From contig NZ_VIGW01000011.1 in the NCBI RefSeq assembly GCF_007858435.1, forward strand, positions 1 to 64,000: 64,000 bases of DNA, in the 5' to 3' direction. Made by a program: the position numbers and the translations under genes. The DNA comes from Tsukamurella asaccharolytica. GTDB lineage: Bacteria; Actinomycetota; Actinomycetes; Mycobacteriales; Mycobacteriaceae. Shown piece after piece: positions 1-64,000 of this stretch. Numbering within the stretch: position 1 is the stretch's first letter; the number at the start of each line of letters is the position of its first letter. The notes beneath the pieces were generated by a model. That model saw only the letters and a program-made list of their open reading frames with translations. It did not search any database and was not told the origin of the DNA.

Positions 1-1
1 G

Positions 2-313
2 GCGGAGGTCGGCTTCCCGCCGGCCACGCATCTCGCCGCTCGCGACGGTGCCGAGGCCGACGTCCGGGCCGTCGCGGACGCCGCCGCCCTGCCCGACGGT
101 GCCGAGGTGCTCGGCCCCGTCGACCTCCCGCCCGGGGTGCGGATCCCCGGCGCCCCCGACGAGGGCCCGCCGCCGCAGCGGCTGCTGGTGCGCGTCGCGC
201 GGCGGGAGGGACGCGCGCTCGCGCGAGCCCTGTTCCTGGCGCAGGTCGGACGGAGCCTGCGTCGCGAGGGCGCCCCCGTTCGCATCCAGATCGACCCACT
301 GCGGATCGGCTGA
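2..313 (+). CDS. priA: Primosomal protein N' (PriA), C-terminal end
   Basis: The reading frame is open from the left edge, so only about the last 103 residues are present. They resemble the C-terminal domain of the PriA replication-restart helicase (segments EVGFPPATHLA and RLLVRVARREG...RIQIDPL). PriA reloads the replisome at stalled forks; actinobacterial homologues often lack helicase motifs, which cannot be judged here because they lie outside the window. The gene ends 25 bases before the convergent E2 gene. It normally lies upstream of def-fmt in Mycobacteriales, which supports the call. Confidence 0.75.
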   Translation, partial: AEVGFPPATHLAARDGAEADVRAVADAAALPDGAEVLGPVDLPPGVRIPGAPDEGPPPQRLLVRVARREGRALARALFLAQVGRSLRREGAPVRIQIDPLRIG

Positions 314-338
314 CGGACCGGCCGGCGTCCGCCGGGGA

Positions 339-1625
339 TCAGAGGTGCGCGAGCGCCCGGACGGGGTCCTCCACGTAGTCGGCGAACAGTCGCAGGAAGC
401 CGCCCGCCTCGCCGCCGTCGCACACGCGGTGATCGAAGGCGAGGGAGATCTGGGCGACTTTGCGGACGACGATCGCGCCGTCGACCACCCAGGGCCGATC
501 GATGATCCGGCCGATGCCCAGTATCGCCGCCTCGGGGTGGTTGATGATCGGCGCGGAGCCGTCGACGCCGAAGACGCCGTAGTTGTTGAGGGTGAAGGTG
601 CCCCCGGTGAGCCGCGCCGGCGGCAGCTTGCCGTCCCGGGCGAGGGCGGTGATCTCCGTCAGCCGCCGCGCGAGCTCCACCGTCGGCAGGGCGTCGGCGT
701 CGGCGATCACGGGCACGACCAGGCCCCGCGGCGTCTGCGCCGCGATTCCGAGCTGCACCCGTCCGTGCTGCACGATCTGCCGGCGATCGGCGTCGACGGA
801 GGAATTGAGCTGCGGGTACCGCCGCAACGCCGCGACCGCCAGGCGGGCGAGGAGCGCGAGCAGGCTCACCCGCTCGGTGTCCGGGAGCGTCGCGTTCATC
901 GCGGCCCGCGCCGCCAGCAGCGCGGTGGCGTCCACGTCGACCCAGGTGGTGGCCTCCGGGATCTCGCGCCGGCTCGTGGCGAGCTTGTCCGCGACGGTCT
1001 TGCGGAGGCCGTTGAGCGGGATCCGCACGTCGCTCCGGGAAGCCGCGGGCGCGGGACCCGACGGCGCGGTCGTCGCGGCGAGCGCGGCGTCGACGTCGGC
1101 CCGGCGGATGACGCCGCCCACGCCCGACGGCCGCACTGTGGCGAGGTCCACCCCGTGCTCGCGGGCGAGGTCGCGCACGACGGGCGAGATGACGCGGGTG
1201 ACGGTCGGCGCCGCCTGTTCGCGGGGCGGGGCGGGGGCGGTATCCCGGGTCGCCGCGGGGTCGGCGGCGCGCTCCGGGGCCGCCGCGCGCCGCCGGCGGG
1301 CGGGCTTGTCCGCGCTCGTCCCGTAGCCGATGAGCACGTTCCCCGAGGGCTCGTCGAGGGGCGGGGCGGCCGTCGTCGTCGGGCCCGCGACGCCCACGGA
1401 GATGAGCGGCGCACCGACGCGCAGCGTCTCGCCCGGCGCGCCGTGCAGGGCGGTGACGGTGCCCGCGAACGGGACCGGCACCTCGACCGCGGCCTTGGCG
1501 GTCTCGACCTCGACGACCACCTGGTCGACGGTCACGGTGTCGCCGACGCGGACACGCCAGGACAGGACGTCGGCCTCGGTCAGTCCCTCGCCGAGGTCGG
1601 GGAGGAGGAAGATCTGATCGCTCAC
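339..1625 (-). CDS. bkdC: Branched-chain 2-oxoacid dehydrogenase E2 (dihydrolipoamide acyltransferase)
   Basis: A 428-residue E2 component that transfers the acyl group made by E1 from its lipoyl arm to CoA. The N-terminal lipoyl domain carries the lipoylation lysine in ETAKAAVEVP. A peripheral-subunit-binding domain follows a Pro/Ala linker (SPVVRDLAREHGVDLATVRP). The catalytic domain ends with the acyltransferase signature DHRVCDGGEAGG. The GTG start overlaps the E1-beta stop by 4 bases, indicating translational coupling. Longer upstream reading in this frame runs through E1-beta and is not coding. Branched-chain specificity rather than pyruvate is inferred from gene order (E1a-E1b-E2) and the divergent Lrp regulator. 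Confidence 0.9.
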   Translation of the reverse strand: MSDQIFLLPDLGEGLTEADVLSWRVRVGDTVTVDQVVVEVETAKAAVEVPVPFAGTVTALHGAPGETLRVGAPLISVGVAGPTTTAAPPLDEPSGNVLIGYGTSADKPARRRRAAAPERAADPAATRDTAPAPPREQAAPTVTRVISPVVRDLAREHGVDLATVRPSGVGGVIRRADVDAALAATTAPSGPAPAASRSDVRIPLNGLRKTVADKLATSRREIPEATTWVDVDATALLAARAAMNATLPDTERVSLLALLARLAVAALRRYPQLNSSVDADRRQIVQHGRVQLGIAAQTPRGLVVPVIADADALPTVELARRLTEITALARDGKLPPARLTGGTFTLNNYGVFGVDGSAPIINHPEAAILGIGRIIDRPWVVDGAIVVRKVAQISLAFDHRVCDGGEAGGFLRLFADYVEDPVRALAHL

Positions 1626-2626
1626 GGTGCCACCGCCCAGCGGGCGTCGACCCGGTCGTCCCACTGCAGCCGGTCGACGGCGTCCAGGACCCGGTCGACG
1701 CCTGGTAGGTGCAGCCGTTCGAGCTTCGGTGGGGGATAGGGGATGTCGAGTCCGCTCACCCGCAGCACCGGGGCGTGCAGGTGATGGAAACAGCGTTCCT
1801 GCACGCGAGCCGCGATCTCGGCCCCGAGACCCGCGAAGCCCTGCGCCTCCTGCACCACCACGCACCGCCCCGTGCGCCGCACCGATGCCGTCACGGTCTC
1901 GTCGTCAAACGGGACGAGGGTGCGCAGATCGACCACCTCGAGCGAGAGACCCTCCGCCGCAGCGGCCTCCGCGGCGTCGAGCGCCACGTCCACCGAGGGG
2001 CCGTACGCGACGAGCGTCGCGTCCGTGCCCGCGCGCCGCACGACCGCCCGGCCCAGCGGCGCGCCGATCGTGAGATCGGTCTCCGCCGAGGCGAAGTAGA
2101 GGCGCTTGGGTTCGAGGAGGACGACGGGGTCGGGATCGTCGATCGCACGCCGCAGCAGGGTGTACGCGTCGTCGACGGTGGCGGGCGCCGCGACCTTCAG
2201 GCCGGGCGTGTGCACGTAGTAGGCCTCGCTGGAATCGCAGTGGTGCTCCACGCCGCCGATGCCGCCGGCGTAGGGCACGCGGATCACCATCGGCACCGAG
2301 AGGGCTCCGCGGGTGCGATTGCGCAGCTTGGCGACGTGCGAGACGATCTGCTCGAACGCGGGGTAGGCGAAGGCGTCGAACTGCATCTCGACCACGGGCT
2401 TGTAGCCCGCCATGGTCATGCCGATGGCGAAGCCGACGATGCCCGACTCCGCGAGCGGCGTGTCGAAGCAACGGTAGGCGCCGAACTCGCTGGTCAGGCC
2501 GTCGGTGACGCGGAAGACGCCGCCGAGCGTGCCGACGTCCTCGCCGAAGACGACCACGTCGGGGTTCGCGGCGAGGGCATCGCGCAGGGCCGTGTTCAGG
2601 GCCTGGGCCATGGTGTGTCGGGGCAT
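1622..2626 (-). CDS. bkdB: Branched-chain 2-oxoacid dehydrogenase E1 beta subunit
   Basis: A 334-residue transketolase-like E1 beta subunit. With E1 alpha it decarboxylates 2-oxoacids from Val, Leu and Ile degradation using thiamine diphosphate. Family features seen are FGEDVG near residue 27, DTPLAESGIVGFAIGMTMAG and the C-terminal transketolase domain (VVQEAQGFAGLGAEIAARV). Its length is normal for the family. It lies 3 bases after the E1 alpha stop and overlaps the E2 start by 4 bases, so the three genes form one operon. Products supply branched acyl-CoA primers for membrane lipids (family knowledge). Confidence 0.92.
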   Translation of the reverse strand: MPRHTMAQALNTALRDALAANPDVVVFGEDVGTLGGVFRVTDGLTSEFGAYRCFDTPLAESGIVGFAIGMTMAGYKPVVEMQFDAFAYPAFEQIVSHVAKLRNRTRGALSVPMVIRVPYAGGIGGVEHHCDSSEAYYVHTPGLKVAAPATVDDAYTLLRRAIDDPDPVVLLEPKRLYFASAETDLTIGAPLGRAVVRRAGTDATLVAYGPSVDVALDAAEAAAAEGLSLEVVDLRTLVPFDDETVTASVRRTGRCVVVQEAQGFAGLGAEIAARVQERCFHHLHAPVLRVSGLDIPYPPPKLERLHLPGVDRVLDAVDRLQWDDRVDARWAVAP

Positions 2627-2629
2627 GTC

Positions 2630-3757
2630 TCAGTCCTCCCGGTTGTCCGCCGCAGCGGCGAGCTCGGCCTCCACCTGCGCCTGCTGCTCGCGCAGCTGCG
2701 GGGTGGGTTCGGCGTAGACGTGGCGGAACAGGTCCGCGGGGTCGACGGGGCGGTCGGCGTTCATCCGGGCGCGCAGGTCCGCGGCGGCGGCCTCGGCCTC
2801 GTCGGCGACCGCGGCGACGACGGCGTCGTCGATCCGGCCGCGCGTCCGCAGGTGCGTCTCGAGCCGGGTGATCGGGTCGCGCCGGACCCACTCCTCGACC
2901 TCTGCGGACGAGCGGTAGCGGGTCGCGTCGTCGGCGTTGGTGTGCGCGTCGATCCGGTAGGTGTGCGCCTCGACGATCACCGGACCGTTGCCGGAACGCA
3001 CGTAGTGGGCCGCCTCCTGCATCACGCCGAGCATGGCGATCGGGTCGTTGCCGTCGACCTGCTCGGAGCCGATGCCGTAGCCCACGCCCTTGTGTGCCAG
3101 GCTCGGGGCGGCGGTCTGCCGGGAGAGCGGCACGCTGATCGCGAAACCGTTGTTCTGCACCAGGAAGACCACCGGGGCGTGGAAGACGGCGGCGAAGTTG
3201 AGCGCCTCGTGGAAATCGCCCTCGCTGGTGCCGCCGTCGCCGCACAGCGCGAGTGCGATGGTGTCGGTGCCGCGCAGGTGCTCGCCGTGCGCCACGCCCG
3301 CGGCGTGCAGGAGCTGCGTGGCGAGGGGGGTGCACTGCGGTGCGGTCCGCAGGGCGGCCGGGTCGTAGCCGCAGTGCCAGTCGCCGGCCAGCAGGGTCAG
3401 CACCTGCACCGGGTCCACGCCGCGGGCGGCGAGCGCCACCGAGTCGCGGTACGTCGGGAACATCCAGTCCGTCGGGCGCAGGCACATCGCGGCGGCGATC
3501 TGGCAGGCGTCCTGGCCGCGGGAGGACGGGTAGACGGCGAGCCGGCCCTGCTTCGTCAGCGCCGTGGCCTGCGCGTCGAACCGCCGTCCCAACACCATGC
3601 GGCGGTACATCTCGACCAATCGGTCGTCGTCGGGGTGCGGGTAACGCGCGTGCGAATCGGTGAGCTCGCCCGCCTCGTCGAGGTACTGCACGGGCGTGTC
3701 GGCCGGAAGGAACTTCCGGTACGTCGGCTCGCCCGCGAGGTCGCTGATAGTGGTCAT
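2630..3757 (-). CDS. bkdA: Branched-chain 2-oxoacid dehydrogenase E1 alpha subunit
   Basis: A 375-residue thiamine diphosphate-dependent E1 alpha subunit. The TPP-binding motif begins GDGGTSEGDFHEALNFA and closes with QNN. The phosphorylation-loop-like segment RTDPIALAV is not evident; the region YRIDAHTNADDATRYR corresponds to the family loop. I chose the ATG at 3757 because GGGAGG sits about 6 bases upstream; an in-frame ATG at 3784 lacks a comparable site. It is the first gene of the bkd operon. The 152-base gap to the divergent regulator gene should hold both promoters. Confidence 0.92.
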   Translation of the reverse strand: MTTISDLAGEPTYRKFLPADTPVQYLDEAGELTDSHARYPHPDDDRLVEMYRRMVLGRRFDAQATALTKQGRLAVYPSSRGQDACQIAAAMCLRPTDWMFPTYRDSVALAARGVDPVQVLTLLAGDWHCGYDPAALRTAPQCTPLATQLLHAAGVAHGEHLRGTDTIALALCGDGGTSEGDFHEALNFAAVFHAPVVFLVQNNGFAISVPLSRQTAAPSLAHKGVGYGIGSEQVDGNDPIAMLGVMQEAAHYVRSGNGPVIVEAHTYRIDAHTNADDATRYRSSAEVEEWVRRDPITRLETHLRTRGRIDDAVVAAVADEAEAAAADLRARMNADRPVDPADLFRHVYAEPTPQLREQQAQVEAELAAAADNRED

Positions 3758-3909
3758 GTCGTCCTCCCTGGTCCGGGTGCTCATGAGAGTGGCACCGGCG
3801 GACGGAGTTCGCGGTGACGCCGGTATGTGCGAGACGAAGGACGTACTGTGAGCAGAATTCGGCGCCGATCGTCCGTGATTCGGGCGCCCAATCGGACTGA
3901 GGTGGACGG

Positions 3910-4386
3910 ATGGCGTACGGTGCCGAGCACCCGGATCTCGACGACTTCGACCGGCGGATCCTGGAGGTGCTCGCCGAGGACGGACGGATCTCCATGCGCG
4001 CGCTCGCCGAGCGCGTGCACGTCTCGCGCGCCAACGCCTACGTGCGCGTGGAACGACTGGAGCGGACCGGGGTCCTGCGCGGCTACACGGTCCGGGTCGA
4101 CCACGCGCGCGCCGGGTACGGCACCTCCGCGTACATCGCCCTGTCGATCCGCCAGGACGCGTGGGAGGGCGTCGCCGAGCACTTGCGCGAGCTGCCCTAC
4201 GTGGAGCACTTCGCCCTGGTCGGCGCGGATTTCGACGTGGTGCTCCTGGTGCGGACGCCGGACAACGCCGCCCTGCGCGATGTGGTGCTGGTCCGGCTGC
4301 AGGCGCTCGAGGGCGTGCGTTCGACCCGCACGTGGCTGGTCTTCGAGGAGGCCGACGGCCCCGGCGCGCTCTCCGAGCGGGCCTAG
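3910..4386 (+). CDS. Lrp/AsnC family transcriptional regulator (BkdR-like)
   Basis: A 158-residue regulator with an N-terminal winged helix-turn-helix (LDDFDRRILEVLAEDGRISM, then RALAERVHVSRANAYVRVERL) and a C-terminal RAM/ligand-binding domain (GVRSTRTWLVFEE). Lrp proteins form octamers that respond to amino acids. It is transcribed away from the bkd operon and most likely controls it (inference from position). A GAGGTGG ribosome site precedes the ATG. The gene faces the esterase gene across a strong hairpin. Confidence 0.9.
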   Translation: MAYGAEHPDLDDFDRRILEVLAEDGRISMRALAERVHVSRANAYVRVERLERTGVLRGYTVRVDHARAGYGTSAYIALSIRQDAWEGVAEHLRELPYVEHFALVGADFDVVLLVRTPDNAALRDVVLVRLQALEGVRSTRTWLVFEEADGPGALSERA

Positions 4387-4390
4387 TCGA

Positions 4391-4416
4391 CGCCGAGCGC
4401 GAGCATCGCGTCGGCG
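4391..4416. terminator. Bidirectional terminator hairpin between convergent genes
   Basis: The stem CGCCGA-g-CGCGA pairs with TCGCG-TCGGCG around a 3-base GCA loop. It lies in the 37-base gap between the convergent Lrp and esterase genes. There is no T-run, as is common in high-GC actinobacteria. Confidence 0.6.
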
Positions 4417-4423
4417 AGTCCCG

Positions 4424-5476
4424 TCACTCGCGCGGCCGGAACTCGTCGACGTAGCCCAGGATCGCCTTCTGGACGGCGGGCCAGTACCGGTTCTGGGACT
4501 GCGAGGGGAGGTAGACGTTGTGCCCGGCATCGGGTAGCAGCACCGTCTCGCCGCGGCCGCCCTTGGCCTTCAGTGCGGCGACGAAGGCCTCGCATCCGGC
4601 GGGACGGACGACGCGGTCCGCGGTGCCGTTGAAGCACGTCACCGGGACCGCGGGGTTGATGTTCTGGATCGGATCGGCCACGGCGAACTGCTGCGGGAAC
4701 TCGTCGGGCAGGCCGAGGAACAGGCGCGTGTTGACGTTGCCGTCGGCCACCGCACGACGCATGTCGAGCACGCCGCCCATCGAGACCACCGCGGCGGGGG
4801 TGACCGCGGGCACGCTGCCCATCGCGCCCGGCGTGAGCATCGAACGGGCGGAGGCCCACACGGCGAGTTGGCCGCCCGCGGAGTGCCCGGCGACGACCAC
4901 GTCCTTCAGGTCCAGGTTCGGCGCGTGCTGCGCCTTCACCGTCTGCAGGAAGTCGATCGCCGCTGCCGTGTCGGTGAGGGTCACGGGGTAGCCGCCGCCC
5001 GCCCCGATCCGGCGGTACTCGACGTTCCAGACGGCGACGCCGTGGCTGACGAGCGAGCGCGCCATCTCGGACATCGACTCCGCCGTCGACGGCGTGCGCC
5101 AGCCGCCGCCGTGCAGGAGCACCACGACGGGGATCTGGGCGGGGAGCTCGATCGTCGTGCGCGCGCTGAGTGGACCGCCCGACGGGTTCTGCTGCAGCGC
5201 AGGATTGGCCGGCAGGTACAGCTCGCCGTAGTTCTGTGCGGGATCCGGGGCGCCGTCCGGAGTGGGGTAGACGATGCGCTGCGGCGCCGTGACCGGGAAC
5301 GTGCCGACCACCGCGGCCGGGTTCGTCGGGGGGTACGACGTGGAGGGAGCCGCCGGTGCCGTCGACGACAGAGCACCCGTTCCACTCTGCACGGTGGTGG
5401 TGCATGCCGTGCCGAAGAGCACGGAAAGGCATACGGCGGCACCGACCAGCGGCCGCCGGGCGCGCGCGAACAGCAC
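4424..5476 (-). CDS. Secreted alpha/beta-hydrolase (esterase/lipase), probable lipoprotein
   Basis: A 350-residue hydrolase exported by an N-terminal signal sequence (LVGAAVCLSVLFGTAC). Cys25 could be lipidated, although the position -3 residue is Gly rather than Leu. A Ser/Thr/Pro-rich linker follows. The hormone-sensitive-lipase-like oxyanion motif HGGGW starts at His122 and the nucleophile elbow GHSAGG contains Ser199. A late Asp/His pair lies in DRVVRP and DAGHNVYLP. The GTG at 5476 was chosen because it has a GAGAGGG site 6 bases upstream and gives a complete signal peptide. The substrate is unknown; carboxylic esters are likely. Confidence 0.82.
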   Translation of the reverse strand: MLFARARRPLVGAAVCLSVLFGTACTTTVQSGTGALSSTAPAAPSTSYPPTNPAAVVGTFPVTAPQRIVYPTPDGAPDPAQNYGELYLPANPALQQNPSGGPLSARTTIELPAQIPVVVLLHGGGWRTPSTAESMSEMARSLVSHGVAVWNVEYRRIGAGGGYPVTLTDTAAAIDFLQTVKAQHAPNLDLKDVVVAGHSAGGQLAVWASARSMLTPGAMGSVPAVTPAAVVSMGGVLDMRRAVADGNVNTRLFLGLPDEFPQQFAVADPIQNINPAVPVTCFNGTADRVVRPAGCEAFVAALKAKGGRGETVLLPDAGHNVYLPSQSQNRYWPAVQKAILGYVDEFRPRE

Positions 5477-5608
5477 GTCGACCCTCTCTCGCCCGGCGGG
5501 GCGGTTCGTGGCGTTTCTGTCGGGAATCCTAAGGCAACCCTCGCTCGCACTGCCACCGCGGGCGCGCCGCTGTGACCGGTGCGCGTGCCCTGTGGCCGGT
5601 CCGGGCTG

Positions 5609-5614
5609 GATAAT
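5609..5614 (+). promoter_or_regulatory. -10 box for leaderless def transcript
   Basis: GATAAT lies 6 bases before the def ATG, so transcription would start at or next to the start codon. The purine stretch GGGGGA directly touching the ATG is too close to serve as a ribosome site. Confidence 0.5.
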
Positions 5615-5620
5615 GGGGGA

Positions 5621-6157
5621 ATGAGTGTGCTCCCCGTTCGCATCTATCCCGACCCCGTCCTGCGTACCCCCGCGGACGAGGTGACGGTCTTCGACGCCGA
5701 CCTCGCACGCCTGGTGGACGACATGATCGACACGATGCACCACCACAACGGCGTCGGCCTGGCCGCGCCGCAGGTGGGCGTGAGCAAGCGGGTGTTCGTG
5801 TACGCCTGCGGCGGGCGCGAGGGGCACCTGATCAACCCGGTCTGGCGCGCCGTCGGCGACGAGCTGCAGACCGCGGCCGAGGGGTGCCTGTCGATCCCGG
5901 AGGTGCGCGGCGAATGCACGCGCCACCTGCACGTCGTGGCCGAGGGTGTCGACCTCACCGGGGCGCCGGTGACCCTCGAGGCCACCGAGCTCCTGGCGCG
6001 CTGCATCCAGCACGAGAGCGACCATCTCGACGGCGTCTTGTACCTCAGTAGGCTCGCCCCCGAGGAGCGCAAGGCCGTGATGTGCGTCATCCGCAGCTCC
6101 CCGTGGTTCACGGACCCGGCCGCCACGCTCGCCGCCGGCGCGGGGGGCCGCGCCTGA
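5621..6157 (+). CDS. def: Peptide deformylase
   Basis: A 178-residue metalloenzyme that removes the formyl group from nascent proteins. All three motifs are present: GVGLAAPQ (residues about 45-52), EGCLS, and QHESDHLDG, which holds the two metal-binding histidines and catalytic Glu. The start at 5621 gives the normal N-terminus ([15 protein letters not shown]) and fits a leaderless transcript. The stop codon overlaps the fmt ATG by one base (TGATG). The pairing with fmt is functional: Fmt adds the formyl group that Def later removes. Confidence 0.95.
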
Positions 6158-7092
6158 TGCGGCTCCTCTTCGCGGGCACCCCCGAGCCCGCCGTGCCGGC
6201 GCTGCGCGCTCTCCTCGCCTCCGACCACGAGGTCGTCGGCGTGCTCACCCGTCCCGACGCCCGCTCCGGGCGAGGCCGTGGCGTGCGGCGCTCGCCCGTC
6301 GGGCAGGTCGCCGACGAGGCGGGGATCCCGGTGCTCACACCCGCGACCCTGCGCGACCCGGAGGCGCGGGCGGCGATCGTCGATCTGGCGCCGGAGTGCT
6401 GCCCGGTGGTCGCCTACGGCGGGATGATCCCGCCCGACCTGCTGGACGTGCCCGACCACGGGTGGATCAACCTGCACTTCTCGTTGCTCCCCGCGTGGCG
6501 CGGCGCCGCTCCGGTGCAGGCGGCGCTCGAGGCCGGCGACGAGGTGACCGGCGCCTCCACGTTCCGCATCGAAGCGGGCCTCGACACCGGTCCGGTCTTC
6601 GGCGTGCTCACGGAGCGGATCCGCTCCGACGACACCGCGACGGTGCTGCTCGCGCGCCTCGCCGAGCACGGCGCGGAGCTGCTCACCCGCACCGTCGACG
6701 GGGTGGCGGCCGGCGCCCTGCAGGCCCAGCCGCAGTCCGCGGACGGCGTCTCGCACGCGCCGAAGGTCACCGTCGACGCCGCGCGCGTGCGCTTCGACCT
6801 GCCCGCCGGTGCCGTGGACCGGCACATCCGTGCCATGACCGATGCGCCCGGCGCATGGGTGCCGCTCGGGGACGCGCGGCTCAAGCTCGGTCCCGCGGTC
6901 GTCGCCCCCGAGGCGGAGCGCCTCGCGCCCGGCGAGCTGCGCGTCGGCAAGCGCGAGGTCCACGTGGGCACCGCCACGGCGCCGCTGCGGCTCGGCACCG
7001 TGCAACCGCCCGGCAAGAAGCCCATGCCCGCCGCCGACTGGGCGCGGGGCGCCAGGGCCGAGTCCGGCACGATCCTCGGCGCCGACCGGTGA
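6157..7092 (+). CDS. fmt: Methionyl-tRNA formyltransferase
   Basis: A 311-residue enzyme that formylates initiator Met-tRNA using 10-formyl-THF. The N-terminal domain begins [20 protein letters not shown] and contains the catalytic Asn/His/Asp set in [15 protein letters not shown] and GLDTGPV. The C-terminal tRNA-binding OB-like domain is complete. Start and stop are coupled to the neighbours: TGATG with def and GTGA with rsmB. Confidence 0.95.
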
Positions 7093-8447
7093 CCGATCCC
7101 GCGCGGAGCGCCGCGCTCGAGACCCTCGCCGCCGTCCGCGAGCGCGGCGCCTACGCCAACCTCGTGCTGCCGGGCCTGCTCCGGGACAAGCGGCTCACGG
7201 GCCGCGACGCCGCCTTCGCGACCGAGCTCACCTACGGCACCTGCCGCGCCCAGGGGCTGCTCGACGCGGTGATCGAAGACGCCTCGGGACGTCCGGTCGC
7301 CGAGATCGACGGTCCGGTGCTGGACGCGCTTCGACTGGGCGTCTACCAGCTGCTGCGCACCCGGGTGGGGGCGCACGCCGCCGTCTCCGAGACGGTGGAC
7401 GCGGTCAAGGCCACGTCCGGCCGTGGCGCCTCCGGTTTCACCAACGCGGTCCTGCGGAAGGTCTCCAAGGATGACGAGGACACCTGGGTCGCCCGCGTGG
7501 CCCCCTCGGCCGCGGACGACCTGCTCGGGCACCTGGCCGTGCAGTACGCCCACCCGCGCTGGATCGCCCAGGCCTTCTGGGATGCGCTCCGCGCCAACGG
7601 GATAAGGTCGATGGGGCAGCTGCAGGCGCTGCTTGCCTCCGACGATTCCCGGCCGCCCGTGCATCTCGTCGCGCGCCCGGGGGAGATCTCGGCGGAGGAG
7701 CTCGCGCTCATCGTCGAGGGGGAGACGGGCGGGCTCTCGCCCTACGCGGTGTACTTGCCCGGCGGCGACCCCGGCGCGCTCGAGCCCGTCCGCGACGGCC
7801 TCGCGGGGGTGCAGGACGAGGGGTCGCAGCTGGTGGCCCGCGCCGCGGCCGTCGCGCCGCTCGAGGGTCCCGACGGCGGCCGCTGGCTCGACCTGTGCGC
7901 CGGGCCGGGTGGGAAGGCCGCGCTGCTCGGCTCGCTCGCCTCGATCGACGGGGCCCGCGTCGACGCGGTCGAGCCCGCGGAGCACCGCGCGGAGCTGGTG
8001 CGCAAGGCGGTGCGCGGGCTCCCCGTCGACGTGCACGTCGCCGACGGCCGCGCGTCGGGGTTGGAGCCCGGCTACGACCGCGTGCTGGTCGACGCGCCGT
8101 GTTCGGGCATCGGCGCGCTGCGCCGGCGGCCCGAGGCGCGGTGGCGCAAGCAGCCGAGCGATGTCGCGGGTCTGACGGTACTGCAGCGCGAGCTGCTCGC
8201 CGCGGCCGCGGCCCTGACCCGGCCGGGCGGCGTCGTGCTCTACGCGACCTGCTCGCCGCACGTGGCTGAGACGCTCGGCATCGTCGGCGACGACGAGCTC
8301 CTCGCGTCCGCCGGACTGGAGCGCATCGACACCCGCCCCCTGGTCCCGGAGACAGGCCTGCCGCTGGGTGAGGGCCCGCACGTCCAGCTCTGGCCGCACC
8401 TCCACGGCACCGACGCCATGTTCTTCCAGGCCCTCCGCAAACGCTAA
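7089..8447 (+). CDS. rsmB: 16S rRNA (cytosine-967-C5)-methyltransferase RsmB
   Basis: A 452-residue SAM-dependent RNA methyltransferase. An N-terminal NusB-like domain ([30 protein letters not shown]) precedes the Rossmann methyltransferase domain. SAM motif I is [18 protein letters not shown]. The two family cysteines are in DAPCSGIG and YATCSPH. The GTG start overlaps the fmt stop by 4 bases. The def-fmt-rsmB order is the classic translation-initiation and ribosome-modification cluster. The stop lies one base before the first palindromic repeat. Confidence 0.94.
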
Positions 8448-9432
8448 CCCGATTGAACGACGTTCTGGAGTTTCCGACCTGCGGTTTTACTCTCCAGAAC
8501 GTCGTTCAATCGGTGGATCTTCGGGAGTTTGAGGGGCGGGACGGTCGGCGACGGTCCCTGCCAGCCTCGGGTGCGTAGCTCGCGGGCGATGCGGTCGAGG
8601 AACGCCGCCCGGCCGCTCAGCAGCATCGGCGACGTCACGCGGATGATCGTCCACTGCTGTCCGGTGATCGCGTTCCATCGCGCGATGTCGATGCGCTGCT
8701 GCTCACCCGACCGGTGGTAGCCACCGTCGTACTCGATGGCGACGCGATACCGCGCCGAGCCCAGATCGACGTGGAACGGCGTCCCCGGGACCGGCTGTTG
8801 AGGGCGGAAGAAGTCGAGGCCCGATCGATGGACGACGAGGCGGGAGTACGTCTCCCAGGGGAGTGCGCGCCATTGCTGGCCTCGGCCACGACGGCGCGGA
8901 CCCGGTTCGCTCCGTACAGGCCGGGATGTGCGTCGAGGTAGGCGAGAAGGGCGGCCTTCGTGGTCAGGGACCTGCCTAGCCGGTCGACGCCGATGAACTG
9001 ATCGACCCCCACGATCTTCTCGTCACCCTCGGCGAATCGCGCCAGGTCGACGGCGGTGCGAACGATCGATGTGGCGACGTGTCCGGACACGGTGACGACG
9101 TCCTCGGCCGGAAGGTGACCGCAGCGCATCATCACGCCGCGTCGCTTCCCCTGTGCGGGGAGCCAGATCTCCGGTCTGTGGCCGGCGGCGTACTCGACGC
9201 CGTGCAGAGCCGCGGCGCTCCAGCCGACGAACACGAGATCGGGGTAGGCGAACTCGAGCGCAGCGAGAATGTCGTCGTCCGACGGGTTTGCAGCGCCGTC
9301 GTGGCGGATGCCGTGGATGACGGGGGTCGACTCCCGCCGGAGAGCATGCTCGGTCCGGCCCCCGAGGAGTTCCCGCCTGCGTCCCATCACATCAATTGGA
9401 CGCACCAGCCCTGCGATCGGATCCCCGCCCAA
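8444..9432 (-). pseudogene. Frameshifted AbiEi-like/DUF559 (Vsr-like nuclease fold) gene
   Basis: The first part (from about 9387) reads as an N-terminal domain typical of actinobacterial DUF559 proteins (FAYPDLVFVGWSAAALHG, then TSIVRTAVDLARF). The reading breaks near 8866-8880, where EAS continues in another frame as QWRALPWETYSRLVVHRSG. That second frame holds the DUF559 core: FHVDLGSARYRVAIEYDGGY, then HRSGEQQRIDIARWNAITG and QQWTIIRVTS, with PD-(D/E)XK/Vsr-like acidic positions. It runs on through the first palindrome to a stop at 8444. A one-base-scale frame change separates the halves, so the gene is either dead or carries a sequencing error. The start is uncertain (TTG at 9432, or ATG/GTG near 9387). 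Confidence 0.7.
8449..8513. repeat. Palindromic repeat copy 1 (hairpin, 59-bp identical core)
   Basis: Arms 8452-8470 and 8492-8510 are perfect 19-base inverted repeats around a 21-base loop; flanking bases extend the stem to 22 pairs. The 59-base core 8452-8510 is identical, including the asymmetric loop, to copy 2 at 9436-9494, in the same orientation. It lies between the convergent ends of rsmB and the DUF559 pseudogene and could act as their terminator. It also codes for the tail of the DUF559 frame. Confidence 0.95.
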
Positions 9433-9433
9433 T

Positions 9434-9496
9434 CAATTGAACGACGTTCTGGAGTTTCCGACCTGCGGTTTTACTCTCCAGAACGTCGTTCAATTG
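9434..9496. repeat. Palindromic repeat copy 2 (hairpin, 59-bp identical core)
   Basis: Arms 9436-9454 and 9476-9494 surround the same 21-base loop as in copy 1, exactly 984 bases downstream; the stem here extends to 21 pairs. It lies 15 bases beyond the stop of the LGFP-repeat gene (minus strand) and just before the 5' end of the DUF559 pseudogene. It could terminate the LGFP gene. The two copies together bracket the DUF559 gene like a cassette. Confidence 0.95.
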
Positions 9497-9511
9497 CGAG
9501 GAGGGGGTGGC

Positions 9512-10423
9512 TCAGGCCTTGAGGACGCCGCCCTTGGTGAATTCCTGGGCGCCGTTCTTGGCGTCGCCCTTCGGGTAGCCCATGCCGAAGGCGCCGCCGC
9601 CCTTGACCCACTGGTCCTTGATCTTGCCAGAGACGACGTGCGCGCCGTTCTCGGGCGACCAGACGATCGAGCCGTTCTGGAAGTCGTTGTAGGCGCCCGC
9701 GACGGAGCCGGCGGTCGGACCGCCGACGGAGAGCTCGCTCATCAGCGGGAAGCCCAGCTTGCCGGTGGGGCCGCCCTCCTTGAGGTAGACATCGCGGATC
9801 GCACCGGTGACGCCTGCCGCCCTGCCGCCGTTGACCTTCGGGTTCCAGTAGATGGTGCCCTTGGTGAACTCCTGCGCCTTCGCGCCGCCCGCGACGTCCT
9901 TCTCGACGCCGAGGGGCTGGCCGTACTTCTTCTGGCCGCCGTCCTTGGTGAAGGTGTCGTTGATCGCGCCGGTGACCGCGAACTTGAGCGGCTCGTCGGG
10001 CTTGGTGTCGGCTGCGGGGGTGGTCGCCGCGGCTTGACCGGCGAGCAGTTGGCCGAGGAGCTTCTGCGCGTTCGGGTCGCTGCCGAACATCTTCATCAGC
10101 GTCGCCACGTCGGTGGTCGGGAGCTGGCCGGTCGCGAGGATCTGCTGGACACCGGGCGTCTTCGCCAGCTCGGCCAGCGCGGGCTGCGCGGAAGCGGGAA
10201 CCGCGTTGGCGGTGGAGACCAGCGGGGTGCCCGCTGCGGCCGGTGCGGGCGCGGCAGGTGCGGCGGCGGGCGGTGCCGCAGGTGCGGCGGGGGCCGCCGC
10301 GGGCGCGACGGGGACCGCGGGTACGGCCGGCGCGACGGGATCGGCCATGGCGGGTGCCGCGGCGACGAGGGCAGCCGCGGCGACAGCGACGAACGTGGTC
10401 ACGGTGGTGCGTGCGATCCGCAT
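9512..10423 (-). CDS. Secreted LGFP-repeat cell-wall protein
   Basis: A 303-residue exported protein. A signal peptide (VAVAAAALVAAAPAMA) precedes an Ala/Pro-rich low-complexity linker of about 45 residues. The C-terminal half has LGFP-type repeats (GQPLGVEKD...AQEFTKGTIYW; LGFPLMSEL...YNDFQNGSIVW; GMGYPKGDA...AQEFTKGG). LGFP repeats are known from mycolate-containing actinobacteria and are thought to anchor proteins to the cell wall or contribute to envelope integrity. The ATG has a GAGAGG site 6 bases upstream. No enzymatic domain is visible. Confidence 0.85.
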   Translation of the reverse strand: MRIARTTVTTFVAVAAAALVAAAPAMADPVAPAVPAVPVAPAAAPAAPAAPPAAAPAAPAPAAAGTPLVSTANAVPASAQPALAELAKTPGVQQILATGQLPTTDVATLMKMFGSDPNAQKLLGQLLAGQAAATTPAADTKPDEPLKFAVTGAINDTFTKDGGQKKYGQPLGVEKDVAGGAKAQEFTKGTIYWNPKVNGGRAAGVTGAIRDVYLKEGGPTGKLGFPLMSELSVGGPTAGSVAGAYNDFQNGSIVWSPENGAHVVSGKIKDQWVKGGGAFGMGYPKGDAKNGAQEFTKGGVLKA

Positions 10424-10600
10424 GACGACCTCTCAACAATCGGTGACACGAGAGTTACCCGTGTGGTTGATGAGGCTGATGTTACTAGAGTGACAAATGG
10501 AACACAACGACGACGCGATGCGCGTGTGTGAATCCTCGGCCGACGCAGTCGCGCCGCCGCCCCGGCCTCGTGTGCTCGCCGGACCGCGCACCCACAGACG

Positions 10601-10606
10601 TAGAAT
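10601..10606 (+). promoter_or_regulatory. -10 box for leaderless rpe transcript
   Basis: TAGAAT is followed by 7 bases and then the rpe ATG, with no ribosome site between them. This spacing puts the transcription start at the ATG. Confidence 0.5.
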
Positions 10607-10613
10607 CCGACGC

Positions 10614-11291
10614 ATGTCTTCGCCGATGATCGCGCCGTCCATTCTCTCCGCCGACTTCGCCCGACTCGGGGCCGAAGTGGAGGCCGTCGGTGGGCCCGAG
10701 GGTGCCGACTGGGTGCACGTCGACGTGATGGACAACCACTTCGTGCCGAACCTCACGCTGGGCCTCCCGGTGGTCGAGAGCCTGCTCAAGGCCACGACGA
10801 TCCCGCTGGACTGCCACCTCATGATCGACGATCCCGGCCGCTGGGCGCCGCCGTACGCCGAGGCGGGCGCGTACAACGTGACCTTCCACGCCGAGGCCAC
10901 CGACGATCCCGTCGCCGTCGCCAAGGACATCCGCGCCGCCGGCGGCAAGGCCGGCCTCGCGATCAAACCCGGCACCGCCTTCGAGCCCTACATCGAGATC
11001 CTCGCCAGCTTCGACACACTGCTGGTCATGAGCGTCGAGCCCGGCTTCGGCGGGCAGTCGTTCATCGCCGACGTGCTGGAGAAGGTCCGGGCCGCGCGCC
11101 GCCTCGTCGACTCCGGTGAGCTGCGCCTGCTCGTCGAGATCGACGGCGGCATCAACGCCGACACCATCGAGCAGGCCGCCGCGGCGGGCGTCGACTGCTT
11201 CGTGGCCGGCTCCGCCGTGTACAACGCCGCCGACCCCGCCGAGGCGCTGCTCAAACTCCGCGCCCAGGCCGCCGCCGTCCCGCGCCCCTGA
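10614..11291 (+). CDS. rpe: Ribulose-phosphate 3-epimerase
   Basis: A 225-residue TIM-barrel epimerase of the pentose phosphate pathway that interconverts ribulose-5-P and xylulose-5-P. The N-terminus is [15 protein letters not shown]. The metal and catalytic motifs are [35 protein letters not shown] and EIDGGI. It starts leaderless at the ATG after a TAGAAT box. It is followed by ribD after 2 bases, so the two are co-transcribed; ribulose-5-P is also the precursor used by RibBA to make the lumazine side chain. Confidence 0.95.
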
Positions 11292-11293
11292 CC

Positions 11294-12286
11294 GTGGACC
11301 TGCAGGCCGCGCTCGCCCTGGCTGTCGAGGAGTCGGCGCCCGCCCGCGGGATCAGTACGCCCAACCCGCCCGTCGGCGCCGTCATCCTCGCGGCCGACGG
11401 CACCCTCGCCGGACGGGGCCGCACGGCTCCCGCGGGCGGCCCGCACGCCGAGGTCGTGGCCCTGGCCGACGCGGGAGAGGCCGCACGCGGCGGCACCGCC
11501 GTCGTCACCCTCGAACCGTGCGACCACACCGGCCGCACCGGGCCCTGCACGCAGGCGCTGATCGCCGCCGGGATCGCTCGCGTCGTGTACGCCGCCGCCG
11601 ACCCGGACCCCGTCGCCGCCGGGGGAGCGCGCACCCTCCGCGCCACCGGGGTCGAGGTCGAGCACCTCGCCGTCGAGCCGTGGCCCCTGACCGAGTGGCT
11701 GTTCCGGCAGCGTCACGGCCGCCCGATGGTCACCGCCAAGCTGGCGGCCACCGTCGACGGCCGGATCGCGGCTCCCGACGGCACCAGTCAATGGATCACG
11801 GGGCCCGCCGCGCGCCGCCGCGCGCACGCCGAACGGGCCCAGCTCGACGCGATCATCGTGGGCACCGGCACCGTCCTCGCCGACGACCCCGCCCTCACCG
11901 CCCGCGCTGCCGACGGTGCGCCGCTCGCACACCAACCGACCCGGATCGTTCTGGGGGAGCGGGAGATCCCCGCCGATGCGAAGGTGCTCACCGGGCCGGG
12001 AGAGGCGCGTCTGGTCCGCGGACGAGACCCGCGCGCCGCGCTCGAGGCCGCCGGCGGTGCCCTGCACGTCCAGGTCGAGGGCGGCGCCACGGTGATCGGC
12101 GCCTTCGTCGCCGCCGGCCTCGTGGACCGCGTCCAGGCCTACATCGCCCCGGTCCTGCTCGGCGCCGGGCTGCCGGCCCTGACGGTGCCGGGCGTGGGAA
12201 CTCTCGCCGACGGGACCCGGTTCCGCCTGGACACCGTCGAGCGGCTCGGCGACGACCTGCTGGTCACCCTGTTGCGTTCCGAATGA
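11294..12286 (+). CDS. ribD: Bifunctional riboflavin deaminase/reductase RibD
   Basis: A 330-residue two-domain enzyme for the second and third steps of riboflavin synthesis from GTP. The N-terminal cytidine-deaminase-like domain has the zinc ligands in HAEVVAL and PCDHTGRTGPC. The C-terminal DHFR-like reductase domain contains AKLAATVDGRIAAPDG, SQWITGPAARR and VEGGATVIGAF. The GTG start is 2 bases after the rpe stop. It lies upstream of the FMN riboswitch, so it is not directly under that switch. Confidence 0.93.
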   Translation: MDLQAALALAVEESAPARGISTPNPPVGAVILAADGTLAGRGRTAPAGGPHAEVVALADAGEAARGGTAVVTLEPCDHTGRTGPCTQALIAAGIARVVYAAADPDPVAAGGARTLRATGVEVEHLAVEPWPLTEWLFRQRHGRPMVTAKLAATVDGRIAAPDGTSQWITGPAARRRAHAERAQLDAIIVGTGTVLADDPALTARAADGAPLAHQPTRIVLGEREIPADAKVLTGPGEARLVRGRDPRAALEAAGGALHVQVEGGATVIGAFVAAGLVDRVQAYIAPVLLGAGLPALTVPGVGTLADGTRFRLDTVERLGDDLLVTLLRSE

Positions 12287-12295
12287 GCCCAATAC

Positions 12296-12324
12296 TTGGG
12301 GTCGCGGACGGTGAGTGCTAGGTT
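12296..12324 (+). promoter_or_regulatory. Promoter of the riboswitch-controlled rib operon
   Basis: TTGGGG (12296-12301) and TAGGTT (12319-12324) are separated by 17 bases, and the expected start site falls at the first bases of the FMN aptamer. This gives ribE and downstream genes their own promoter, separate from rpe-ribD. Confidence 0.5.
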
Positions 12325-12329
12325 CGGAG

Positions 12330-12487
12330 GCGGAAGTTCTCAGGGCGGGGTGCGATTCCCCACCGGCGGTGATGGACTCCGGGCGATCCCGGTGTCCGAG
12401 CCCGCGAGCGCCCCGCCGCGAGGCGGGGGTCAGCAGATTCCGGTGCGATCCCGGAGCCGACGGTCATAGTCCGGATGAAAGAGAACT
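12330..12487 (+). ncRNA. FMN riboswitch (RFN element)
   Basis: The conserved aptamer cores are present in order: GTTCTCAGGGCGGGGTG, GATTCCCCACCGGCGGTGAT, a variable GC-rich stem near 12400-12430, CAGATTCCGGTG and the closing AGTCCGGATGAAAGAGAAC. It senses FMN. It ends about 60 bases before the ribE ATG. No T-run terminator follows; a small ACGCGG/CCGCGT hairpin and the AGGAG ribosome site lie downstream, so control of translation initiation is the more likely mechanism. Confidence 0.93.
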
Positions 12488-12547
12488 ACGCGGATGTATC
12501 CCGCGTCGTCGTGCCGCCCTGAGGCCGAGAGCGCCAGGAGCGGGAAG

Positions 12548-13180
12548 ATGTTCACGGGCATCGTCGAAGAGTTGGGCGTGATCACCGCCCGCGAGGACCT
12601 CCCGGATGCGGCGCGTTTCACGGTCCAGGGCGAGCTCGTCACCTCCGATGCGAAACATGGCGATTCGATCGCCGTCAACGGCGTCTGCCTCACGGTCGTC
12701 ACCGTCGAGGGCGGCACCTTCACCGCCGATGTCATGGAGGAATCGCTCCGTCGCAGCTCGCTGCGCAAGCTCGGCCCCGGCGACCGGGTGAACCTCGAGC
12801 GCGCCGCCGCCGTGAACTCCCGCCTCGGTGGCCACATCGTGCAGGGCCACGTCGACGGCACCGGGTCCGTCCTGAGCCTGAGCCCCTCCGAGCACTGGAC
12901 CGTCGTGCGACTCGCCCTGCCGGAGGATCTCGCCCGCTACGTCGTCGAGAAGGGGTCCGTGACGATCGACGGGGTCTCGCTCACCGTCTCCGCACTGGGA
13001 CAGGGGGTGACCGGCGACGATGCGCAGCACTGGTTCGAGGTCTCGCTCATCCCCACCACCCTCGCGCTCACCAACCTCGGCGGGGCCGAGCCAGGCACCG
13101 TCGTCAACCTCGAAGTGGATATCGTCGCCAAGTACGTCGAGCGCCTGACCGGATTCGCCGGGCGTGGGGAGGAGAAGTAG
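12548..13180 (+). CDS. ribE: Riboflavin synthase (alpha subunit)
   Basis: A 210-residue enzyme that dismutates two 6,7-dimethyl-8-ribityllumazine molecules into riboflavin. It has the two tandem lumazine-binding barrels, beginning [10 protein letters not shown] and, for the second, [14 protein letters not shown]. The ATG at 12548 has AGGAG 7 bases upstream. It is the first gene behind the FMN riboswitch and is followed 2 bases later by ribBA. M. tuberculosis calls the orthologue ribC. Confidence 0.94.
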
Positions 13181-13182
13181 CC

Positions 13183-15349
<2,167 letters not shown>

Positions 15350-15409
15350 CCGCCGCGGGGCCGCACGGGACGCCGGGGCCGCCGGTGACCGGGCGATGTC
15401 CGCTTTCCG

Positions 15410-15415
15410 TAGAAT
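15410..15415 (+). promoter_or_regulatory. -10 box for leaderless PH-domain protein gene
   Basis: TAGAAT is followed by 6 bases and the GTG at 15422. The same TAGAAT hexamer is found before rpe at nearly the same spacing. Confidence 0.5.
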
Positions 15416-15421
15416 GAGCCC

Positions 15422-15877
15422 GTGATGACCGACGCCACCACGCAGCCCGTTCTCGAAGTGACCCCGCGCAAGATCAAGATCTACGCCTGGTCGTTCGCCG
15501 TGGTGCTCGTCCTCGGCCACGCCTTCGTCGCCTGGCTGCTCAAGGCCGGCGGCGACTCGGGGATCACCTTCAAGACCGGCGACCAGACGGGCATGGTGGT
15601 CATCGGAGTCATCCTGGCCTGCGGTGCGCTGCTCTTCGCCCGCCCGCGGCTGCGCCTCGGTCCCGACGGGGTGACGGTGCGGAACCTCCTCAACGAGAAC
15701 ACCTATCCGTGGGACGTCGTCGAGGGGTTCACGTTCCCGGAGGGGGCGCAGTTCGCGCACCTCGAACTGCCGCGCGACGAGTTCGTCGCGATCTGGGCCA
15801 TCCAGGCCCGGGACGGCGAACTCGCGGTGCAGTCGTTGCACCGTGTCCGCGAGGTCGCCGCCGCGTACCAGCGCTGA
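15422..15877 (+). CDS. PH-domain-like membrane protein (Rv1417-type)
   Basis: A 151-residue protein with two predicted membrane helices (YAWSFAVVLVLGHAFVAWLL, then MVVIGVILACGALLFA) followed by a short PH-like domain (LRLGPDGVTVRNLLNENTYP, then WDVVEGFTFPEG). Position after ribH matches the conserved mycobacterial membrane protein Rv1417. The leaderless box favours the GTG at 15422; an ATG at 15425 is the alternative. Function is unknown; PH-like domains of this class are often adaptor or membrane-stress modules. It meets the aldehyde dehydrogenase tail-to-tail with a 4-base gap. Confidence 0.75.
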   Translation: MMTDATTQPVLEVTPRKIKIYAWSFAVVLVLGHAFVAWLLKAGGDSGITFKTGDQTGMVVIGVILACGALLFARPRLRLGPDGVTVRNLLNENTYPWDVVEGFTFPEGAQFAHLELPRDEFVAIWAIQARDGELAVQSLHRVREVAAAYQR

Positions 15878-15881
15878 GCCG

Positions 15882-17372
15882 CTACTTCTCGATCGTGCCG
15901 CCGCGTCCGTGCAGCAGGGTCATCAGCTGCGTGAGCTGACCCTCCTGCGCCGCGGTGCGCGCGAAGCTCGTGAGGTTGAGCAGTGGGTTGAAGCGCTTGC
16001 GGGCGATGCTCTTGGCGTACGTGAACTCGCGCAGCCCGTCGGGGCCGTGGATGCGGCCGAAGCCCGACTCGCCGACGCCGCCGAAGGGCAGGTTCGGCAC
16101 GCCCGCGAAGGTGATGATGCCGTTCACCGCGGCCATGCCGGAGCGGATCCGGTCCGCCAGCTCCATGCCGCGGGCCTTCGAGAAGACCGTCGCGGCGAGG
16201 CCGTACCGGGTGGCGTTCGCGAGCTCGACCGCCTCATCCATGGTGTCCACCTTGGCGACCGTCACCGTCGGCCCGAAGGTCTCCTCGGTGACCGCGATCG
16301 AATCCTCCGGCACGTCGACGAGCACCGTCGGCTGGACGAACCGCTCGCCGACCGCGTCGGCGCCGCCGACGAGGGCGCGGCCGCCACGGGCCAGCGCGTC
16401 CTCGATGTGCGAGGCGATGATCCCCAGCTGGCTCGGCATCGTGATCGGCCCGATCTTCGACTCGTCCGAGTCGTTCGCGGTGACCTCGCGGGCCTTGGCC
16501 ACGAGCTTCTCCAGGAACGGGTCGTAGACGTCCTTGTGCACGTAGACGCGCTCCACGCCGACGCAGGTCTGGCCCGCGTTGGCGAAGGCGCCCCAGGCCG
16601 CGGCGTCGGCGGCGGCGTCGAGATCGGCGTCCCGGTCCACGAGGAAGGCGTCCTTGCCGCCGGCTTCGATCACCACGGGCGTCAGCGTCTCGGCGCACGC
16701 GGCCATCACCTTCTTGCCCGTGCCGGTCGAGCCGGTGAAGGCCACCTTGTCCACGCCGGACGTGCACAGCGCGTTGCCGGTCTCGCCGAGGCCCGTGACC
16801 GCCTGGAGGACGGGGCGGCCGACGGCCTCCTCGAAGGTGCGGGCCAGCCACACGCCCACGCCGGGCGTGTACTCGGACGGCTTGAAGACGACGGCGTTGC
16901 CGGCCGCGAGCGCGTAGGCGATCGAGCCCATCGGAGTGAACACCGGGTAGTTCCACGGCCCGATGACGCCGACCACGCCCAGCGGGTGGTAGCGCACCGT
17001 CGCCGACTGGTTCGCCATCACCAGGCCCGAGCCGACGCGCCGCGGCCCGAGGACCTTCTTGGCGTTGTTGGCGGCGTACGCCAGGTGGTCGATGCCGAGG
17101 GCGGCCTCGAGCAGGGCGTCGCCGTGCGGCTTGCCCGTCTCGTCGTGCACGATCTGCGCCAGCTGGTTGATCCGCCGGGTGATCACACCCTTCCACGTGG
17201 TGAGGGCCTTTTTGCGCCCCTCGAAGCCGATCTCCTGCCACCAGTCGGCCTGCTCGCGGGCCCGCGCGACGACGGCGTGCACGTGCTCGGCCGAGTGGAT
17301 CGGGTAGGTCTCGACCACGTCGCCCGTGCGCGGGTTGAGGGAGTCGAAGGTCTGCGTGTTCGCTGCGGTCAT
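15882..17372 (-). CDS. NAD(P)-dependent aldehyde dehydrogenase (succinate-semialdehyde type)
   Basis: A 496-residue ALDH-superfamily enzyme that oxidises an aldehyde to an acid. It has the cofactor segment [24 protein letters not shown], the catalytic Glu in [13 protein letters not shown] and the catalytic Cys in [14 protein letters not shown]. The C-terminal [13 protein letters not shown] signature is present. The ATG at 17372 overlaps the GMC oxidoreductase stop by 4 bases, so the pair should act in sequence: alcohol to aldehyde to acid. The substrate is not evident; choline-like or long-chain alcohols are possible. Confidence 0.87.
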
Positions 17373-18946
17373 GCTGACTTCCTGATCTCGTCGGCCGCCT
17401 TCTCGGCGATCATGATGGTGGGGGCGTTCGTGTTGCCGCGCGGCACGGCGGGCATGACGGAGGCGTCGACCACACGCAGGCCCTCGACCCCGCGGACGCG
17501 CAGGTGGGGATCGACGACCGCATCGTCGTCGGTGCCCATGCGGCACGTGCCGACGGGGTGGAACAGCGTCTGCGTGTAGTTCGCGATGAGCGCGCGGATC
17601 TCGTCCTCCGACGGGTCGTCGGCGATGTGCCAGGGCTTGCCCAGGTACCGGGCGAGCGGGCCCTGGTGCGCGATCTCCAGCACGGCGCGTACTCCGGCGA
17701 CCATCGCTTCGGCGTCCGCGGCGGCGTCGTAGTAGTTCGGTTCGAGAGCCGGCTTGAAGTTCGGGTCCGCAGAGCGCAGCCGCAGCGTCCCGCGGCTGGC
17801 GACGTCGACCACCGTGGGGCCGAGCATCAGGCCGCGACGGTGCGTCTCGTGCAGGAGGTTGTCGTAGACGCCCGCCGGCATGACGTGGAGCTGCAGGTCG
17901 GGGTGCTCGAGATCCTCCCGGGACCGGAGGAACGCGCCCGACTCCGCGCCGTTCGACGCGAGCGGGCCCGTGCCCGTCACCTTCCAGCGCAGCAGGTTGC
18001 CGAGGTCCTGCTTCTCCAGCAGGTCGTAGCTGCCGTGCACGTCGAAGTCGACGGGGACCATCGGATGGTCGTGCAGGTTCGCGCCGACGCCCGGAAGTGC
18101 CGACCGGACGTCGATACCGTGCTCGGCGAGATGCTCCGCCGGGCCGATACCCGAAAGCATCAGCAGCTGAGGCGAATTGATCGCGCCGCCGCTGACGATC
18201 ACTTCGCGGCGCGCGCGGAGCGTCTGGTCGGCGCCGCCGGTGCGGATCGTGACTCCCGCGGCGCGGTCACCCTCGAACTCGATGCGCTGGGCCGTGGAGC
18301 GGGTCGCGACCGTGAGGTTGGGGCGGCCGCGGTTCGGCTCGAGATACGCCTTGTCGGTGGACCAGCGCCGCCCGCCCTTGCAGGTGACCTGGTACAGGCC
18401 CGCGCCGTCCTGCGATGCACCGTTGAAATCGTCGGTGGGTGTGAGCCCCCACGCGACCGCCGAGTCGACGAAGGCGTGCGTCAGCGGGTGGTTGAAGCGC
18501 CGGTCCTCCACCGTGAGTGGGCCGTCCGTGCCGTGGAACGGTCCTCCCAGTCGGGTGTTGCCCTCCGCCTTGCGGAAGTACGGCAGCACCTCGTCGAACG
18601 ACCAGCCCGTCGCGCCCTGCGCGGCCCAGCCGTCGTAGTCGGCGCGGTTGCCGCGGATGTAGATCATCGCGTTGAGCGACGAGCAGCCGCCGAGGGCCTT
18701 CATCCGCGGCCAGTACGCTGGGCGGTCGGCCAGGTGCTTCTGCGGGGTGGTGGTGTAGTTCCAATCCCACTTGGTCTTGAACATCGCGGAGAAGGCGAGC
18801 GGGATGTGGATCTCGTCCGCGTCCGCCTCGCCGCCCGCCTCGAGGAGCAGGACGGAGACGCCCGGATCCTCCGAGAGCCGCGCTGCCATGACGGCGCCCG
18901 CGCTGCCGGCTCCCACCACGATGTAGTCGTACTCGTCCGCCTGCAA
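17369..18946 (-). CDS. GMC family FAD-dependent oxidoreductase (choline/alcohol dehydrogenase type)
   Basis: A 525-residue flavoprotein. The FAD dinucleotide motif is [17 protein letters not shown] with Gly12-Gly14-Gly17. The GMC signatures are [20 protein letters not shown] and [18 protein letters not shown], and the active-site His/Asn lie in [10 protein letters not shown] and PRGNTNAP. The TTG start has AGGAG about 6 bases upstream. It forms a tightly overlapping pair with the aldehyde dehydrogenase. BetA-like annotation is common for such proteins, but choline specificity is unproven and no betaine transporter or regulator is adjacent. Confidence 0.85.
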
Positions 18947-19078
18947 ACCCGCTCCTCGCGTCGTCCCAGTGCTTGCCCACGAAGTTACTCGGAAGCCTCG
19001 CTGGCGGACGGGGAATGAACAGGTTCGACGGGGCCGCCCGCGCCGGGTCCGGCGGATCGCGGCGCGGGCGCGGCCCCG

Positions 19079-20533
19079 TCAGGCGACGGCGGGGGCCAAC
19101 CGCTTGATCATCGGGGTCAGGGCCACCACCGCGAGGCCGACGGCGATGGCGGTGCCGCCGAGGATCAGGAAGTACGGCGCCTCGTCGTTCTGGTCGTAGA
19201 ACGTCGCCAGACGTCCGGCGAGTGCGGTGCCGAGGCTGATCGACAGGAAGTTCAGCGCCACCATTTGCGCGGCGAAGGCGCGCGGCGCGAGCTTCGTGGA
19301 CACACTGAGTCCGACGGGGGAGATGCACAGCTCGGCGAGCGCGAAGATGAGCATGATCCCGAGCAGCCCGATCAGCGGGACCGTGTTCACGCCGGGTGGC
19401 ATGAGCAGGAACGCCAGGAAGGCGACGCCGATCCCGATGGTGCCGATGGCGAACTTGATCGGAGTGCTGGGCTGGCGGGGGCCGAGCTTGGTCCACAGCG
19501 CCGCGAACACCGGCGCGAAGATCAGGATGTACACCGGGTCCACGGACTGGATCCAGGAGGCCGGGAACTCCCACCCGCCGAGATTCCGGTCGAGGCGCTC
19601 GTCGGCGTAGACCGCGACGAAGGTGAACATCTGCTGGAACAGGGCCCAGAACGCCACCTGGGACAGGAACAGCGGGATGAAGGCTTTCACTCCGTTGCGC
19701 TCGGCACCGTCGACCCGCTTGCTGCGCAGGAGGAAGACGAAGTAGGCGAGGGAGATCACGGCGACCGTGATGATCACCGCGTCGACCAGGTTGCTCGCGG
19801 TGATCACGCCGAGCAGGATGAGGCCGACGACGAGGGCGATCGCGGCCACGACGCCGCCGACGACCCGCTGGATGTCGGTGCGGGAGGCCGGGTTCGGCAC
19901 CTCTCGGCTGATCCGGGGCAGCATCCTGCGGGTCAGTCCGTACTGCAGGAGTCCCAGCGCCATGCCGACCGCGGCGAGGCCGAAGCCCCAGTGGAAGCCG
20001 GCGCTCTGCTGCAGGTAGCCGGTGAGCAGGGGGCCGAGGAAGGCGCCCAGGTTGACGCCCATGTAGAACAGCGAGAAGCCCGCGTCACGGCGGGTGTCGC
20101 CGTTCGGGTACAGGTCGCCGACCACCTTCGTGGCGTTGCCCTTCACGCCGCCGGAGCCGATGGCGACGAGCACGAGGCCGATGGCGACGCCCGCGGCCCC
20201 GGGGACGACGGCGAGGGCGATGTGGCCCGCCATCACCAGGCAGGCGGAGTAGTAGAGGGTCCGTTCCGCGCCGAGGAGGCGGTCCGAGACCCAGCCGCCG
20301 GCGATCGTCGAAAGGTAGACGAAGCCGCCGTAGGCGCCGACTATCCCGAGTGAGGTGGTCTTGTCGAAGCCGAGGCCGCCTTCCGAAGCCGAGTAGTACA
20401 GGTAGTACGCGAGGATCGCCTGCATCCCGTAGAACGAGAAGCGCTCCCACATCTCGACGCCGAACAGGTTCACCAGCGGCCACGGGTGTCCGAAGAAGCG
20501 GGTGTCAGGTTTGTAACCGGGGGTGGTGGTCAT
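19079..20533 (-). CDS. POT-family proton-dependent oligopeptide transporter
   Basis: A 484-residue integral membrane protein with about 12-14 hydrophobic helices. Family signatures are VEMWERFSFYGMQAILAYYL near residue 26, SIAGGWVSDRLLG-like segment TIAGGWVSDRLLGAERT, and FSLFYMGVNLGAFLGPLLTG. POT proteins import di- and tripeptides with protons. The ExxER-like motif is present as EMWERF. The ATG starts directly with TTTPGYKPDTRFFGHPW, typical of actinobacterial members. It is a single-gene unit on the minus strand. Confidence 0.9.
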   Translation of the reverse strand: MTTTPGYKPDTRFFGHPWPLVNLFGVEMWERFSFYGMQAILAYYLYYSASEGGLGFDKTTSLGIVGAYGGFVYLSTIAGGWVSDRLLGAERTLYYSACLVMAGHIALAVVPGAAGVAIGLVLVAIGSGGVKGNATKVVGDLYPNGDTRRDAGFSLFYMGVNLGAFLGPLLTGYLQQSAGFHWGFGLAAVGMALGLLQYGLTRRMLPRISREVPNPASRTDIQRVVGGVVAAIALVVGLILLGVITASNLVDAVIITVAVISLAYFVFLLRSKRVDGAERNGVKAFIPLFLSQVAFWALFQQMFTFVAVYADERLDRNLGGWEFPASWIQSVDPVYILIFAPVFAALWTKLGPRQPSTPIKFAIGTIGIGVAFLAFLLMPPGVNTVPLIGLLGIMLIFALAELCISPVGLSVSTKLAPRAFAAQMVALNFLSISLGTALAGRLATFYDQNDEAPYFLILGGTAIAVGLAVVALTPMIKRLAPAVA

Positions 20534-20573
20534 TGGATGATGAAACCATGCGGAGGCCGCGCCGTGGGTGAGC

Positions 20574-21584
20574 TCAGCGAAGGAGTCTCTCCGCCTCCGG
20601 TTGGTACGCGTGCTCGGCCCACCCGCGCGGCGTGGCGCCGTAGCGCTCGTCGACGACGGTGCGGTCGGCGCCGGCGTCGAGCAGCGTCCGGATCAGGTCG
20701 AGATCACCCGCCCAGGCCGCGTGGTGCAGCGGCGTCGCGCCCTCCTCGTCTTTCGCGTTCGGATCCTCGGGGACCCGGTGGACCGCCGCGGTCGCTCCAC
20801 CGGTGTCGATGCCGTGTTCGGCCAGGAGCGTGAGGCGCGCCGAGAAGCCGTGCTGCGCCGCCCAGTCGATCTGGCGGCGCCACATCTGAGCACGGTTCTC
20901 GGTCTGGGCACCGGGACGCGTCTCCCACGGGCCGGGGCCCGCGTCGGCCAGCCCGTACGCGAAGAGCAGTGTCAGGTGTGCGTCGTCCGGCCGGAACATG
21001 CGGTTGTACAGCGCCTGTTGGTCGACGGGGTGCGCCCCGCGATCCAGGAGCAGCGACGCGAGCTCGTCGCAGCGGGGGTGGCGAGGTTGCCGGCCCGCAC
21101 CCTGCTCGCCCTCGCCGAAGACCCCGGTGAGGGCCGTGAACGGGGTCGGCAGGCCGGAATGCAGGAAGCCCGTGTCGGGGTCGGCGCCGGCGTCGAGGAG
21201 CAGGGTTGCAGTGTCCAGCGCGTTCTCCTGTGCGCTGGCCAGCGGGAGCCGCGAGTAGCAGAGGTACATGAGCGGATGCCAGCCGAACGGGCCCCCCGGA
21301 GCGGCGGCGAGGGAGGGATCGGCGCGCAGGTGCGCCGCGACCGCCTCGGTATCGCTTGCCGCGGCGGCCGCCCAGATACTCCGGCCGACGATGCCGGGGT
21401 CGCGCGCGAGCAACTCCTCGGCGGCGCGCCACCTCGGCGGCTCGTCCGACGGTCCGTACCTGAGGCAGGCCAGCGAGGAGAACAGGTCCTCCGGCGCGAG
21501 CGCGGACTCGTCCACGGCGCCCGGGTCCACGGTGAGGTCGGCGTTCGACGCGGCGGCGGAGCCGCTGCGTGCTCGGTCGGTCAT
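20574..21584 (-). CDS. Ankyrin-repeat protein
   Basis: A 336-residue soluble protein with ankyrin-type repeats. Recognisable units are DTEAVAAHLRADPSLAAAPG, ATLLLDAGADPDTGF, and the C-terminal EGATPLHHAAWAGDLDLIRT followed by LLDAGADRTVVDERYGATPR. Ankyrin repeats mediate protein contacts, and the partner here is not known. The ATG at 21584 was chosen because upstream reading in the same frame belongs to the neighbouring membrane protein region. It follows that gene by 38 bases on the same strand, which suggests a pair. Confidence 0.78.
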   Translation of the reverse strand: MTDRARSGSAAASNADLTVDPGAVDESALAPEDLFSSLACLRYGPSDEPPRWRAAEELLARDPGIVGRSIWAAAAASDTEAVAAHLRADPSLAAAPGGPFGWHPLMYLCYSRLPLASAQENALDTATLLLDAGADPDTGFLHSGLPTPFTALTGVFGEGEQGAGRQPRHPRCDELASLLLDRGAHPVDQQALYNRMFRPDDAHLTLLFAYGLADAGPGPWETRPGAQTENRAQMWRRQIDWAAQHGFSARLTLLAEHGIDTGGATAAVHRVPEDPNAKDEEGATPLHHAAWAGDLDLIRTLLDAGADRTVVDERYGATPRGWAEHAYQPEAERLLR

Positions 21585-21622
21585 GGCGGCTCCCGTCCGG
21601 TGCTCGCTCGCCGGGGGTCGGC

Positions 21623-22627
21623 TCAGCGCCGCAGGTTGGTCCGCGCCACCTGCTCGCGGAGGAAGTGGAACTGGGCGTCGAGGCTCGCCTGCAGGTCGCG
21701 CAGCTCGTTCGCGTGGCTCTGGAAGCGCAGTGCGTCGGCCTCGTTGCCCACGGCGTCGCGGTAGAGCTGGTCGAGCAGCTCGCGGTGCGCGCTGCTGTTG
21801 GTGCGGTCGAGGATCTGCAGGTCGCCGAGGAGCCGTTCGACTGGCCGCAGCTCGCCCAGGTACTCGGCGAGTGCCGCGACGTGATCGCGGAGGGCGTCCT
21901 CGGCCAGGCGTGCCGCGTGGGTGTACTCGTCGAGGTGCTGGGCGAGCGTGGGGGTGATCGGCGACGCATCCGAGGGACGCGGGGTGTCGGTGCGCATGCG
22001 CCACACGCGGTAGGCGCGGTGGCTGATGTCCTGCAGCGTGGCGTCGAGGTTGATCCGGACGCGGTGCTGGTCCAGGAGCGGGTTGTTCCACGCGGGCGAA
22101 CGGCGGATCTCCTCGGTGAGCAGGACCGCGACGCCCAGGAGTCGGGTCTCCACGCGGGTCTGCCCCGGCTCCGCGCCCGGGTTGTACGCGGGGGTGCGCT
22201 CGGCACCGAACGGCCACGGATTCGCGGCGAGACGCGCCTGCTCGCGCTCGGCGATGCGATTCTTGTACCGCGTGAGCCGCCAGAAGTGGAACCCGACCAC
22301 CCCCGCGGCCGCGAGCAGGAGGATCAGGATCGCGGGGACGCCCGCCGTCGCGATCGCACTGCTGACCACGAGCGCGCCGATCAGGACGACGACGGCCGCG
22401 CCCTTCTGGATCCGGGGTGGTGAGCCGTACTGCAGGTGCGCGAGATAGCCCGGGGCATTGCTCGCGGTGTACCGACGGTAGGCGTCGTTGATGGCGGCCG
22501 CGCGCAGGTCCTGCAGGTAGCGGGCGGCGTCCTGCGCCGCGGCCTGCGCCTGCTCCCGCCCGACCGGGACCGCGTCCGCCGCCGTGGTCACGCGGTGCGC
22601 GATCTCCTGGGGCACCGTCTCCGCCAT
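21623..22627 (-). CDS. Membrane-anchored coiled-coil protein, function unknown
   Basis: A 334-residue protein with no recognised family. A soluble N-terminal segment rich in Ala/Gln (residues 1-70) is followed by two close hydrophobic helices at about 76-110 (AAVVVLIGALVVSSAIATAG and VPAILILLLAAAGVVGFHFW). The long C-terminal part is highly charged and helical with coiled-coil character (ARLAEDALRDHVAALAEYL). The upstream GGAGG-containing leader supports the ATG at 22627. It probably forms an operon with the downstream ankyrin protein. Confidence 0.6.
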   Translation of the reverse strand: MAETVPQEIAHRVTTAADAVPVGREQAQAAAQDAARYLQDLRAAAINDAYRRYTASNAPGYLAHLQYGSPPRIQKGAAVVVLIGALVVSSAIATAGVPAILILLLAAAGVVGFHFWRLTRYKNRIAEREQARLAANPWPFGAERTPAYNPGAEPGQTRVETRLLGVAVLLTEEIRRSPAWNNPLLDQHRVRINLDATLQDISHRAYRVWRMRTDTPRPSDASPITPTLAQHLDEYTHAARLAEDALRDHVAALAEYLGELRPVERLLGDLQILDRTNSSAHRELLDQLYRDAVGNEADALRFQSHANELRDLQASLDAQFHFLREQVARTNLRR

Positions 22628-22679
22628 CTCGAACCTCCTCCAGAGCCCTACCTCGAATGTACCGATTCAGCGCTCGACG

Positions 22680-23264
22680 TCAGTTATCCACAGGCCATGC
22701 CTCGGTGAGTACTGTCGGAGCCCAGCTCGGCCATCGTGGAGGAGTCACGACGACGCCGTGGGCGAACTTGGCGACGATCAGTGGGCCCGCGGCGTCCGTG
22801 TTGTCGTAGAACGCCGCAGTAGTACTCCGAGCGACGGCCTGAACAACCAGTGGCCAGAGCCGCTCGTGGCGCTCCCGGATCTTGTCCTCGGGTACGTCGT
22901 GTCCGCCGGCGTCCGATCGACGCCGGACACGCTGTACGGACAGGTCCGACGGGACCATCACGACGTGCATGTTGACGTCGTAGCCGTGGGACACCGCAGA
23001 TCGCACCAGATCCAGCTTGGACGGATGCGAGAACACTGTCTCCGCGACGAACGAACGTCCGATGCTGATCAGTCTGTTGCGCAGTTCGGATGCGGTACGC
23101 GCGGCCTCGTACGAATGCGATTCGGGAGCCTCAGGCCAGCGTTCCTTCGCGATCACATCGGCATTGACGAACGGAATGTCCCCGAGAATGGGAAGGAGAA
23201 CGAACTCGACGAAGGTCGACTTGCCCGCACCATTGGGGCCGACGACCAGTTCGAGTTGGCTCAC
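22680..23264 (-). CDS. Zeta-toxin-family kinase
   Basis: A 194-residue P-loop protein. Walker A is GPNGAGKST at residues 9-17, followed by FVNADVIAKERWP and ETVFSHPSK, the pattern of zeta toxins and related small AAA-type kinases. Zeta toxins phosphorylate UDP-activated amino sugars and block cell-wall precursor use. The GTG start overlaps the antitoxin-like stop by 4 bases (GTGA). Together they form a two-gene toxin-antitoxin-like module. Whether it is an active toxin is inference. Confidence 0.78.
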   Translation of the reverse strand: MSQLELVVGPNGAGKSTFVEFVLLPILGDIPFVNADVIAKERWPEAPESHSYEAARTASELRNRLISIGRSFVAETVFSHPSKLDLVRSAVSHGYDVNMHVVMVPSDLSVQRVRRRSDAGGHDVPEDKIRERHERLWPLVVQAVARSTTAAFYDNTDAAGPLIVAKFAHGVVVTPPRWPSWAPTVLTEAWPVDN

Positions 23265-23644
23265 TTCGCCGGCTCCTCCGACAACATCCGCGTGGATCCG
23301 TCCGGGTGGCGCTCGATCATGCGCGCCTGCTCGTCCAGGGAAACCGTGACGATTCCCCGCGCCGCGAGTGCCTCGCTGAAATCGACGTCCCGCAGTCGTT
23401 CTCGGATTCTGACGCGAACTTCCGCGTTGAACACCCTGCTCTCCTCCGCGTCGAGATCGTCAATGGAACCGGTGCCCGCGAGCGCGGCCTCCACTCGACG
23501 ACGCGCCGCGGTGTCGTGGATCGATACTTCGCGGCCCACTCGAGCCCAGTGATTCACCTGTTCGGCGACAGATCGCCCTTCGCGTTCCGCTTCGGTCCGA
23601 GCGGACTCGAAGACGTCGTCAGCAATGCGAGTGGGGTGCGGCAT
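23261..23644 (-). CDS. ParD-like antitoxin partner of the zeta-type kinase
   Basis: A 127-residue protein whose N-terminus (IADDVFESARTEAEREGRSV, then AEQVNHWARVGREV) resembles the ribbon-helix-helix ParD-like domain found in antitoxins. The acidic C-terminal part (DDLDAEESRVFNAEVRVRIR) could bind the toxin. The ATG at 23644 was preferred over one at 23686, because GAGG lies 5 bases upstream and the conserved domain begins there. The 4-base overlap with the downstream kinase gene is typical of toxin-antitoxin pairs. Confidence 0.72.
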   Translation of the reverse strand: MPHPTRIADDVFESARTEAEREGRSVAEQVNHWARVGREVSIHDTAARRRVEAALAGTGSIDDLDAEESRVFNAEVRVRIRERLRDVDFSEALAARGIVTVSLDEQARMIERHPDGSTRMLSEEPAK

Positions 23645-23816
23645 GTTGGCCTCGTTCGGTGCAGCGCGGGTCTGTTGTAGCAACATGCTACGCCTCGACG
23701 GGCTTGATTGCAGGCTCTGAGATCGGCGCAGGGCTGATCCGGCGACCGTGGGCAGGCGCCTTCGGCGGGTGGTTCTGCACGCGCCTGGGCGCGAGCAGAA
23801 CCACCCAGGAGTCCGA

Positions 23817-24482
23817 CTACTTCAGGGCGACGGTCGCGCCGCCGGAGAACATCGAGTCGTGCAGCTCGAGGGTGGCGGGTGCGGCGTCCTTGGGCATGTC
23901 GAAGACGACCTTCACCTGCACCGTGTTGCCGGGGTTGATGTTGTCCCACACCGGCACGTCGGAGTCGCCGAGCGCGATCTGCGCCATCGAGTCGGACTCG
24001 AACGTGCGGCCCTGCGCGTCCTTGAGCTTCTGCGAGCTGGGGGAGAAGCTCTGGGGCTTGGTGCCGATGTTCTTCACCGTCATGGAGACGATCACGAACT
24101 GCCCCTGCGCCTTCTTCGCCAGGTACGGATTGTCGCCGATGTCCGTCAGGCCGGCCTGGACGCCGGTCACCACGAACTCGAACTTCCCGTCGCGGACAGG
24201 AGTGTTCAGCCCGGCGGCCTTCGGGTCCGACTTCGCGGCGGCGGTGGCTCCGGCCGTGGTGCCGCCGGCGGCGGTCGCCTCGTCCTTGTCGCCGCCGCCG
24301 GTCGCGACGGAGACGACCACCAGGAAGGCGATCACCGCGAGCACGATCCACGGCCACTTGCGCTTCTTCTTCGCCGGGGGAGGCGGCGGGGTGCCGTACG
24401 GCGCGGGCTGGCCGGGGTACGGCTGCCCGGCGTAGGGCTGCTCGGGCTGGCCGGGCTGCAGCGGGAAGGGCTGCTGAGACAT
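23817..24482 (-). CDS. DUF4352 membrane-anchored protein
   Basis: A 221-residue protein with a Pro/Gly/Gln-rich cytoplasmic N-terminus, a basic KKKRK stop, one membrane helix ([20 protein letters not shown]) and an extracellular DUF4352 immunoglobulin-like domain ([11 protein letters not shown], then [14 protein letters not shown] and [17 protein letters not shown]). DUF4352 proteins are common in mycolata envelopes; role unknown. The ATG at 24482 has GAGG 7 bases upstream. It is a single gene between the toxin-antitoxin pair and the NADAR operon. Confidence 0.8.
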
Positions 24483-24781
24483 GACGAATCCTCGATTCTT
24501 GGGATCGGTGAAGTCGACGAGAGGCGGGAAGTGCCTCACGTCGTGAGTGGAGCCCGCGGCTCCGGTGGATCAGGTCGACGGTGCGCGGACGGCGCCCGTC
24601 AGAAGTGGTGACTGTTAGTTCACGTCAGAATGCGTGTGCGTGCCGTCATTTCATCCTCCCCAGGACCTGATGGAGGAAGCATCGCACTGGGCACTGACAA
24701 GTTTTTGGAGGCCAACCGGTGCAGGTCTCGGGCCGTCAGGCCTTGTGACGGCGTGCAGCTCGTGAGACGGAGCCGCGACTT
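24483..24781. other. 299-base intergenic region
   Basis: It contains the upstream region of the DUF4352 gene and the downstream region of the NADAR gene. Apart from the hairpin at 24732-24752 I see no coding, RNA or repeat signal in it. Confidence 0.6.
24732..24752 (-). terminator. Possible terminator of the NADAR operon
   Basis: A perfect 7-base stem, GCCGTCA with TGACGGC, surrounds a 7-base loop about 30 bases beyond the NADAR stop codon on the minus strand. No T-run follows, so the call is tentative. Confidence 0.35.
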
Positions 24782-25228
24782 CTAGACGACGAACTTCTGC
24801 TGCAACCGCTCGTTCATCAGTAGGACGCCGAGGGCGTTGTCGCCGTCGATCCGTCGGTGGCGGTCGCAGGTGCAGGAACCCCAGGTCTGGTCGTGCCAGG
24901 TGTTGCCCTCGATCAGCACGGCGCCGCCAGTGGCGACGAGACGTTGGGCGAGCTCGGGATCGTCGAATTTGGCGGCCAGAACGTCTGCCATGACATCGAA
25001 GCGGATGCGGTCCCAGTCGGCGACGAGCGTCACAGAGCGGCCGATGCGCTTCGCGTCAGCCGGTGTCGCTGCCGTTCGTATCTGCTCGATGCTTTGCTCG
25101 TCGTTGGTCTTCGCGGACATGAAGGCGTGCTCGGCGCTCGGAAACATCGTGCCGCGGAACTCGACTCGAGTGGGGTAGAAGTTCGAAAGGAAGAGGTTGT
25201 CACCGCGGAAGCTATCGATTACGCGCAT
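24782..25228 (-). CDS. NADAR-family (YbiA-like) N-glycosidase / ADP-ribose hydrolase
   Basis: A 148-residue protein of the NADAR superfamily. Key elements are LFLSNFYP near the N-terminus, MFPSAEHAFMSAK, VMADVLAAKF, and the C-terminal EGNTWHDQTWGSCTCD. Known members hydrolyse damaged riboflavin intermediates or remove ADP-ribose from guanine, and many occur in defence or NAD-related gene clusters. It lies 2 bases behind a gene of unknown function on the same strand, and that operon is divergent from a type I restriction system. The chemistry is from family knowledge; the target here is unknown. Confidence 0.85.
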   Translation of the reverse strand: MRVIDSFRGDNLFLSNFYPTRVEFRGTMFPSAEHAFMSAKTNDEQSIEQIRTAATPADAKRIGRSVTLVADWDRIRFDVMADVLAAKFDDPELAQRLVATGGAVLIEGNTWHDQTWGSCTCDRHRRIDGDNALGVLLMNERLQQKFVV

Positions 25229-25230
25229 TG

Positions 25231-26100
25231 TCAGGCCTCCGACTTGTCAGAATGGAAGAACTTCGACGCCAGGTACTCGTTCGGTCGGAAGTAGAGGCTG
25301 TTTTCCGCGGTCAGGGAGGCAACTGCGTCGAGGTCGCCGGCGGGCGACAGGTGGTACGTGATCTCGCAGGCCGATCCGGGACCGCTCCGGTACAGGTTGT
25401 CCACCGTGCTGGCGAAGACGTTGACTTGGTTCAAGATGTTGTCCGCATCGACCGGAAGGAAGAGAAGGACGTCCCGGGTCGGTGCCGCCGCCAGGAAGCC
25501 GTGGTCGGACGGTGTGAGGTGCTCAGCGGCGAATGTTGAGGCGTAGAGCAGGCGGGACGGCGCGAAGAAGTCGTCGAATTCGAACGCGACAACAGGACGG
25601 TCGGAGCCGTCGATCTCGAGGTCGACGAGGTCGGGGTCGGGCACCGGGAGTCGGTGCAGGTTGTTGATGGAGATCCGGCCGACCTCTTCGAGTTCGCCGA
25701 CGTGGGTGAAGAGGGCCGAGGCCGGCAGCCCGGAGACGTGAGTCGGATAGTCAGCGGCAAAGATCAGCGACAGCCCGGGTACGAGCCCAGTCACCGGGTA
25801 GGCGGGGTCCGAGGCGTCCGGGACCGCGTTTCGCGTCAGCCTCGGGTAGATGTTCGCCTCCGTGACCTCGGAGGCCCGTACCTTGCGAATCCGATCAAGA
25901 CCTGCGAGCCACTGGTGGACCTCCTCGGGCCAGTCCGCCTCGTCGACGTGAGCGACGCCGGAGGCGAGGTTGGCGAGCCCGCAGATCGCGTCATCGATGC
26001 GGTACGCGTCGTGGCTGTACGGCTCGTAGGTAAGGCCGCGCGCGGCGCAGACACTCTGGACAGTGTCGCGGAGTGGTCCGAGTGTGCTGACGTCGGTCAT
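25231..26100 (-). CDS. Unknown protein co-transcribed with NADAR
   Basis: A 289-residue protein that I do not recognise with confidence. The ATG at 26100 has AAGGAG 6 bases upstream. The sequence is acidic and soluble, with no signal peptide or membrane helix. Notable segments are NIYPRLTRNAVPDASDPAYP, GRISINNLHRLPVPDPD, VVAFEFDDFFAPSRLLYAST and DVLLFLPVDADNILNQVNVF. A weak resemblance to DUF1444/YtpQ-like proteins is possible but unproven. It is the first gene of a two-gene operon with NADAR and starts 211 bases from the divergent hsdM start. Confidence 0.6.
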   Translation of the reverse strand: MTDVSTLGPLRDTVQSVCAARGLTYEPYSHDAYRIDDAICGLANLASGVAHVDEADWPEEVHQWLAGLDRIRKVRASEVTEANIYPRLTRNAVPDASDPAYPVTGLVPGLSLIFAADYPTHVSGLPASALFTHVGELEEVGRISINNLHRLPVPDPDLVDLEIDGSDRPVVAFEFDDFFAPSRLLYASTFAAEHLTPSDHGFLAAAPTRDVLLFLPVDADNILNQVNVFASTVDNLYRSGPGSACEITYHLSPAGDLDAVASLTAENSLYFRPNEYLASKFFHSDKSEA

Positions 26101-26310
26101 GATCGCTCCTTGGTGGTTCGTGCGCGGGTACACCGCGGCCGGCCACCTTCGGGCCAGCCGCTCAGGATGCCGTGCGCGTCTGACACTTTTGAATCACAGC
26201 AGGTCATCGGCACGTTCGTCGCCTGAATATTGGTGGCCTCAGAACATGTCAGTCCTCCGATGCATCCTGATCGGCTGCGCTGGAAGTACCGGCCGGCGAA
26301 GGAGAACGAG

Positions 26311-27813
26311 ATGTCTGCGAACGGCGACGGACCCACCGCTATGGTTGGCCGGGTGATCACCGGAGAGCTCAAGAACAAGATCGACCGCGTCTGGGACGCC
26401 TTCTGGTCCGGCGGGATCAGCAACCCGCTCGAAGTGATCGAGCAGATCACCTACCTACTGTTCATTCGTCGGCTCGACGAGCTGCAGCGGCTCAAGGAGC
26501 GCGAGAACGAGATCCTCGGCGAGGGCATCACGGACCCGATCTTCGAGCCCGGCCAGGAGGAACTTCGCTGGAACGTCTTCCGGCACGAGGGTCCTGCCGA
26601 GATGTTCGCGACCGTCGGTCAAAAGGTGTTCCCGTTCCTACAGAACATGGGCACTGACGGCTCGACCTACTCCGAGCACATGAAGGACGCCAGGTTCACT
26701 ATCCCGACGCCGGCGTTGCTGTCTCGGGTCGTCGACATGCTCGACGGCATTCCGATGGAAAACCGCGACACCAACGGTGACCTGTACGAATACATGCTCT
26801 CCAAGCTGTCGACGTCCGGCACCAACGGGCAGTTCCGCACGCCGAGGCACATTATCCAGCTGATGGTCGACCTCATGGAACCGAAGCCGGGCGACGAGAT
26901 CTGCGATCCGGCGTGCGGCACCGCCGGCTTTCTAGTCGCGGCGAGCGAGTACGTCCGGGACAAGCATCCGACCTCGATGTCGAACGCTGAGCAGTTCAGC
27001 CACTTCCACCGCTCGATGTTCCACGGCTATGATTTCGACAGCACCATGCTGCGGATCGGCTCCATGAACATGCTGCTTCACGGCGTGGAGGAGCCCGACA
27101 TCCGCTACCGGGACTCCCTTTCGGAGGGAGCGAGCGGCGATGCCGAGAAGTACACCCTGATCCTCGCCAACCCGCCGTTCGCCGGTTCGCTCGACTACGA
27201 GGCCACCTCGAAGGACCTGCAGCGCACGGTCAAGACGAAGAAGACCGAGTTGCTTTTTCTAGCACTCTTCCTCAAGCTACTTAAGCCCGGCGGTCGGGCG
27301 GCGGTCATCGTGCCCGACGGCGTCCTCTTCGGCAGTTCCAAGGCTCATAAGGAACTGCGCAGGATCCTCGTGGAGGACCAGAAGCTCGACGGTGTCATCA
27401 AGCTTGCCTCGGGTGTCTTCAAGCCCTATACCGGTGTGTCTGCTGCGATTCTGCTGTTCACCAAGACCGACTCCGGTGGCACGGATGAGGTCTGGTTCTA
27501 CGATGTCACCGCCGACGGCTTCTCCCTAGACGACAAGCGGAATCTGAGCGGCGATAATGACCTCCCCGACGTGCGTGCGCGGTGGGCTGATCGCGATGGC
27601 GCCGAGCGCGAGCGTGCCCGGACTGACAAGTCGTTCACTGTCCGCAAGGAGGAGATCGTCGCCCAAGGCTACGACCTTTCGATCAATCGTTACAAGGAGA
27701 TCGAGTACGACGAGGTTGAACACCGGCCGCCCCTCGAGATCATCGTGCAGATCGAGAACCTCGATGCGGAGATCGCAGTCGGTCTGGCAGAGATCAGGAG
27801 CCTCTTGTCGTGA
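26311..27813 (+). CDS. hsdM: Type I restriction-modification methyltransferase subunit HsdM
   Basis: A 500-residue N6-adenine DNA methyltransferase. An N-terminal helical HsdM domain (WDAFWSGGISNPLEVIEQIT, then YLLFIRRLDELQ) precedes the SAM motif DPACGTAGFL (about residues 199-208) and the catalytic NPPF (about 286). It modifies the host copy of the target site together with HsdS. The ATG at 26311 has AAGGAG 7 bases upstream and removes an unlikely 27-residue extension. The stop overlaps the hsdS GTG by 4 bases. Confidence 0.94.
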   Translation: MSANGDGPTAMVGRVITGELKNKIDRVWDAFWSGGISNPLEVIEQITYLLFIRRLDELQRLKERENEILGEGITDPIFEPGQEELRWNVFRHEGPAEMFATVGQKVFPFLQNMGTDGSTYSEHMKDARFTIPTPALLSRVVDMLDGIPMENRDTNGDLYEYMLSKLSTSGTNGQFRTPRHIIQLMVDLMEPKPGDEICDPACGTAGFLVAASEYVRDKHPTSMSNAEQFSHFHRSMFHGYDFDSTMLRIGSMNMLLHGVEEPDIRYRDSLSEGASGDAEKYTLILANPPFAGSLDYEATSKDLQRTVKTKKTELLFLALFLKLLKPGGRAAVIVPDGVLFGSSKAHKELRRILVEDQKLDGVIKLASGVFKPYTGVSAAILLFTKTDSGGTDEVWFYDVTADGFSLDDKRNLSGDNDLPDVRARWADRDGAERERARTDKSFTVRKEEIVAQGYDLSINRYKEIEYDEVEHRPPLEIIVQIENLDAEIAVGLAEIRSLLS

Positions 27814-28973
27814 ATGTAGTTCCACTACACGAGGTCGTCCACATCAACCCTCGTGGCGAGAGTGTCGACGCCGATGAGGATGTGTCTTTCGTGGGAATGG
27901 CTCAGCTTGATTCTGCGGCTGCGATTGCAGTTCCGCTTGAAACTCGTCGATTCGAAGAGGTCTCGAAAGGGTACACGGTCTTCCGTGACGGAGATCTGTT
28001 GGCGGCAAAGATCACGCCGTGCTGGGAGAACGGCAAGATTGGGCAGGCAGTCCTCGATCATTCGATCGGGGTTGGATCGACTGAATTCCACGTATTACGC
28101 CCCGGTGGGAAAGTTCATGATCGGTACTTGTTGCACTTCTTGCGCAGGCGTGAGGTTGAGGCCAAGGGAACTTTGAGAATGATCGGAAGCGGTGGCCAGC
28201 GCCGCGTCCCGGTCGACTACCTGGCGAACCTGTTGCTACCGCTGCCTAGTCTCGATGAGCAGATCCGCGTCGCCACAATTCTTGACCGTGCCGAGGCTAT
28301 CACGGGCTTGAATAGGAACATTCTCGCGAAGTTTGCTGAGCTTGCTTCCTCCTTCCTTCGAGGAATGATTGATAGGTCTGTTGGGCAGGTCGACTTCGGC
28401 TCGATCATTTCCGAGGGGCCTTCAAACGGTATATACGTCCCCTCTGCTCGCTATGGGGCTGGAACGCCGATTCTCCGCATCGACGGTTTTGATTCTCAGG
28501 GAAACCTGAATAGTAAGCCATGGAAACTGGTAGGTATTTCAGAGACGGACCGAGAGCGATTCGAGCTGCGGGCGGGTGATGTTGTAATCAATCGTGTCAA
28601 TGCCCTCTCTCACCTCGGAAAGTCGGTAATGATCGATGAAACGGCCGATGGTTCTGTATTCGAATCGAATATGATGAGAATTCGCGTGGATGAAGAGCGA
28701 GCGAATCCATGTTTTGTGGCGTACTGGCTGAATTCCAATTCCGCAAAGGTGCAGGTTCTGGGGCGCGCAAAAAAGTCTATCAACCAGGCAAGCATCAACC
28801 AGAACGACGTTCGGAAGCTGGCATTCCCTGATATTTGTAAGGCGAAGCAGGATGAGTTCGCTGGGATGGTGGATGTGATTCGGCAGGAGAAACTGAAGGT
28901 TGATCGTCGTTCTGCGCAGCTCGAAGAGCTGATGGGAGCGATTCGGTCGCAGGCGTTCCGGGGAGAGCTCTGA
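27810..28973 (+). CDS. hsdS: Type I restriction-modification specificity subunit HsdS
   Basis: A 387-residue specificity subunit. It has two target-recognition regions, each ending in a conserved helix region: LLPLPSLDEQIRVATILDRA around residues 145-165, and the C-terminal FPDICKAKQDEFAGMVDVIR leading to RSAQLEELMGAIRSQAF. It selects the bipartite DNA site. Base composition is clearly more AT-rich than the flanking genes, especially 28400-28870, as expected of exchanged specificity domains. It is coupled to hsdM (GTGA) and to the next gene (TGATG). Confidence 0.92.
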   Translation: MNVVPLHEVVHINPRGESVDADEDVSFVGMAQLDSAAAIAVPLETRRFEEVSKGYTVFRDGDLLAAKITPCWENGKIGQAVLDHSIGVGSTEFHVLRPGGKVHDRYLLHFLRRREVEAKGTLRMIGSGGQRRVPVDYLANLLLPLPSLDEQIRVATILDRAEAITGLNRNILAKFAELASSFLRGMIDRSVGQVDFGSIISEGPSNGIYVPSARYGAGTPILRIDGFDSQGNLNSKPWKLVGISETDRERFELRAGDVVINRVNALSHLGKSVMIDETADGSVFESNMMRIRVDEERANPCFVAYWLNSNSAKVQVLGRAKKSINQASINQNDVRKLAFPDICKAKQDEFAGMVDVIRQEKLKVDRRSAQLEELMGAIRSQAFRGEL

Positions 28974-29893
28974 TGGTGATGCCGACGTGGGACGAGTTCA
29001 TGGCGCCGGTCCTGCGGGAGCTGCGGTCCGGGCACACGGTGAAGCGTCGCGACCTTGAGGAGCGCGTCGTGGTCGCTGAGCGGCTGTCGGAGGAAGAACT
29101 CGCGGAGACGCTGCCGTCGGGGCAGCTCAGGTTTCGGAACCGGATCGGGTGGGCCACGTCGTACCTCGGAAGGGCGGGTGCGCTCAGTCGCCCGGCCCGC
29201 GGGCACTACGCGATTACCGGTTCCGGGCGGAGGCTCCTGGCTGAGCATCCGGACGGGGTCTCCGAAAAGGCGCTGCGTGCATTCGTCGGCGACCCTGACG
29301 CATCTCACACCTGGAAGGCGCTTCAGGGGGTGGAGGCTCGGGAAACGGCCATCACGTCAGATCCCGAGCCAGTGACGGCTCTCGATCCCGAAGAACAGAT
29401 CGCTGACGGCATCGGTCGGATCAACGCCACCGTCGCCGATGACCTGCTGACCCGATTGCACGACAACAGCCCGACGTTCTTCGAGCAGACCGTGGTCGAT
29501 CTCCTTGTCGCCATGGGGTACGGCGGCGCGGGTGGCAGAGCGACCGTGACCCGTGCGTCCAACGATGGCGGGATCGACGGGATCATCGACCAGGACGCCC
29601 TCGGTCTGTCGCGCGTCTACGTGCAGGCCAAGCGCTACGCGCCGGACAACTCCGTCGGGCGCCCGGAACTGCAGGCATTCGTTGGCGCGCTCAGCGGCAA
29701 AGCCGACGGCGGCGTCTTCATCACTACTGCCCGATTCTCGAAGGGTGCGGTCGAATACGCCGAGATCGTGCCGACACGGATCATCCTCATCGACGGTGTC
29801 CGGCTCGCGGATCTGATGATCCGGTACGGCGTGGGCGTTCAGGTGAAGCAGACACTCCAGATCGTCGAGGTCGACGAGGACTTCTTCGAGTAG
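28973..29893 (+). CDS. Mrr-like restriction endonuclease inside the hsd operon
   Basis: A 306-residue protein. The N-terminal part is an Mrr_N-like winged helix (MPTWDEFMAPVLRELRSGHT ... RFRNRIGWATSYL). The C-terminal Mrr catalytic domain has FFEQTVVDLLVAMGYGG, the acidic GGIDGIID (about residue 199) and the QAKRY variant (about 216) of the PD-(D/E)XK site. Mrr proteins cleave methylated DNA. Its ATG overlaps the hsdS stop (TGATG), so it is made together with the type I system rather than being an independent neighbour. Confidence 0.88.
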   Translation: MVMPTWDEFMAPVLRELRSGHTVKRRDLEERVVVAERLSEEELAETLPSGQLRFRNRIGWATSYLGRAGALSRPARGHYAITGSGRRLLAEHPDGVSEKALRAFVGDPDASHTWKALQGVEARETAITSDPEPVTALDPEEQIADGIGRINATVADDLLTRLHDNSPTFFEQTVVDLLVAMGYGGAGGRATVTRASNDGGIDGIIDQDALGLSRVYVQAKRYAPDNSVGRPELQAFVGALSGKADGGVFITTARFSKGAVEYAEIVPTRIILIDGVRLADLMIRYGVGVQVKQTLQIVEVDEDFFE

Positions 29894-29935
29894 GTTCAGA
29901 TAGTCGCGCGGGTTTCGAGGGGGAGGAACAGGCAG

Positions 29936-32900
29936 ATGGGAAACTTCGACTTCGTCTACAGGTCACTACCGTCTGTACACGCCGACTGTGCTCGGGCGGA
30001 GTCTTACCTGACCTCCGATCCCCGGTCCGCGTGCTTCTACGGCCGCCGCGCGATCGAAGAACTCGTGCACTACCTGTACGACCTCCTTGAACTGCCGGCG
30101 CCGTACAGGAACGACCTCGCAGCGCACATCAACGATCCGAGGTTCAAGGCCAAGGTCTCCCCGATGATTCAGCAGAAGCTGAATCTGATCCGGCGCAACG
30201 GCAACGATGCGGTGCACGACACCCGACCCGTGCGTGCGGAACGGTCCGCAGATGTTCTGCGGGAGCTGTTCCACCTGATGGTGTGGGCTACACATTCCTA
30301 CTCGCGCCATCCTGAACTCGCTCCCATGGGAGCGCAGTTCAACCCCGCGCTCGCCGCGCAGTCCGCGCCGCTCAGCCAGGCCGAGATCGCTGAGCTCGCG
30401 GGGAAGTTCGCTGCGCAGGACGCCGCACTCGCGAAGGAGCGTGAAGCGCTCGCCCAGGAGCGCGCGGAGAAGGCCGAACTGCAGGCCGCGCACGATGCGA
30501 AGATCGCCGAACTGCAACAGCAGATCGCCGCGGCAACCGCGAAGAAGGCCGCGGATACCCATGACTACAACGAGGCCGCCACACGCGATGCGTTCATCGA
30601 CCTCCTGCTCGACGAGGCCGGCTGGACGATCGGGAGCGTCGTCGGACCGGCCAAGGTCACTACCGAGCACGAAGTGAGCGGGATGCCAAACACCTCGGGA
30701 GCGGGGTACGTGGACTACGTACTCTGGGGGAGCGACGGCAAGCCACTGGCCTTGATCGAGGCCAAACGCACGAACAAGAGTCCGGACGTCGGCCAGCAGC
30801 AGGCGAAGCTCTACGCCGACTGTCTCGAGCGCGAGTACGGCCGCCGACCGGTGATCTTCTACTCGAACGGCTACAGCCACTGGATCTGGGACGACGAGGG
30901 CGGCTACCCGCCGCGACAGGTTCAGGGTTTCTTCACGCCAGACGAGCTCGACTACCTGGTTCTGCGCCGCACAACCAGGAAACCCCTCGGCACCGTCTCG
31001 ATCAACGGCGACATCGCGGGCCGCTACTACCAGGAACGCGCCATCCGTGCGGTCGACGATGCCTTCGCCCAGCACAACCGCGACGCCCTTCTCGTCATGG
31101 CCACCGGGTCCGGCAAGACCCGCACGGTCATCGCCCTCGTGGACCAGCTCGCCCGTGCGAACTGGGTCAAACGCGTGCTGTTCCTCGCCGACCGGACCGC
31201 GCTCGTCACCCAGGCATCGAACGCCTTCAAGGTGCACCTACCGGACGCGACCACCGTGAACCTGGTGTCCGAGAAGGCGATCGATGGTCGGGTGTACGTC
31301 TCGACGTATCCCACCATGATGAACCTGATCAACGACGTAGACAGCGAGACCGGCCGCAGGTTCGGCCCGGGCTACTTCGACCTGATCGTCATCGACGAGG
31401 CGCACCGCTCGGTGTACGCAAAATACGGCGCGATCTTCGACTGGTTCGACGGTCTGCTCGTGGGACTCACCGCCACCCCGAAGGACGAGGTGGACCACAA
31501 CACTTACCGGCTCTTCCATCTGGAGGACGGCGTGCCGACGGATGCATACTCGCTGGAGGACGCAGTCAAGGACGACTACCTCGTTCCGCCGAAGGGGATC
31601 GCGGTGGGTACGAAGTTCCTCCGTCACGGCATTCGGTACGACGACCTCACTGAGGAGGAGCGCGAGCAGTGGGACGCGCTCGATTGGGGCAACGGCGATT
31701 CCCCTGATGAAGTCGGAGCGGAGGAGATTAATCGGTTCCTCTTCAACGAGAATACGGTGGATCAGGTGCTCGCGAACCTCATGGCCGACGGCCACAAGGT
31801 CGCCGGCGGCGACCGGCTCGGTAAGACGATCATCTTCGCGAAGAACCAGGCGCATGCCGAGTTCATTCAGCACCGATTCGACCTCCAGTGGCCGCACTAC
31901 GCGGGCTCATTCGCACGCGTGATCACCCATAACTCGCCGTACGCACAGAGCTTGATCGACGACTTCTCCGCGGCGGACAAGGCGCCCCACATCGCGATCT
32001 CCGTCGACATGCTCGACACCGGCATCGACGTGCCCGAGGTGGTGAACTTGGTCTTCTTCAAGGCGGTTCGCTCGAAGTCCAAGTTCTGGCAGATGATCGG
32101 CCGCGGCACCCGACTGTGCTCGGATCTCTTCGGCCCGGGGGAAGACAAGAAGGACTTCTATGTCTTCGACTTCTGCGACAATCTTGCGTACTTCAGTCAG
32201 GACCTCCCCGGATCCGAGGGATCGATCCAGAAATCACTCTCGCAGCGACTTTTCGAGGCGCGTGTGGCCCTCGCTCGGACTCTCACCGACTCCGACGGCG
32301 AGCTCAAGGTTTCGACCCTCGACGCCCTGCATGAGTACGTAGCCGGGATGAGTACCGACAACTTCCTCGTGCGCCCGCATCGCAAGGCCGTGGAGCAGTT
32401 CTCTGACAGAGGCGCGTGGTCGGAACTGACTGCGGCCGTCGAGGCGACGGTCGTGGACCTGGCCGGACTGCCCTCGGCGACCGTCGACTCCGACGAGAAG
32501 GCCAAGCGCTTCGATCTGCTCATGCTCAGGGGGCAACTCGCCCAGCTTGAGGGGGACGCCTCCACCGCCGACCGCGTCCGACAGGCCGCGCAGGACATCG
32601 CGAACTCCCTCTTGGGGAAACTGACCATTCCGATGGTCCAAGCCCAGGCCGAGATGATCGAGGCGGTCGCGGGTGATGAGTGGTGGATCGACGTCACCGT
32701 CGCGATGTTGGAGTCCGCCCGGACCCGACTCAGAACGCTGATGAGGTTCACGGAGACGGTCAAGCACAACCCCGTCTACACCGATTTCAGCGACGAGCTG
32801 CTCGCGCCCACGGAGGTGAAACTCCCAGGAACGATGCCGGGGACGAACTTCGACCGGTTCAAAGCCAAGACATCGGCGTACCTGCGATCACAGTTCGAGA

Positions 32901-33358
32901 ACGTCGTTCTGCAACGACTGCGTCGCAATAAGCAGCTCACACCAGCCGACCTGAAAACGCTGGCGCAGATGCTGATCGACGCCGGCGGTTCGGACGGTGA
33001 TCTGGCGTGGGTGAGGGAGCGAAGCGGGGGGCTCGGCCTGTTCGTCAGGTCGCTCGTCGGACTCGATCGAGCAGCCGCAGTCGAGGCCTTCGGTGACTTC
33101 CTCGACGACTCCAAGTTCTCCGTCGAGCAGGTGCGCTTCGTCAACATGATCGTCGACGAGCTCACCGCGAACGGCGTCGTCGAACCGAAGCGCCTGTTCC
33201 AGGCTCCGTACACCGATGCGGCGCAGGGCGGACCCGACCTCGTCTTTCCCGAGCGGGCACAGGTCGTGGAGATCGTCGGCATTCTCAGGCATATCAAGGA
33301 GACGGCGAACCCCGCGCCGGACGACCCCTCCTCCGCCGGCGTGCACTCCGCAAGCTGA
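29936..33358 (+). CDS. hsdR: Type I restriction endonuclease subunit HsdR with N-terminal DUF4145 domain
   Basis: A 1140-residue motor nuclease. A DUF4145 domain (about residues 20-110, including SACFYGRRAIEELVHYLYDL) and a coiled coil (about 140-200) precede the EcoEI-type nuclease domain, with EAKR near residue 275. The helicase has Walker A GSGKT near 388 and DEAH near 486, then motif VI-like MIGRGTRL. It cuts DNA unmodified by HsdM/HsdS after translocation. GGGGGAGGAACAG precedes the ATG. The 42-base gap to the mrr-like gene keeps it in the operon. No truncation is seen. Confidence 0.94.
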   Translation: MGNFDFVYRSLPSVHADCARAESYLTSDPRSACFYGRRAIEELVHYLYDLLELPAPYRNDLAAHINDPRFKAKVSPMIQQKLNLIRRNGNDAVHDTRPVRAERSADVLRELFHLMVWATHSYSRHPELAPMGAQFNPALAAQSAPLSQAEIAELAGKFAAQDAALAKEREALAQERAEKAELQAAHDAKIAELQQQIAAATAKKAADTHDYNEAATRDAFIDLLLDEAGWTIGSVVGPAKVTTEHEVSGMPNTSGAGYVDYVLWGSDGKPLALIEAKRTNKSPDVGQQQAKLYADCLEREYGRRPVIFYSNGYSHWIWDDEGGYPPRQVQGFFTPDELDYLVLRRTTRKPLGTVSINGDIAGRYYQERAIRAVDDAFAQHNRDALLVMATGSGKTRTVIALVDQLARANWVKRVLFLADRTALVTQASNAFKVHLPDATTVNLVSEKAIDGRVYVSTYPTMMNLINDVDSETGRRFGPGYFDLIVIDEAHRSVYAKYGAIFDWFDGLLVGLTATPKDEVDHNTYRLFHLEDGVPTDAYSLEDAVKDDYLVPPKGIAVGTKFLRHGIRYDDLTEEEREQWDALDWGNGDSPDEVGAEEINRFLFNENTVDQVLANLMADGHKVAGGDRLGKTIIFAKNQAHAEFIQHRFDLQWPHYAGSFARVITHNSPYAQSLIDDFSAADKAPHIAISVDMLDTGIDVPEVVNLVFFKAVRSKSKFWQMIGRGTRLCSDLFGPGEDKKDFYVFDFCDNLAYFSQDLPGSEGSIQKSLSQRLFEARVALARTLTDSDGELKVSTLDALHEYVAGMSTDNFLVRPHRKAVEQFSDRGAWSELTAAVEATVVDLAGLPSATVDSDEKAKRFDLLMLRGQLAQLEGDASTADRVRQAAQDIANSLLGKLTIPMVQAQAEMIEAVAGDEWWIDVTVAMLESARTRLRTLMRFTETVKHNPVYTDFSDELLAPTEVKLPGTMPGTNFDRFKAKTSAYLRSQFENVVLQRLRRNKQLTPADLKTLAQMLIDAGGSDGDLAWVRERSGGLGLFVRSLVGLDRAAAVEAFGDFLDDSKFSVEQVRFVNMIVDELTANGVVEPKRLFQAPYTDAAQGGPDLVFPERAQVVEIVGILRHIKETANPAPDDPSSAGVHSAS

Positions 33359-33377
33359 AACAAGCGATCTGGCAGGA

Positions 33378-33417
33378 GGAGCGTCGCCCGCCCGGGAGAA
33401 TCGGGTGGCGGCGCTCC
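33378..33417. terminator. Terminator hairpin between convergent hsdR and HD-hydrolase genes
   Basis: GGAGCGTCGCC pairs with GGCGGCGCTCC (one G-T wobble), continued inward by CCCG and CGGG, in the 71-base gap between two converging genes. A bidirectional terminator is likely. Confidence 0.5.
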
Positions 33418-33429
33418 ACGGCTTGCGTC

Positions 33430-33906
33430 CTAGCCGGATGCCATCACCGCACGGACCGGCCGCAGCGCCGCTCGCTGGAGGAGTTGCGCGCCGTGAAGTG
33501 CGGCGGTGTACTTGGCCCGCAATCGAGCCGGGGTCGCGGAATCGAGCAGCGCGAGCCGCGCCGGATCGGTGTTGTCGGCGATGTCGGCCCGCTTGACCGC
33601 CAGCGCGATCGGATCCGTGCGGATCGCGGCGTAGTACTCGTCGCTCGGCACCTCGTCCCGACGGGTGAGCAGTGCGACGGCGTGCACGACGGACGCCGGG
33701 ATCCCGGCGTCGACGAGGTCCCGCGCAGTCACCGGCGTGTCCTCCAGCACGTCGTGCAGCAGTGCCGCCGCACGGTTCTCCGGGGTCTGCGGCGCGACCA
33801 GGTCCGCCACCCTGCGCGGGTGGGTGATGTAGTCGTTCCCGGCCTTGTCCGTCTGCCCCGCGTGCGCGGCTTCCGCGACGGAATCGGCGATGGCATCGAT
33901 TGTCAT
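33430..33906 (-). CDS. HD-domain hydrolase ((p)ppGpp hydrolase-like)
   Basis: A 158-residue protein with the HD motif in AALLHDVLEDTP and the upstream H of YITHPRRVADLV, the layout of small RelA/SpoT hydrolase-like (MESH1) domains. The catalytic-type segment KRADIADN, matching the family KxADxxDN, is present. It could hydrolyse (p)ppGpp or a related nucleotide; this is inference from family. There is no synthetase domain. The ATG lies immediately after AGGTAGGACATG-like leader sequence with AGGAGG. It stands alone. Confidence 0.75.
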   Translation of the reverse strand: MTIDAIADSVAEAAHAGQTDKAGNDYITHPRRVADLVAPQTPENRAAALLHDVLEDTPVTARDLVDAGIPASVVHAVALLTRRDEVPSDEYYAAIRTDPIALAVKRADIADNTDPARLALLDSATPARLRAKYTAALHGAQLLQRAALRPVRAVMASG

Positions 33907-33971
33907 GTCCTACCTCCTGGTGCCCGTAGTGGCACCGGTCGCTGACAGGTAGGTCGCGCGAGGGAACGCGG

Positions 33972-35324
33972 TCAGCTCGCTTTCGCCGTCTCCCGCGGCG
34001 CGAAGGGGTCGGCGGGGAGGCCGAGGTGCTCGCGCAGGGTGGTGCCGGAGTACTCCCGGCGGAACAGGCCGCGTCGCTGCAGCTCGGGGACCACGAAGTC
34101 GACGAAGTCGTTGAACGTGCCGGGCGAGCTGGCGGCGGAGAGGATGTAGCCGTCGGCCTCCCCGCCGGTGAACCCCTCCTCGATCTGGTCCGCGATGTCC
34201 GAGGCCGTCCCGACGAACTGCGGGAGCAGCACCCCCTGCGCGTACAGCTTGCCGATGTCCCGCAGCGTCAGATTGTCGCGCTCGGACAGGCGCCGGGCCA
34301 CGTCGAACAGTCCCTGCGTTCCGGTGACCGTGACGTCCTCCACGGGCTTGTCCAGGTCGTACTGCGAGAAGTCGTGATCGGTGTGGACCGACAGCGTGAT
34401 CAGCCCGGAGATCGGATCGGCCAGATCGTTGTGGAAGGCCTGCTTCTCGCGTGCGATCGACTCCGTCTCACCCACGAACGGGATGAACGAGGGGAAGATC
34501 TTCACGTGTTCGGGGTTCCGGCCGAAGTTCGTCGCCCGCGACTTCACGTCGTCGTAGTACGCGCGCCTGCCCTCGGGCGTCGGATCGATCTCGAAGATCG
34601 CCTCGGCCCACTTCGCTGCGAAGTCCTTGCCCCGGCCCGACGATCCGGCCTGGATCAGCACCGGCCGGCCCTGCGGCGACCGTGGTGTCGGCAACGGGCC
34701 GCGGGTGCGGAAGTGCTCTGATCGGCGGTCGACGGCGTGGATCCGCGAGGGGTCGGCGAAGACGCCGGACTCCTTGTCCTGGACCAGCGCATCCGCCTCC
34801 CACGATGCCCACAGCTCGACCGCCGTCTCGACGAACTCCTGCGCCCGCACGTACCGCAGGTCGTGCTCGAGGTGCTCGTCGTGCCCGAAGTTCAGCGCCT
34901 CCGACTGGCTGAGCGACGTCACGATGTTCCACGCGATCCGACCCCGGGTGATGTGGTCGAGGCTGGAGAAGATCCGCGCCAGCTCGAACGGATGGAAATA
35001 GGTGGTGGACTTGGTGATCGCGATCCCGAGCCGTGAGGTGACGGCGCCGATGGACGCCGCCACGATGGACGGATCGAGCGTCGCGGAGGCCTGGGTTCCC
35101 CGGCGCAAGGATTCGTCGATGTCGTTCCCGAACCGCGTGGGCACGGAGAGCAGGTCCGCGAAGAACAAGAAGTCGAATCTGCCGCGTTCCAGGATCCGTC
35201 CGATCCGGTGGTAGTACTCCGGTGTGAGGAACGCCGGATCGGATGCGGGATGGCGCCACGCGGCGTGCGAATGCGTGACGTGCGAGGCGATCTGGAAACC
35301 ACCGAGGTGAAGCTGGCGGGTCAT
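33972..35324 (-). CDS. LLM-class flavin-dependent monooxygenase (NtaA/SnaA/DszA type)
   Basis: A 450-residue FMN-dependent monooxygenase of the nitrilotriacetate/dibenzothiophene sulfone group. Motifs include LHLGGFQIASHVTHSHAAWR at the N-terminus, RFDFLFFADLLSVPTRFG, TRGRIAWNIVTS and QAGSSGRGKDFAAKWAEAIF. These enzymes need a partner flavin reductase; none is in this window. The ATG at 35324 has AAAGGA upstream. It follows the secreted dioxygenase gene by 120 bases on the same strand. The substrate is unknown. Confidence 0.88.
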   Translation of the reverse strand: MTRQLHLGGFQIASHVTHSHAAWRHPASDPAFLTPEYYHRIGRILERGRFDFLFFADLLSVPTRFGNDIDESLRRGTQASATLDPSIVAASIGAVTSRLGIAITKSTTYFHPFELARIFSSLDHITRGRIAWNIVTSLSQSEALNFGHDEHLEHDLRYVRAQEFVETAVELWASWEADALVQDKESGVFADPSRIHAVDRRSEHFRTRGPLPTPRSPQGRPVLIQAGSSGRGKDFAAKWAEAIFEIDPTPEGRRAYYDDVKSRATNFGRNPEHVKIFPSFIPFVGETESIAREKQAFHNDLADPISGLITLSVHTDHDFSQYDLDKPVEDVTVTGTQGLFDVARRLSERDNLTLRDIGKLYAQGVLLPQFVGTASDIADQIEEGFTGGEADGYILSAASSPGTFNDFVDFVVPELQRRGLFRREYSGTTLREHLGLPADPFAPRETAKAS

Positions 35325-35444
35325 GGCGTTCCTTTCATCGGGCGACTGCCTGCAGTCTTCGGGCCGCCGATGGCGCGCGGACCCCTTGGGATCCCCGTGC
35401 ATGGAAGTTGCTCTGCCGCTGGCGCGGTGGCATCCGCCCCGCCG

Positions 35445-36371
35445 CTACCGCGGCCGCCCACCGCCCGGCGGGGGCCCTGGCATGCTCGGGACCGTCGGTT
35501 CCGTTCGGGTGTCCACGCCGACGGGGAGGGACACGCGATAGCCGGACGTCACGTCGCCGGTGACGGTGGCGAGCTGGTGGGCGGCGCCGTCCTCGCCGAA
35601 GATCCCGTCGGAGGTCAGCGACACCCGGCTCAGAGTCCTGACGGAGGATTCGTACCCGGCGGTGGCGTAGACGGCGTCGCACACGTCCTTCGGGAAGGCC
35701 AGCTGCGAGGTGGCGATCGCCTTCGTGGAATCGGCGATGTCCCCGCGATCGCGGTAGACCTCGAAATGGATGTGCGGCCAACGGCCCTCGTAACAGGCGG
35801 GGAAGATGCTCGTGAACCGGACGGTCCCGGCACCGTCGGCGATCTGGACGCCGCGCAGGTAGTTCTGATCGGTGGCGCCCTCGGTGTACAGCGAGTACCG
35901 ACCCTCCCGGTCGCAGTGCCAGACGTACACGGCCACGCCGGCGAAGGGCACGCCGCCGTTCGCGAGGTCGCGCACCGTCAGCTCCAGGTCGATCGGGACG
36001 CCCTCGGCGGTCCCGCGCATCTCGCCGAAGCTGGACCGGATGTCGCTGCGGATCACGCCGGCCTGCTCGAGGACGTCGGGTCCGTTCGACCCGTCGCCGG
36101 GGTAGGGGCCGGCCGTCTCGTCGGGGATCTCCGCCAGGGCCGTCGCGGTGCCCGCCGCCGACGATGCCGCGGACGCCGGCGAGGACGAGGTCCCGGGCGT
36201 CGTGTTCGCGTTCGTCCCGCACGCGGCCAACCCGAGCCCGAGAGTGCCGATCCCGAGCATCGAGAGCATCCGCCGTCGGTTGGTCAGGGTTCCGAGGTCG
36301 AAGCCGAGTCCCTGATCGACGACCTCCTCGTCCGGTCGGGGCAGAGCGCGTCCCTGGTACGTGCGGCGCAT
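35445..36371 (-). CDS. Tat-exported lipoprotein intradiol ring-cleavage dioxygenase
   Basis: A 308-residue protein of the intradiol dioxygenase family. The N-terminus has a twin-arginine motif and lipobox (NRRRMLSMLGIGTLGLGLAAC), so it should be exported folded and lipid-anchored. A Ser/Thr/Ala linker follows. The catalytic part contains ETAGPYPGDG, VPIDLELTVRDLANGG, AVYVWHCDREGRYSLY (with Tyr/His ligands) and WPHIHFEVYRD. Extracytoplasmic members of this family are known from actinobacteria, with aromatic or unknown substrates. AAAGGA precedes the ATG at 36371. Confidence 0.83.
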   Translation of the reverse strand: MRRTYQGRALPRPDEEVVDQGLGFDLGTLTNRRRMLSMLGIGTLGLGLAACGTNANTTPGTSSSPASAASSAAGTATALAEIPDETAGPYPGDGSNGPDVLEQAGVIRSDIRSSFGEMRGTAEGVPIDLELTVRDLANGGVPFAGVAVYVWHCDREGRYSLYTEGATDQNYLRGVQIADGAGTVRFTSIFPACYEGRWPHIHFEVYRDRGDIADSTKAIATSQLAFPKDVCDAVYATAGYESSVRTLSRVSLTSDGIFGEDGAAHQLATVTGDVTSGYRVSLPVGVDTRTEPTVPSMPGPPPGGGRPR

Positions 36372-36522
36372 GACGTTCCTTTCGGGCGGGGCCGATCCCC
36401 GCGTCGAAATGAACGCTAACGACCGTTTCGTCCCGGCGTCTCCGATGTCGCTGTGAACCCGCTGGGAGCCGGAAGATGTCAGACCTCGGCGATAGCGTGC
36501 GGGCATCGTCGAAGGGGGAGCG

Positions 36523-37182
36523 ATGTCGGACCTGCAGCCACTGCTCACCGCGCAGATCGTCCCGCCCGAGCGGGCGGCGGACTACCTGCGCGCGATGGAC
36601 ATCGAGGTCGAGGACCTCTACGCCGCGGTCGCCGAGGGCGTGCGCTGCGCGGAGGAGCTCGATCACTTCGCCCCGCCCACGGCGCCGGGTCTCGTGCGCT
36701 GGATCGGTGTGGTCGCCGCGCTGCGCCGCCGGCTCGCAGCCACGGAGCGCTGGTTCCCGGACGATCGTCGCGGCCAGCCGATCAGCCGACACCTTGAGAG
36801 CGGCCGCACCCTCGCCGTCATGAGCGGTGACTGGGCCACGGGTAGTCCGCTGTCGGCGTTCGGCCCGCACACCGCCCGGCGCAAAGGGCGCGCCACCGCC
36901 GATTCCTTCCGCCCCGACGAGGTGCTGTTCCCGCTGTCCGACTTCGGCCCCGTCCTGCAGGCCGACGGTGCGCTGTCCGGCGCGTGGGTGCTGCTGTACC
37001 GCACCGACGGTGAGGCGACCCATCTGGACGTGTCGCAGCCCGCGGGGTTCGACTCCGACGCCGGACAGTTCACCGGGTGGGCGGTCCGGGTGATCCTCGA
37101 CGACTGGTGGCAGGGGGAGCGACGCCCGGCGAATGGGCTGGGGGCCGCCGTCGATCTGCACCTCGTCCGGTCGGTCGCCTGA
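36523..37182 (+). CDS. Hypothetical soluble protein
   Basis: A 219-residue protein of unknown family. A GGGGGAG ribosome site precedes the ATG. The N-terminal half is helical with ERAADYLRAMDIEVEDLYAA, and the C-terminal half is more beta-like with GEATHLDVSQPAGFDSDA and WAVRVILDDWW. No signal peptide, membrane helix or metal motif stands out. It is divergent from the secreted dioxygenase and lies 63 bases upstream of an acyl-CoA synthetase, with no further clue to its job. Confidence 0.6.
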   Translation: MSDLQPLLTAQIVPPERAADYLRAMDIEVEDLYAAVAEGVRCAEELDHFAPPTAPGLVRWIGVVAALRRRLAATERWFPDDRRGQPISRHLESGRTLAVMSGDWATGSPLSAFGPHTARRKGRATADSFRPDEVLFPLSDFGPVLQADGALSGAWVLLYRTDGEATHLDVSQPAGFDSDAGQFTGWAVRVILDDWWQGERRPANGLGAAVDLHLVRSVA

Positions 37183-37245
37183 GTGATCCCGGTGGGCTGG
37201 CCGAAACGGGGCCGCGCACCGTCGGGGATGCGGTACGCATGGCCT

Positions 37246-38904
37246 ATGACCGAGCGGATCCTGCCACTGACCTCCACCATGCAAGACGAGCACTTGTCGC
37301 TGGCGACGCTGCTCCGCCACGCCACCACGTGGTACGCGGACGCCGCGGAGGTCGCCACGTGGACGCCCGAGAAGACTACCCGGCTGAGCTTCGGCGAGCT
37401 GGGACGCGAGGCAGCCCGCCTCGCGAACGCGCTGACGGCGCTCGGCGTGGTTCCGGGCGACCGCGTCGGCACCTTCCAGTGGAACAACAACGAGCACATG
37501 ACGGCGTACGTCGCGATCCCGGCGATGGGCAGCGTGCTGCACACCATCAACATCCGACTGTTCCCGGACCAGATCACCTACATCGCCAACCACGCCGCCG
37601 ACCGCGTGATCATCGTCGACGGCAGTCTGATCCCGCAGCTCAACGCCGCGATCGGCGGCATGACCACCCTCGAGCACGTCATCGTCGTGGACGGGAACAC
37701 CGACGAGGTGGAGGCGCCGTCGGGCGTGCAGCTGCACGACTATCGCGACCTGCTCGACGCCCAGGCCGACGAGTACGCCTGGCCCGAGATCGACGAGCGA
37801 GCGGCGGCCGCCGCCTGCTACACCTCCGGCACGACGGGCGACCCGAAGGGCGTCATGTACAGCCACCGCAGCATCTGGCTCCACTCCACCGCGGTCTGCG
37901 CGAGCTTCGGCCTCGGGATCGGCCCGAACGACACCGTGCTGCCGATCGTGCCGATGTTCCACGCCATGAGCTGGGGCACGCCGTTCGGGGCGCTCATGTC
38001 GGGCGCCTCGCTGATCCTGCCGGACCGCTACCTGCAGCCGGAGCCGATGACCCGCCTCCTCGCCGAGGAGAAGCCGACCATCTCCGCGGCGGTGCCCGCG
38101 GTGTGGATTGGCATCGTCAACCACCTCGACAAGAACCCGCAGGACATCACCCACTTGCGGCACATCGCGTGCGGCGGGTCGGCGGTTCCGCTCAGCCTCG
38201 CCAAGGCGCTCGACCGGCACGGCGTGCAGATCGTGCAGGCCTGGGGCATGACGGAGACGTCCCCGCTCGCCAGCATCGCGTGGCCGCCGCGCGGCGTGAC
38301 GGGCGAGGAAGCGTGGGCCTACCGGAACACTCAGGGCAGGTTCCTGCCCGGCGTGGAGGGGCGCCTCGTCGACGATCTGGGCCAGGTGGTGCCCGCGGAC
38401 GGCACCTCGCAGGGTGAGGTGCAGGTGCGCGGCCCGTGGATCACGGGCAGTTACTACAGCCCCGCCGGCGCCGAGCCGGTGGGCGCCGACAAGTTCGAGG
38501 GCGGCTGGCTGCGCACCGGTGACATCGGCAAGCTCACCGCCGACGGCTACGTGACCCTCGTCGACCGCTCGAAGGACGTGATCAAATCCGGCGGCGAGTG
38601 GATCAGCTCCGTCGAACTCGAGAACGAGGTCATGGCGCACCCGGCGGTGCTCGAGGCGGTCGCCATCGGTGTGCCCGACCCGAAGTGGGACGAGCGGCCG
38701 CTGGTGGCGGTCGTGCTGCAGCCGGGCGTCGAGGTGACCATCGCTGAGCTGCAGGAACACCTCGCCGGGAAGTTCGCGAAGTGGCAGATCCCCGACAATT
38801 GGGCGTTCATCGCGGAGGTGCCGAAGACCTCCGTGGGCAAATTCGACAAGAAGGTGCTCCGTGCCCAGCACGCCGCGGGCGGCCTCCCCGTCGTCCATGA
38901 ATAG
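37246..38904 (+). CDS. Acyl-CoA synthetase (fatty-acid--CoA ligase, FadD-like)
   Basis: A 552-residue AMP-forming ligase that activates fatty acids. The AMP-binding signature [18 protein letters not shown] is present. Other motifs are [31 protein letters not shown] and the C-terminal catalytic Lys in [13 protein letters not shown] chose the ATG at 37246; a longer frame back to 37183 would add 21 residues unlike the family N-terminus. The medium- to long-chain substrate is inferred from family. No operon partner is evident apart from the preceding hypothetical gene. Confidence 0.9.
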
Positions 38905-38961
38905 GACGCGACGGGCGTGTCTGAACACCTGAGGTTGACACGATGATGCATTCTGAAAGGC

Positions 38962-40149
38962 GTGCCCGAGCAGTCTCACGATCCGCGCTGGGTCGCCGCT
39001 GCTAACTGGGCGGCGGCTGGCGGCTTCGGTGTCGGCGCGATCGCCCAGCGCGAAGGCGTCACCCGGATCGACGCGCTCCTGGCCGTCGCCGACGAGTGGG
39101 CCCGGTACCCGCACTTGTTCACCACGCCGCCGGCCGCGGTGCCGCCCGTCGGCGTGGACCAGTGCCCCGAGTGCGGGATCTGGTTCGCGGACGTCGAAGC
39201 GCACCGTGTGGTGCACCGCCGCGGACGCCAGCGACCCACCGCGGCACGTGCGCGGCGCGTGAGCCGACCGCGGACCGTCGAACCGGCGCGGCGCGCCGAC
39301 GGCGGCCGCGCCTCCCTGGGCAACACTCTGGACACCCCGCCGCCGCGCCGGGGTGTCCCGCTGACCGAACTGCCGCCCGACGGGCCCTGGAGCAGCTGGG
39401 CCGAGGCGGCCAACTGGGCGGCGGCGAACGGGCTGGGGCCGAGCCGCCTCGCCGATCGGGTGGGCACCGACGCCGCCTCGGTGACAGTGGCGATCATCGA
39501 CGCGTGGAGCCGGGACCCCACCGCGTTCACCGTGCCGGCCGCCGTCGACGCCCCCGGCGGGGCGCTCAAGCAGTGCCCGGCGTGCGGCCTCTGGTTCGCC
39601 AGCGTCGACAACCACGTCGCCGCGCACGGCAGGATCAGCGGGCAGCGGCGCGGCGCGACGCGCACACCTGCGCGGTGGGGCGCGCGGCCCGAGCACGACG
39701 GCCATGCGGCCCCCCGCACCGCCTTCGAGCACGCGATGGAACGAGACGGGATGCTCGACCAGTACCTCGAGCTGCGCCGATGCGCCCTCGAGCACCTGAG
39801 CCCGCCGCAGTTCCGCGTGCGCATCGACGCGACGGACGAACGGGTCGCCCAGGTCCTGGGACACGTAGCGGCGCACGCGGAGTACGCCGCGGCGCTCGGG
39901 GATCTGTTGCGTTCGCGCCAGGGCGTCCTGGACGACGACGGCGACCGGGTGCAGTGCCACCTGTGCGGGCTGTGGATGGCGGCGCTCGGGCCGCACCTGG
40001 CGGTGCACCGGATCGATGCGGAACGCTACCGCCGCCGCTTCGGCCTCGCCGACGACCACGCCCTGGTCGCGCGCAGCATGGTCGCGCAACGCCCCCGGGC
40101 GCCCCGCCGCGGCGAGGCAACCGCCCGCCTCCCGAGGGGACGGCAGTGA
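38962..40149 (+). CDS. Multi-zinc-finger Ros/MucR-like putative DNA-binding protein
   Basis: A 395-residue protein with three C2H2 fingers of identical spacing (C-x2-C-x9-H-x3-H): Cys68/Cys71/His81/His85, Cys205/Cys208/His218/His222, and Cys332/Cys335/His345/His349. The third is followed by ERYRRRFGL, the Ros/MucR signature. Fingers one and two each follow a repeated helical module (WVAAANWAAAGGFG / WAEAANWAAANGLG), which indicates an internal duplication. A GTG start at 38962 is supported by AAAGG only one base upstream, so the start is uncertain. Regulation of its own or nearby genes is speculative. Confidence 0.7.
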   Translation: MPEQSHDPRWVAAANWAAAGGFGVGAIAQREGVTRIDALLAVADEWARYPHLFTTPPAAVPPVGVDQCPECGIWFADVEAHRVVHRRGRQRPTAARARRVSRPRTVEPARRADGGRASLGNTLDTPPPRRGVPLTELPPDGPWSSWAEAANWAAANGLGPSRLADRVGTDAASVTVAIIDAWSRDPTAFTVPAAVDAPGGALKQCPACGLWFASVDNHVAAHGRISGQRRGATRTPARWGARPEHDGHAAPRTAFEHAMERDGMLDQYLELRRCALEHLSPPQFRVRIDATDERVAQVLGHVAAHAEYAAALGDLLRSRQGVLDDDGDRVQCHLCGLWMAALGPHLAVHRIDAERYRRRFGLADDHALVARSMVAQRPRAPRRGEATARLPRGRQ

Positions 40150-40223
40150 CCGCGTGACCGTCCCCAGCGAACCCCCAGGGCGCACCATGCCCGCCCGCAG
40201 GTCGGGCCGTCAGGCTTGCTGAC

Positions 40224-40568
40224 ATGACGACGATGAAGAAAATGATCGGATCCGCACTCCTCGGCGCGACCGCGGTCGGCGGCCTGGCCGCCGTCGGCGC
40301 CGGCACCGCCGCGGCGGCGCCGAACCCGGCTCCGCCCGGCGCACCGGGCGCCGGCCAGGGCGCCGCCACGAACCCCGCCCCGCGGCCCGCCGCCCGGCCC
40401 GCGCCGAACCAGGTGCCGCGGCAGGTCGCTCCCCAGTCGAACGGGCAGAACCCGAACTGGCGGCCCGGGCCGGTGTACCGGCAGGGCGCGTGGCACACGC
40501 CGGTCTGGGACCAGGGGCGCAACCATTGGGGCTTCTGGCTCGGGCCGATCTGGATCCCTGTCGGCTGA
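40224..40568 (+). CDS. Small secreted Pro-rich protein
   Basis: A 114-residue exported protein with a signal peptide (MKKMIGSALLGATAVGGLAA through GTAAAAPNPAP). The mature part is rich in Pro, Ala, Asn and Gln up to about residue 75 and then has an aromatic tail (WRPGPVYRQGAWHTPVWDQG, then NHWGFWLGPIWIPVG). This resembles small envelope proteins of mycolata but no named family is recognised. It lies between the zinc-finger gene and uvrC. Confidence 0.65.
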   Translation: MTTMKKMIGSALLGATAVGGLAAVGAGTAAAAPNPAPPGAPGAGQGAATNPAPRPAARPAPNQVPRQVAPQSNGQNPNWRPGPVYRQGAWHTPVWDQGRNHWGFWLGPIWIPVG

Positions 40569-40610
40569 CCCCCGATCCTGCCCGCACCCGAACATGTCGG
40601 CCACCCGTCC

Positions 40611-40616
40611 TAATCT
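40611..40616 (+). promoter_or_regulatory. -10 box for leaderless uvrC transcript
   Basis: TAATCT is followed by 6 bases and the uvrC GTG; no ribosome site lies between them. Confidence 0.45.
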
Positions 40617-40622
40617 GGACGG

Positions 40623-42632
40623 GTGGCCGATCCGCAGAGTTACCGTCCCGCATCGGGAAGCATCCCCACGCAGCCCGGCGTGTACAAGTTCCGGGACAAG
40701 CACGGCCGCGTCGTCTACGTCGGCAAGGCGAAGTCCCTGCGCAGCCGTCTGAACTCCTACTTCGCCGATGTCTACGGCCTACACCCGCGCACATATCAGA
40801 TGGTCACGACCGCCGCGTCCGTCGAGTGGACCGTCGTGGGCACCGAGGTGGAGGCGCTGCAGCTCGAGTACAACTGGATCAAGGAGTTCGACCCGCAGTT
40901 CAACGTCCGCTACCGGGACGACAAGACCTATCCGATGCTCGCGGTCACCCTGAACGAGGAGTTCCCGCGCCTGTACGTCTACCGCGGGCCGCGCCGCAAG
41001 GGCGTGCGCTACTTCGGCCCGTACAGCCACGCCTGGGCCATCCGCGAGACGCTGGATCTGCTGCTGCGGGTCTTCCCGGCCCGCACCTGCTCGGCCGGGG
41101 TCTTCAAGCGGCACAACCAGATGGGCCGCCCCTGCCTGCTGGGCTACATCGACAAGTGCTCCGCGCCGTGCGTCGGTCGGGTCACCGCGGCGGAGCACCG
41201 GCAGATCGTCGAGGACTTCTGCGACTTCCTCGCCGGCAGGACCGACAACCTCATCAAGCAACTCGAGAACGACATGCTCGGCGCCAGCGAGGACCTCGAC
41301 TTCGAGCGCGCGGCGCGCCTGCGGGACGATGTCGCGGCGCTGCGCAAGGCCGTCGAGAAGCAGGCCGTGGTGCTCGGCGACGGCACCGATGCGGACGTGA
41401 TCGCGTTTTCCGCCGACGACCTCGAGGCGGCGGTGCAGATCTTCCACGTGCGCGGCGGGCGCGTGCGCGGGCAGCGCGGCTGGGTGGTCGAGAAGCCGGG
41501 CGACGCGGAGCAGAACGAACACGCCGAGCTCCTGGAGCAGTTCGTCACGCAGTTCTACGGCGAGGAGGCCGAGCGCGCGAAGCAGTCGGGCGACGGTGCC
41601 GCCAACCCTGTGCCGCGCGAGGTCCTCGTCCCCGTGCTGCCCGACGATGCCGACGAGCTGCAGGACTGGCTCACCGGACTGCGCGGCGCGCGCGTCTCCT
41701 TGCGGATTCCGCAGCGCGGCGACAAGCGCACCCTCATGGAGACGGTGGAGCGCAACGCCGTCGAGGCGCTGCACCAGCACAAGCTCAAACGCTCCGGCGA
41801 CCTCACCGCGCGTTCGGCGGCCCTGCAGGGGCTGCAGGACGCGCTCGACCTCGACGAGGCACCGCTGCGCATCGAGTGCGTCGACATCAGCCACATCCAG
41901 GGGTCCGACGTGGTGGCCTCGCTCGTGGTCTTCGAGGACGGTCTCGCGAAGAAGTCCGACTACCGGCACTACGGGATCAAGGAGGCCGCCGGCGACGGTC
42001 GCAGCGACGACGTGGCGTCGATCGCCGAGATCACCCGCCGCCGATTCCTCCGGCACCGGGCCGACGGCCGGCAGCCTGAGAGCGCGGACGCCCGGCAGCC
42101 CGAGGGTGTGGAAGCATCCGACGACAACGGGGGAGACCTCGCGCCCGAGGCCGCGCTCGACCCGCAGACGGGGCGCCCGCGCCGATTCGCGTACCCGCCC
42201 AACCTCTTCGTGGTCGACGGTGGGGCGCCGCAGGCGGCCGCCGCGCAGGAGGTCCTCGACGAGCTCGGCGTGACCGACGTGGCCGTCGTCGGCCTCGCGA
42301 AACGCCTGGAGGAGGTGTGGGTGCCCGAGGATGAGGACCCGGTGATCCTGCCGCGCAGTTCGGACGCGCTGTTCCTGCTGCAGCGGGTGCGCGACGAGGC
42401 GCACCGTTTCGCCATCTCCTTCCACCGCAGCAAACGGTCCAAGCGGATGACCGCGAGCGCGCTCGACGCGATCCCCGGGCTCGGTGATACCCGCAAGACC
42501 GCGCTGCTGCAGCACTTCGGCTCGGTCACCAAGCTCCGCGAGGCCAGCCTCGAGGAGATCGTCGAGGTGCCCGGGATCGGGATGACCACGGCCCGCACCG
42601 TGCTCGACGGCCTGCGTACCGACGGCGCGTGA
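40623..42632 (+). CDS. uvrC: Excinuclease ABC subunit UvrC
   Basis: A 669-residue nucleotide-excision repair endonuclease. The GIY-YIG domain begins [20 protein letters not shown]. The UvrBC helicase-contact region ([20 protein letters not shown]) sits near residue 220. The RNase H-like domain has [16 protein letters not shown] and [15 protein letters not shown], and a C-terminal HhH pair ends the protein ([20 protein letters not shown]). It makes the 3' and 5' cuts around DNA lesions. Its GTG start is leaderless and its stop overlaps the next gene by 4 bases. Confidence 0.96.
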
Positions 42633-43696
42633 ACTCGGCCGACGTGGTGGCGCAGGTCGCGCCCGTTCTCGTCTTCCTCCTCGCCATCACCGTGGTCGCC
42701 GAGATCGCCCAGCTCGCCGGCGTCTTCGACGCCCTCGGCGTGCTCGCCGCCCGGCTCGGCCGGGGCCGGGTGCCGCTCATGTGGCTCTGCGTCGTGGCGG
42801 CGGCCTGCGCGGCGACGATCGTCCTGAGCCTCGACACGACGGCGGTGCTGCTGACGCCCGTCGTGTTGGCGGCGGCGGCGCGACTCGGGCTGCCGCCGCT
42901 GCCCTTCGCGATGACCACGGTCTGGCTCGCCAACACCGCCTCGCTGCTGCTGCCGGTCTCGAATCTCACCAACCTGCTCGCGGTCTACCACCTCGAGGGC
43001 GGCGTGCGGGCCTACCTCGCGCTCTCCTGGCGGCCCGCGCTGGCGGCGATCGCGGTCACGGTCATCGTGCTGTGGTTGCTGCACCGCCGCGACCTGCGCG
43101 GCCGGTATGCGATCCCCGCGTTCGAACCGCCCGCCGACCGAGCGCTGTTCGGCATCGCGGCGGCCGTCTGCCTCGCCCTGGGGCCGGCCTTCGCGCTCGG
43201 GGTGCCGCCCGCCGCGGCGTCGACGGTGGCCGCGATCGTGTTGCTGGGAGCGGTCGCCCTGCGGTCGCCCGGGCGCCTGCGCGAGATCGTGGTGCCGTGG
43301 CGCATGGTGCTGATCCTGGCGGCGGTCTTCGCCGGGGTGCAGGTACTCCTCGCGGTCGGGCTGGAGGACGTCTTGCGGGGCGTCGCGGGGGCGGGCACGG
43401 CACCGTCGGACCTGCTGCGGGTGGCGGGCATCGGGGCCCTCGCCGCGAACGGGGTCAACAACCTGCCCGCCTACCTGGCGCTCGAGCCCGTCGCCGTCGG
43501 CGACCCCCTGCGACTGATGGCGCTGCTCATCGGCGTCGGCGTGGCACCGATCGTCACCCTGTGGGCCTCGCTGGCGACGCTGCTCTGGCGGGAGCGGTGC
43601 GGCCGCGCCGGGGTGCGGATCTCCGCCGGCCGGTTCGCCGCGCACGGCCTGCTCCTCGCCGTCCCGGCGACGGTCGCCGCGGTGCTGGTCCTCTGA
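42629..43696 (+). CDS. ArsB/NhaD-superfamily (ion transporter) permease
   Basis: A 355-residue integral membrane protein with about ten hydrophobic helices, of the ArsB/NhaD ion transporter superfamily. It has [19 protein letters not shown] and [20 protein letters not shown] in the first half and [19 protein letters not shown] in the second, the inverted-repeat loop pattern of this family. Arsenite, Na+ or dicarboxylate export/import cannot be separated by sequence alone. Its GTG start overlaps the uvrC stop (GTGA), suggesting co-transcription but not a shared function. Confidence 0.78.
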
Positions 43697-43735
43697 GGCC
43701 TCAGGTGCACCCGGTTGTTCCCCGCTGCGGAGCAC

Positions 43736-43754
43736 TTAGTGTAGCGTCGCCTTA
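43736..43754. promoter_or_regulatory. IdeR/DtxR-like iron box upstream of iron ABC operon
   Basis: TTAGTGTAGCGTCGCCTTA matches the IdeR consensus dyad at 12 of 19 positions by eye. It lies 48 bases before the substrate-binding protein ATG. It would repress the transporter when iron is sufficient. The call is supported by the adjacent gene's role. Confidence 0.5.
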
Positions 43755-43802
43755 CTCTCACCCGATGCGGGTGATTTCGTTGCTTTAGAGAAGGATTCGA
43801 CG

Positions 43803-44849
43803 ATGTCGTTGCGCACGCGTTCCACTGTGGCCGCCGCTCTGGTGGCGGTGGCCTCCCTCACGATCACGGCCTGCGGGTCGAGCGGCGACGGCGCGGCACC
43901 GTCGAGCTCCGGCGCGGCTGGGGGAGACCTGACCCTCTACAACGCCCAGCACGACACCCTCGCCAAGGAGTGGGTGGAGAAGTTCACCGCGGAGACCGGC
44001 ATCAAGGTGACCATCCGGCAGGGCAAGGATTCCGAACTGGCGCAGCAGATCATCGCCGAGGGCGACCGCTCGCCGGCCGACGTCTTCCTGACGGAGAACT
44101 CGCCCGCCATGACCCAGGTCGAGAACAAGGGCCTGTTCGCCGACGTCGACCCGGCGACGCTCGCGCAGGTGGGCAACGGACTCAAGCCGTCGACCGCGAA
44201 GTGGACGGGCATCGCGGCCCGCTCGACGGTGCTGGTCTACGACAAGCGCAAGGTGACGCCGGAGCAGCTGCCGAAGTCGATGGCCGACCTGGCCGCCCCG
44301 GAGTGGAAGGGCCGCTGGAGTGCCTCGCCGTCGGGCGCGGACTTCCAAGCGATCGTGTCCGCGTACCTGCAGCTCAAGGGCGAGCAGGCCACGAAGGACT
44401 GGCTGAAGGCGATGAAGGAGAACGCCAAGGAGTACAAGGGCAACGGCGCCGCGATGAAGGCCGTCAACGCCGGCGAGGTCGACACCGCCCTCATCTACCA
44501 CTATTACTTCTACGGCGACCAGGCCAAGACCGGCGAGAACTCCGGCAACGTGGGCACCCACTACTTCAAGAACCAGGACCCGGGCGCCTTCGTCTCGATC
44601 TCCGGCGGCGGCGTGCTGAAGTCGTCGAAGAAGCAGGCGCAGGCCCAGCAGCTCCTCAAGTTCATCACCTCCAAGGCCGGCCAGGAGGTGCTCGAGAAGG
44701 GCACGTCCTTCGAGTACCCGGTGGCCTCCGGCGTTCCCGCCAACGCCAAGCTCGTCCCGATGGCCGACCTGCAGGCACCGACCGTCGACCCGGCCAAGCT
44801 CAACGGTCCGCAGGTCGTGACCCTGATGACCGAGGCGGGCCTGCTCTGA
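43803..44849 (+). CDS. Iron(III) ABC transporter substrate-binding lipoprotein
   Basis: A 348-residue FbpA/AfuA-type periplasmic binding protein. The signal ends in a lipobox (VASLTITAC), so Cys is lipidated. The ferric-binding fold shows DLTLYNAQHDTLAKEWVEKF, then GIKVTIRQGKDSELAQQI, ADVFLTENSPAM and the metal-ligand-like tyrosines in LIYHYYFYGDQAK. AAGGA lies 7 bases before the ATG. It is the first gene of a three-gene ABC operon under a likely IdeR box. Iron as substrate is inferred from family and box. Confidence 0.88.
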   Translation: MSLRTRSTVAAALVAVASLTITACGSSGDGAAPSSSGAAGGDLTLYNAQHDTLAKEWVEKFTAETGIKVTIRQGKDSELAQQIIAEGDRSPADVFLTENSPAMTQVENKGLFADVDPATLAQVGNGLKPSTAKWTGIAARSTVLVYDKRKVTPEQLPKSMADLAAPEWKGRWSASPSGADFQAIVSAYLQLKGEQATKDWLKAMKENAKEYKGNGAAMKAVNAGEVDTALIYHYYFYGDQAKTGENSGNVGTHYFKNQDPGAFVSISGGGVLKSSKKQAQAQQLLKFITSKAGQEVLEKGTSFEYPVASGVPANAKLVPMADLQAPTVDPAKLNGPQVVTLMTEAGLL

Positions 44850-46375
44850 GACTGCTCACTCTCGCGGCCGCCGCCCTCGCGGCGGTCGCGGCGGTGCCGC
44901 TGGGATTCGTCGTCTACACGACGATCGACACGGGCTGGGCGGAGTCCGCCCGGCTCGTCTTCCGGCCGCGCGTCGCCGAGCTCCTCACCAACACGGTGCT
45001 GCTCACCGTGATCGCGGTGCCGCTCACCGTGATCATCGGCGTCGGCGGCGCCTGGCTGGTCGAGCGGACCACGCTGTGGGGTCGCCGCGTGTGGTCGCTG
45101 CTGCTGGCCGCGCCGCTGGCGATCCCCGCGTTCGTGGGCAGCTACGGCTGGGTCTCGGCGATCCCGTCGCTCGGCGGACTCTGGTCGGGCGTGCTCATCG
45201 CGGTGCTGTTCTACTACCCGCTCGTCTACATCCCGGTTGCGGCGGCGCTGAGCCGCCTCGACCCCGCGCTCGAGGAGTCCGCCGCGGCGCTCGGCCTCGG
45301 GCGGTGGGCCGTCTTCGTCCGGGTCGTCCTCCCGCAACTGCGGCTCGCCGCGCTCGGCGGTGCCGTGCTGGTGGCGCTGCACCTGCTCGCCGAGTACGGG
45401 GCCTTCGCCATGATCCGGTTCGACACCTTCACCACCGCGATCATGGTGCAGTACCAGTCGACCTTCAACGGCACCGCCGGGTCGATGCTGGCCGGGGTGC
45501 TGGCGCTGCTCTGCCTGTTCCTGCTCGTCGCCGAGGTCGCCGCGCGGGGCCGCGCCCGGTACGCCCGCGTCGGCTCGGGCGCCGTCGCGACGCCGGAGCG
45601 GATCCCGCTGGGCGGGTATCAGGCCGGTGCGCAGCTCGCGCTCCTCGCGCTCGTGGGCGCCGCGCTCGGCCTCCCGCTGTGGTTCGTCGTCCGGTGGACC
45701 GTGCGCGGCGCGGCGCAGACGGTGCCGGCCGATCTCATCGAGGCGCTCGGCACGTCGCTCGGGTACGGCGCGGTCGCCTCCGTGCTCACCGTCGCCGCCG
45801 CCTTCCCGCTGGCCTACCTCGCCGTGCGCCGGCCGAATCGGATCACCCGGACGCTGGAGGCATCGACCTACGTGAGCAGTGCGATGCCCGGCATCGTGAT
45901 CGGGCTCGCGCTGGTCACCGTCTCGATCCGCGCGCTGCCGGAGCTGTACCAGAGTGCGACGGTCCTGATCCTCGCCTACGTGCTGCTGTTCCTCCCGCGC
46001 GCGGCCGTGGGCCTGCGGGCGGGGCTCGCGCAGGCCCCGGTCTCGCTGGAGGAGGCGGCTCGCGCCCTCGGGGCGCCGCCGCCGATCGCTTTCGCGCGCA
46101 TCACTCTCCGCCTCACCGCCCCCGCCTCGGCGGCCGGCGCGGCCCTCGTCTTCCTCGCGGTCACCAACGAGCTGACCGCGACACTGATCCTCGCGCCCAA
46201 CGGCACGCGCACCCTCGCGACGGAGTTCTGGGCCAAGAGCAGCGAGATCGACTACGCGGGCGCGGCGCCCTACGCCCTGGCGATGGTGCTGCTCTCCCTG
46301 CCCACCACGTACCTGCTGTTCCGCCAGTCGCGACAGGCCGCGGGACGCACGAGCCTGACGAGAGGATCCGCATGA
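44846..46375 (+). CDS. Iron(III) ABC transporter permease, fused double-domain (FbpB-like)
   Basis: A 509-residue protein with two homologous six-helix halves, typical of FbpB/SfuB. The EAA loops are LDPALEESAAALGLGRWAVF and VSLEEAARALGAPPPIAFAR. The start is unusual: no ATG or GTG lies near the frame's beginning. A CTG at 44846 overlapping the upstream stop (CTGA) would give RLLTLAAAALAAVAAVPLGF as the first helix. The next GTG, 44894, would remove most of that helix. The protein carries ferric iron across the membrane with the downstream ATPase. Confidence 0.85.
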   Translation: MRLLTLAAAALAAVAAVPLGFVVYTTIDTGWAESARLVFRPRVAELLTNTVLLTVIAVPLTVIIGVGGAWLVERTTLWGRRVWSLLLAAPLAIPAFVGSYGWVSAIPSLGGLWSGVLIAVLFYYPLVYIPVAAALSRLDPALEESAAALGLGRWAVFVRVVLPQLRLAALGGAVLVALHLLAEYGAFAMIRFDTFTTAIMVQYQSTFNGTAGSMLAGVLALLCLFLLVAEVAARGRARYARVGSGAVATPERIPLGGYQAGAQLALLALVGAALGLPLWFVVRWTVRGAAQTVPADLIEALGTSLGYGAVASVLTVAAAFPLAYLAVRRPNRITRTLEASTYVSSAMPGIVIGLALVTVSIRALPELYQSATVLILAYVLLFLPRAAVGLRAGLAQAPVSLEEAARALGAPPPIAFARITLRLTAPASAAGAALVFLAVTNELTATLILAPNGTRTLATEFWAKSSEIDYAGAAPYALAMVLLSLPTTYLLFRQSRQAAGRTSLTRGSA

Positions 46376-47433
46376 GCACCGAACTCGTCCTGCGCGGACT
46401 CACCAAGCGTTACGGAGCCGACACCGTGCTGCGGGACGTCGACCTGACGGTTCCGGCGGGTTCGATCACCGCCGTCGTCGGGCCGTCCGGGTCGGGCAAG
46501 ACCACGCTGCTCCGGCTGGTCGCCGGATTCGCGCGGCCCGACGCCGGGAGTGTCCGGCTCGGCGACCGCGACCTCGCCTCCGGCGCAACCTGGGTCGCCG
46601 CGCATCGGCGCGGCGTCGGGTACGTCGCGCAGGACGGCGCGCTGTTCCCGCACCTCTCGGTCGCGCGCAACATCGCCTTCGGCATGGGCGCCTCGCTGCC
46701 GGTGCGCCGGCGAGCCGCGTCCGCACGGGTCGGCGAGCTCCTGGCGATGGTCTCGCTCGATCCCGCTCTGGCGCGGCGCTATCCGCACGAGCTGTCCGGC
46801 GGCCAGCAGCAACGCGTCGCGCTCGCGCGGGCCCTCGCGGGCAGCCCCCGGATCATGCTCCTGGACGAGTCCTTCTCCGCGCTCGACGCGGGCCTGCGGG
46901 TGGCGACCCGCGCCGCTGTCGCCGAGGTCCTCGGCGACGCGGGCATCACGACGGTGCTCGTCACCCACGACCAGGCGGAGGCCCTCTCCTTCGCCGATCA
47001 GGTCGCGGTGCTGCGCGGCGGTGTGCTGGAGCAAGTCGGTCCGCCGGCCGGGGTCTACGCGCGGCCCGCGTCCGAATCGGTCGCCCGGTTCCTCGGTGAC
47101 GTCGTCATGGTCGACGGCGCGCTCGACGGCGCCGCCGCCGAGACGGTGCTGGGGCGGATCCCCGTCGCCGGGACCGACGGTGCCACCCCGCCCGGCCCGG
47201 TGCCGCTGCTGCTGCGCCCCGAGCAGATCCGGATCGCGGGGGACGGCGTGCCCGCCACCGTCACCCGGGTCGAGTTCTTCGGGCCGGACGCCACCGTCGG
47301 CCTGCGACTCGCCGACGGGACGAGCATCGAGATCCGGCATCCCAGCACCGAACTGCCCGCGCACGGCGACGAGGTGCGGCTGCAGGTCGCGGGGGAGGCC
47401 GTGATCCTCGATCCGACTGCCGCTCAGTGGTAG
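46372..47433 (+). CDS. Iron(III) ABC transporter ATP-binding protein (FbpC-like)
   Basis: A 353-residue ATPase. Walker A is GPSGSGKTT, the Q-loop lies in [14 protein letters not shown], the signature is LSGGQQQR, and Walker B is [12 protein letters not shown]; the usual DEP is DES here. The H-loop is [11 protein letters not shown]-terminal TOBE-type domain follows ([10 protein letters not shown]). The ATG overlaps the permease stop by 4 bases. It ends overlapping by 10 bases with a convergent gene on the other strand. Confidence 0.9.
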
Positions 47434-48014
47434 ACGAGGAGCTGCACCGTCGCCGGATCGAGGTCGTTCGGGTAGTAGATGCCCTCGTAACAGAATCCGA
47501 GGCGATCGCGGATCGCGAGCTCGGTGATCGACTCGAAGTTAATGTCCTCGCCGTCGTGGTCGCGCTCGAACGGGAGTCGATCGCCGTCCTCGTCGATCAG
47601 ACCGTCGTCGGCGGAGCCGCTCAAGGTCCGGACGAGCGAGCCATCGCGCCACCGGGCGAATCCGCCCAGACCGACGACCGAGTGGAGGAGGAAGGCGTCG
47701 ACGTCGTGGGTGCCGATGAGGTTCCATCCCCAGTCGTCGATCGCCTCGCTGATCCAGCCGATCGCGTCGTCGAATGCTGCGATGATCAGGTCTCCGTACA
47801 CGCCGACCGCGATCTCGCCGTCCCGCGAGTAGACGTCGTGCCCGAGGTCGCCGGTGCGATGCGACCGCCGTCGCCGTCCCCACGAGCGCTTGCCGAGGAT
47901 CTCCGTCGCCAGCGCGTCGGATGCGGCCACGTCCAGCGGCGGCAGGTCCCGCAGCAGCGCCGCCGGGTCGGTCGCCGGAGGGCAGGCCACGATGAAATTG
48001 CACTTCATTCCCAT
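47424..48014 (-). CDS. DUF6928-like hypothetical protein
   Basis: A 196-residue soluble protein. The segment LLHSVVGLGGFARWRDGSLV, then RTLSGSADDGLIDEDGDRLP and FERDHDGED resembles the DUF6928 family of actinobacteria, as I recall it. There is no signal sequence or membrane helix; function unknown. Its end overlaps the convergent ABC ATPase end by 10 bases, so the two genes may interfere transcriptionally. It starts 68 bases from the gamma-glutamyltransferase stop. Confidence 0.6.
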   Translation of the reverse strand: MGMKCNFIVACPPATDPAALLRDLPPLDVAASDALATEILGKRSWGRRRRSHRTGDLGHDVYSRDGEIAVGVYGDLIIAAFDDAIGWISEAIDDWGWNLIGTHDVDAFLLHSVVGLGGFARWRDGSLVRTLSGSADDGLIDEDGDRLPFERDHDGEDINFESITELAIRDRLGFCYEGIYYPNDLDPATVQLLVYH

Positions 48015-48081
48015 GGCGGCGAAGGTATCGGCGCGACCTTGCGAGCGGCTTGGCGGATGCCAGCGGCGCCGTGTTCCGGAG

Positions 48082-50055
48082 TCAGCTGCCGCCGAGCACG
48101 ACGCCCTCGCGGCGCGGATCCGCGCCGCCGGCGTAGACGTCGCCCTGCTTGACGATCGCCGAGAGTCCCGACACCTGCGGCGCGAGGTCGAGCGTGTGCC
48201 CGAGGGTGCGCAGCTGCTCGACGACCTTGCGGCCCTCGTCGGTGTTCAGCGTCGGATGCGCGCTGTCCACGTTCGTCTTCGGGCTGTTCGCCGCGCCGAA
48301 GTTCGCCAGCCCGACGGCCTGCTGCGGGTTCAGCTTCCAGTCGGTCAGGCCGATGATCGTCTTGATCACGTACTGGATGATGACGGCGCCGCCGGGGGAG
48401 CCCAGCGCGCCGATCGCGTCGCCGCGGGCCCCGTCCGTGCCGCGGCCGAAGAGGATCGTCGGCGACATCGAGCTGCGCGGACGCTTGTTCGGTTGCACCC
48501 GGTTCGCTACCGGCTGCCCGGCCGAATCGATGGGCTCCGCGGAGAAGTCGGTGAGCTGATTGTTGAGCAGGAAACCGTCGACCATGTGGTACGAGCCGAA
48601 GGCCGACTCGACGGTGGTGGTCATCGACGCGACGTTGCCCGCCTTGTCGAGCACCGTGATGTGGCTGGTGCCGTGCTCGGGCGTGGTCGTCACGCCCGGT
48701 GTGGCGGTGGGGAACTCGCCCGGCTTCGCGGTGCCCATCGTCTTGGTCCGGTCGATCAGCTTGGCGCGCCCCTCGAGGTAGGCGGGATCCACCAGGGCGG
48801 CGGGGGAGCCGCCGGGCAACGGGATGAAGTCGGGGTCGGCGATGTACTTGTCGCGGTCGGCGTAGGCGAGGCGCTCGGCCTCGGAGATCAGGTGGATCGC
48901 CTCCGCGGTGGGGATGCCGCCGTCGGGGCCGGGGTCGCCGCCGTGCACCGCATCCGGCCCGAGCTTCGACAGGTCGAAGGAGTTGAGGATGCCGAGCGCC
49001 TGCGCCACGGTGATCCCGCCGGAGGAGGGAGCGGGCATGCCGCACAGCTCACGATCGCGGTACGGCGTGCACACGGCCTCTCGCGTCTTCACCGCGTACC
49101 GGGCTAGGTCCTCCACGGTCATCGTGCCCGCCGTGCGGCCGCCGGTGGTATCACGCACCGAGGCGACGATCGCCTCGGCGATCGGACCCGTGTAGAAGGC
49201 CTTGGCGCCCTCGGAAGCGATGGCGCCCAGGGTCTTCGCGTACGCGGGGTTGGTGAGCTTGACGCCCGCCTTCTTCGGCGCGCCGTCGGGCTCGAGGAAG
49301 TAGCCCCGCAGCTCCGCGTCGTTGGCGAAGTTCTTCGCCTCGTCGGCGATGGCGCCGGCCAGGCGTGGGCTGATCTCGAAGCCGTCGTCGGCGATCCGCA
49401 CGGCGGGATCGAACAGCTCGCGCCAGGTCTTGCTGCCGTGCTCGCCGTGGACCGCCTCCAGGAGGCGCAGCGCGCCGGGCACGCCGATCGCGCGGCCGGA
49501 GGAGCGGGCGTCGGGCTGGGGCACCGTCCGGTCGGTCGGGGAGATCCAGCGGAGGTAGTTCTCGTCGGCGCTCGCGGGCGCCGTCTCGCGGCCGTCGTAC
49601 GCCTGCACCTTCTTCGACTTCGCGTCGTAGTACAGCAGGAAGGCGCCGCCGGCGATGCCCGAGGACTGCGGTTCGACGAGCCCGAGCACCGTCTGCGCCG
49701 CGACGAGCGCGTCGGCCGCGCTGCCGCCCTGTTCGAGCACCTCGCACGCCGCTTTCGTGGCGATCGGGTTCGCGGTGGCGACGCCGTAGTCCTTGGTGTG
49801 TGTCACGGGCAGACCGGACCGGTAGCCGGACGCCCCTTCCGGATTGGTGCTGATGTCCCTGGGGCCGCCGGGCACCGCGGTTTCGGACGGCCGGTACATG
49901 GTGCCGGTGGGCCCGGTCGCGTCGCAGCCTCCCGCCGCGATCGTCACCGACGACGGTCCGCCGGACGCCCCGCCGTCGGAGCCGGAGGTGCCGCACGCGG
50001 TGAGCGCGAGAGGAATGACGACTGCGGCGACGGCCGCCGACCTGAGACGGTGCAT
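48082..50055 (-). CDS. ggt: Gamma-glutamyltransferase (lipoprotein)
   Basis: A 657-residue N-terminal nucleophile hydrolase that cleaves or transfers gamma-glutamyl groups from glutathione-like substrates outside the cytoplasm. The signal has a lipobox (IPLALTAC). The autoprocessing/catalytic Thr463 sits in EHGTSHITVLDKAGN, which separates the large and small subunits. Other motifs are GRETAPASADENYL and GSPGGAVIIQYVIKTIIG. The ATG at 50055 was chosen because GGAGG lies 7 bases upstream; four extra residues would be possible. It lies 75 bases after the VanY-like gene on the same strand. Confidence 0.9.
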   Translation of the reverse strand: MHRLRSAAVAAVVIPLALTACGTSGSDGGASGGPSSVTIAAGGCDATGPTGTMYRPSETAVPGGPRDISTNPEGASGYRSGLPVTHTKDYGVATANPIATKAACEVLEQGGSAADALVAAQTVLGLVEPQSSGIAGGAFLLYYDAKSKKVQAYDGRETAPASADENYLRWISPTDRTVPQPDARSSGRAIGVPGALRLLEAVHGEHGSKTWRELFDPAVRIADDGFEISPRLAGAIADEAKNFANDAELRGYFLEPDGAPKKAGVKLTNPAYAKTLGAIASEGAKAFYTGPIAEAIVASVRDTTGGRTAGTMTVEDLARYAVKTREAVCTPYRDRELCGMPAPSSGGITVAQALGILNSFDLSKLGPDAVHGGDPGPDGGIPTAEAIHLISEAERLAYADRDKYIADPDFIPLPGGSPAALVDPAYLEGRAKLIDRTKTMGTAKPGEFPTATPGVTTTPEHGTSHITVLDKAGNVASMTTTVESAFGSYHMVDGFLLNNQLTDFSAEPIDSAGQPVANRVQPNKRPRSSMSPTILFGRGTDGARGDAIGALGSPGGAVIIQYVIKTIIGLTDWKLNPQQAVGLANFGAANSPKTNVDSAHPTLNTDEGRKVVEQLRTLGHTLDLAPQVSGLSAIVKQGDVYAGGADPRREGVVLGGS

Positions 50056-50130
50056 AGCGGCCTCCACGAGAATCGGATCACCCGGAACGTAACACCGGTC
50101 GGTGACGCCGCGCGAAGGATTCGCGGGACG

Positions 50131-50604
50131 TCAGCGGAACGAGGCGTCCGGCACCGTCGGCGGGCACACGCCGCCCGCGGGGGCGGCGAGTTCGAAGTGC
50201 CACCACTCGTTGTCGAAGGTGCGGCACAGGCCCCAGCGGTTCCCGTTGGCCTGCAACCAGGCGGCGCTCTGCCACGGCCCGACATCGATCGCCTGGCCGC
50301 TGACGTGCGTGGACTCGGCGGGTGGGAGCACCCAGCGCCGGGCCGCCGCGGGGGAGCCGTACCGGGCGAGACCGTCCTCCCACAGCCACTGCTGCTGGCC
50401 CCACGAGCGCGTGCCCGACGTGATGCTGAGCACCACGCCGTTCGCCGCGGCGGCACGGTGGGCCGCCGAGTAGGCCTCCGCGAGGGCGGGATCGAGTCCC
50501 GCGGTGCCGGGCACGGTGTCGGCCGAGGCCGCCGGGGCCACCAGCGCCGTCGCCGCCACGGCGAGGGCGGCGGCGATAACGGCGGCGGTACGGGGGATCG
50601 GCAT
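50131..50604 (-). CDS. VanY/M15-type D-alanyl-D-alanine carboxypeptidase
   Basis: A 157-residue secreted zinc peptidase. The signal peptide (AAVIAAALAVAATALVAPAA to ASA) is followed by TSGTRSWGQQQWLWEDG. The metal motifs are STHVSGQAIDVGP and EWWHFEL, as in M15B peptidases. It trims peptidoglycan stem peptides. The ATG at 50604 directly follows a -10 box, so it is likely leaderless; a longer start would only add residues before the signal. Confidence 0.85.
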   Translation of the reverse strand: MPIPRTAAVIAAALAVAATALVAPAASADTVPGTAGLDPALAEAYSAAHRAAAANGVVLSITSGTRSWGQQQWLWEDGLARYGSPAAARRWVLPPAESTHVSGQAIDVGPWQSAAWLQANGNRWGLCRTFDNEWWHFELAAPAGGVCPPTVPDASFR

Positions 50605-50611
50605 GACGGCC

Positions 50612-50617
50612 ACTCTA
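50612..50617 (-). promoter_or_regulatory. -10 box for leaderless VanY-like gene
   Basis: TAGAGT on the minus strand is followed by 7 bases and the ATG at 50604. Confidence 0.45.
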
Positions 50618-50679
50618 TGCGGTAGCCGATACCCCACGGACGGCCTCCCGAGACCACCGCGCGAAACGGGCACGATGGC

Positions 50680-50685
50680 TAGTCT
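50680..50685 (+). promoter_or_regulatory. -10 box of rapZ-yvcK promoter
   Basis: TAGTCT lies 32 bases before the rapZ GTG, leaving a short leader that holds the AGGAGGA ribosome site. It is divergent to the VanY-like promoter. Confidence 0.4.
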
Positions 50686-50717
50686 GGAGCGGTACCGACG
50701 AGCCAGGAGGAGGGCCC

Positions 50718-51647
50718 GTGCGCCCGACGGGGAATCCGGACGACCGCGCCGAGGAGCGGACCGTCGGCGAACACCGCAGCGATGGCCCCATGGACGTGCT
50801 CCTGGTGACCGGCCTGTCCGGTGCCGGCCGCGGCACCGCGGCCAAGGTGCTCGAGGACCTCGGCTGGTACGTCGCCGACAACCTGCCGCCCGCCTTGATC
50901 AGCAGCATGGTCGACATCTCGCTGGCCGACGAGTCCCGGATCCACCGCTTGTGCATCGTGACCGACGTGCGCAGCCGCACCTTCACCGGCGATTTCGCGA
51001 ACATCCGACGGGAGTTGGCGGAGAAGGACATCGAACCCCGCGTGCTCTTCCTCGACGCCTCCGACGAGACGCTGATCCGGCGGTTCGAGCAGGTGCGCCG
51101 CAAGCACCCGCTGCAGGGCAGCGGCACCCTCGCCGAGGGCATCGCCGCCGAGCGCCGCATTCTGCAGCCGATCCGCTCGACCGCCGACCTCGTGCTCGAA
51201 ACCTCGACCCTGTCGGTGGCGCGGCTGCGCGAGACGATCGAGAACTCCTTCCGCACCCTGCGCACCGGCACGATCACCGTCACCGTCGAATCGTTCGGTT
51301 TCAAGAACGGGATCCTGCTGGACGCCGACATGGTGCTCGACGTGCGGTTCCTCCCGAACCCGTTCTGGGTGCCCGAGCTGCGCCCGCTCAACGGCCTTAC
51401 CGACGAGGTCTCGGGGTACGTCCTGGGGCAGCCCGGCGCGTCCGACTTCCTCGACACCTACGCGCAGCTACTGGACCCGCTGCTCGCCGGTTACCGCCGC
51501 GAGGGCAAGACCTACCTCACCGTGGGCATCGGGTGCACCGGCGGCAAGCATCGCAGCGTCGCGATGGCCGAGGAGCTGGTGCGGCGGCTCGACGGCCGGC
51601 CGGGCATCGAAGTCCGTGCCGCGCATCGGGATCTGGGGCTCGAATGA
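50718..51647 (+). CDS. rapZ: RapZ-family nucleotide-binding protein
   Basis: A 309-residue P-loop protein. Walker A-type GLSGAGRGT is near residue 32; the usual Lys is replaced by Arg (GAGRGTA). The C-terminal domain has VGIGCTGGKHRSVAMAEELV. In E. coli RapZ controls GlmZ RNA decay and amino-sugar synthesis; in actinobacteria the role is less clear. GTG at 50718 has AGGAGGA upstream. It overlaps yvcK by 4 bases and precedes whiA, an order conserved in Gram-positives. Confidence 0.93.
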   Translation: MRPTGNPDDRAEERTVGEHRSDGPMDVLLVTGLSGAGRGTAAKVLEDLGWYVADNLPPALISSMVDISLADESRIHRLCIVTDVRSRTFTGDFANIRRELAEKDIEPRVLFLDASDETLIRRFEQVRRKHPLQGSGTLAEGIAAERRILQPIRSTADLVLETSTLSVARLRETIENSFRTLRTGTITVTVESFGFKNGILLDADMVLDVRFLPNPFWVPELRPLNGLTDEVSGYVLGQPGASDFLDTYAQLLDPLLAGYRREGKTYLTVGIGCTGGKHRSVAMAEELVRRLDGRPGIEVRAAHRDLGLE

Positions 51648-52606
51648 CGGCGCTGAAGCTGGCCTCCCTCGGCGGCGGCCACGGACTGTTCGCGACGCTG
51701 CGCGCGGGCCGCGCGTTGAGCGCGGAGATCACGGCCATCGTGACGGTCGCCGACGACGGCGGGTCCTCGGGCCGGCTGCGCAGCGAGCTCGGCATCATCC
51801 CGCCCGGCGACCTGCGCATGGCGCTGGCGGCGCTCATGCCCGACGACGACCGCGGCGAGTTCTGGGCGGGCATCCTGCAGCACCGTTTCGGCGGCGGCGG
51901 CGCGATGGCCGGGCATCCCGTCGGGAACCTGCTTCTGGCCGGCCTGTGCGAGGTCCTGGGCGACCCCGTCGACGCGCTCGACGCGATCGTCGACCGGTTC
52001 GGGGTCCAGGGGCGCGTCCTGCCGATGGTGCCGGGGCCCCTGCGGATCGAGGCCGACGTGACGGGGCTCGAGGACGACCCGCGCCTGTCGCGCGTGATCC
52101 GCGGGCAGGTCGCCGTGGCGGTGACCCCCGGGAAGGTGCGCCGGGTCCGGCTGCAGCCCGCGAACCCCGAGGCGTGCGTCGAGGCGGTGGAGGCGATCAT
52201 GGCGGCCGACGTGGTCACGCTCGGCCCGGGCTCCTGGTTCAGCTCCGTCATCCCGCACGTGCTGGTGCCCGAGCAATTGGACGCGCTGCGGCGCACGAGC
52301 GCCCGGCGGGTGCTGATCCTGAACCTGGCGCCCGAGCCCGAGGAGACCGGCGGCTATTCCCCGGAGCGGCACCTGCACGTGCTGGCCGCCCATGCCGACG
52401 GTCTGCGCTTCGACGACGTCCTCGTCGACGCCCGGACGGTGCCCCCGGGCGCGGAGCGCGAGCACCTCATCCGAGCCACCGCGCTCCTGGGTGCGACGCC
52501 GCACTTCGTGGACGTCGGGGTGCCCGGGACGCACCAGCACGACCCCGAGGCGCTGGCAGCCGCGATCGCCGAAGTGACCTACAGTGAACTCTTGGACCGC
52601 GAATAG
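51644..52606 (+). CDS. yvcK: YvcK/GlmR-family (CofD-like) gluconeogenesis factor
   Basis: A 320-residue protein of the CofD-like YvcK family, which binds UDP-GlcNAc and adjusts carbon flow to cell-wall precursors in Bacillus and mycobacteria (CuvA). Signatures are ASLGGGHGLFATLRAGR, TVADDGGSSGRLRSELG, PPGDLRMALAALM and TLGPGSWFSSVIPHVLVP. Its ATG overlaps the rapZ stop by 4 bases. A TTTTCCTTTTCCC-like stretch follows before whiA, but no clear hairpin is seen. Confidence 0.93.
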   Translation: MTALKLASLGGGHGLFATLRAGRALSAEITAIVTVADDGGSSGRLRSELGIIPPGDLRMALAALMPDDDRGEFWAGILQHRFGGGGAMAGHPVGNLLLAGLCEVLGDPVDALDAIVDRFGVQGRVLPMVPGPLRIEADVTGLEDDPRLSRVIRGQVAVAVTPGKVRRVRLQPANPEACVEAVEAIMAADVVTLGPGSWFSSVIPHVLVPEQLDALRRTSARRVLILNLAPEPEETGGYSPERHLHVLAAHADGLRFDDVLVDARTVPPGAEREHLIRATALLGATPHFVDVGVPGTHQHDPEALAAAIAEVTYSELLDRE

Positions 52607-52663
52607 TCAACCTTTTCCTTTCCCGCCCGATGTAGTCGACATTTTCCCTAGGAGGGTCCAGCT

Positions 52664-54779
<2,116 letters not shown>

Positions 54780-54780
<1 letters not shown>

Positions 54781-56018
54781 TGACCGTTTCCACTCTTTCC
54801 GACCTGCTGGCCGAGGGCGTCGAGGGACGCACCGTCCTGGTCCGCAGCGACCTGAACGTGCCGCTCGACGACGACGGCACCATCACCGACGCCGGTCGCA
54901 TCATCGCTTCGGTCCCCACGCTGAAGGCCCTCGCCGAGGCCGGGGCGAAGGTGATCGTCGCCGCGCACCTGGGCCGCCCGAAGGGCGCGCCCGACCCGAA
55001 GTTCTCCCTCGCGCCGGTCGCGAAGGAACTGGGGGAGCGCCTGGGCCGCAACGTCCAGCTCGCCGGCGACGTCGTGGGTCAGGATGCGCTCGCGCGCGCC
55101 GAGGGTCTCACCGACGGTGACGTCCTCCTCCTCGAGAACGTGCGCTTCGACCCGCGCGAGACCAGCAAGGACGACGCCGAGCGCCAGGCGCTCGCCCGCG
55201 ACCTCGCGGAGCTCATCGACGTCTCATCCCACGCCGGTGAGGGAGCCTTCGTCTCCGACGGCTTCGGCGTCGTGCACCGCAAGCAGGCCTCCGTCTTCGA
55301 TGTCGCCACGCTGCTCCCGGCCTACGCCGGCGGCCTCGTCGACGCCGAGGTGCGGGTCCTCGCGCAGCTGACGGAGAACCCGTCGCGGCCCTACGCCGTG
55401 GTCCTCGGCGGCTCCAAGGTCTCCGACAAGCTCGGCGTCATCCGTGCGCTCGCCCCCAAGGTCGACACCCTGGTCATCGGCGGCGGCATGGCGTTCACCT
55501 TCCTCGCCGCGCAGGGCTACTCCGTGGGCGCCTCGCTGCTGCAGGAGGACCAGATCGGGACCTGCAAGCAGCTGCTCGAGGAGTTCGGCGACGTGCTGCA
55601 CCTGCCGATCGACGTGGTGGTCGCGGACGCCTTCGCCGCCGACGCCGCACACAAGACCGTCGCCGCGGACGCCATCGAGGACGGTTGGATGGGCCTCGAC
55701 ATCGGCCCCGAGTCCGCGCAGCGCTTCGGCTCCGTGCTCGCGCAGGCCAAGACGGTCTTCTGGAACGGCCCCATGGGCGTCTTCGAGTTCCCGGCCTTCG
55801 CGGCCGGCACGAAGGCCGTGGCCGAGTCGGTCATCACGGCGACGCGCAACGGCGCGTTCACCGTGGTGGGCGGCGGCGACTCGGCCGCGGCCGTGCGCAC
55901 GCTCGGTCTCGATGAGGACGGCTTCAGCCACATCTCCACCGGCGGCGGCGCGTCGCTGGAGTACCTCGAGGGCAAGGAGCTTCCGGGCCTGAAGGTGCTG
56001 GACAGGGGTGACGCATGA
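54780..56018 (+). CDS. pgk: Phosphoglycerate kinase
   Basis: A 412-residue kinase that makes ATP and 3-phosphoglycerate. The N-terminal substrate motif is [15 protein letters not shown]. Further motifs are [36 protein letters not shown] and the C-terminal [13 protein letters not shown] and [18 protein letters not shown]. The two-domain length is normal. The ATG overlaps gap (TGATG) and the stop overlaps tpiA by 4 bases, indicating strong coupling within the glycolytic operon. Confidence 0.97.
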
Positions 56019-56797
56019 GTCGTAAGCCGCTCATCGCCGGCAACTGGAAGATGAACCTCAACCACCTCGAGGCGATCGCGGTGGTGCAGAAGTTGGCCTT
56101 CGCGCTGCCGGACAAGTACTTCGCGCACGTCGACGTGACGGTGATCCCGCCGTTCACAGACCTGCGCTCGGTGCAGACGGCCGTCGACGGCGACGACCTG
56201 AAGATCACGTACGGCGCCCAGGACCTCTCGCCGCACGACTCCGGCGCGTACACCGGCGACATCTCCGGAGCCTTCCTCGCCAAGCTCGGCTGCACCTACG
56301 TGATCGTCGGGCACAGCGAGCGCCGCACGATCCACGGCGAGACGAACGAGATCGTGCTGGCCAAGACCAAGGCGGCGCTGCGGCACGGCCTGACGCCGAT
56401 CGTGTGCATCGGCGAGGGGCTCGATATCCGCGAGCAGGGCACCCACGTCGAGTACAACGTGGAGCAGCTCCGCGGCTCGCTCGCCGGGCTCACCGCCGAA
56501 GAGCTCTCCGCGACGGTCATCGCGTACGAGCCCGTCTGGGCGATCGGCACCGGCAAGGTGGCGACCCCGCAGGACGCGCAGGAGGTGTGCGCCGCGGTGC
56601 GTGGGACCATCGCCGAGCTCGGCGGCGCTGACGTGGCCGCGGGGATCCGCGTGCTCTACGGCGGTTCGGTGTCCAGCAAGAACGTGGGCGAGCTCGTCGC
56701 GCAGCCCGACGTGGACGGCGGTCTCGTGGGCGGGGCATCGCTCAAGCCCGACGAGTTCGCCGCGCTCAGCGCGATCGCGGCCGGCGGGCCGCTGTAG
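56015..56797 (+). CDS. tpiA: Triosephosphate isomerase
   Basis: A 260-residue TIM barrel that interconverts DHAP and glyceraldehyde-3-P. The N-terminal Lys is in [13 protein letters not shown]. The catalytic His lies in VGHSERR, the catalytic Glu in [11 protein letters not shown], and the phosphate loop in YGGSVSSKN. The ATG overlaps the pgk stop by 4 bases. secG follows after 57 bases and a likely promoter of its own. Confidence 0.97.
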
Positions 56798-56840
56798 CCC
56801 GACGCGCGCACGCCCTGAACGACCGACGCCGACCGGAAGG

Positions 56841-56846
56841 TACACT
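56841..56846 (+). promoter_or_regulatory. -10 box before secG
   Basis: TACACT is followed by 8 bases and the secG GTG. The spacing fits leaderless transcription from within the glycolytic operon. Confidence 0.4.
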
Positions 56847-56854
56847 GGATCCTC

Positions 56855-57100
56855 GTGGAAACATTGCAGCTGGTGCTGAAGATCGCCATCCTCGTGCTGA
56901 GCCTCGTGCTGGTGGTGCTCGTCCTGCTCCACCGCGGTAAGGGCGGCGGCCTGTCGTCGCTGTTCGGCGGCGGCGTGCAGTCGTCGTTGTCGGGCTCGTC
57001 GGTGGTGGAGAAGAACCTCGACCGGGTGACGATCTTCGTCGGGATCATCTGGACTGTGTGCATCGTCGGCGTCACCCTGAGCATCAAGCTCACGACCTGA
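56855..57100 (+). CDS. secG: Preprotein translocase subunit SecG
   Basis: An 81-residue membrane protein with two helices (LVLKIAILVLSLVLVVLVLL and TIFVGIIWTVCIVGVTLSI) separated by the typical loop KGGGLSSLFGGGVQSSLSGS. It increases efficiency of the SecYE channel with SecA. The GTG start is the only one giving the correct N-terminus. It is the last gene of the gap-pgk-tpiA-secG cluster, an arrangement conserved in actinobacteria. Confidence 0.93.
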   Translation: METLQLVLKIAILVLSLVLVVLVLLHRGKGGGLSSLFGGGVQSSLSGSSVVEKNLDRVTIFVGIIWTVCIVGVTLSIKLTT

Positions 57101-57119
57101 CGCGGTCGACCGTGCACGA

Positions 57120-57155
57120 ACGGCGCCTCGAACCCCCAGGGGTTCGGGGCGCCGT
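57120..57155 (+). terminator. Terminator hairpin after secG
   Basis: Arms 57120-57136 and 57139-57155 pair over 17 bases with a single G-T wobble (the innermost pair or two must open to form the loop). It lies 20 bases after the secG stop. No T-run follows, but the stem is very strong. Confidence 0.65.
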
Positions 57156-57221
57156 CGTCGTTCCCGGGACCGGTGCCGGATCTCCGACCTCGGACGGACG
57201 ACGCGGACGATTCGGCGGCGG

Positions 57222-57227
57222 TACTGT
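57222..57227 (+). promoter_or_regulatory. -10 box for leaderless epoxide-hydrolase-like gene
   Basis: TACTGT is followed by 7 bases and the ATG at 57235. Confidence 0.45.
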
Positions 57228-57234
57228 CGGGGCC

Positions 57235-57678
57235 ATGACGGAGGCGGTTGTGCTCGACGAGAAGGCGACGGTGCTGGCGTTCCTCGCGAACATGGCGGAC
57301 GGACGGGCGGAGGACGCCGTCGCCGCGTTCGCGGACGACGTGGTCTACACGAACGTGGGCCTAGCCACCCTGCGCGGGCGGGAGCGCGCGGCGCGCGTGA
57401 TCCGGCTGCTCGCGCACCCCGCCCTCGGCTTCGGCGTCGAGGTCACGTCCATCGCGTCCGACGGTGCCGTCGTGCTCACCGAGCGCATCGACGAGCTGCG
57501 GGTGGGTCCCTTGGCCGTCCGGTTCTGGGTGTGCGGCCGGTTCGACGTCCGGGACGGCAAGATCGCGCTGTGGCGGGACTACTTCGATAACCTGGACATC
57601 GCCAAGGGTGTCGTGCGAGGTGTGCTGGCGCTGGCGTTCCCCGGCGCGCAGCGCACGATGACGCCGCTGCAGCGCTGA
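57235..57678 (+). CDS. Limonene-1,2-epoxide hydrolase family (SnoaL-like) protein
   Basis: A 147-residue protein with the alpha/beta cone fold family pattern. The catalytic set of limonene-epoxide hydrolase can be followed: Tyr and Asn in VVYTNVG, Arg and Asp in TERIDEL, and Trp and Asp in LWRDYFD. It should hydrolyse an epoxide or bind a small ligand; mycobacterial relatives (Rv2740-like) act on lipid or sterol epoxides. The start is set by the leaderless promoter spacing. It lies after the secG terminator and faces the kinase gene tail-to-tail. Confidence 0.82.
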   Translation: MTEAVVLDEKATVLAFLANMADGRAEDAVAAFADDVVYTNVGLATLRGRERAARVIRLLAHPALGFGVEVTSIASDGAVVLTERIDELRVGPLAVRFWVCGRFDVRDGKIALWRDYFDNLDIAKGVVRGVLALAFPGAQRTMTPLQR

Positions 57679-57691
57679 GCCGTCTCGAGGA

Positions 57692-59329
57692 TCAGGGATA
57701 GGCAGTGGTTCCGGTGGGGCCCGAAGTGTTCGACAGCAGCTTGGCCGCGCAGCGGTTCCGGTCCAGGCCGTTCTGGCGGCACCACGCCACTGCGGGAGCG
57801 GAATCGGTGAAGGCGTAGGCGGCGAGGATCGGCACCCAGGAGGTCCGGCCATCGAACACGGGCCAGTCACCGCTGTAGAGCACCTTGACCGCGCCGTACT
57901 TGCCCTCGAAGTAGCCGATTTCGCTCAGGATGTCGGCTTCGAACCACTGCTTGCCGTCGTCCGTCACGCCTGCGTACTTCGAGGCCAGCTGGATGACCCA
58001 GCGGTTGTTCATGGTCGCCAGGACGGACGGCCTGTCGGCGGCCGCCCGCGTCTGGAGCGCGACGAGCGGATCCGCGGGCGCGGTGGTCGTGGGCGGCGCC
58101 GTGGTCGCCAGTGCGCCGGTCGGGACGTGCGACGGGGCGGTCGCGGTGGCGGTGACCCGCACAGTGGAGGCGGGTACGGTCTTGCGGTCGGTCAGGGCGA
58201 CGTAGCCCAGTACCGCCGTCGCGCCGACGAGGATCGCCGCGACCGTGGCGAGGATCGGCACCGTGCGGCTCCTCGCGGGCGGCGGCTGCTGCTGGTAGGC
58301 CGGGGCGACCGGGTAGGACGGCGCCTGCGGATACGACGCCCGCGGGTACGAGACCTGCTGCTGCGCCGGTCGATACGACGGCGCGACGGGGTACGAGGTC
58401 GGCGGCACCGGCCGCGAGATCACCGTGGGGTCCGACAGCGCCGCGACGGGACGGATCACCGTCCGGTCGTCGTCCGGGCCGGGTAGCGGCACGTCGACGC
58501 TGTGGCCGGCGAGCGCCTGCCGGGCGGCCGCGGCGAGCTCACCGCACGAGGCGAAGCGCTCGGCCGGCTCCTTCGCCATGCCCCGGGCGACGACGGCGTC
58601 CATCGCGGCGGGCACCTGTACCTCGGCGCCGGGGCGGGGGATCGGCGAGGTGAGGTGCTGCCTGAGCATCGCACCCAGCGACTCACCCCGGTACGGCGCG
58701 TGACCGGTCAGGGCCTCGAACAGGACGCAGGCCAGGGAGTACACGTCGCTCGCGACGGTGGCCGCGTCGCCCTCGAACCGTTCGGGGGCCGCATAGGCCT
58801 GCGATCCGACGAACAGCCCCGCCGACGTCATCCGGGACTGCGTATCGGATACCGCGAGGCCGAAGTCGAGAAGGTACGGGAACCCCGACTCGGTGAGTTC
58901 GATATTGGCGGGCTTGACGTCCCGGTGCACGAGGCCCTTCGCGTGCGCGGCGTCGAGCGCGCCCGCAACCTGCTCGACGAGCGCGACGGCCCGGGACGGC
59001 GGCAGCGGACCGTCGTGCAGGATCTCCGCGAGATTGCGGCCCTCGACCAGGCGCATGTCGATGAACAGCACCCCGTCGACCTCGCCGAAGTCGTGGATGG
59101 GGATGACGTGCGGGTCGGCGAGCCGCGCCACCGTCTGCGATTCGCGGGTGAATCGCTCGCGGAACTGCGGATCCTCCGCTGCGGAGGCGTGCAGGAGCTT
59201 GAGTGCCACCTCGCGATCGCGCCGCTCGTCGTGCGCGCGGTAGACCTCGCCCATCCCCCCGCGGCCGAGCAATGTGCCGATCGCGTACGGGCCCAGCCTG
59301 GTGCCGGTCCGTGTTCCCTCGCCGCTCAT
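57692..59329 (-). CDS. Transmembrane serine/threonine protein kinase with extracellular sensor domain
   Basis: A 545-residue receptor kinase. Catalytic elements are GRGGMGEVYRA (from about 22), Lys44 in VALKLL, HRDVKPANI (Asp137), DFG at 155-157 and APERF near 181. A Pro/Tyr/Gln-rich juxtamembrane follows, then a single helix at about 357-379 (ILATVAAILVGATAVLGYVA). The extracellular part (about 435-545) has a Cys pair and the segment NNRWVIQLASK...LYSGDWPVF, which is homologous to the C-terminus of the next gene's product. The ATG at 59329 has GGAGGGG upstream. Confidence 0.9.
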   Translation of the reverse strand: MSGEGTRTGTRLGPYAIGTLLGRGGMGEVYRAHDERRDREVALKLLHASAAEDPQFRERFTRESQTVARLADPHVIPIHDFGEVDGVLFIDMRLVEGRNLAEILHDGPLPPSRAVALVEQVAGALDAAHAKGLVHRDVKPANIELTESGFPYLLDFGLAVSDTQSRMTSAGLFVGSQAYAAPERFEGDAATVASDVYSLACVLFEALTGHAPYRGESLGAMLRQHLTSPIPRPGAEVQVPAAMDAVVARGMAKEPAERFASCGELAAAARQALAGHSVDVPLPGPDDDRTVIRPVAALSDPTVISRPVPPTSYPVAPSYRPAQQQVSYPRASYPQAPSYPVAPAYQQQPPPARSRTVPILATVAAILVGATAVLGYVALTDRKTVPASTVRVTATATAPSHVPTGALATTAPPTTTAPADPLVALQTRAAADRPSVLATMNNRWVIQLASKYAGVTDDGKQWFEADILSEIGYFEGKYGAVKVLYSGDWPVFDGRTSWVPILAAYAFTDSAPAVAWCRQNGLDRNRCAAKLLSNTSGPTGTTAYP

Positions 59330-59388
59330 GATCCCCCTCCGGTCGGTCGATTCGCTGATCGTAGTTGCAGGCACTGACACGGTGGTTG

Positions 59389-61707
59389 TCACCAGTACCG
59401 CGTCGATCCCTGGGGGCTCGCAGTGCTCGAGACCAGTTTTGCGAAGCAATGGTCGCGGTCGAATCCGTTACTGCGGCACCATTGGTTCGCCTCGTCGGGC
59501 CCGGGGAAGGTCGCGGCCGCGACGCTCACCCACCAGCCCTGGTAGTTGAAGACCGGCCACTCGTCGGAGTACAGCAGGCGCACGTCCGCGAACCGCAGGC
59601 GCAGTGCGAGGAACTCGTCGAGGATGGACTTCTCGTCCCACGTGCGTCCGTCGGCCACCAGTCCGACCCGCTTGCTCGAGAGCTGCGCGACCCAGCGGTT
59701 GTTGAGGCTCCCCAGTATGAAGGACTTGTCGCTATCGGCCTGGATGCGCAGCGCACTGAGCCCCGACATCGGGTTCAGGCCGGTCTGCGGTCCGGGACCG
59801 GATGCCGCGATCGGGGGGTCAGACGGTGCCGGGACCTTCGCTCTGCCCGCCCCCTCCGGCTGCACGCAGTCGACGAGGTAGCTGTGCCCGCCGCTGCCGC
59901 TCGCACCTGATCCGCCGCTCGAGGGTCCGGGGAGTGTGTCCGGGGTGCGGAAGAACTGGCCGTGCTTGAACAGCAGGTCGACGGTAGTGCCGGACGTGCC
60001 CTCCTCGGAGCCGGAGCCGGTGCCGGGCTTGGGGACGCCGACGGGGTTCGCGGCGAAGTCGAAGGAGCCGCTCGCGATGGGGCCTGTGGAGTCGGAGATC
60101 GTCACCGTCGTGCCCGACGAGGTCAGGGCGTCGCCGCCTGGGCAGGTGGCGGTCACCTTCATGGTGACTACCAGGCCTCCCGATTCCGTGCGGAACTTCT
60201 GCGGTGTGAACACCGGTTTGCTGCCGCAGCGGGTGTAGTACGAGTCGTCACTCGAGTTCTTGGCGGCGGTACCGGTGTTGCGGCTGCCCGGTGCACTCGC
60301 GGCGCCGCCCGTCGCCGTGTAGCCGATGATCCCGTCGTTCGTTTGGAAGACGAGAGTGCCACCCGCCGCCGCCAGTGTGCCGCCCTTCGTGTCCATCGGG
60401 ACCGGTGCCCGCCACTGCTCCCGGCCGGTGTGCAGATCGACGGCGACGATCGACCCGTTGGTGATGTACATGACGTGACGTCCGTCGGTCACGGGGTCGC
60501 GGAAGCCGCCCGGGTCGGCGGCCCGCAGCTCTCGCCCCGACTCTGTGTCCATGCCGCGTAGTCGACCGTCGTGGGTCACGACGGTGACGTCGTCGGCGAC
60601 GATGTGTACCTGGGGAGAGTTGCTGAGCGCGGAGCTCCACCGTGCCTGATCGCCGATGTACAGCTTGCCGTCGACCAGGAACGGCGCGGCGATATCGGGA
60701 CCGACGACCTCGGGGACTTCCACAGAGCTGGCGGGGAACGTGCGTTGCGTGCCGGACGGCGCCGTGTGGACGACGTCCCGCGACGTTACCGATGTCAGGT
60801 CTTTGCCGGTCGTCGTCGAGGTGACGAGTCCACCGTCGGGCAGTGGTTCGCGCCCGTAACCGGCTCTGGTGAAGAGCATCTCGCCAGTGTCGGCACGAAA
60901 ATGGGTGATAGCTCCACCGCTCTGCAGGGCGACGAGCGAATCGGTCACGGTGAGTCCCCACGCGTCGCCGCTGCCGAACCCCTCCGCGGGGTCGAACGTG
61001 TTCCGGAAGAGGACCTTTCCGGAGAGGTCGTACCGAATGAGAGCCCGTTGCTGCCCCGACCCGCCGCGCGAGCCGGCGAAGACGGCCAGTCGACCGATGC
61101 CGATGATTTGGCTGCTGGAGTCCAACGACGCGATCGAGCGACGTTCGCCGGTGTTCGTGTCGACGATGACCACCTCCGGGCTCGTCTGCGGCGAGGAGAT
61201 GCAGGCGATCGCGCCTGCGACGATGCGCTCCGAGCAGGTACCGAAGGTCCCCGGCACGGTGCGCGTCTGTCCGGTCACCGTATCGACGAGGACCAGCCGC
61301 GACGAGTCGCCGGCGCCGACGAAGACCGCCATGATCGAGCCGTTCTCGTTCAGGGCACGATTCGCGACCATGTAGGTCTTGTCCTGCCCCGCGACACCGA
61401 CGATCTGCTGCGCGTCGTGCCCGGTCGCCGCTGCGGTCACCTTCCAGGAAACGGACGGGGCGGTCGGGAATTCCGACGTGAGCTGTCCCGGGACCGGGCC
61501 GGAGGCATCGTCGGCCGCATGGGAGGTGAACCACCAGATCCCGCCGGCCACGAGGGCCAGCACGCACGCGACCGACACCCCGGCGAGGATCCAAGTGAGG
61601 GCGGACCGTCGGGCACGGGCGGGCGGAGGGGGTGGCGTCCGGCCGTACCCGTATTGCGGATTCTGCTGCGGGCCGTACGGGAACCGTTGGCCTCCGGGCA
61701 AAGTCAT
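59389..61707 (-). CDS. Membrane-anchored propeller-like protein sharing the kinase's sensor domain
   Basis: A 772-residue protein. A Pro-rich cytoplasmic head is followed by one helix at about 38-60 (TWILAGVSVACVLALVAGGI) and a long extracellular region with beta-propeller/PQQ-like repeats (VDTVTGQTRTVPG, VDTNTGERRSIA, VDLHTGREQWRAP). The last about 110 residues (from NNRWVAQLSSK to STRYW) match the adjacent kinase's extracellular domain at about 45 of 104 positions by eye. It lies 60 bases upstream of the kinase on the same strand and may be its ligand-sensing or signalling partner (inference). Substrate unknown. Confidence 0.75.
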   Translation of the reverse strand: MTLPGGQRFPYGPQQNPQYGYGRTPPPPPARARRSALTWILAGVSVACVLALVAGGIWWFTSHAADDASGPVPGQLTSEFPTAPSVSWKVTAAATGHDAQQIVGVAGQDKTYMVANRALNENGSIMAVFVGAGDSSRLVLVDTVTGQTRTVPGTFGTCSERIVAGAIACISSPQTSPEVVIVDTNTGERRSIASLDSSSQIIGIGRLAVFAGSRGGSGQQRALIRYDLSGKVLFRNTFDPAEGFGSGDAWGLTVTDSLVALQSGGAITHFRADTGEMLFTRAGYGREPLPDGGLVTSTTTGKDLTSVTSRDVVHTAPSGTQRTFPASSVEVPEVVGPDIAAPFLVDGKLYIGDQARWSSALSNSPQVHIVADDVTVVTHDGRLRGMDTESGRELRAADPGGFRDPVTDGRHVMYITNGSIVAVDLHTGREQWRAPVPMDTKGGTLAAAGGTLVFQTNDGIIGYTATGGAASAPGSRNTGTAAKNSSDDSYYTRCGSKPVFTPQKFRTESGGLVVTMKVTATCPGGDALTSSGTTVTISDSTGPIASGSFDFAANPVGVPKPGTGSGSEEGTSGTTVDLLFKHGQFFRTPDTLPGPSSGGSGASGSGGHSYLVDCVQPEGAGRAKVPAPSDPPIAASGPGPQTGLNPMSGLSALRIQADSDKSFILGSLNNRWVAQLSSKRVGLVADGRTWDEKSILDEFLALRLRFADVRLLYSDEWPVFNYQGWWVSVAAATFPGPDEANQWCRSNGFDRDHCFAKLVSSTASPQGSTRYW

Positions 61708-61720
61708 GCCTCCACCCGAT

Positions 61721-61771
61721 CAAGAAAACGGCGCCCGGACAATCATCCGATCGGATGACAGCCGGGCGCCG
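61721..61771 (-). terminator. Rho-independent terminator of the acyl-CoA dehydrogenase gene
   Basis: A 10-base stem (61729-61738 with 61762-61771) followed on the minus strand by TTTTCTT. The loop encloses a second perfect 16-base palindrome at 61743-61758 (TCATCCGATCGGATGA), which could be an operator or a hairpin extension. Confidence 0.8.
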
Positions 61772-61791
61772 CCTGAGGAACCGCGTCGCGT

Positions 61792-62940
61792 TTACAGGGT
61801 GCGCGCGATGATCTCCTTCATGATCTCATTGGTGCCGGCGTAGATCATCTGGACGCGGTTGTCGACCCAGAAGCGCGCCGCCGGGTACTCGGCCATGTAG
61901 CCGTAGCCGCCGAACAACTGCAGGCACTCGGACGCGACCTCCTGGGCGCGGTCCGAGGTCCACCACTTCGCCATGGCGACGGTCGGGATGTCGAGCTCGC
62001 CCTTGACGTGCTTCTCGATGCAGTCGTCCACGAAGACGCGCGCGATGGTGGCCTCGGTGAGCGCCTCGGCGAGCTTGAACTTGGTGTTCTGGAAGCCGAA
62101 GATGGGGCGGCCGAAGGCCTCGCGCTCCTTGGTGTAGCGCAGGGTCTCCTCGAAGATGACCTCCATGCCGGCGACGCAGGCCTGGCCGATGATCAGGCGC
62201 TCCTGCGGCAACTGCTGCATGAGCTGGTAGAAGCCCTGGCCCTCCTGGGTGCCGAGGAGGTTCTCGACGGGCACGTGCACGTCGTCGAAGAACAACTCGG
62301 AGGTGTCCTGACCCTTCTGACCGATCTTGTTGAGGATGTTGCCCTTGCGGAAGCCCTCGCGGTCGGCCTCGACGAGGACCAGCGAGATGCCGGCGGCGCC
62401 CTGATCGGGGTCGGTCTTGCAGACGAGGACGACGATGTCGGCCTGCTGGCCGTTCGTGATGAAGGTCTTGCTGCCGTTGATGACGTACTCGCCGCCGGTC
62501 TTGATGGCGCGGGTCTTCACGTTCTGCAGGTCCGAGCCGGTGCCGGGCTCCGTCATCGCGATGGCGCCGACGGCCTCGCCCGAGGCCATCTTCGGAAGCC
62601 AGGTCTGCTTCTGCTCCTCCGTGCCGTACGCGAGGATGTAGTGCGCGACGATGCCGTTGTGCAGGGAGACGCCCCAGCTGGTGTCGAACGCCTGCGCCTG
62701 CGCGGCGATGAGCACGGACTCGTGGCGGAAGTCGCCGCCCCCGCCGCCGTACTCCTCGGGGATCGACAGGCACAGCAGGCCCAGCTGGCCGGCCTTGTTC
62801 CAGAGGTCGCGGTCCACATGGTGCTGCTCGGCGAACTTCTCGATGTTGGGGACGAGTTCCTTCGCCAGGAACTTGTCCGCGAGGTCGCGAAGGGCGTCGA
62901 GCTCCTCGTTCATCCAACTCGAGCGGCGGCGTGCGGCCAT
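61792..62940 (-). CDS. Long-chain-type acyl-CoA dehydrogenase
   Basis: A 382-residue flavoprotein that introduces the first double bond in beta-oxidation. Motifs are IAMTEPGTGSDLQNVKTRAI, then KTFITNGQQADIVVLVCKTD and the C-terminal LQLFGGYGYMAEYP. The site where medium-chain enzymes have a catalytic Glu is YAGTNEI instead, as in long-chain (LCAD) enzymes, whose Glu lies in the helix IFEETLRYTKEREAFG. The ATG at 62940 has AAAGGTGG upstream; extra upstream residues are unlikely. Electron transfer goes to ETF. It is a single gene. Confidence 0.9.
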   Translation of the reverse strand: MAARRRSSWMNEELDALRDLADKFLAKELVPNIEKFAEQHHVDRDLWNKAGQLGLLCLSIPEEYGGGGGDFRHESVLIAAQAQAFDTSWGVSLHNGIVAHYILAYGTEEQKQTWLPKMASGEAVGAIAMTEPGTGSDLQNVKTRAIKTGGEYVINGSKTFITNGQQADIVVLVCKTDPDQGAAGISLVLVEADREGFRKGNILNKIGQKGQDTSELFFDDVHVPVENLLGTQEGQGFYQLMQQLPQERLIIGQACVAGMEVIFEETLRYTKEREAFGRPIFGFQNTKFKLAEALTEATIARVFVDDCIEKHVKGELDIPTVAMAKWWTSDRAQEVASECLQLFGGYGYMAEYPAARFWVDNRVQMIYAGTNEIMKEIIARTL

Positions 62941-63087
62941 CAGTGACCACCTTTCTGCAGGGGAGTCTGCGGGCTTGTTGAACATCACTTAATCAGAACC
63001 GCATCGACGAAAACAAGCACGGATGACTGATTCGCGGTTAATCTCCTGGTCAGCGCCTGCCACCGGCGTGGTGCCGTGCTGCGCTCC

Positions 63088-63093
63088 TAGGAT
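63088..63093 (+). promoter_or_regulatory. -10 box for leaderless membrane protein gene
   Basis: TAGGAT is followed by 6 bases and the GTG at 63100. Confidence 0.45.
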
Positions 63094-63099
63094 CGTCAC

Positions 63100-63855
63100 G
63101 TGCAGACGGTCGCGGGTGCCGGTGGCACCCTGCGCGGGGTGCTCCACTGGGAGCAGAGAGCGCTCAGGCGTATCGGCGTGGGCCTGCTCTTCAACCTCGC
63201 GCTCGCCTTCGGGTGGCTCCTCTTCGACCCCCTTGAGTACACCGCGCACACGGAGATCCCGGTCATCGTCGTGTACTTCGTCACCTTCGTCCTCGCCGAC
63301 TCGGCGACCACCAACATGCTCGCGGACCAGGCCGCGGTGAGGTCCGGGAGGTCGACGGGGTTCGGCGCGAGCCTCGGGGTCGTCGTCGCCCGGAACGTGA
63401 CCCTCTTCCTGGCGCTCGGCGTGCCGCTCGTCGCGGCGACGGTGACCCTGGTCGCGCTCACGGGGCACGGCGGCGCCACGCCCATCGCGGTCTCGTCCGT
63501 GCTGATGCAGGTGTTCGTGTGGCTCGGGATCTGCTCGATCCTGGCCGCGCTGTTCCCCGTGACCGCGGCGAGCCCGCTCGCCTGGTGGCGCGATCGCCGG
63601 AACCCACGGGTGACGGCCTGGCGCGCCTTCGCCGCGCTCGCGCCCTACGCGCTGCTCTGGGTGCTCGTGCCGGCCGATGGGCGGCGGCGGCTCCCCGGCA
63701 TGGGTGCGGTGCATCGCAGAACGACCGGTGCCCAGCCACTGGATCACGTGCATCAGGCCGTCACCGCGGTACTCGTGGGACTGCTGCTGTGGGGTGTGGG
63801 CATCGGGATCGGCGCCGGCATCGTGCGGATCCGGAACTGGCGGCCGCGGGCGTGA
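63100..63855 (+). CDS. Hypothetical integral membrane protein
   Basis: A 251-residue membrane protein with about six hydrophobic helices, for example VGLLFNLALAFGWLLF, PVIVVYFVTFVLADSATTNM, VTLFLALGVPLVAATVTLVA and AVSSVLMQVFVWLGICSILA. The conserved-looking loop MLADQAAVRSGRSTGFGASL is cytoplasmic or extracytoplasmic by turns. No family is recognised. The GTG was chosen from the leaderless promoter. It is divergent from the acyl-CoA dehydrogenase. Confidence 0.6.
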   Translation: MQTVAGAGGTLRGVLHWEQRALRRIGVGLLFNLALAFGWLLFDPLEYTAHTEIPVIVVYFVTFVLADSATTNMLADQAAVRSGRSTGFGASLGVVVARNVTLFLALGVPLVAATVTLVALTGHGGATPIAVSSVLMQVFVWLGICSILAALFPVTAASPLAWWRDRRNPRVTAWRAFAALAPYALLWVLVPADGRRRLPGMGAVHRRTTGAQPLDHVHQAVTAVLVGLLLWGVGIGIGAGIVRIRNWRPRA

Positions 63856-63950
63856 GCCGTCCACCTGCGGCGATGCGAGTTCGGAACCGTTCGCCGCGCC
63901 GGTGCGTCTAATTGATGCGGAGGAAAAACCAACGAGATCGGGGGAACGAG

Positions 63951-64000
63951 TTGGGCACCACACCGCAGTTCTGGTCGGACGCCGCTGATGCGGAGAGGAC
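63951..64000 (+). CDS. Start of an unidentified gene, cut by the window end
   Basis: After the ribosome-site-like GGGGGAACGAG, a TTG opens a frame reading GTTPQFWSDAADAER to the right edge. An in-frame ATG at 63915 without a visible ribosome site is the alternative. Too little is present for any functional call. Confidence 0.35.
   Translation, partial: MGTTPQFWSDAADAER

Follow-up and report, generated by a model that had tools for sequence, protein, structure and literature searches.

The window, a stretch of 64,000 nucleotides of the Tsukamurella asaccharolytica genome (contig NZ_VIGW01000011.1, assembly GCF_007858435.1), contains a gene of the AbiEi-DUF559 type with a palindrome at each end. 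The gene occupies positions 8,444–9,432 of the reverse strand and is flanked by rsmB (7,089–8,447, forward strand; start judged visually on its ORF), with which it is convergent, and by a gene for an LGFP-repeat protein (9,512–10,423, reverse strand), the order being rsmB, palindrome 1, the DUF559 gene, palindrome 2 and the LGFP gene. Palindrome copy 1 (8,449–8,513) begins one base past the rsmB stop and has perfect arms of 22 bases; copy 2 (9,434–9,496), with perfect arms of 21 bases, lies between the start of the DUF559 gene and the end of the LGFP gene. The loop is 21 bases long in both. As the initial annotation reported, the copies share a 59-base core without a mismatch (8,452–8,510 and 9,436–9,494), in the same orientation and 984 bases apart from start to start; these are its two occurrences on the forward strand of the whole window. 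Folded as single-stranded DNA, copy 1 has a free energy of −27.4 kcal/mol (z −10), matched by none of 200 shuffled sequences. Assignment to a recognised RNA family was rejected, the two Rfam matches being microRNA models below their gathering scores. Among genome contigs, the palindrome pattern was found in Tsukamurella records only (16 of 16 stretches).

The gene is frameshifted, as had also been noticed. Its DUF559 (Vsr-like) domain matched at 8,576–8,809 (C2, reverse strand) with 27.3 bits against a curated cut-off of 20.6. The frame is broken near 8.86 kb: the upstream ORF (8,635–9,432) matches the genes of three other Tsukamurella genomes, G002 (T. ocularis), G005 and G008, in frame up to residue 192 only, and the nuclease part lies in a different frame, in a downstream ORF ending at 8,444. 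In G002, G005 and G008 the gene is open and palindrome 1 is read through as the C-terminal tail of the protein, in agreement with the proposal that copy 1 also codes for the tail of the gene. The two copies differ at 5 of 59 positions in G002, 6 of 59 in G008 and 5 of 59 in G005. Since the same pair occurs at the same site with these 5–6 differences, it is older than these species, and the earlier idea that the identity of the window's copies reflects a recent duplication had to be abandoned. Judged from the sequences, the two identical copies look homogenised.

Comparison of the rsmB-LGFP site in 15 genomes revealed two palindromes with the gene in the window's genome (G000), G002, G005 and G008, deletions in G012, an insertion within palindrome 1 in G009, and a single palindrome without the gene in G003, G004, G014 and G015. 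The gap is occupied by a plain GC-rich hairpin instead in G001, G006, G007 and G013, and no palindrome was seen at this site in G010. The four sites with one palindrome support the suggestion of the initial annotation that a lone palindrome separated rsmB from the LGFP gene before a gene plus a palindrome was gained, or after their loss. At the G009 site (contig C1, L129), the loop of palindrome 1 is interrupted by about 1.3 kb, bordered on each side by CCTGC and having short inverted termini; the insertion resembles an insertion sequence that targets palindromes. The DUF559 gene of this locus seems split over two frames.

DUF559 matches were found in 50 of the 61 genomes sampled from the taxonomic family. 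The 16 Tsukamurella genomes yielded 125 matches, of which 95 loci were read; three with ORFs of about 1,420–1,430 aa, presumably of helicase type, were dropped, leaving 92. No matched palindromes were seen at the dropped loci, and one locus (L202) was kept although its flanks match theirs. The rsmB-site matches of G002, G005, G008 and G009 are outside the 95 and were read separately. A locus passed the pair test if the regions around the gene start and stop shared a direct repeat with a score of at least 40 and both copies contained a hairpin; repeats longer than 110 bases were scored as failures in the DUF559 and control sets alike. With orthologous units of different species each counted once per species, 27 of the 92 Tsukamurella loci passed, against none of 338 similarly sized control ORFs (Fisher p = 3e-20), all taken from three Tsukamurella stretches and unscreened for DUF559 content. 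For 16 other genera of the taxonomic family, 8 of the 29 loci among the matches listed passed (Fisher p = 6e-10 against the same 0/338). Under the strictest setting 16 Tsukamurella loci, 6 loci of other genera and no controls remained. Without the hairpin filter the numbers were 39/92, 15/29 and 11/338, and with a looser palindrome measure 27/92, 11/29 and 5/338; the top five controls passing these weaker tests were long coding repeats. A phylum-wide sample of 27 loci was reduced to 23 by removal of L333, at a contig start, and three that were too short; it includes small DUF559 proteins of another type. Three of these 23 loci passed, and one of the three has a stem about 22 bases long at each end. 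In G089, which shares only the phylum with the window's genome and lies outside its class, each end of a DUF559 gene (L324) has a copy of a 54-base repeat; the two copies differ at one position, and the stem is about 22 bases long.

Failing loci form the majority in the Tsukamurella (65/92), other-genus (21/29) and phylum (20/23) sets. Some of them have weak or one-sided palindromes, and a group of ten conserved loci (the L018 group) has no palindromes passing the test. The initial annotation held that DUF559 genes lacking palindromes would speak against a common unit; this objection applies to the 65 Tsukamurella loci that fail the matched-pair test and not to the remaining 27.

The Tsukamurella and other-genus sets together contain 35 units whose palindromes fall into 25 clusters, with a spacing of 905–1,219 bases (median 983) and repeats of 39–84 bases. 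At the loci read, the DUF559 units lie between genes. Examples from other genera are L234 and L224, with an identical palindrome of 40 and 58 bases, respectively, on each side. The window's own genome has six further DUF559 genes and a second unit (C11:82,055–83,112), in which palindromes with a different stem, at 82,055 and 83,055, surround another DUF559 gene. The palindrome pairs of G015 and G003 also bracket DUF559 genes, and pairs besides that of the window are spaced 985–1,000 bases apart.

The dispersal of two palindrome families was searched in Tsukamurella genomes. The window sequence as a query detected 11 distinct copies in its genome, and a covariance model built from them had matches in 14 of the 16 Tsukamurella genomes. 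A looser pattern, fixing just stem parts and CTGnG in the loop, delimited a TTGAAC superfamily of 117 copies in 11 of 16 genomes, with none in the reversed control. Stems vary (GACGTTCTGGAG, ACCGTTATGGAG, ACTGTTTCTGTCC and others), and the loop core near GACCTGCGGTTT is mostly kept. Seven pairs spaced about 1 kb apart account for 14 of the 117 copies, and 103 are outside pairs. An unrelated family (AAGCG, AAGCGTTCTGCGA) occupies 35 places in 10 of 16 genomes, eight of them forming four pairs 951 bases apart; in G001, G004, G005, G007, G008 and G009 its palindromes occur without any pair. Palindromes apart from DUF559 genes had likewise been named as evidence against a unit, and most superfamily copies are of this kind, the 14 paired ones being the exception. 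Such solo copies weigh less as a refutation, because a REP-like system predicts them too and matched pairs are far above the control.

The location of 24 copies was examined in three 400-kb stretches with gene calls made by our own rough method. Sixteen were near a gene 3′ end, compared with 11%–13% of random positions and 30%–36% of random positions outside predicted genes; 12 were between convergent genes and two inside predicted genes. Transcripts of convergent genes may also end at solo copies. These positions, together with the plain GC-rich hairpin in the rsmB-LGFP gap of four relatives, are what would be seen if the palindromes were ordinary bidirectional terminators or 3′-end hairpins and the DUF559 gene merely had one at each end. 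We consider this quite unlikely, since no T-run intrinsic terminator was found at the locus (8,300–9,700, in a scan restricted to loops of 3–8), a shared, nearly invariant sequence of 57 bases whose loop core is conserved is unexpected of plain terminators, and so is paired matching around one gene family, absent from all 338 control ORFs.

Nine unit proteins were scanned with domain models. DUF559 scored over the cut-off in all nine, MTES_1575 REase in one and AbiEi_4 in three, none of them from units of the TTGAAC type. PADLOC AbiEi models matched six of six unit proteins, the window type only at 7.9e-5, and a homing-endonuclease model gave weak matches to three of the six (E 0.003–0.009). 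Invariant alignment columns include E185, D214, E225 and H231. Against solved structures, the alignment profile matched 3hrl (E 2e-9) and the "Mobile intron protein" 3r3p (E 7e-4), the latter of which we take to be I-Bth0305I. Structure prediction from two sequences, with a mean pLDDT of 35, was too poor for use. No AbiEii partner gene was present by name at two annotated loci. Matches to the T. ocularis protein included six plasmid records, three of them from Tsukamurella, and one phage record; an alignment search of viral contigs gave three matches with 24%–35% identity, and the phage collection showed no sign of phage carriage of the unit.

AbiEi proteins bind inverted repeats, which lends some support to a regulatory explanation: the upstream palindrome would be the operator of a self-regulating AbiEi-type gene, the downstream copy its terminator, and the solo copies other sites of the regulator. 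The AbiEi_4 and PADLOC AbiEi matches (3/9 and 6/6 proteins) point the same way. However, the downstream copy and most of the examined solo copies are at gene ends, and both ends of a unit share the whole palindrome including the loop, making this arrangement very unlikely.

Protein and palindrome similarity are correlated among 37 unit proteins (Mantel r 0.56, reached in none of 5,000 permutations), the Spearman coefficient over all pairs being weak (0.17), and across the 25 clusters related proteins tend towards related palindromes. This correlation and the matched pairs at many DUF559 loci strengthen the proposal that a Vsr-like nuclease with its own palindromes forms a unit resembling REP/RAYT. 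A genome may contain two palindrome dialects: in G000 they account for 12 and 5 of 17 copies, and other genomes have two as well. In G005, 15 of 16 copies are of one dialect.

Concerted change was evaluated at eight places, comprising the two rsmB copies and six sites of three syntenic 400-kb stretches that have a palindrome in G000, G002 and G005. For four of the six, both flanks serve as anchors in each of the three genomes; for those at G000 15552 and 192430, one flank does so in G000. Within G005 the arms have an identity of 98.1%, against 82.3% with G000 and 81.6% with G002 at orthologous places. The value is 91.0% within G000, 88.8% within G002 and 91.0% between G000-G002 orthologues; the paralogous arms of these two genomes are thus no more alike than their orthologues, and the concerted signal rests on G005. 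The G002 copy at 238134 is closer to the G005 dialect. Among 22 copies, 98.9% of the arm cells are paired and covariation is 0.243 versus 0.102 in shuffled alignments (0/500 shuffles). Five pairs changed on both sides in these copies, a number equalled in 59 of 500 shuffles.

Two solo palindromes of G005 lying 150 kb apart (C12:140132 and C12:290235) are identical over 57 bases, and the orthologous sites differ in other species. The L020 site has units in seven genomes, with two different palindrome types; one of these types, in T. tyrosinosolvens, is located between purB and the phosphoribosylaminoimidazolesuccinocarboxamide synthase gene. At another site represented in two species (L170 and L187), the flanks are 93%–94% identical, the proteins 74%, and the palindromes score just 15, suggesting, from the sequences compared, fast change or cassette exchange.

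Gene-less relatives with exactly one palindrome are known from two further sites. At the 82-kb site of C11, units are present in G000 and G002, and G005 has a single palindrome of its own dialect. At the L203 site, inspected in 16 genomes, units occur in G002, G012, G013 and G015; G001 has one cognate palindrome with junctions at most 2 bases from those of G013, G005 has a hairpin of a different dialect, and no such palindrome was found in G000, G004, G007, G008, G009 and G010. Other sequence of 0.6–1.06 kb fills this site in G003, G006 and G014, and G011 has no downstream match. Neither the syntenic stretches nor L203 yielded a clean empty site free of palindromes. In one further place, G002 and G005 have palindromes of two different dialects and G000 has other sequence of about 580 bases (G000:C11:58,845–59,425).

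Sites with one palindrome are equally expected from gain and from loss, the latter through recombination of the direct repeats. Units could also be gained and lost solely by ordinary homologous recombination between palindromes, with the palindromes supplying homology only, as solo LTRs do, the solo copies being relics, and the DUF559 protein acting in defence or mismatch repair. One palindrome in some gene-less relatives at three sites is what direct-repeat recombination predicts, the AbiEi models matching all six proteins would agree with a defence role, and a Caulobacter DUF559 protein has been proposed for mismatch repair in the available part of one account (PMC12907096). Nevertheless, we regard recombination as the sole process as unlikely: it leaves unexplained why the G005 copies share a dialect in both arms, unlike the orthologous sites elsewhere, and why protein and palindrome are correlated, and copies outside pairs (103) far outnumber those inside (14).

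The closest known counterpart is the REPtron, described in the available parts of PMC3733652 and PMC8266576 as a palindrome-bordered gene with many dispersed palindromes, often at gene ends, whose enzyme and palindromes diverge together by lineage. Like a REPtron, composed of a TnpA_REP/RAYT gene and REPs, the units have a palindrome-bordered gene and dispersed copies of the same palindrome, at least in the two families searched, and the enzyme and palindrome vary together by lineage, within the limits of the coefficients given above. They differ in having a Vsr-like DUF559 nuclease in place of a Y1 HUH transposase, in their longer repeats (39–84 bases versus 20–40 for REPs) and in lacking the foot tag of REPs in most TTGAAC-type copies, the only type scored (GTAG within 10 bases outside the 57-mer in 1/24, CGTC in 3/24). 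A classical RAYT-driven REP was rejected, as the Y1 transposase (PF01797) was detected in none of the 16 Tsukamurella genomes and in 5 of 14 control genomes. With this enzyme absent, the system is REPtron-like in its working and not a REPtron. CGTC-tagged REPs, a class of dispersed extragenic palindromes with no known transposase in the available part of PMC3733652, are similar in being dispersed without RAYT; their sequence differs, and that part of the account mentions no DUF559 link.

EDxHD (Vsr-like) homing endonucleases provide a second parallel. The nuclease domain of the units is related in sequence to 3r3p, and a review (PMC3943268, available part) describes I-Bth0305I as a dimer on its target, which at almost 60 base pairs is about as long as the palindromes here. 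In contrast to these endonucleases, nothing in the units points to an intron or intein, the gene has an intact palindrome on either side and does not interrupt a target, and the N-terminal part of the protein is AbiEi-like. AbiEi antitoxins and DUF559 proteins of unknown function share the domain content, and palindrome bracketing was not found for them in the open-licence literature searched. Term searches of the same literature found no published link between DUF559 and palindromes.

Taken together, these data suggest that the window contains a decayed, selfish-looking unit of about 1 kb, consisting of a palindrome, an AbiEi/DUF559 nuclease gene and a second palindrome, and that such units are REPtron-like or homing-like, with a Vsr-type nuclease acting on its own palindromes. 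The anatomy of the units is firmly supported by the sequences; to this interpretation we assign a probability of about one half. The N-terminal AbiEi-like region would recognise the cognate palindrome, as a duplex or an extruded hairpin, and the C-terminal Vsr-like nuclease would nick or cut at it. Repair could then use another palindrome of the same cell as the source from which palindrome sequence, and occasionally the entire gene, is copied; the unit would thereby spread into palindromes already there, and recombination between two flanking copies would leave a single one. Dispersed palindromes would be drawn towards the dialect of the resident nuclease. Binding or cutting of the palindrome by the DUF559 protein, with homogenisation as a consequence, is what we infer from the sequence patterns, and a nuclease acting on the palindrome is probably the best single explanation for the paired repeats, lineage dialects and concerted change. 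Against such a drive, a palindrome-cutting nuclease would also cut its own flanks.

With a hairpin that also occurs singly at other gene ends, such a unit resembles a selfish, REP-like element run by a nuclease not known for that role. It is possible, though doubtful, that dispersed bacterial palindromes are driven by a second and unrelated class of enzymes, the AbiEi-DUF559 proteins, as lineage-specific dimeric Vsr-like homing nucleases cutting palindromes throughout the chromosome; repair would rewrite these to the dialect of the nuclease and at times insert its gene, a hairpin gene drive that would be widespread in Actinomycetota. Nucleases of the DUF559 family are common in this part of the phylum and have no assigned role there; tied to their own palindromes, they would gain a concrete, testable substrate and become a possible driver of palindromic repeats where bacteria lack a RAYT transposase. 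The palindromes would likewise offer a natural case of dispersed DNA hairpins changing sequence together.

Two T. tyrosinosolvens records labelled as plasmids, NZ_LR134464.1 (L371) and NZ_LR134454.1 (L372), contain core genes, purB and purD among them, and have the appearance of chromosome pieces. Over 3,246 bases, the L203 locus of G015 is identical to L372.
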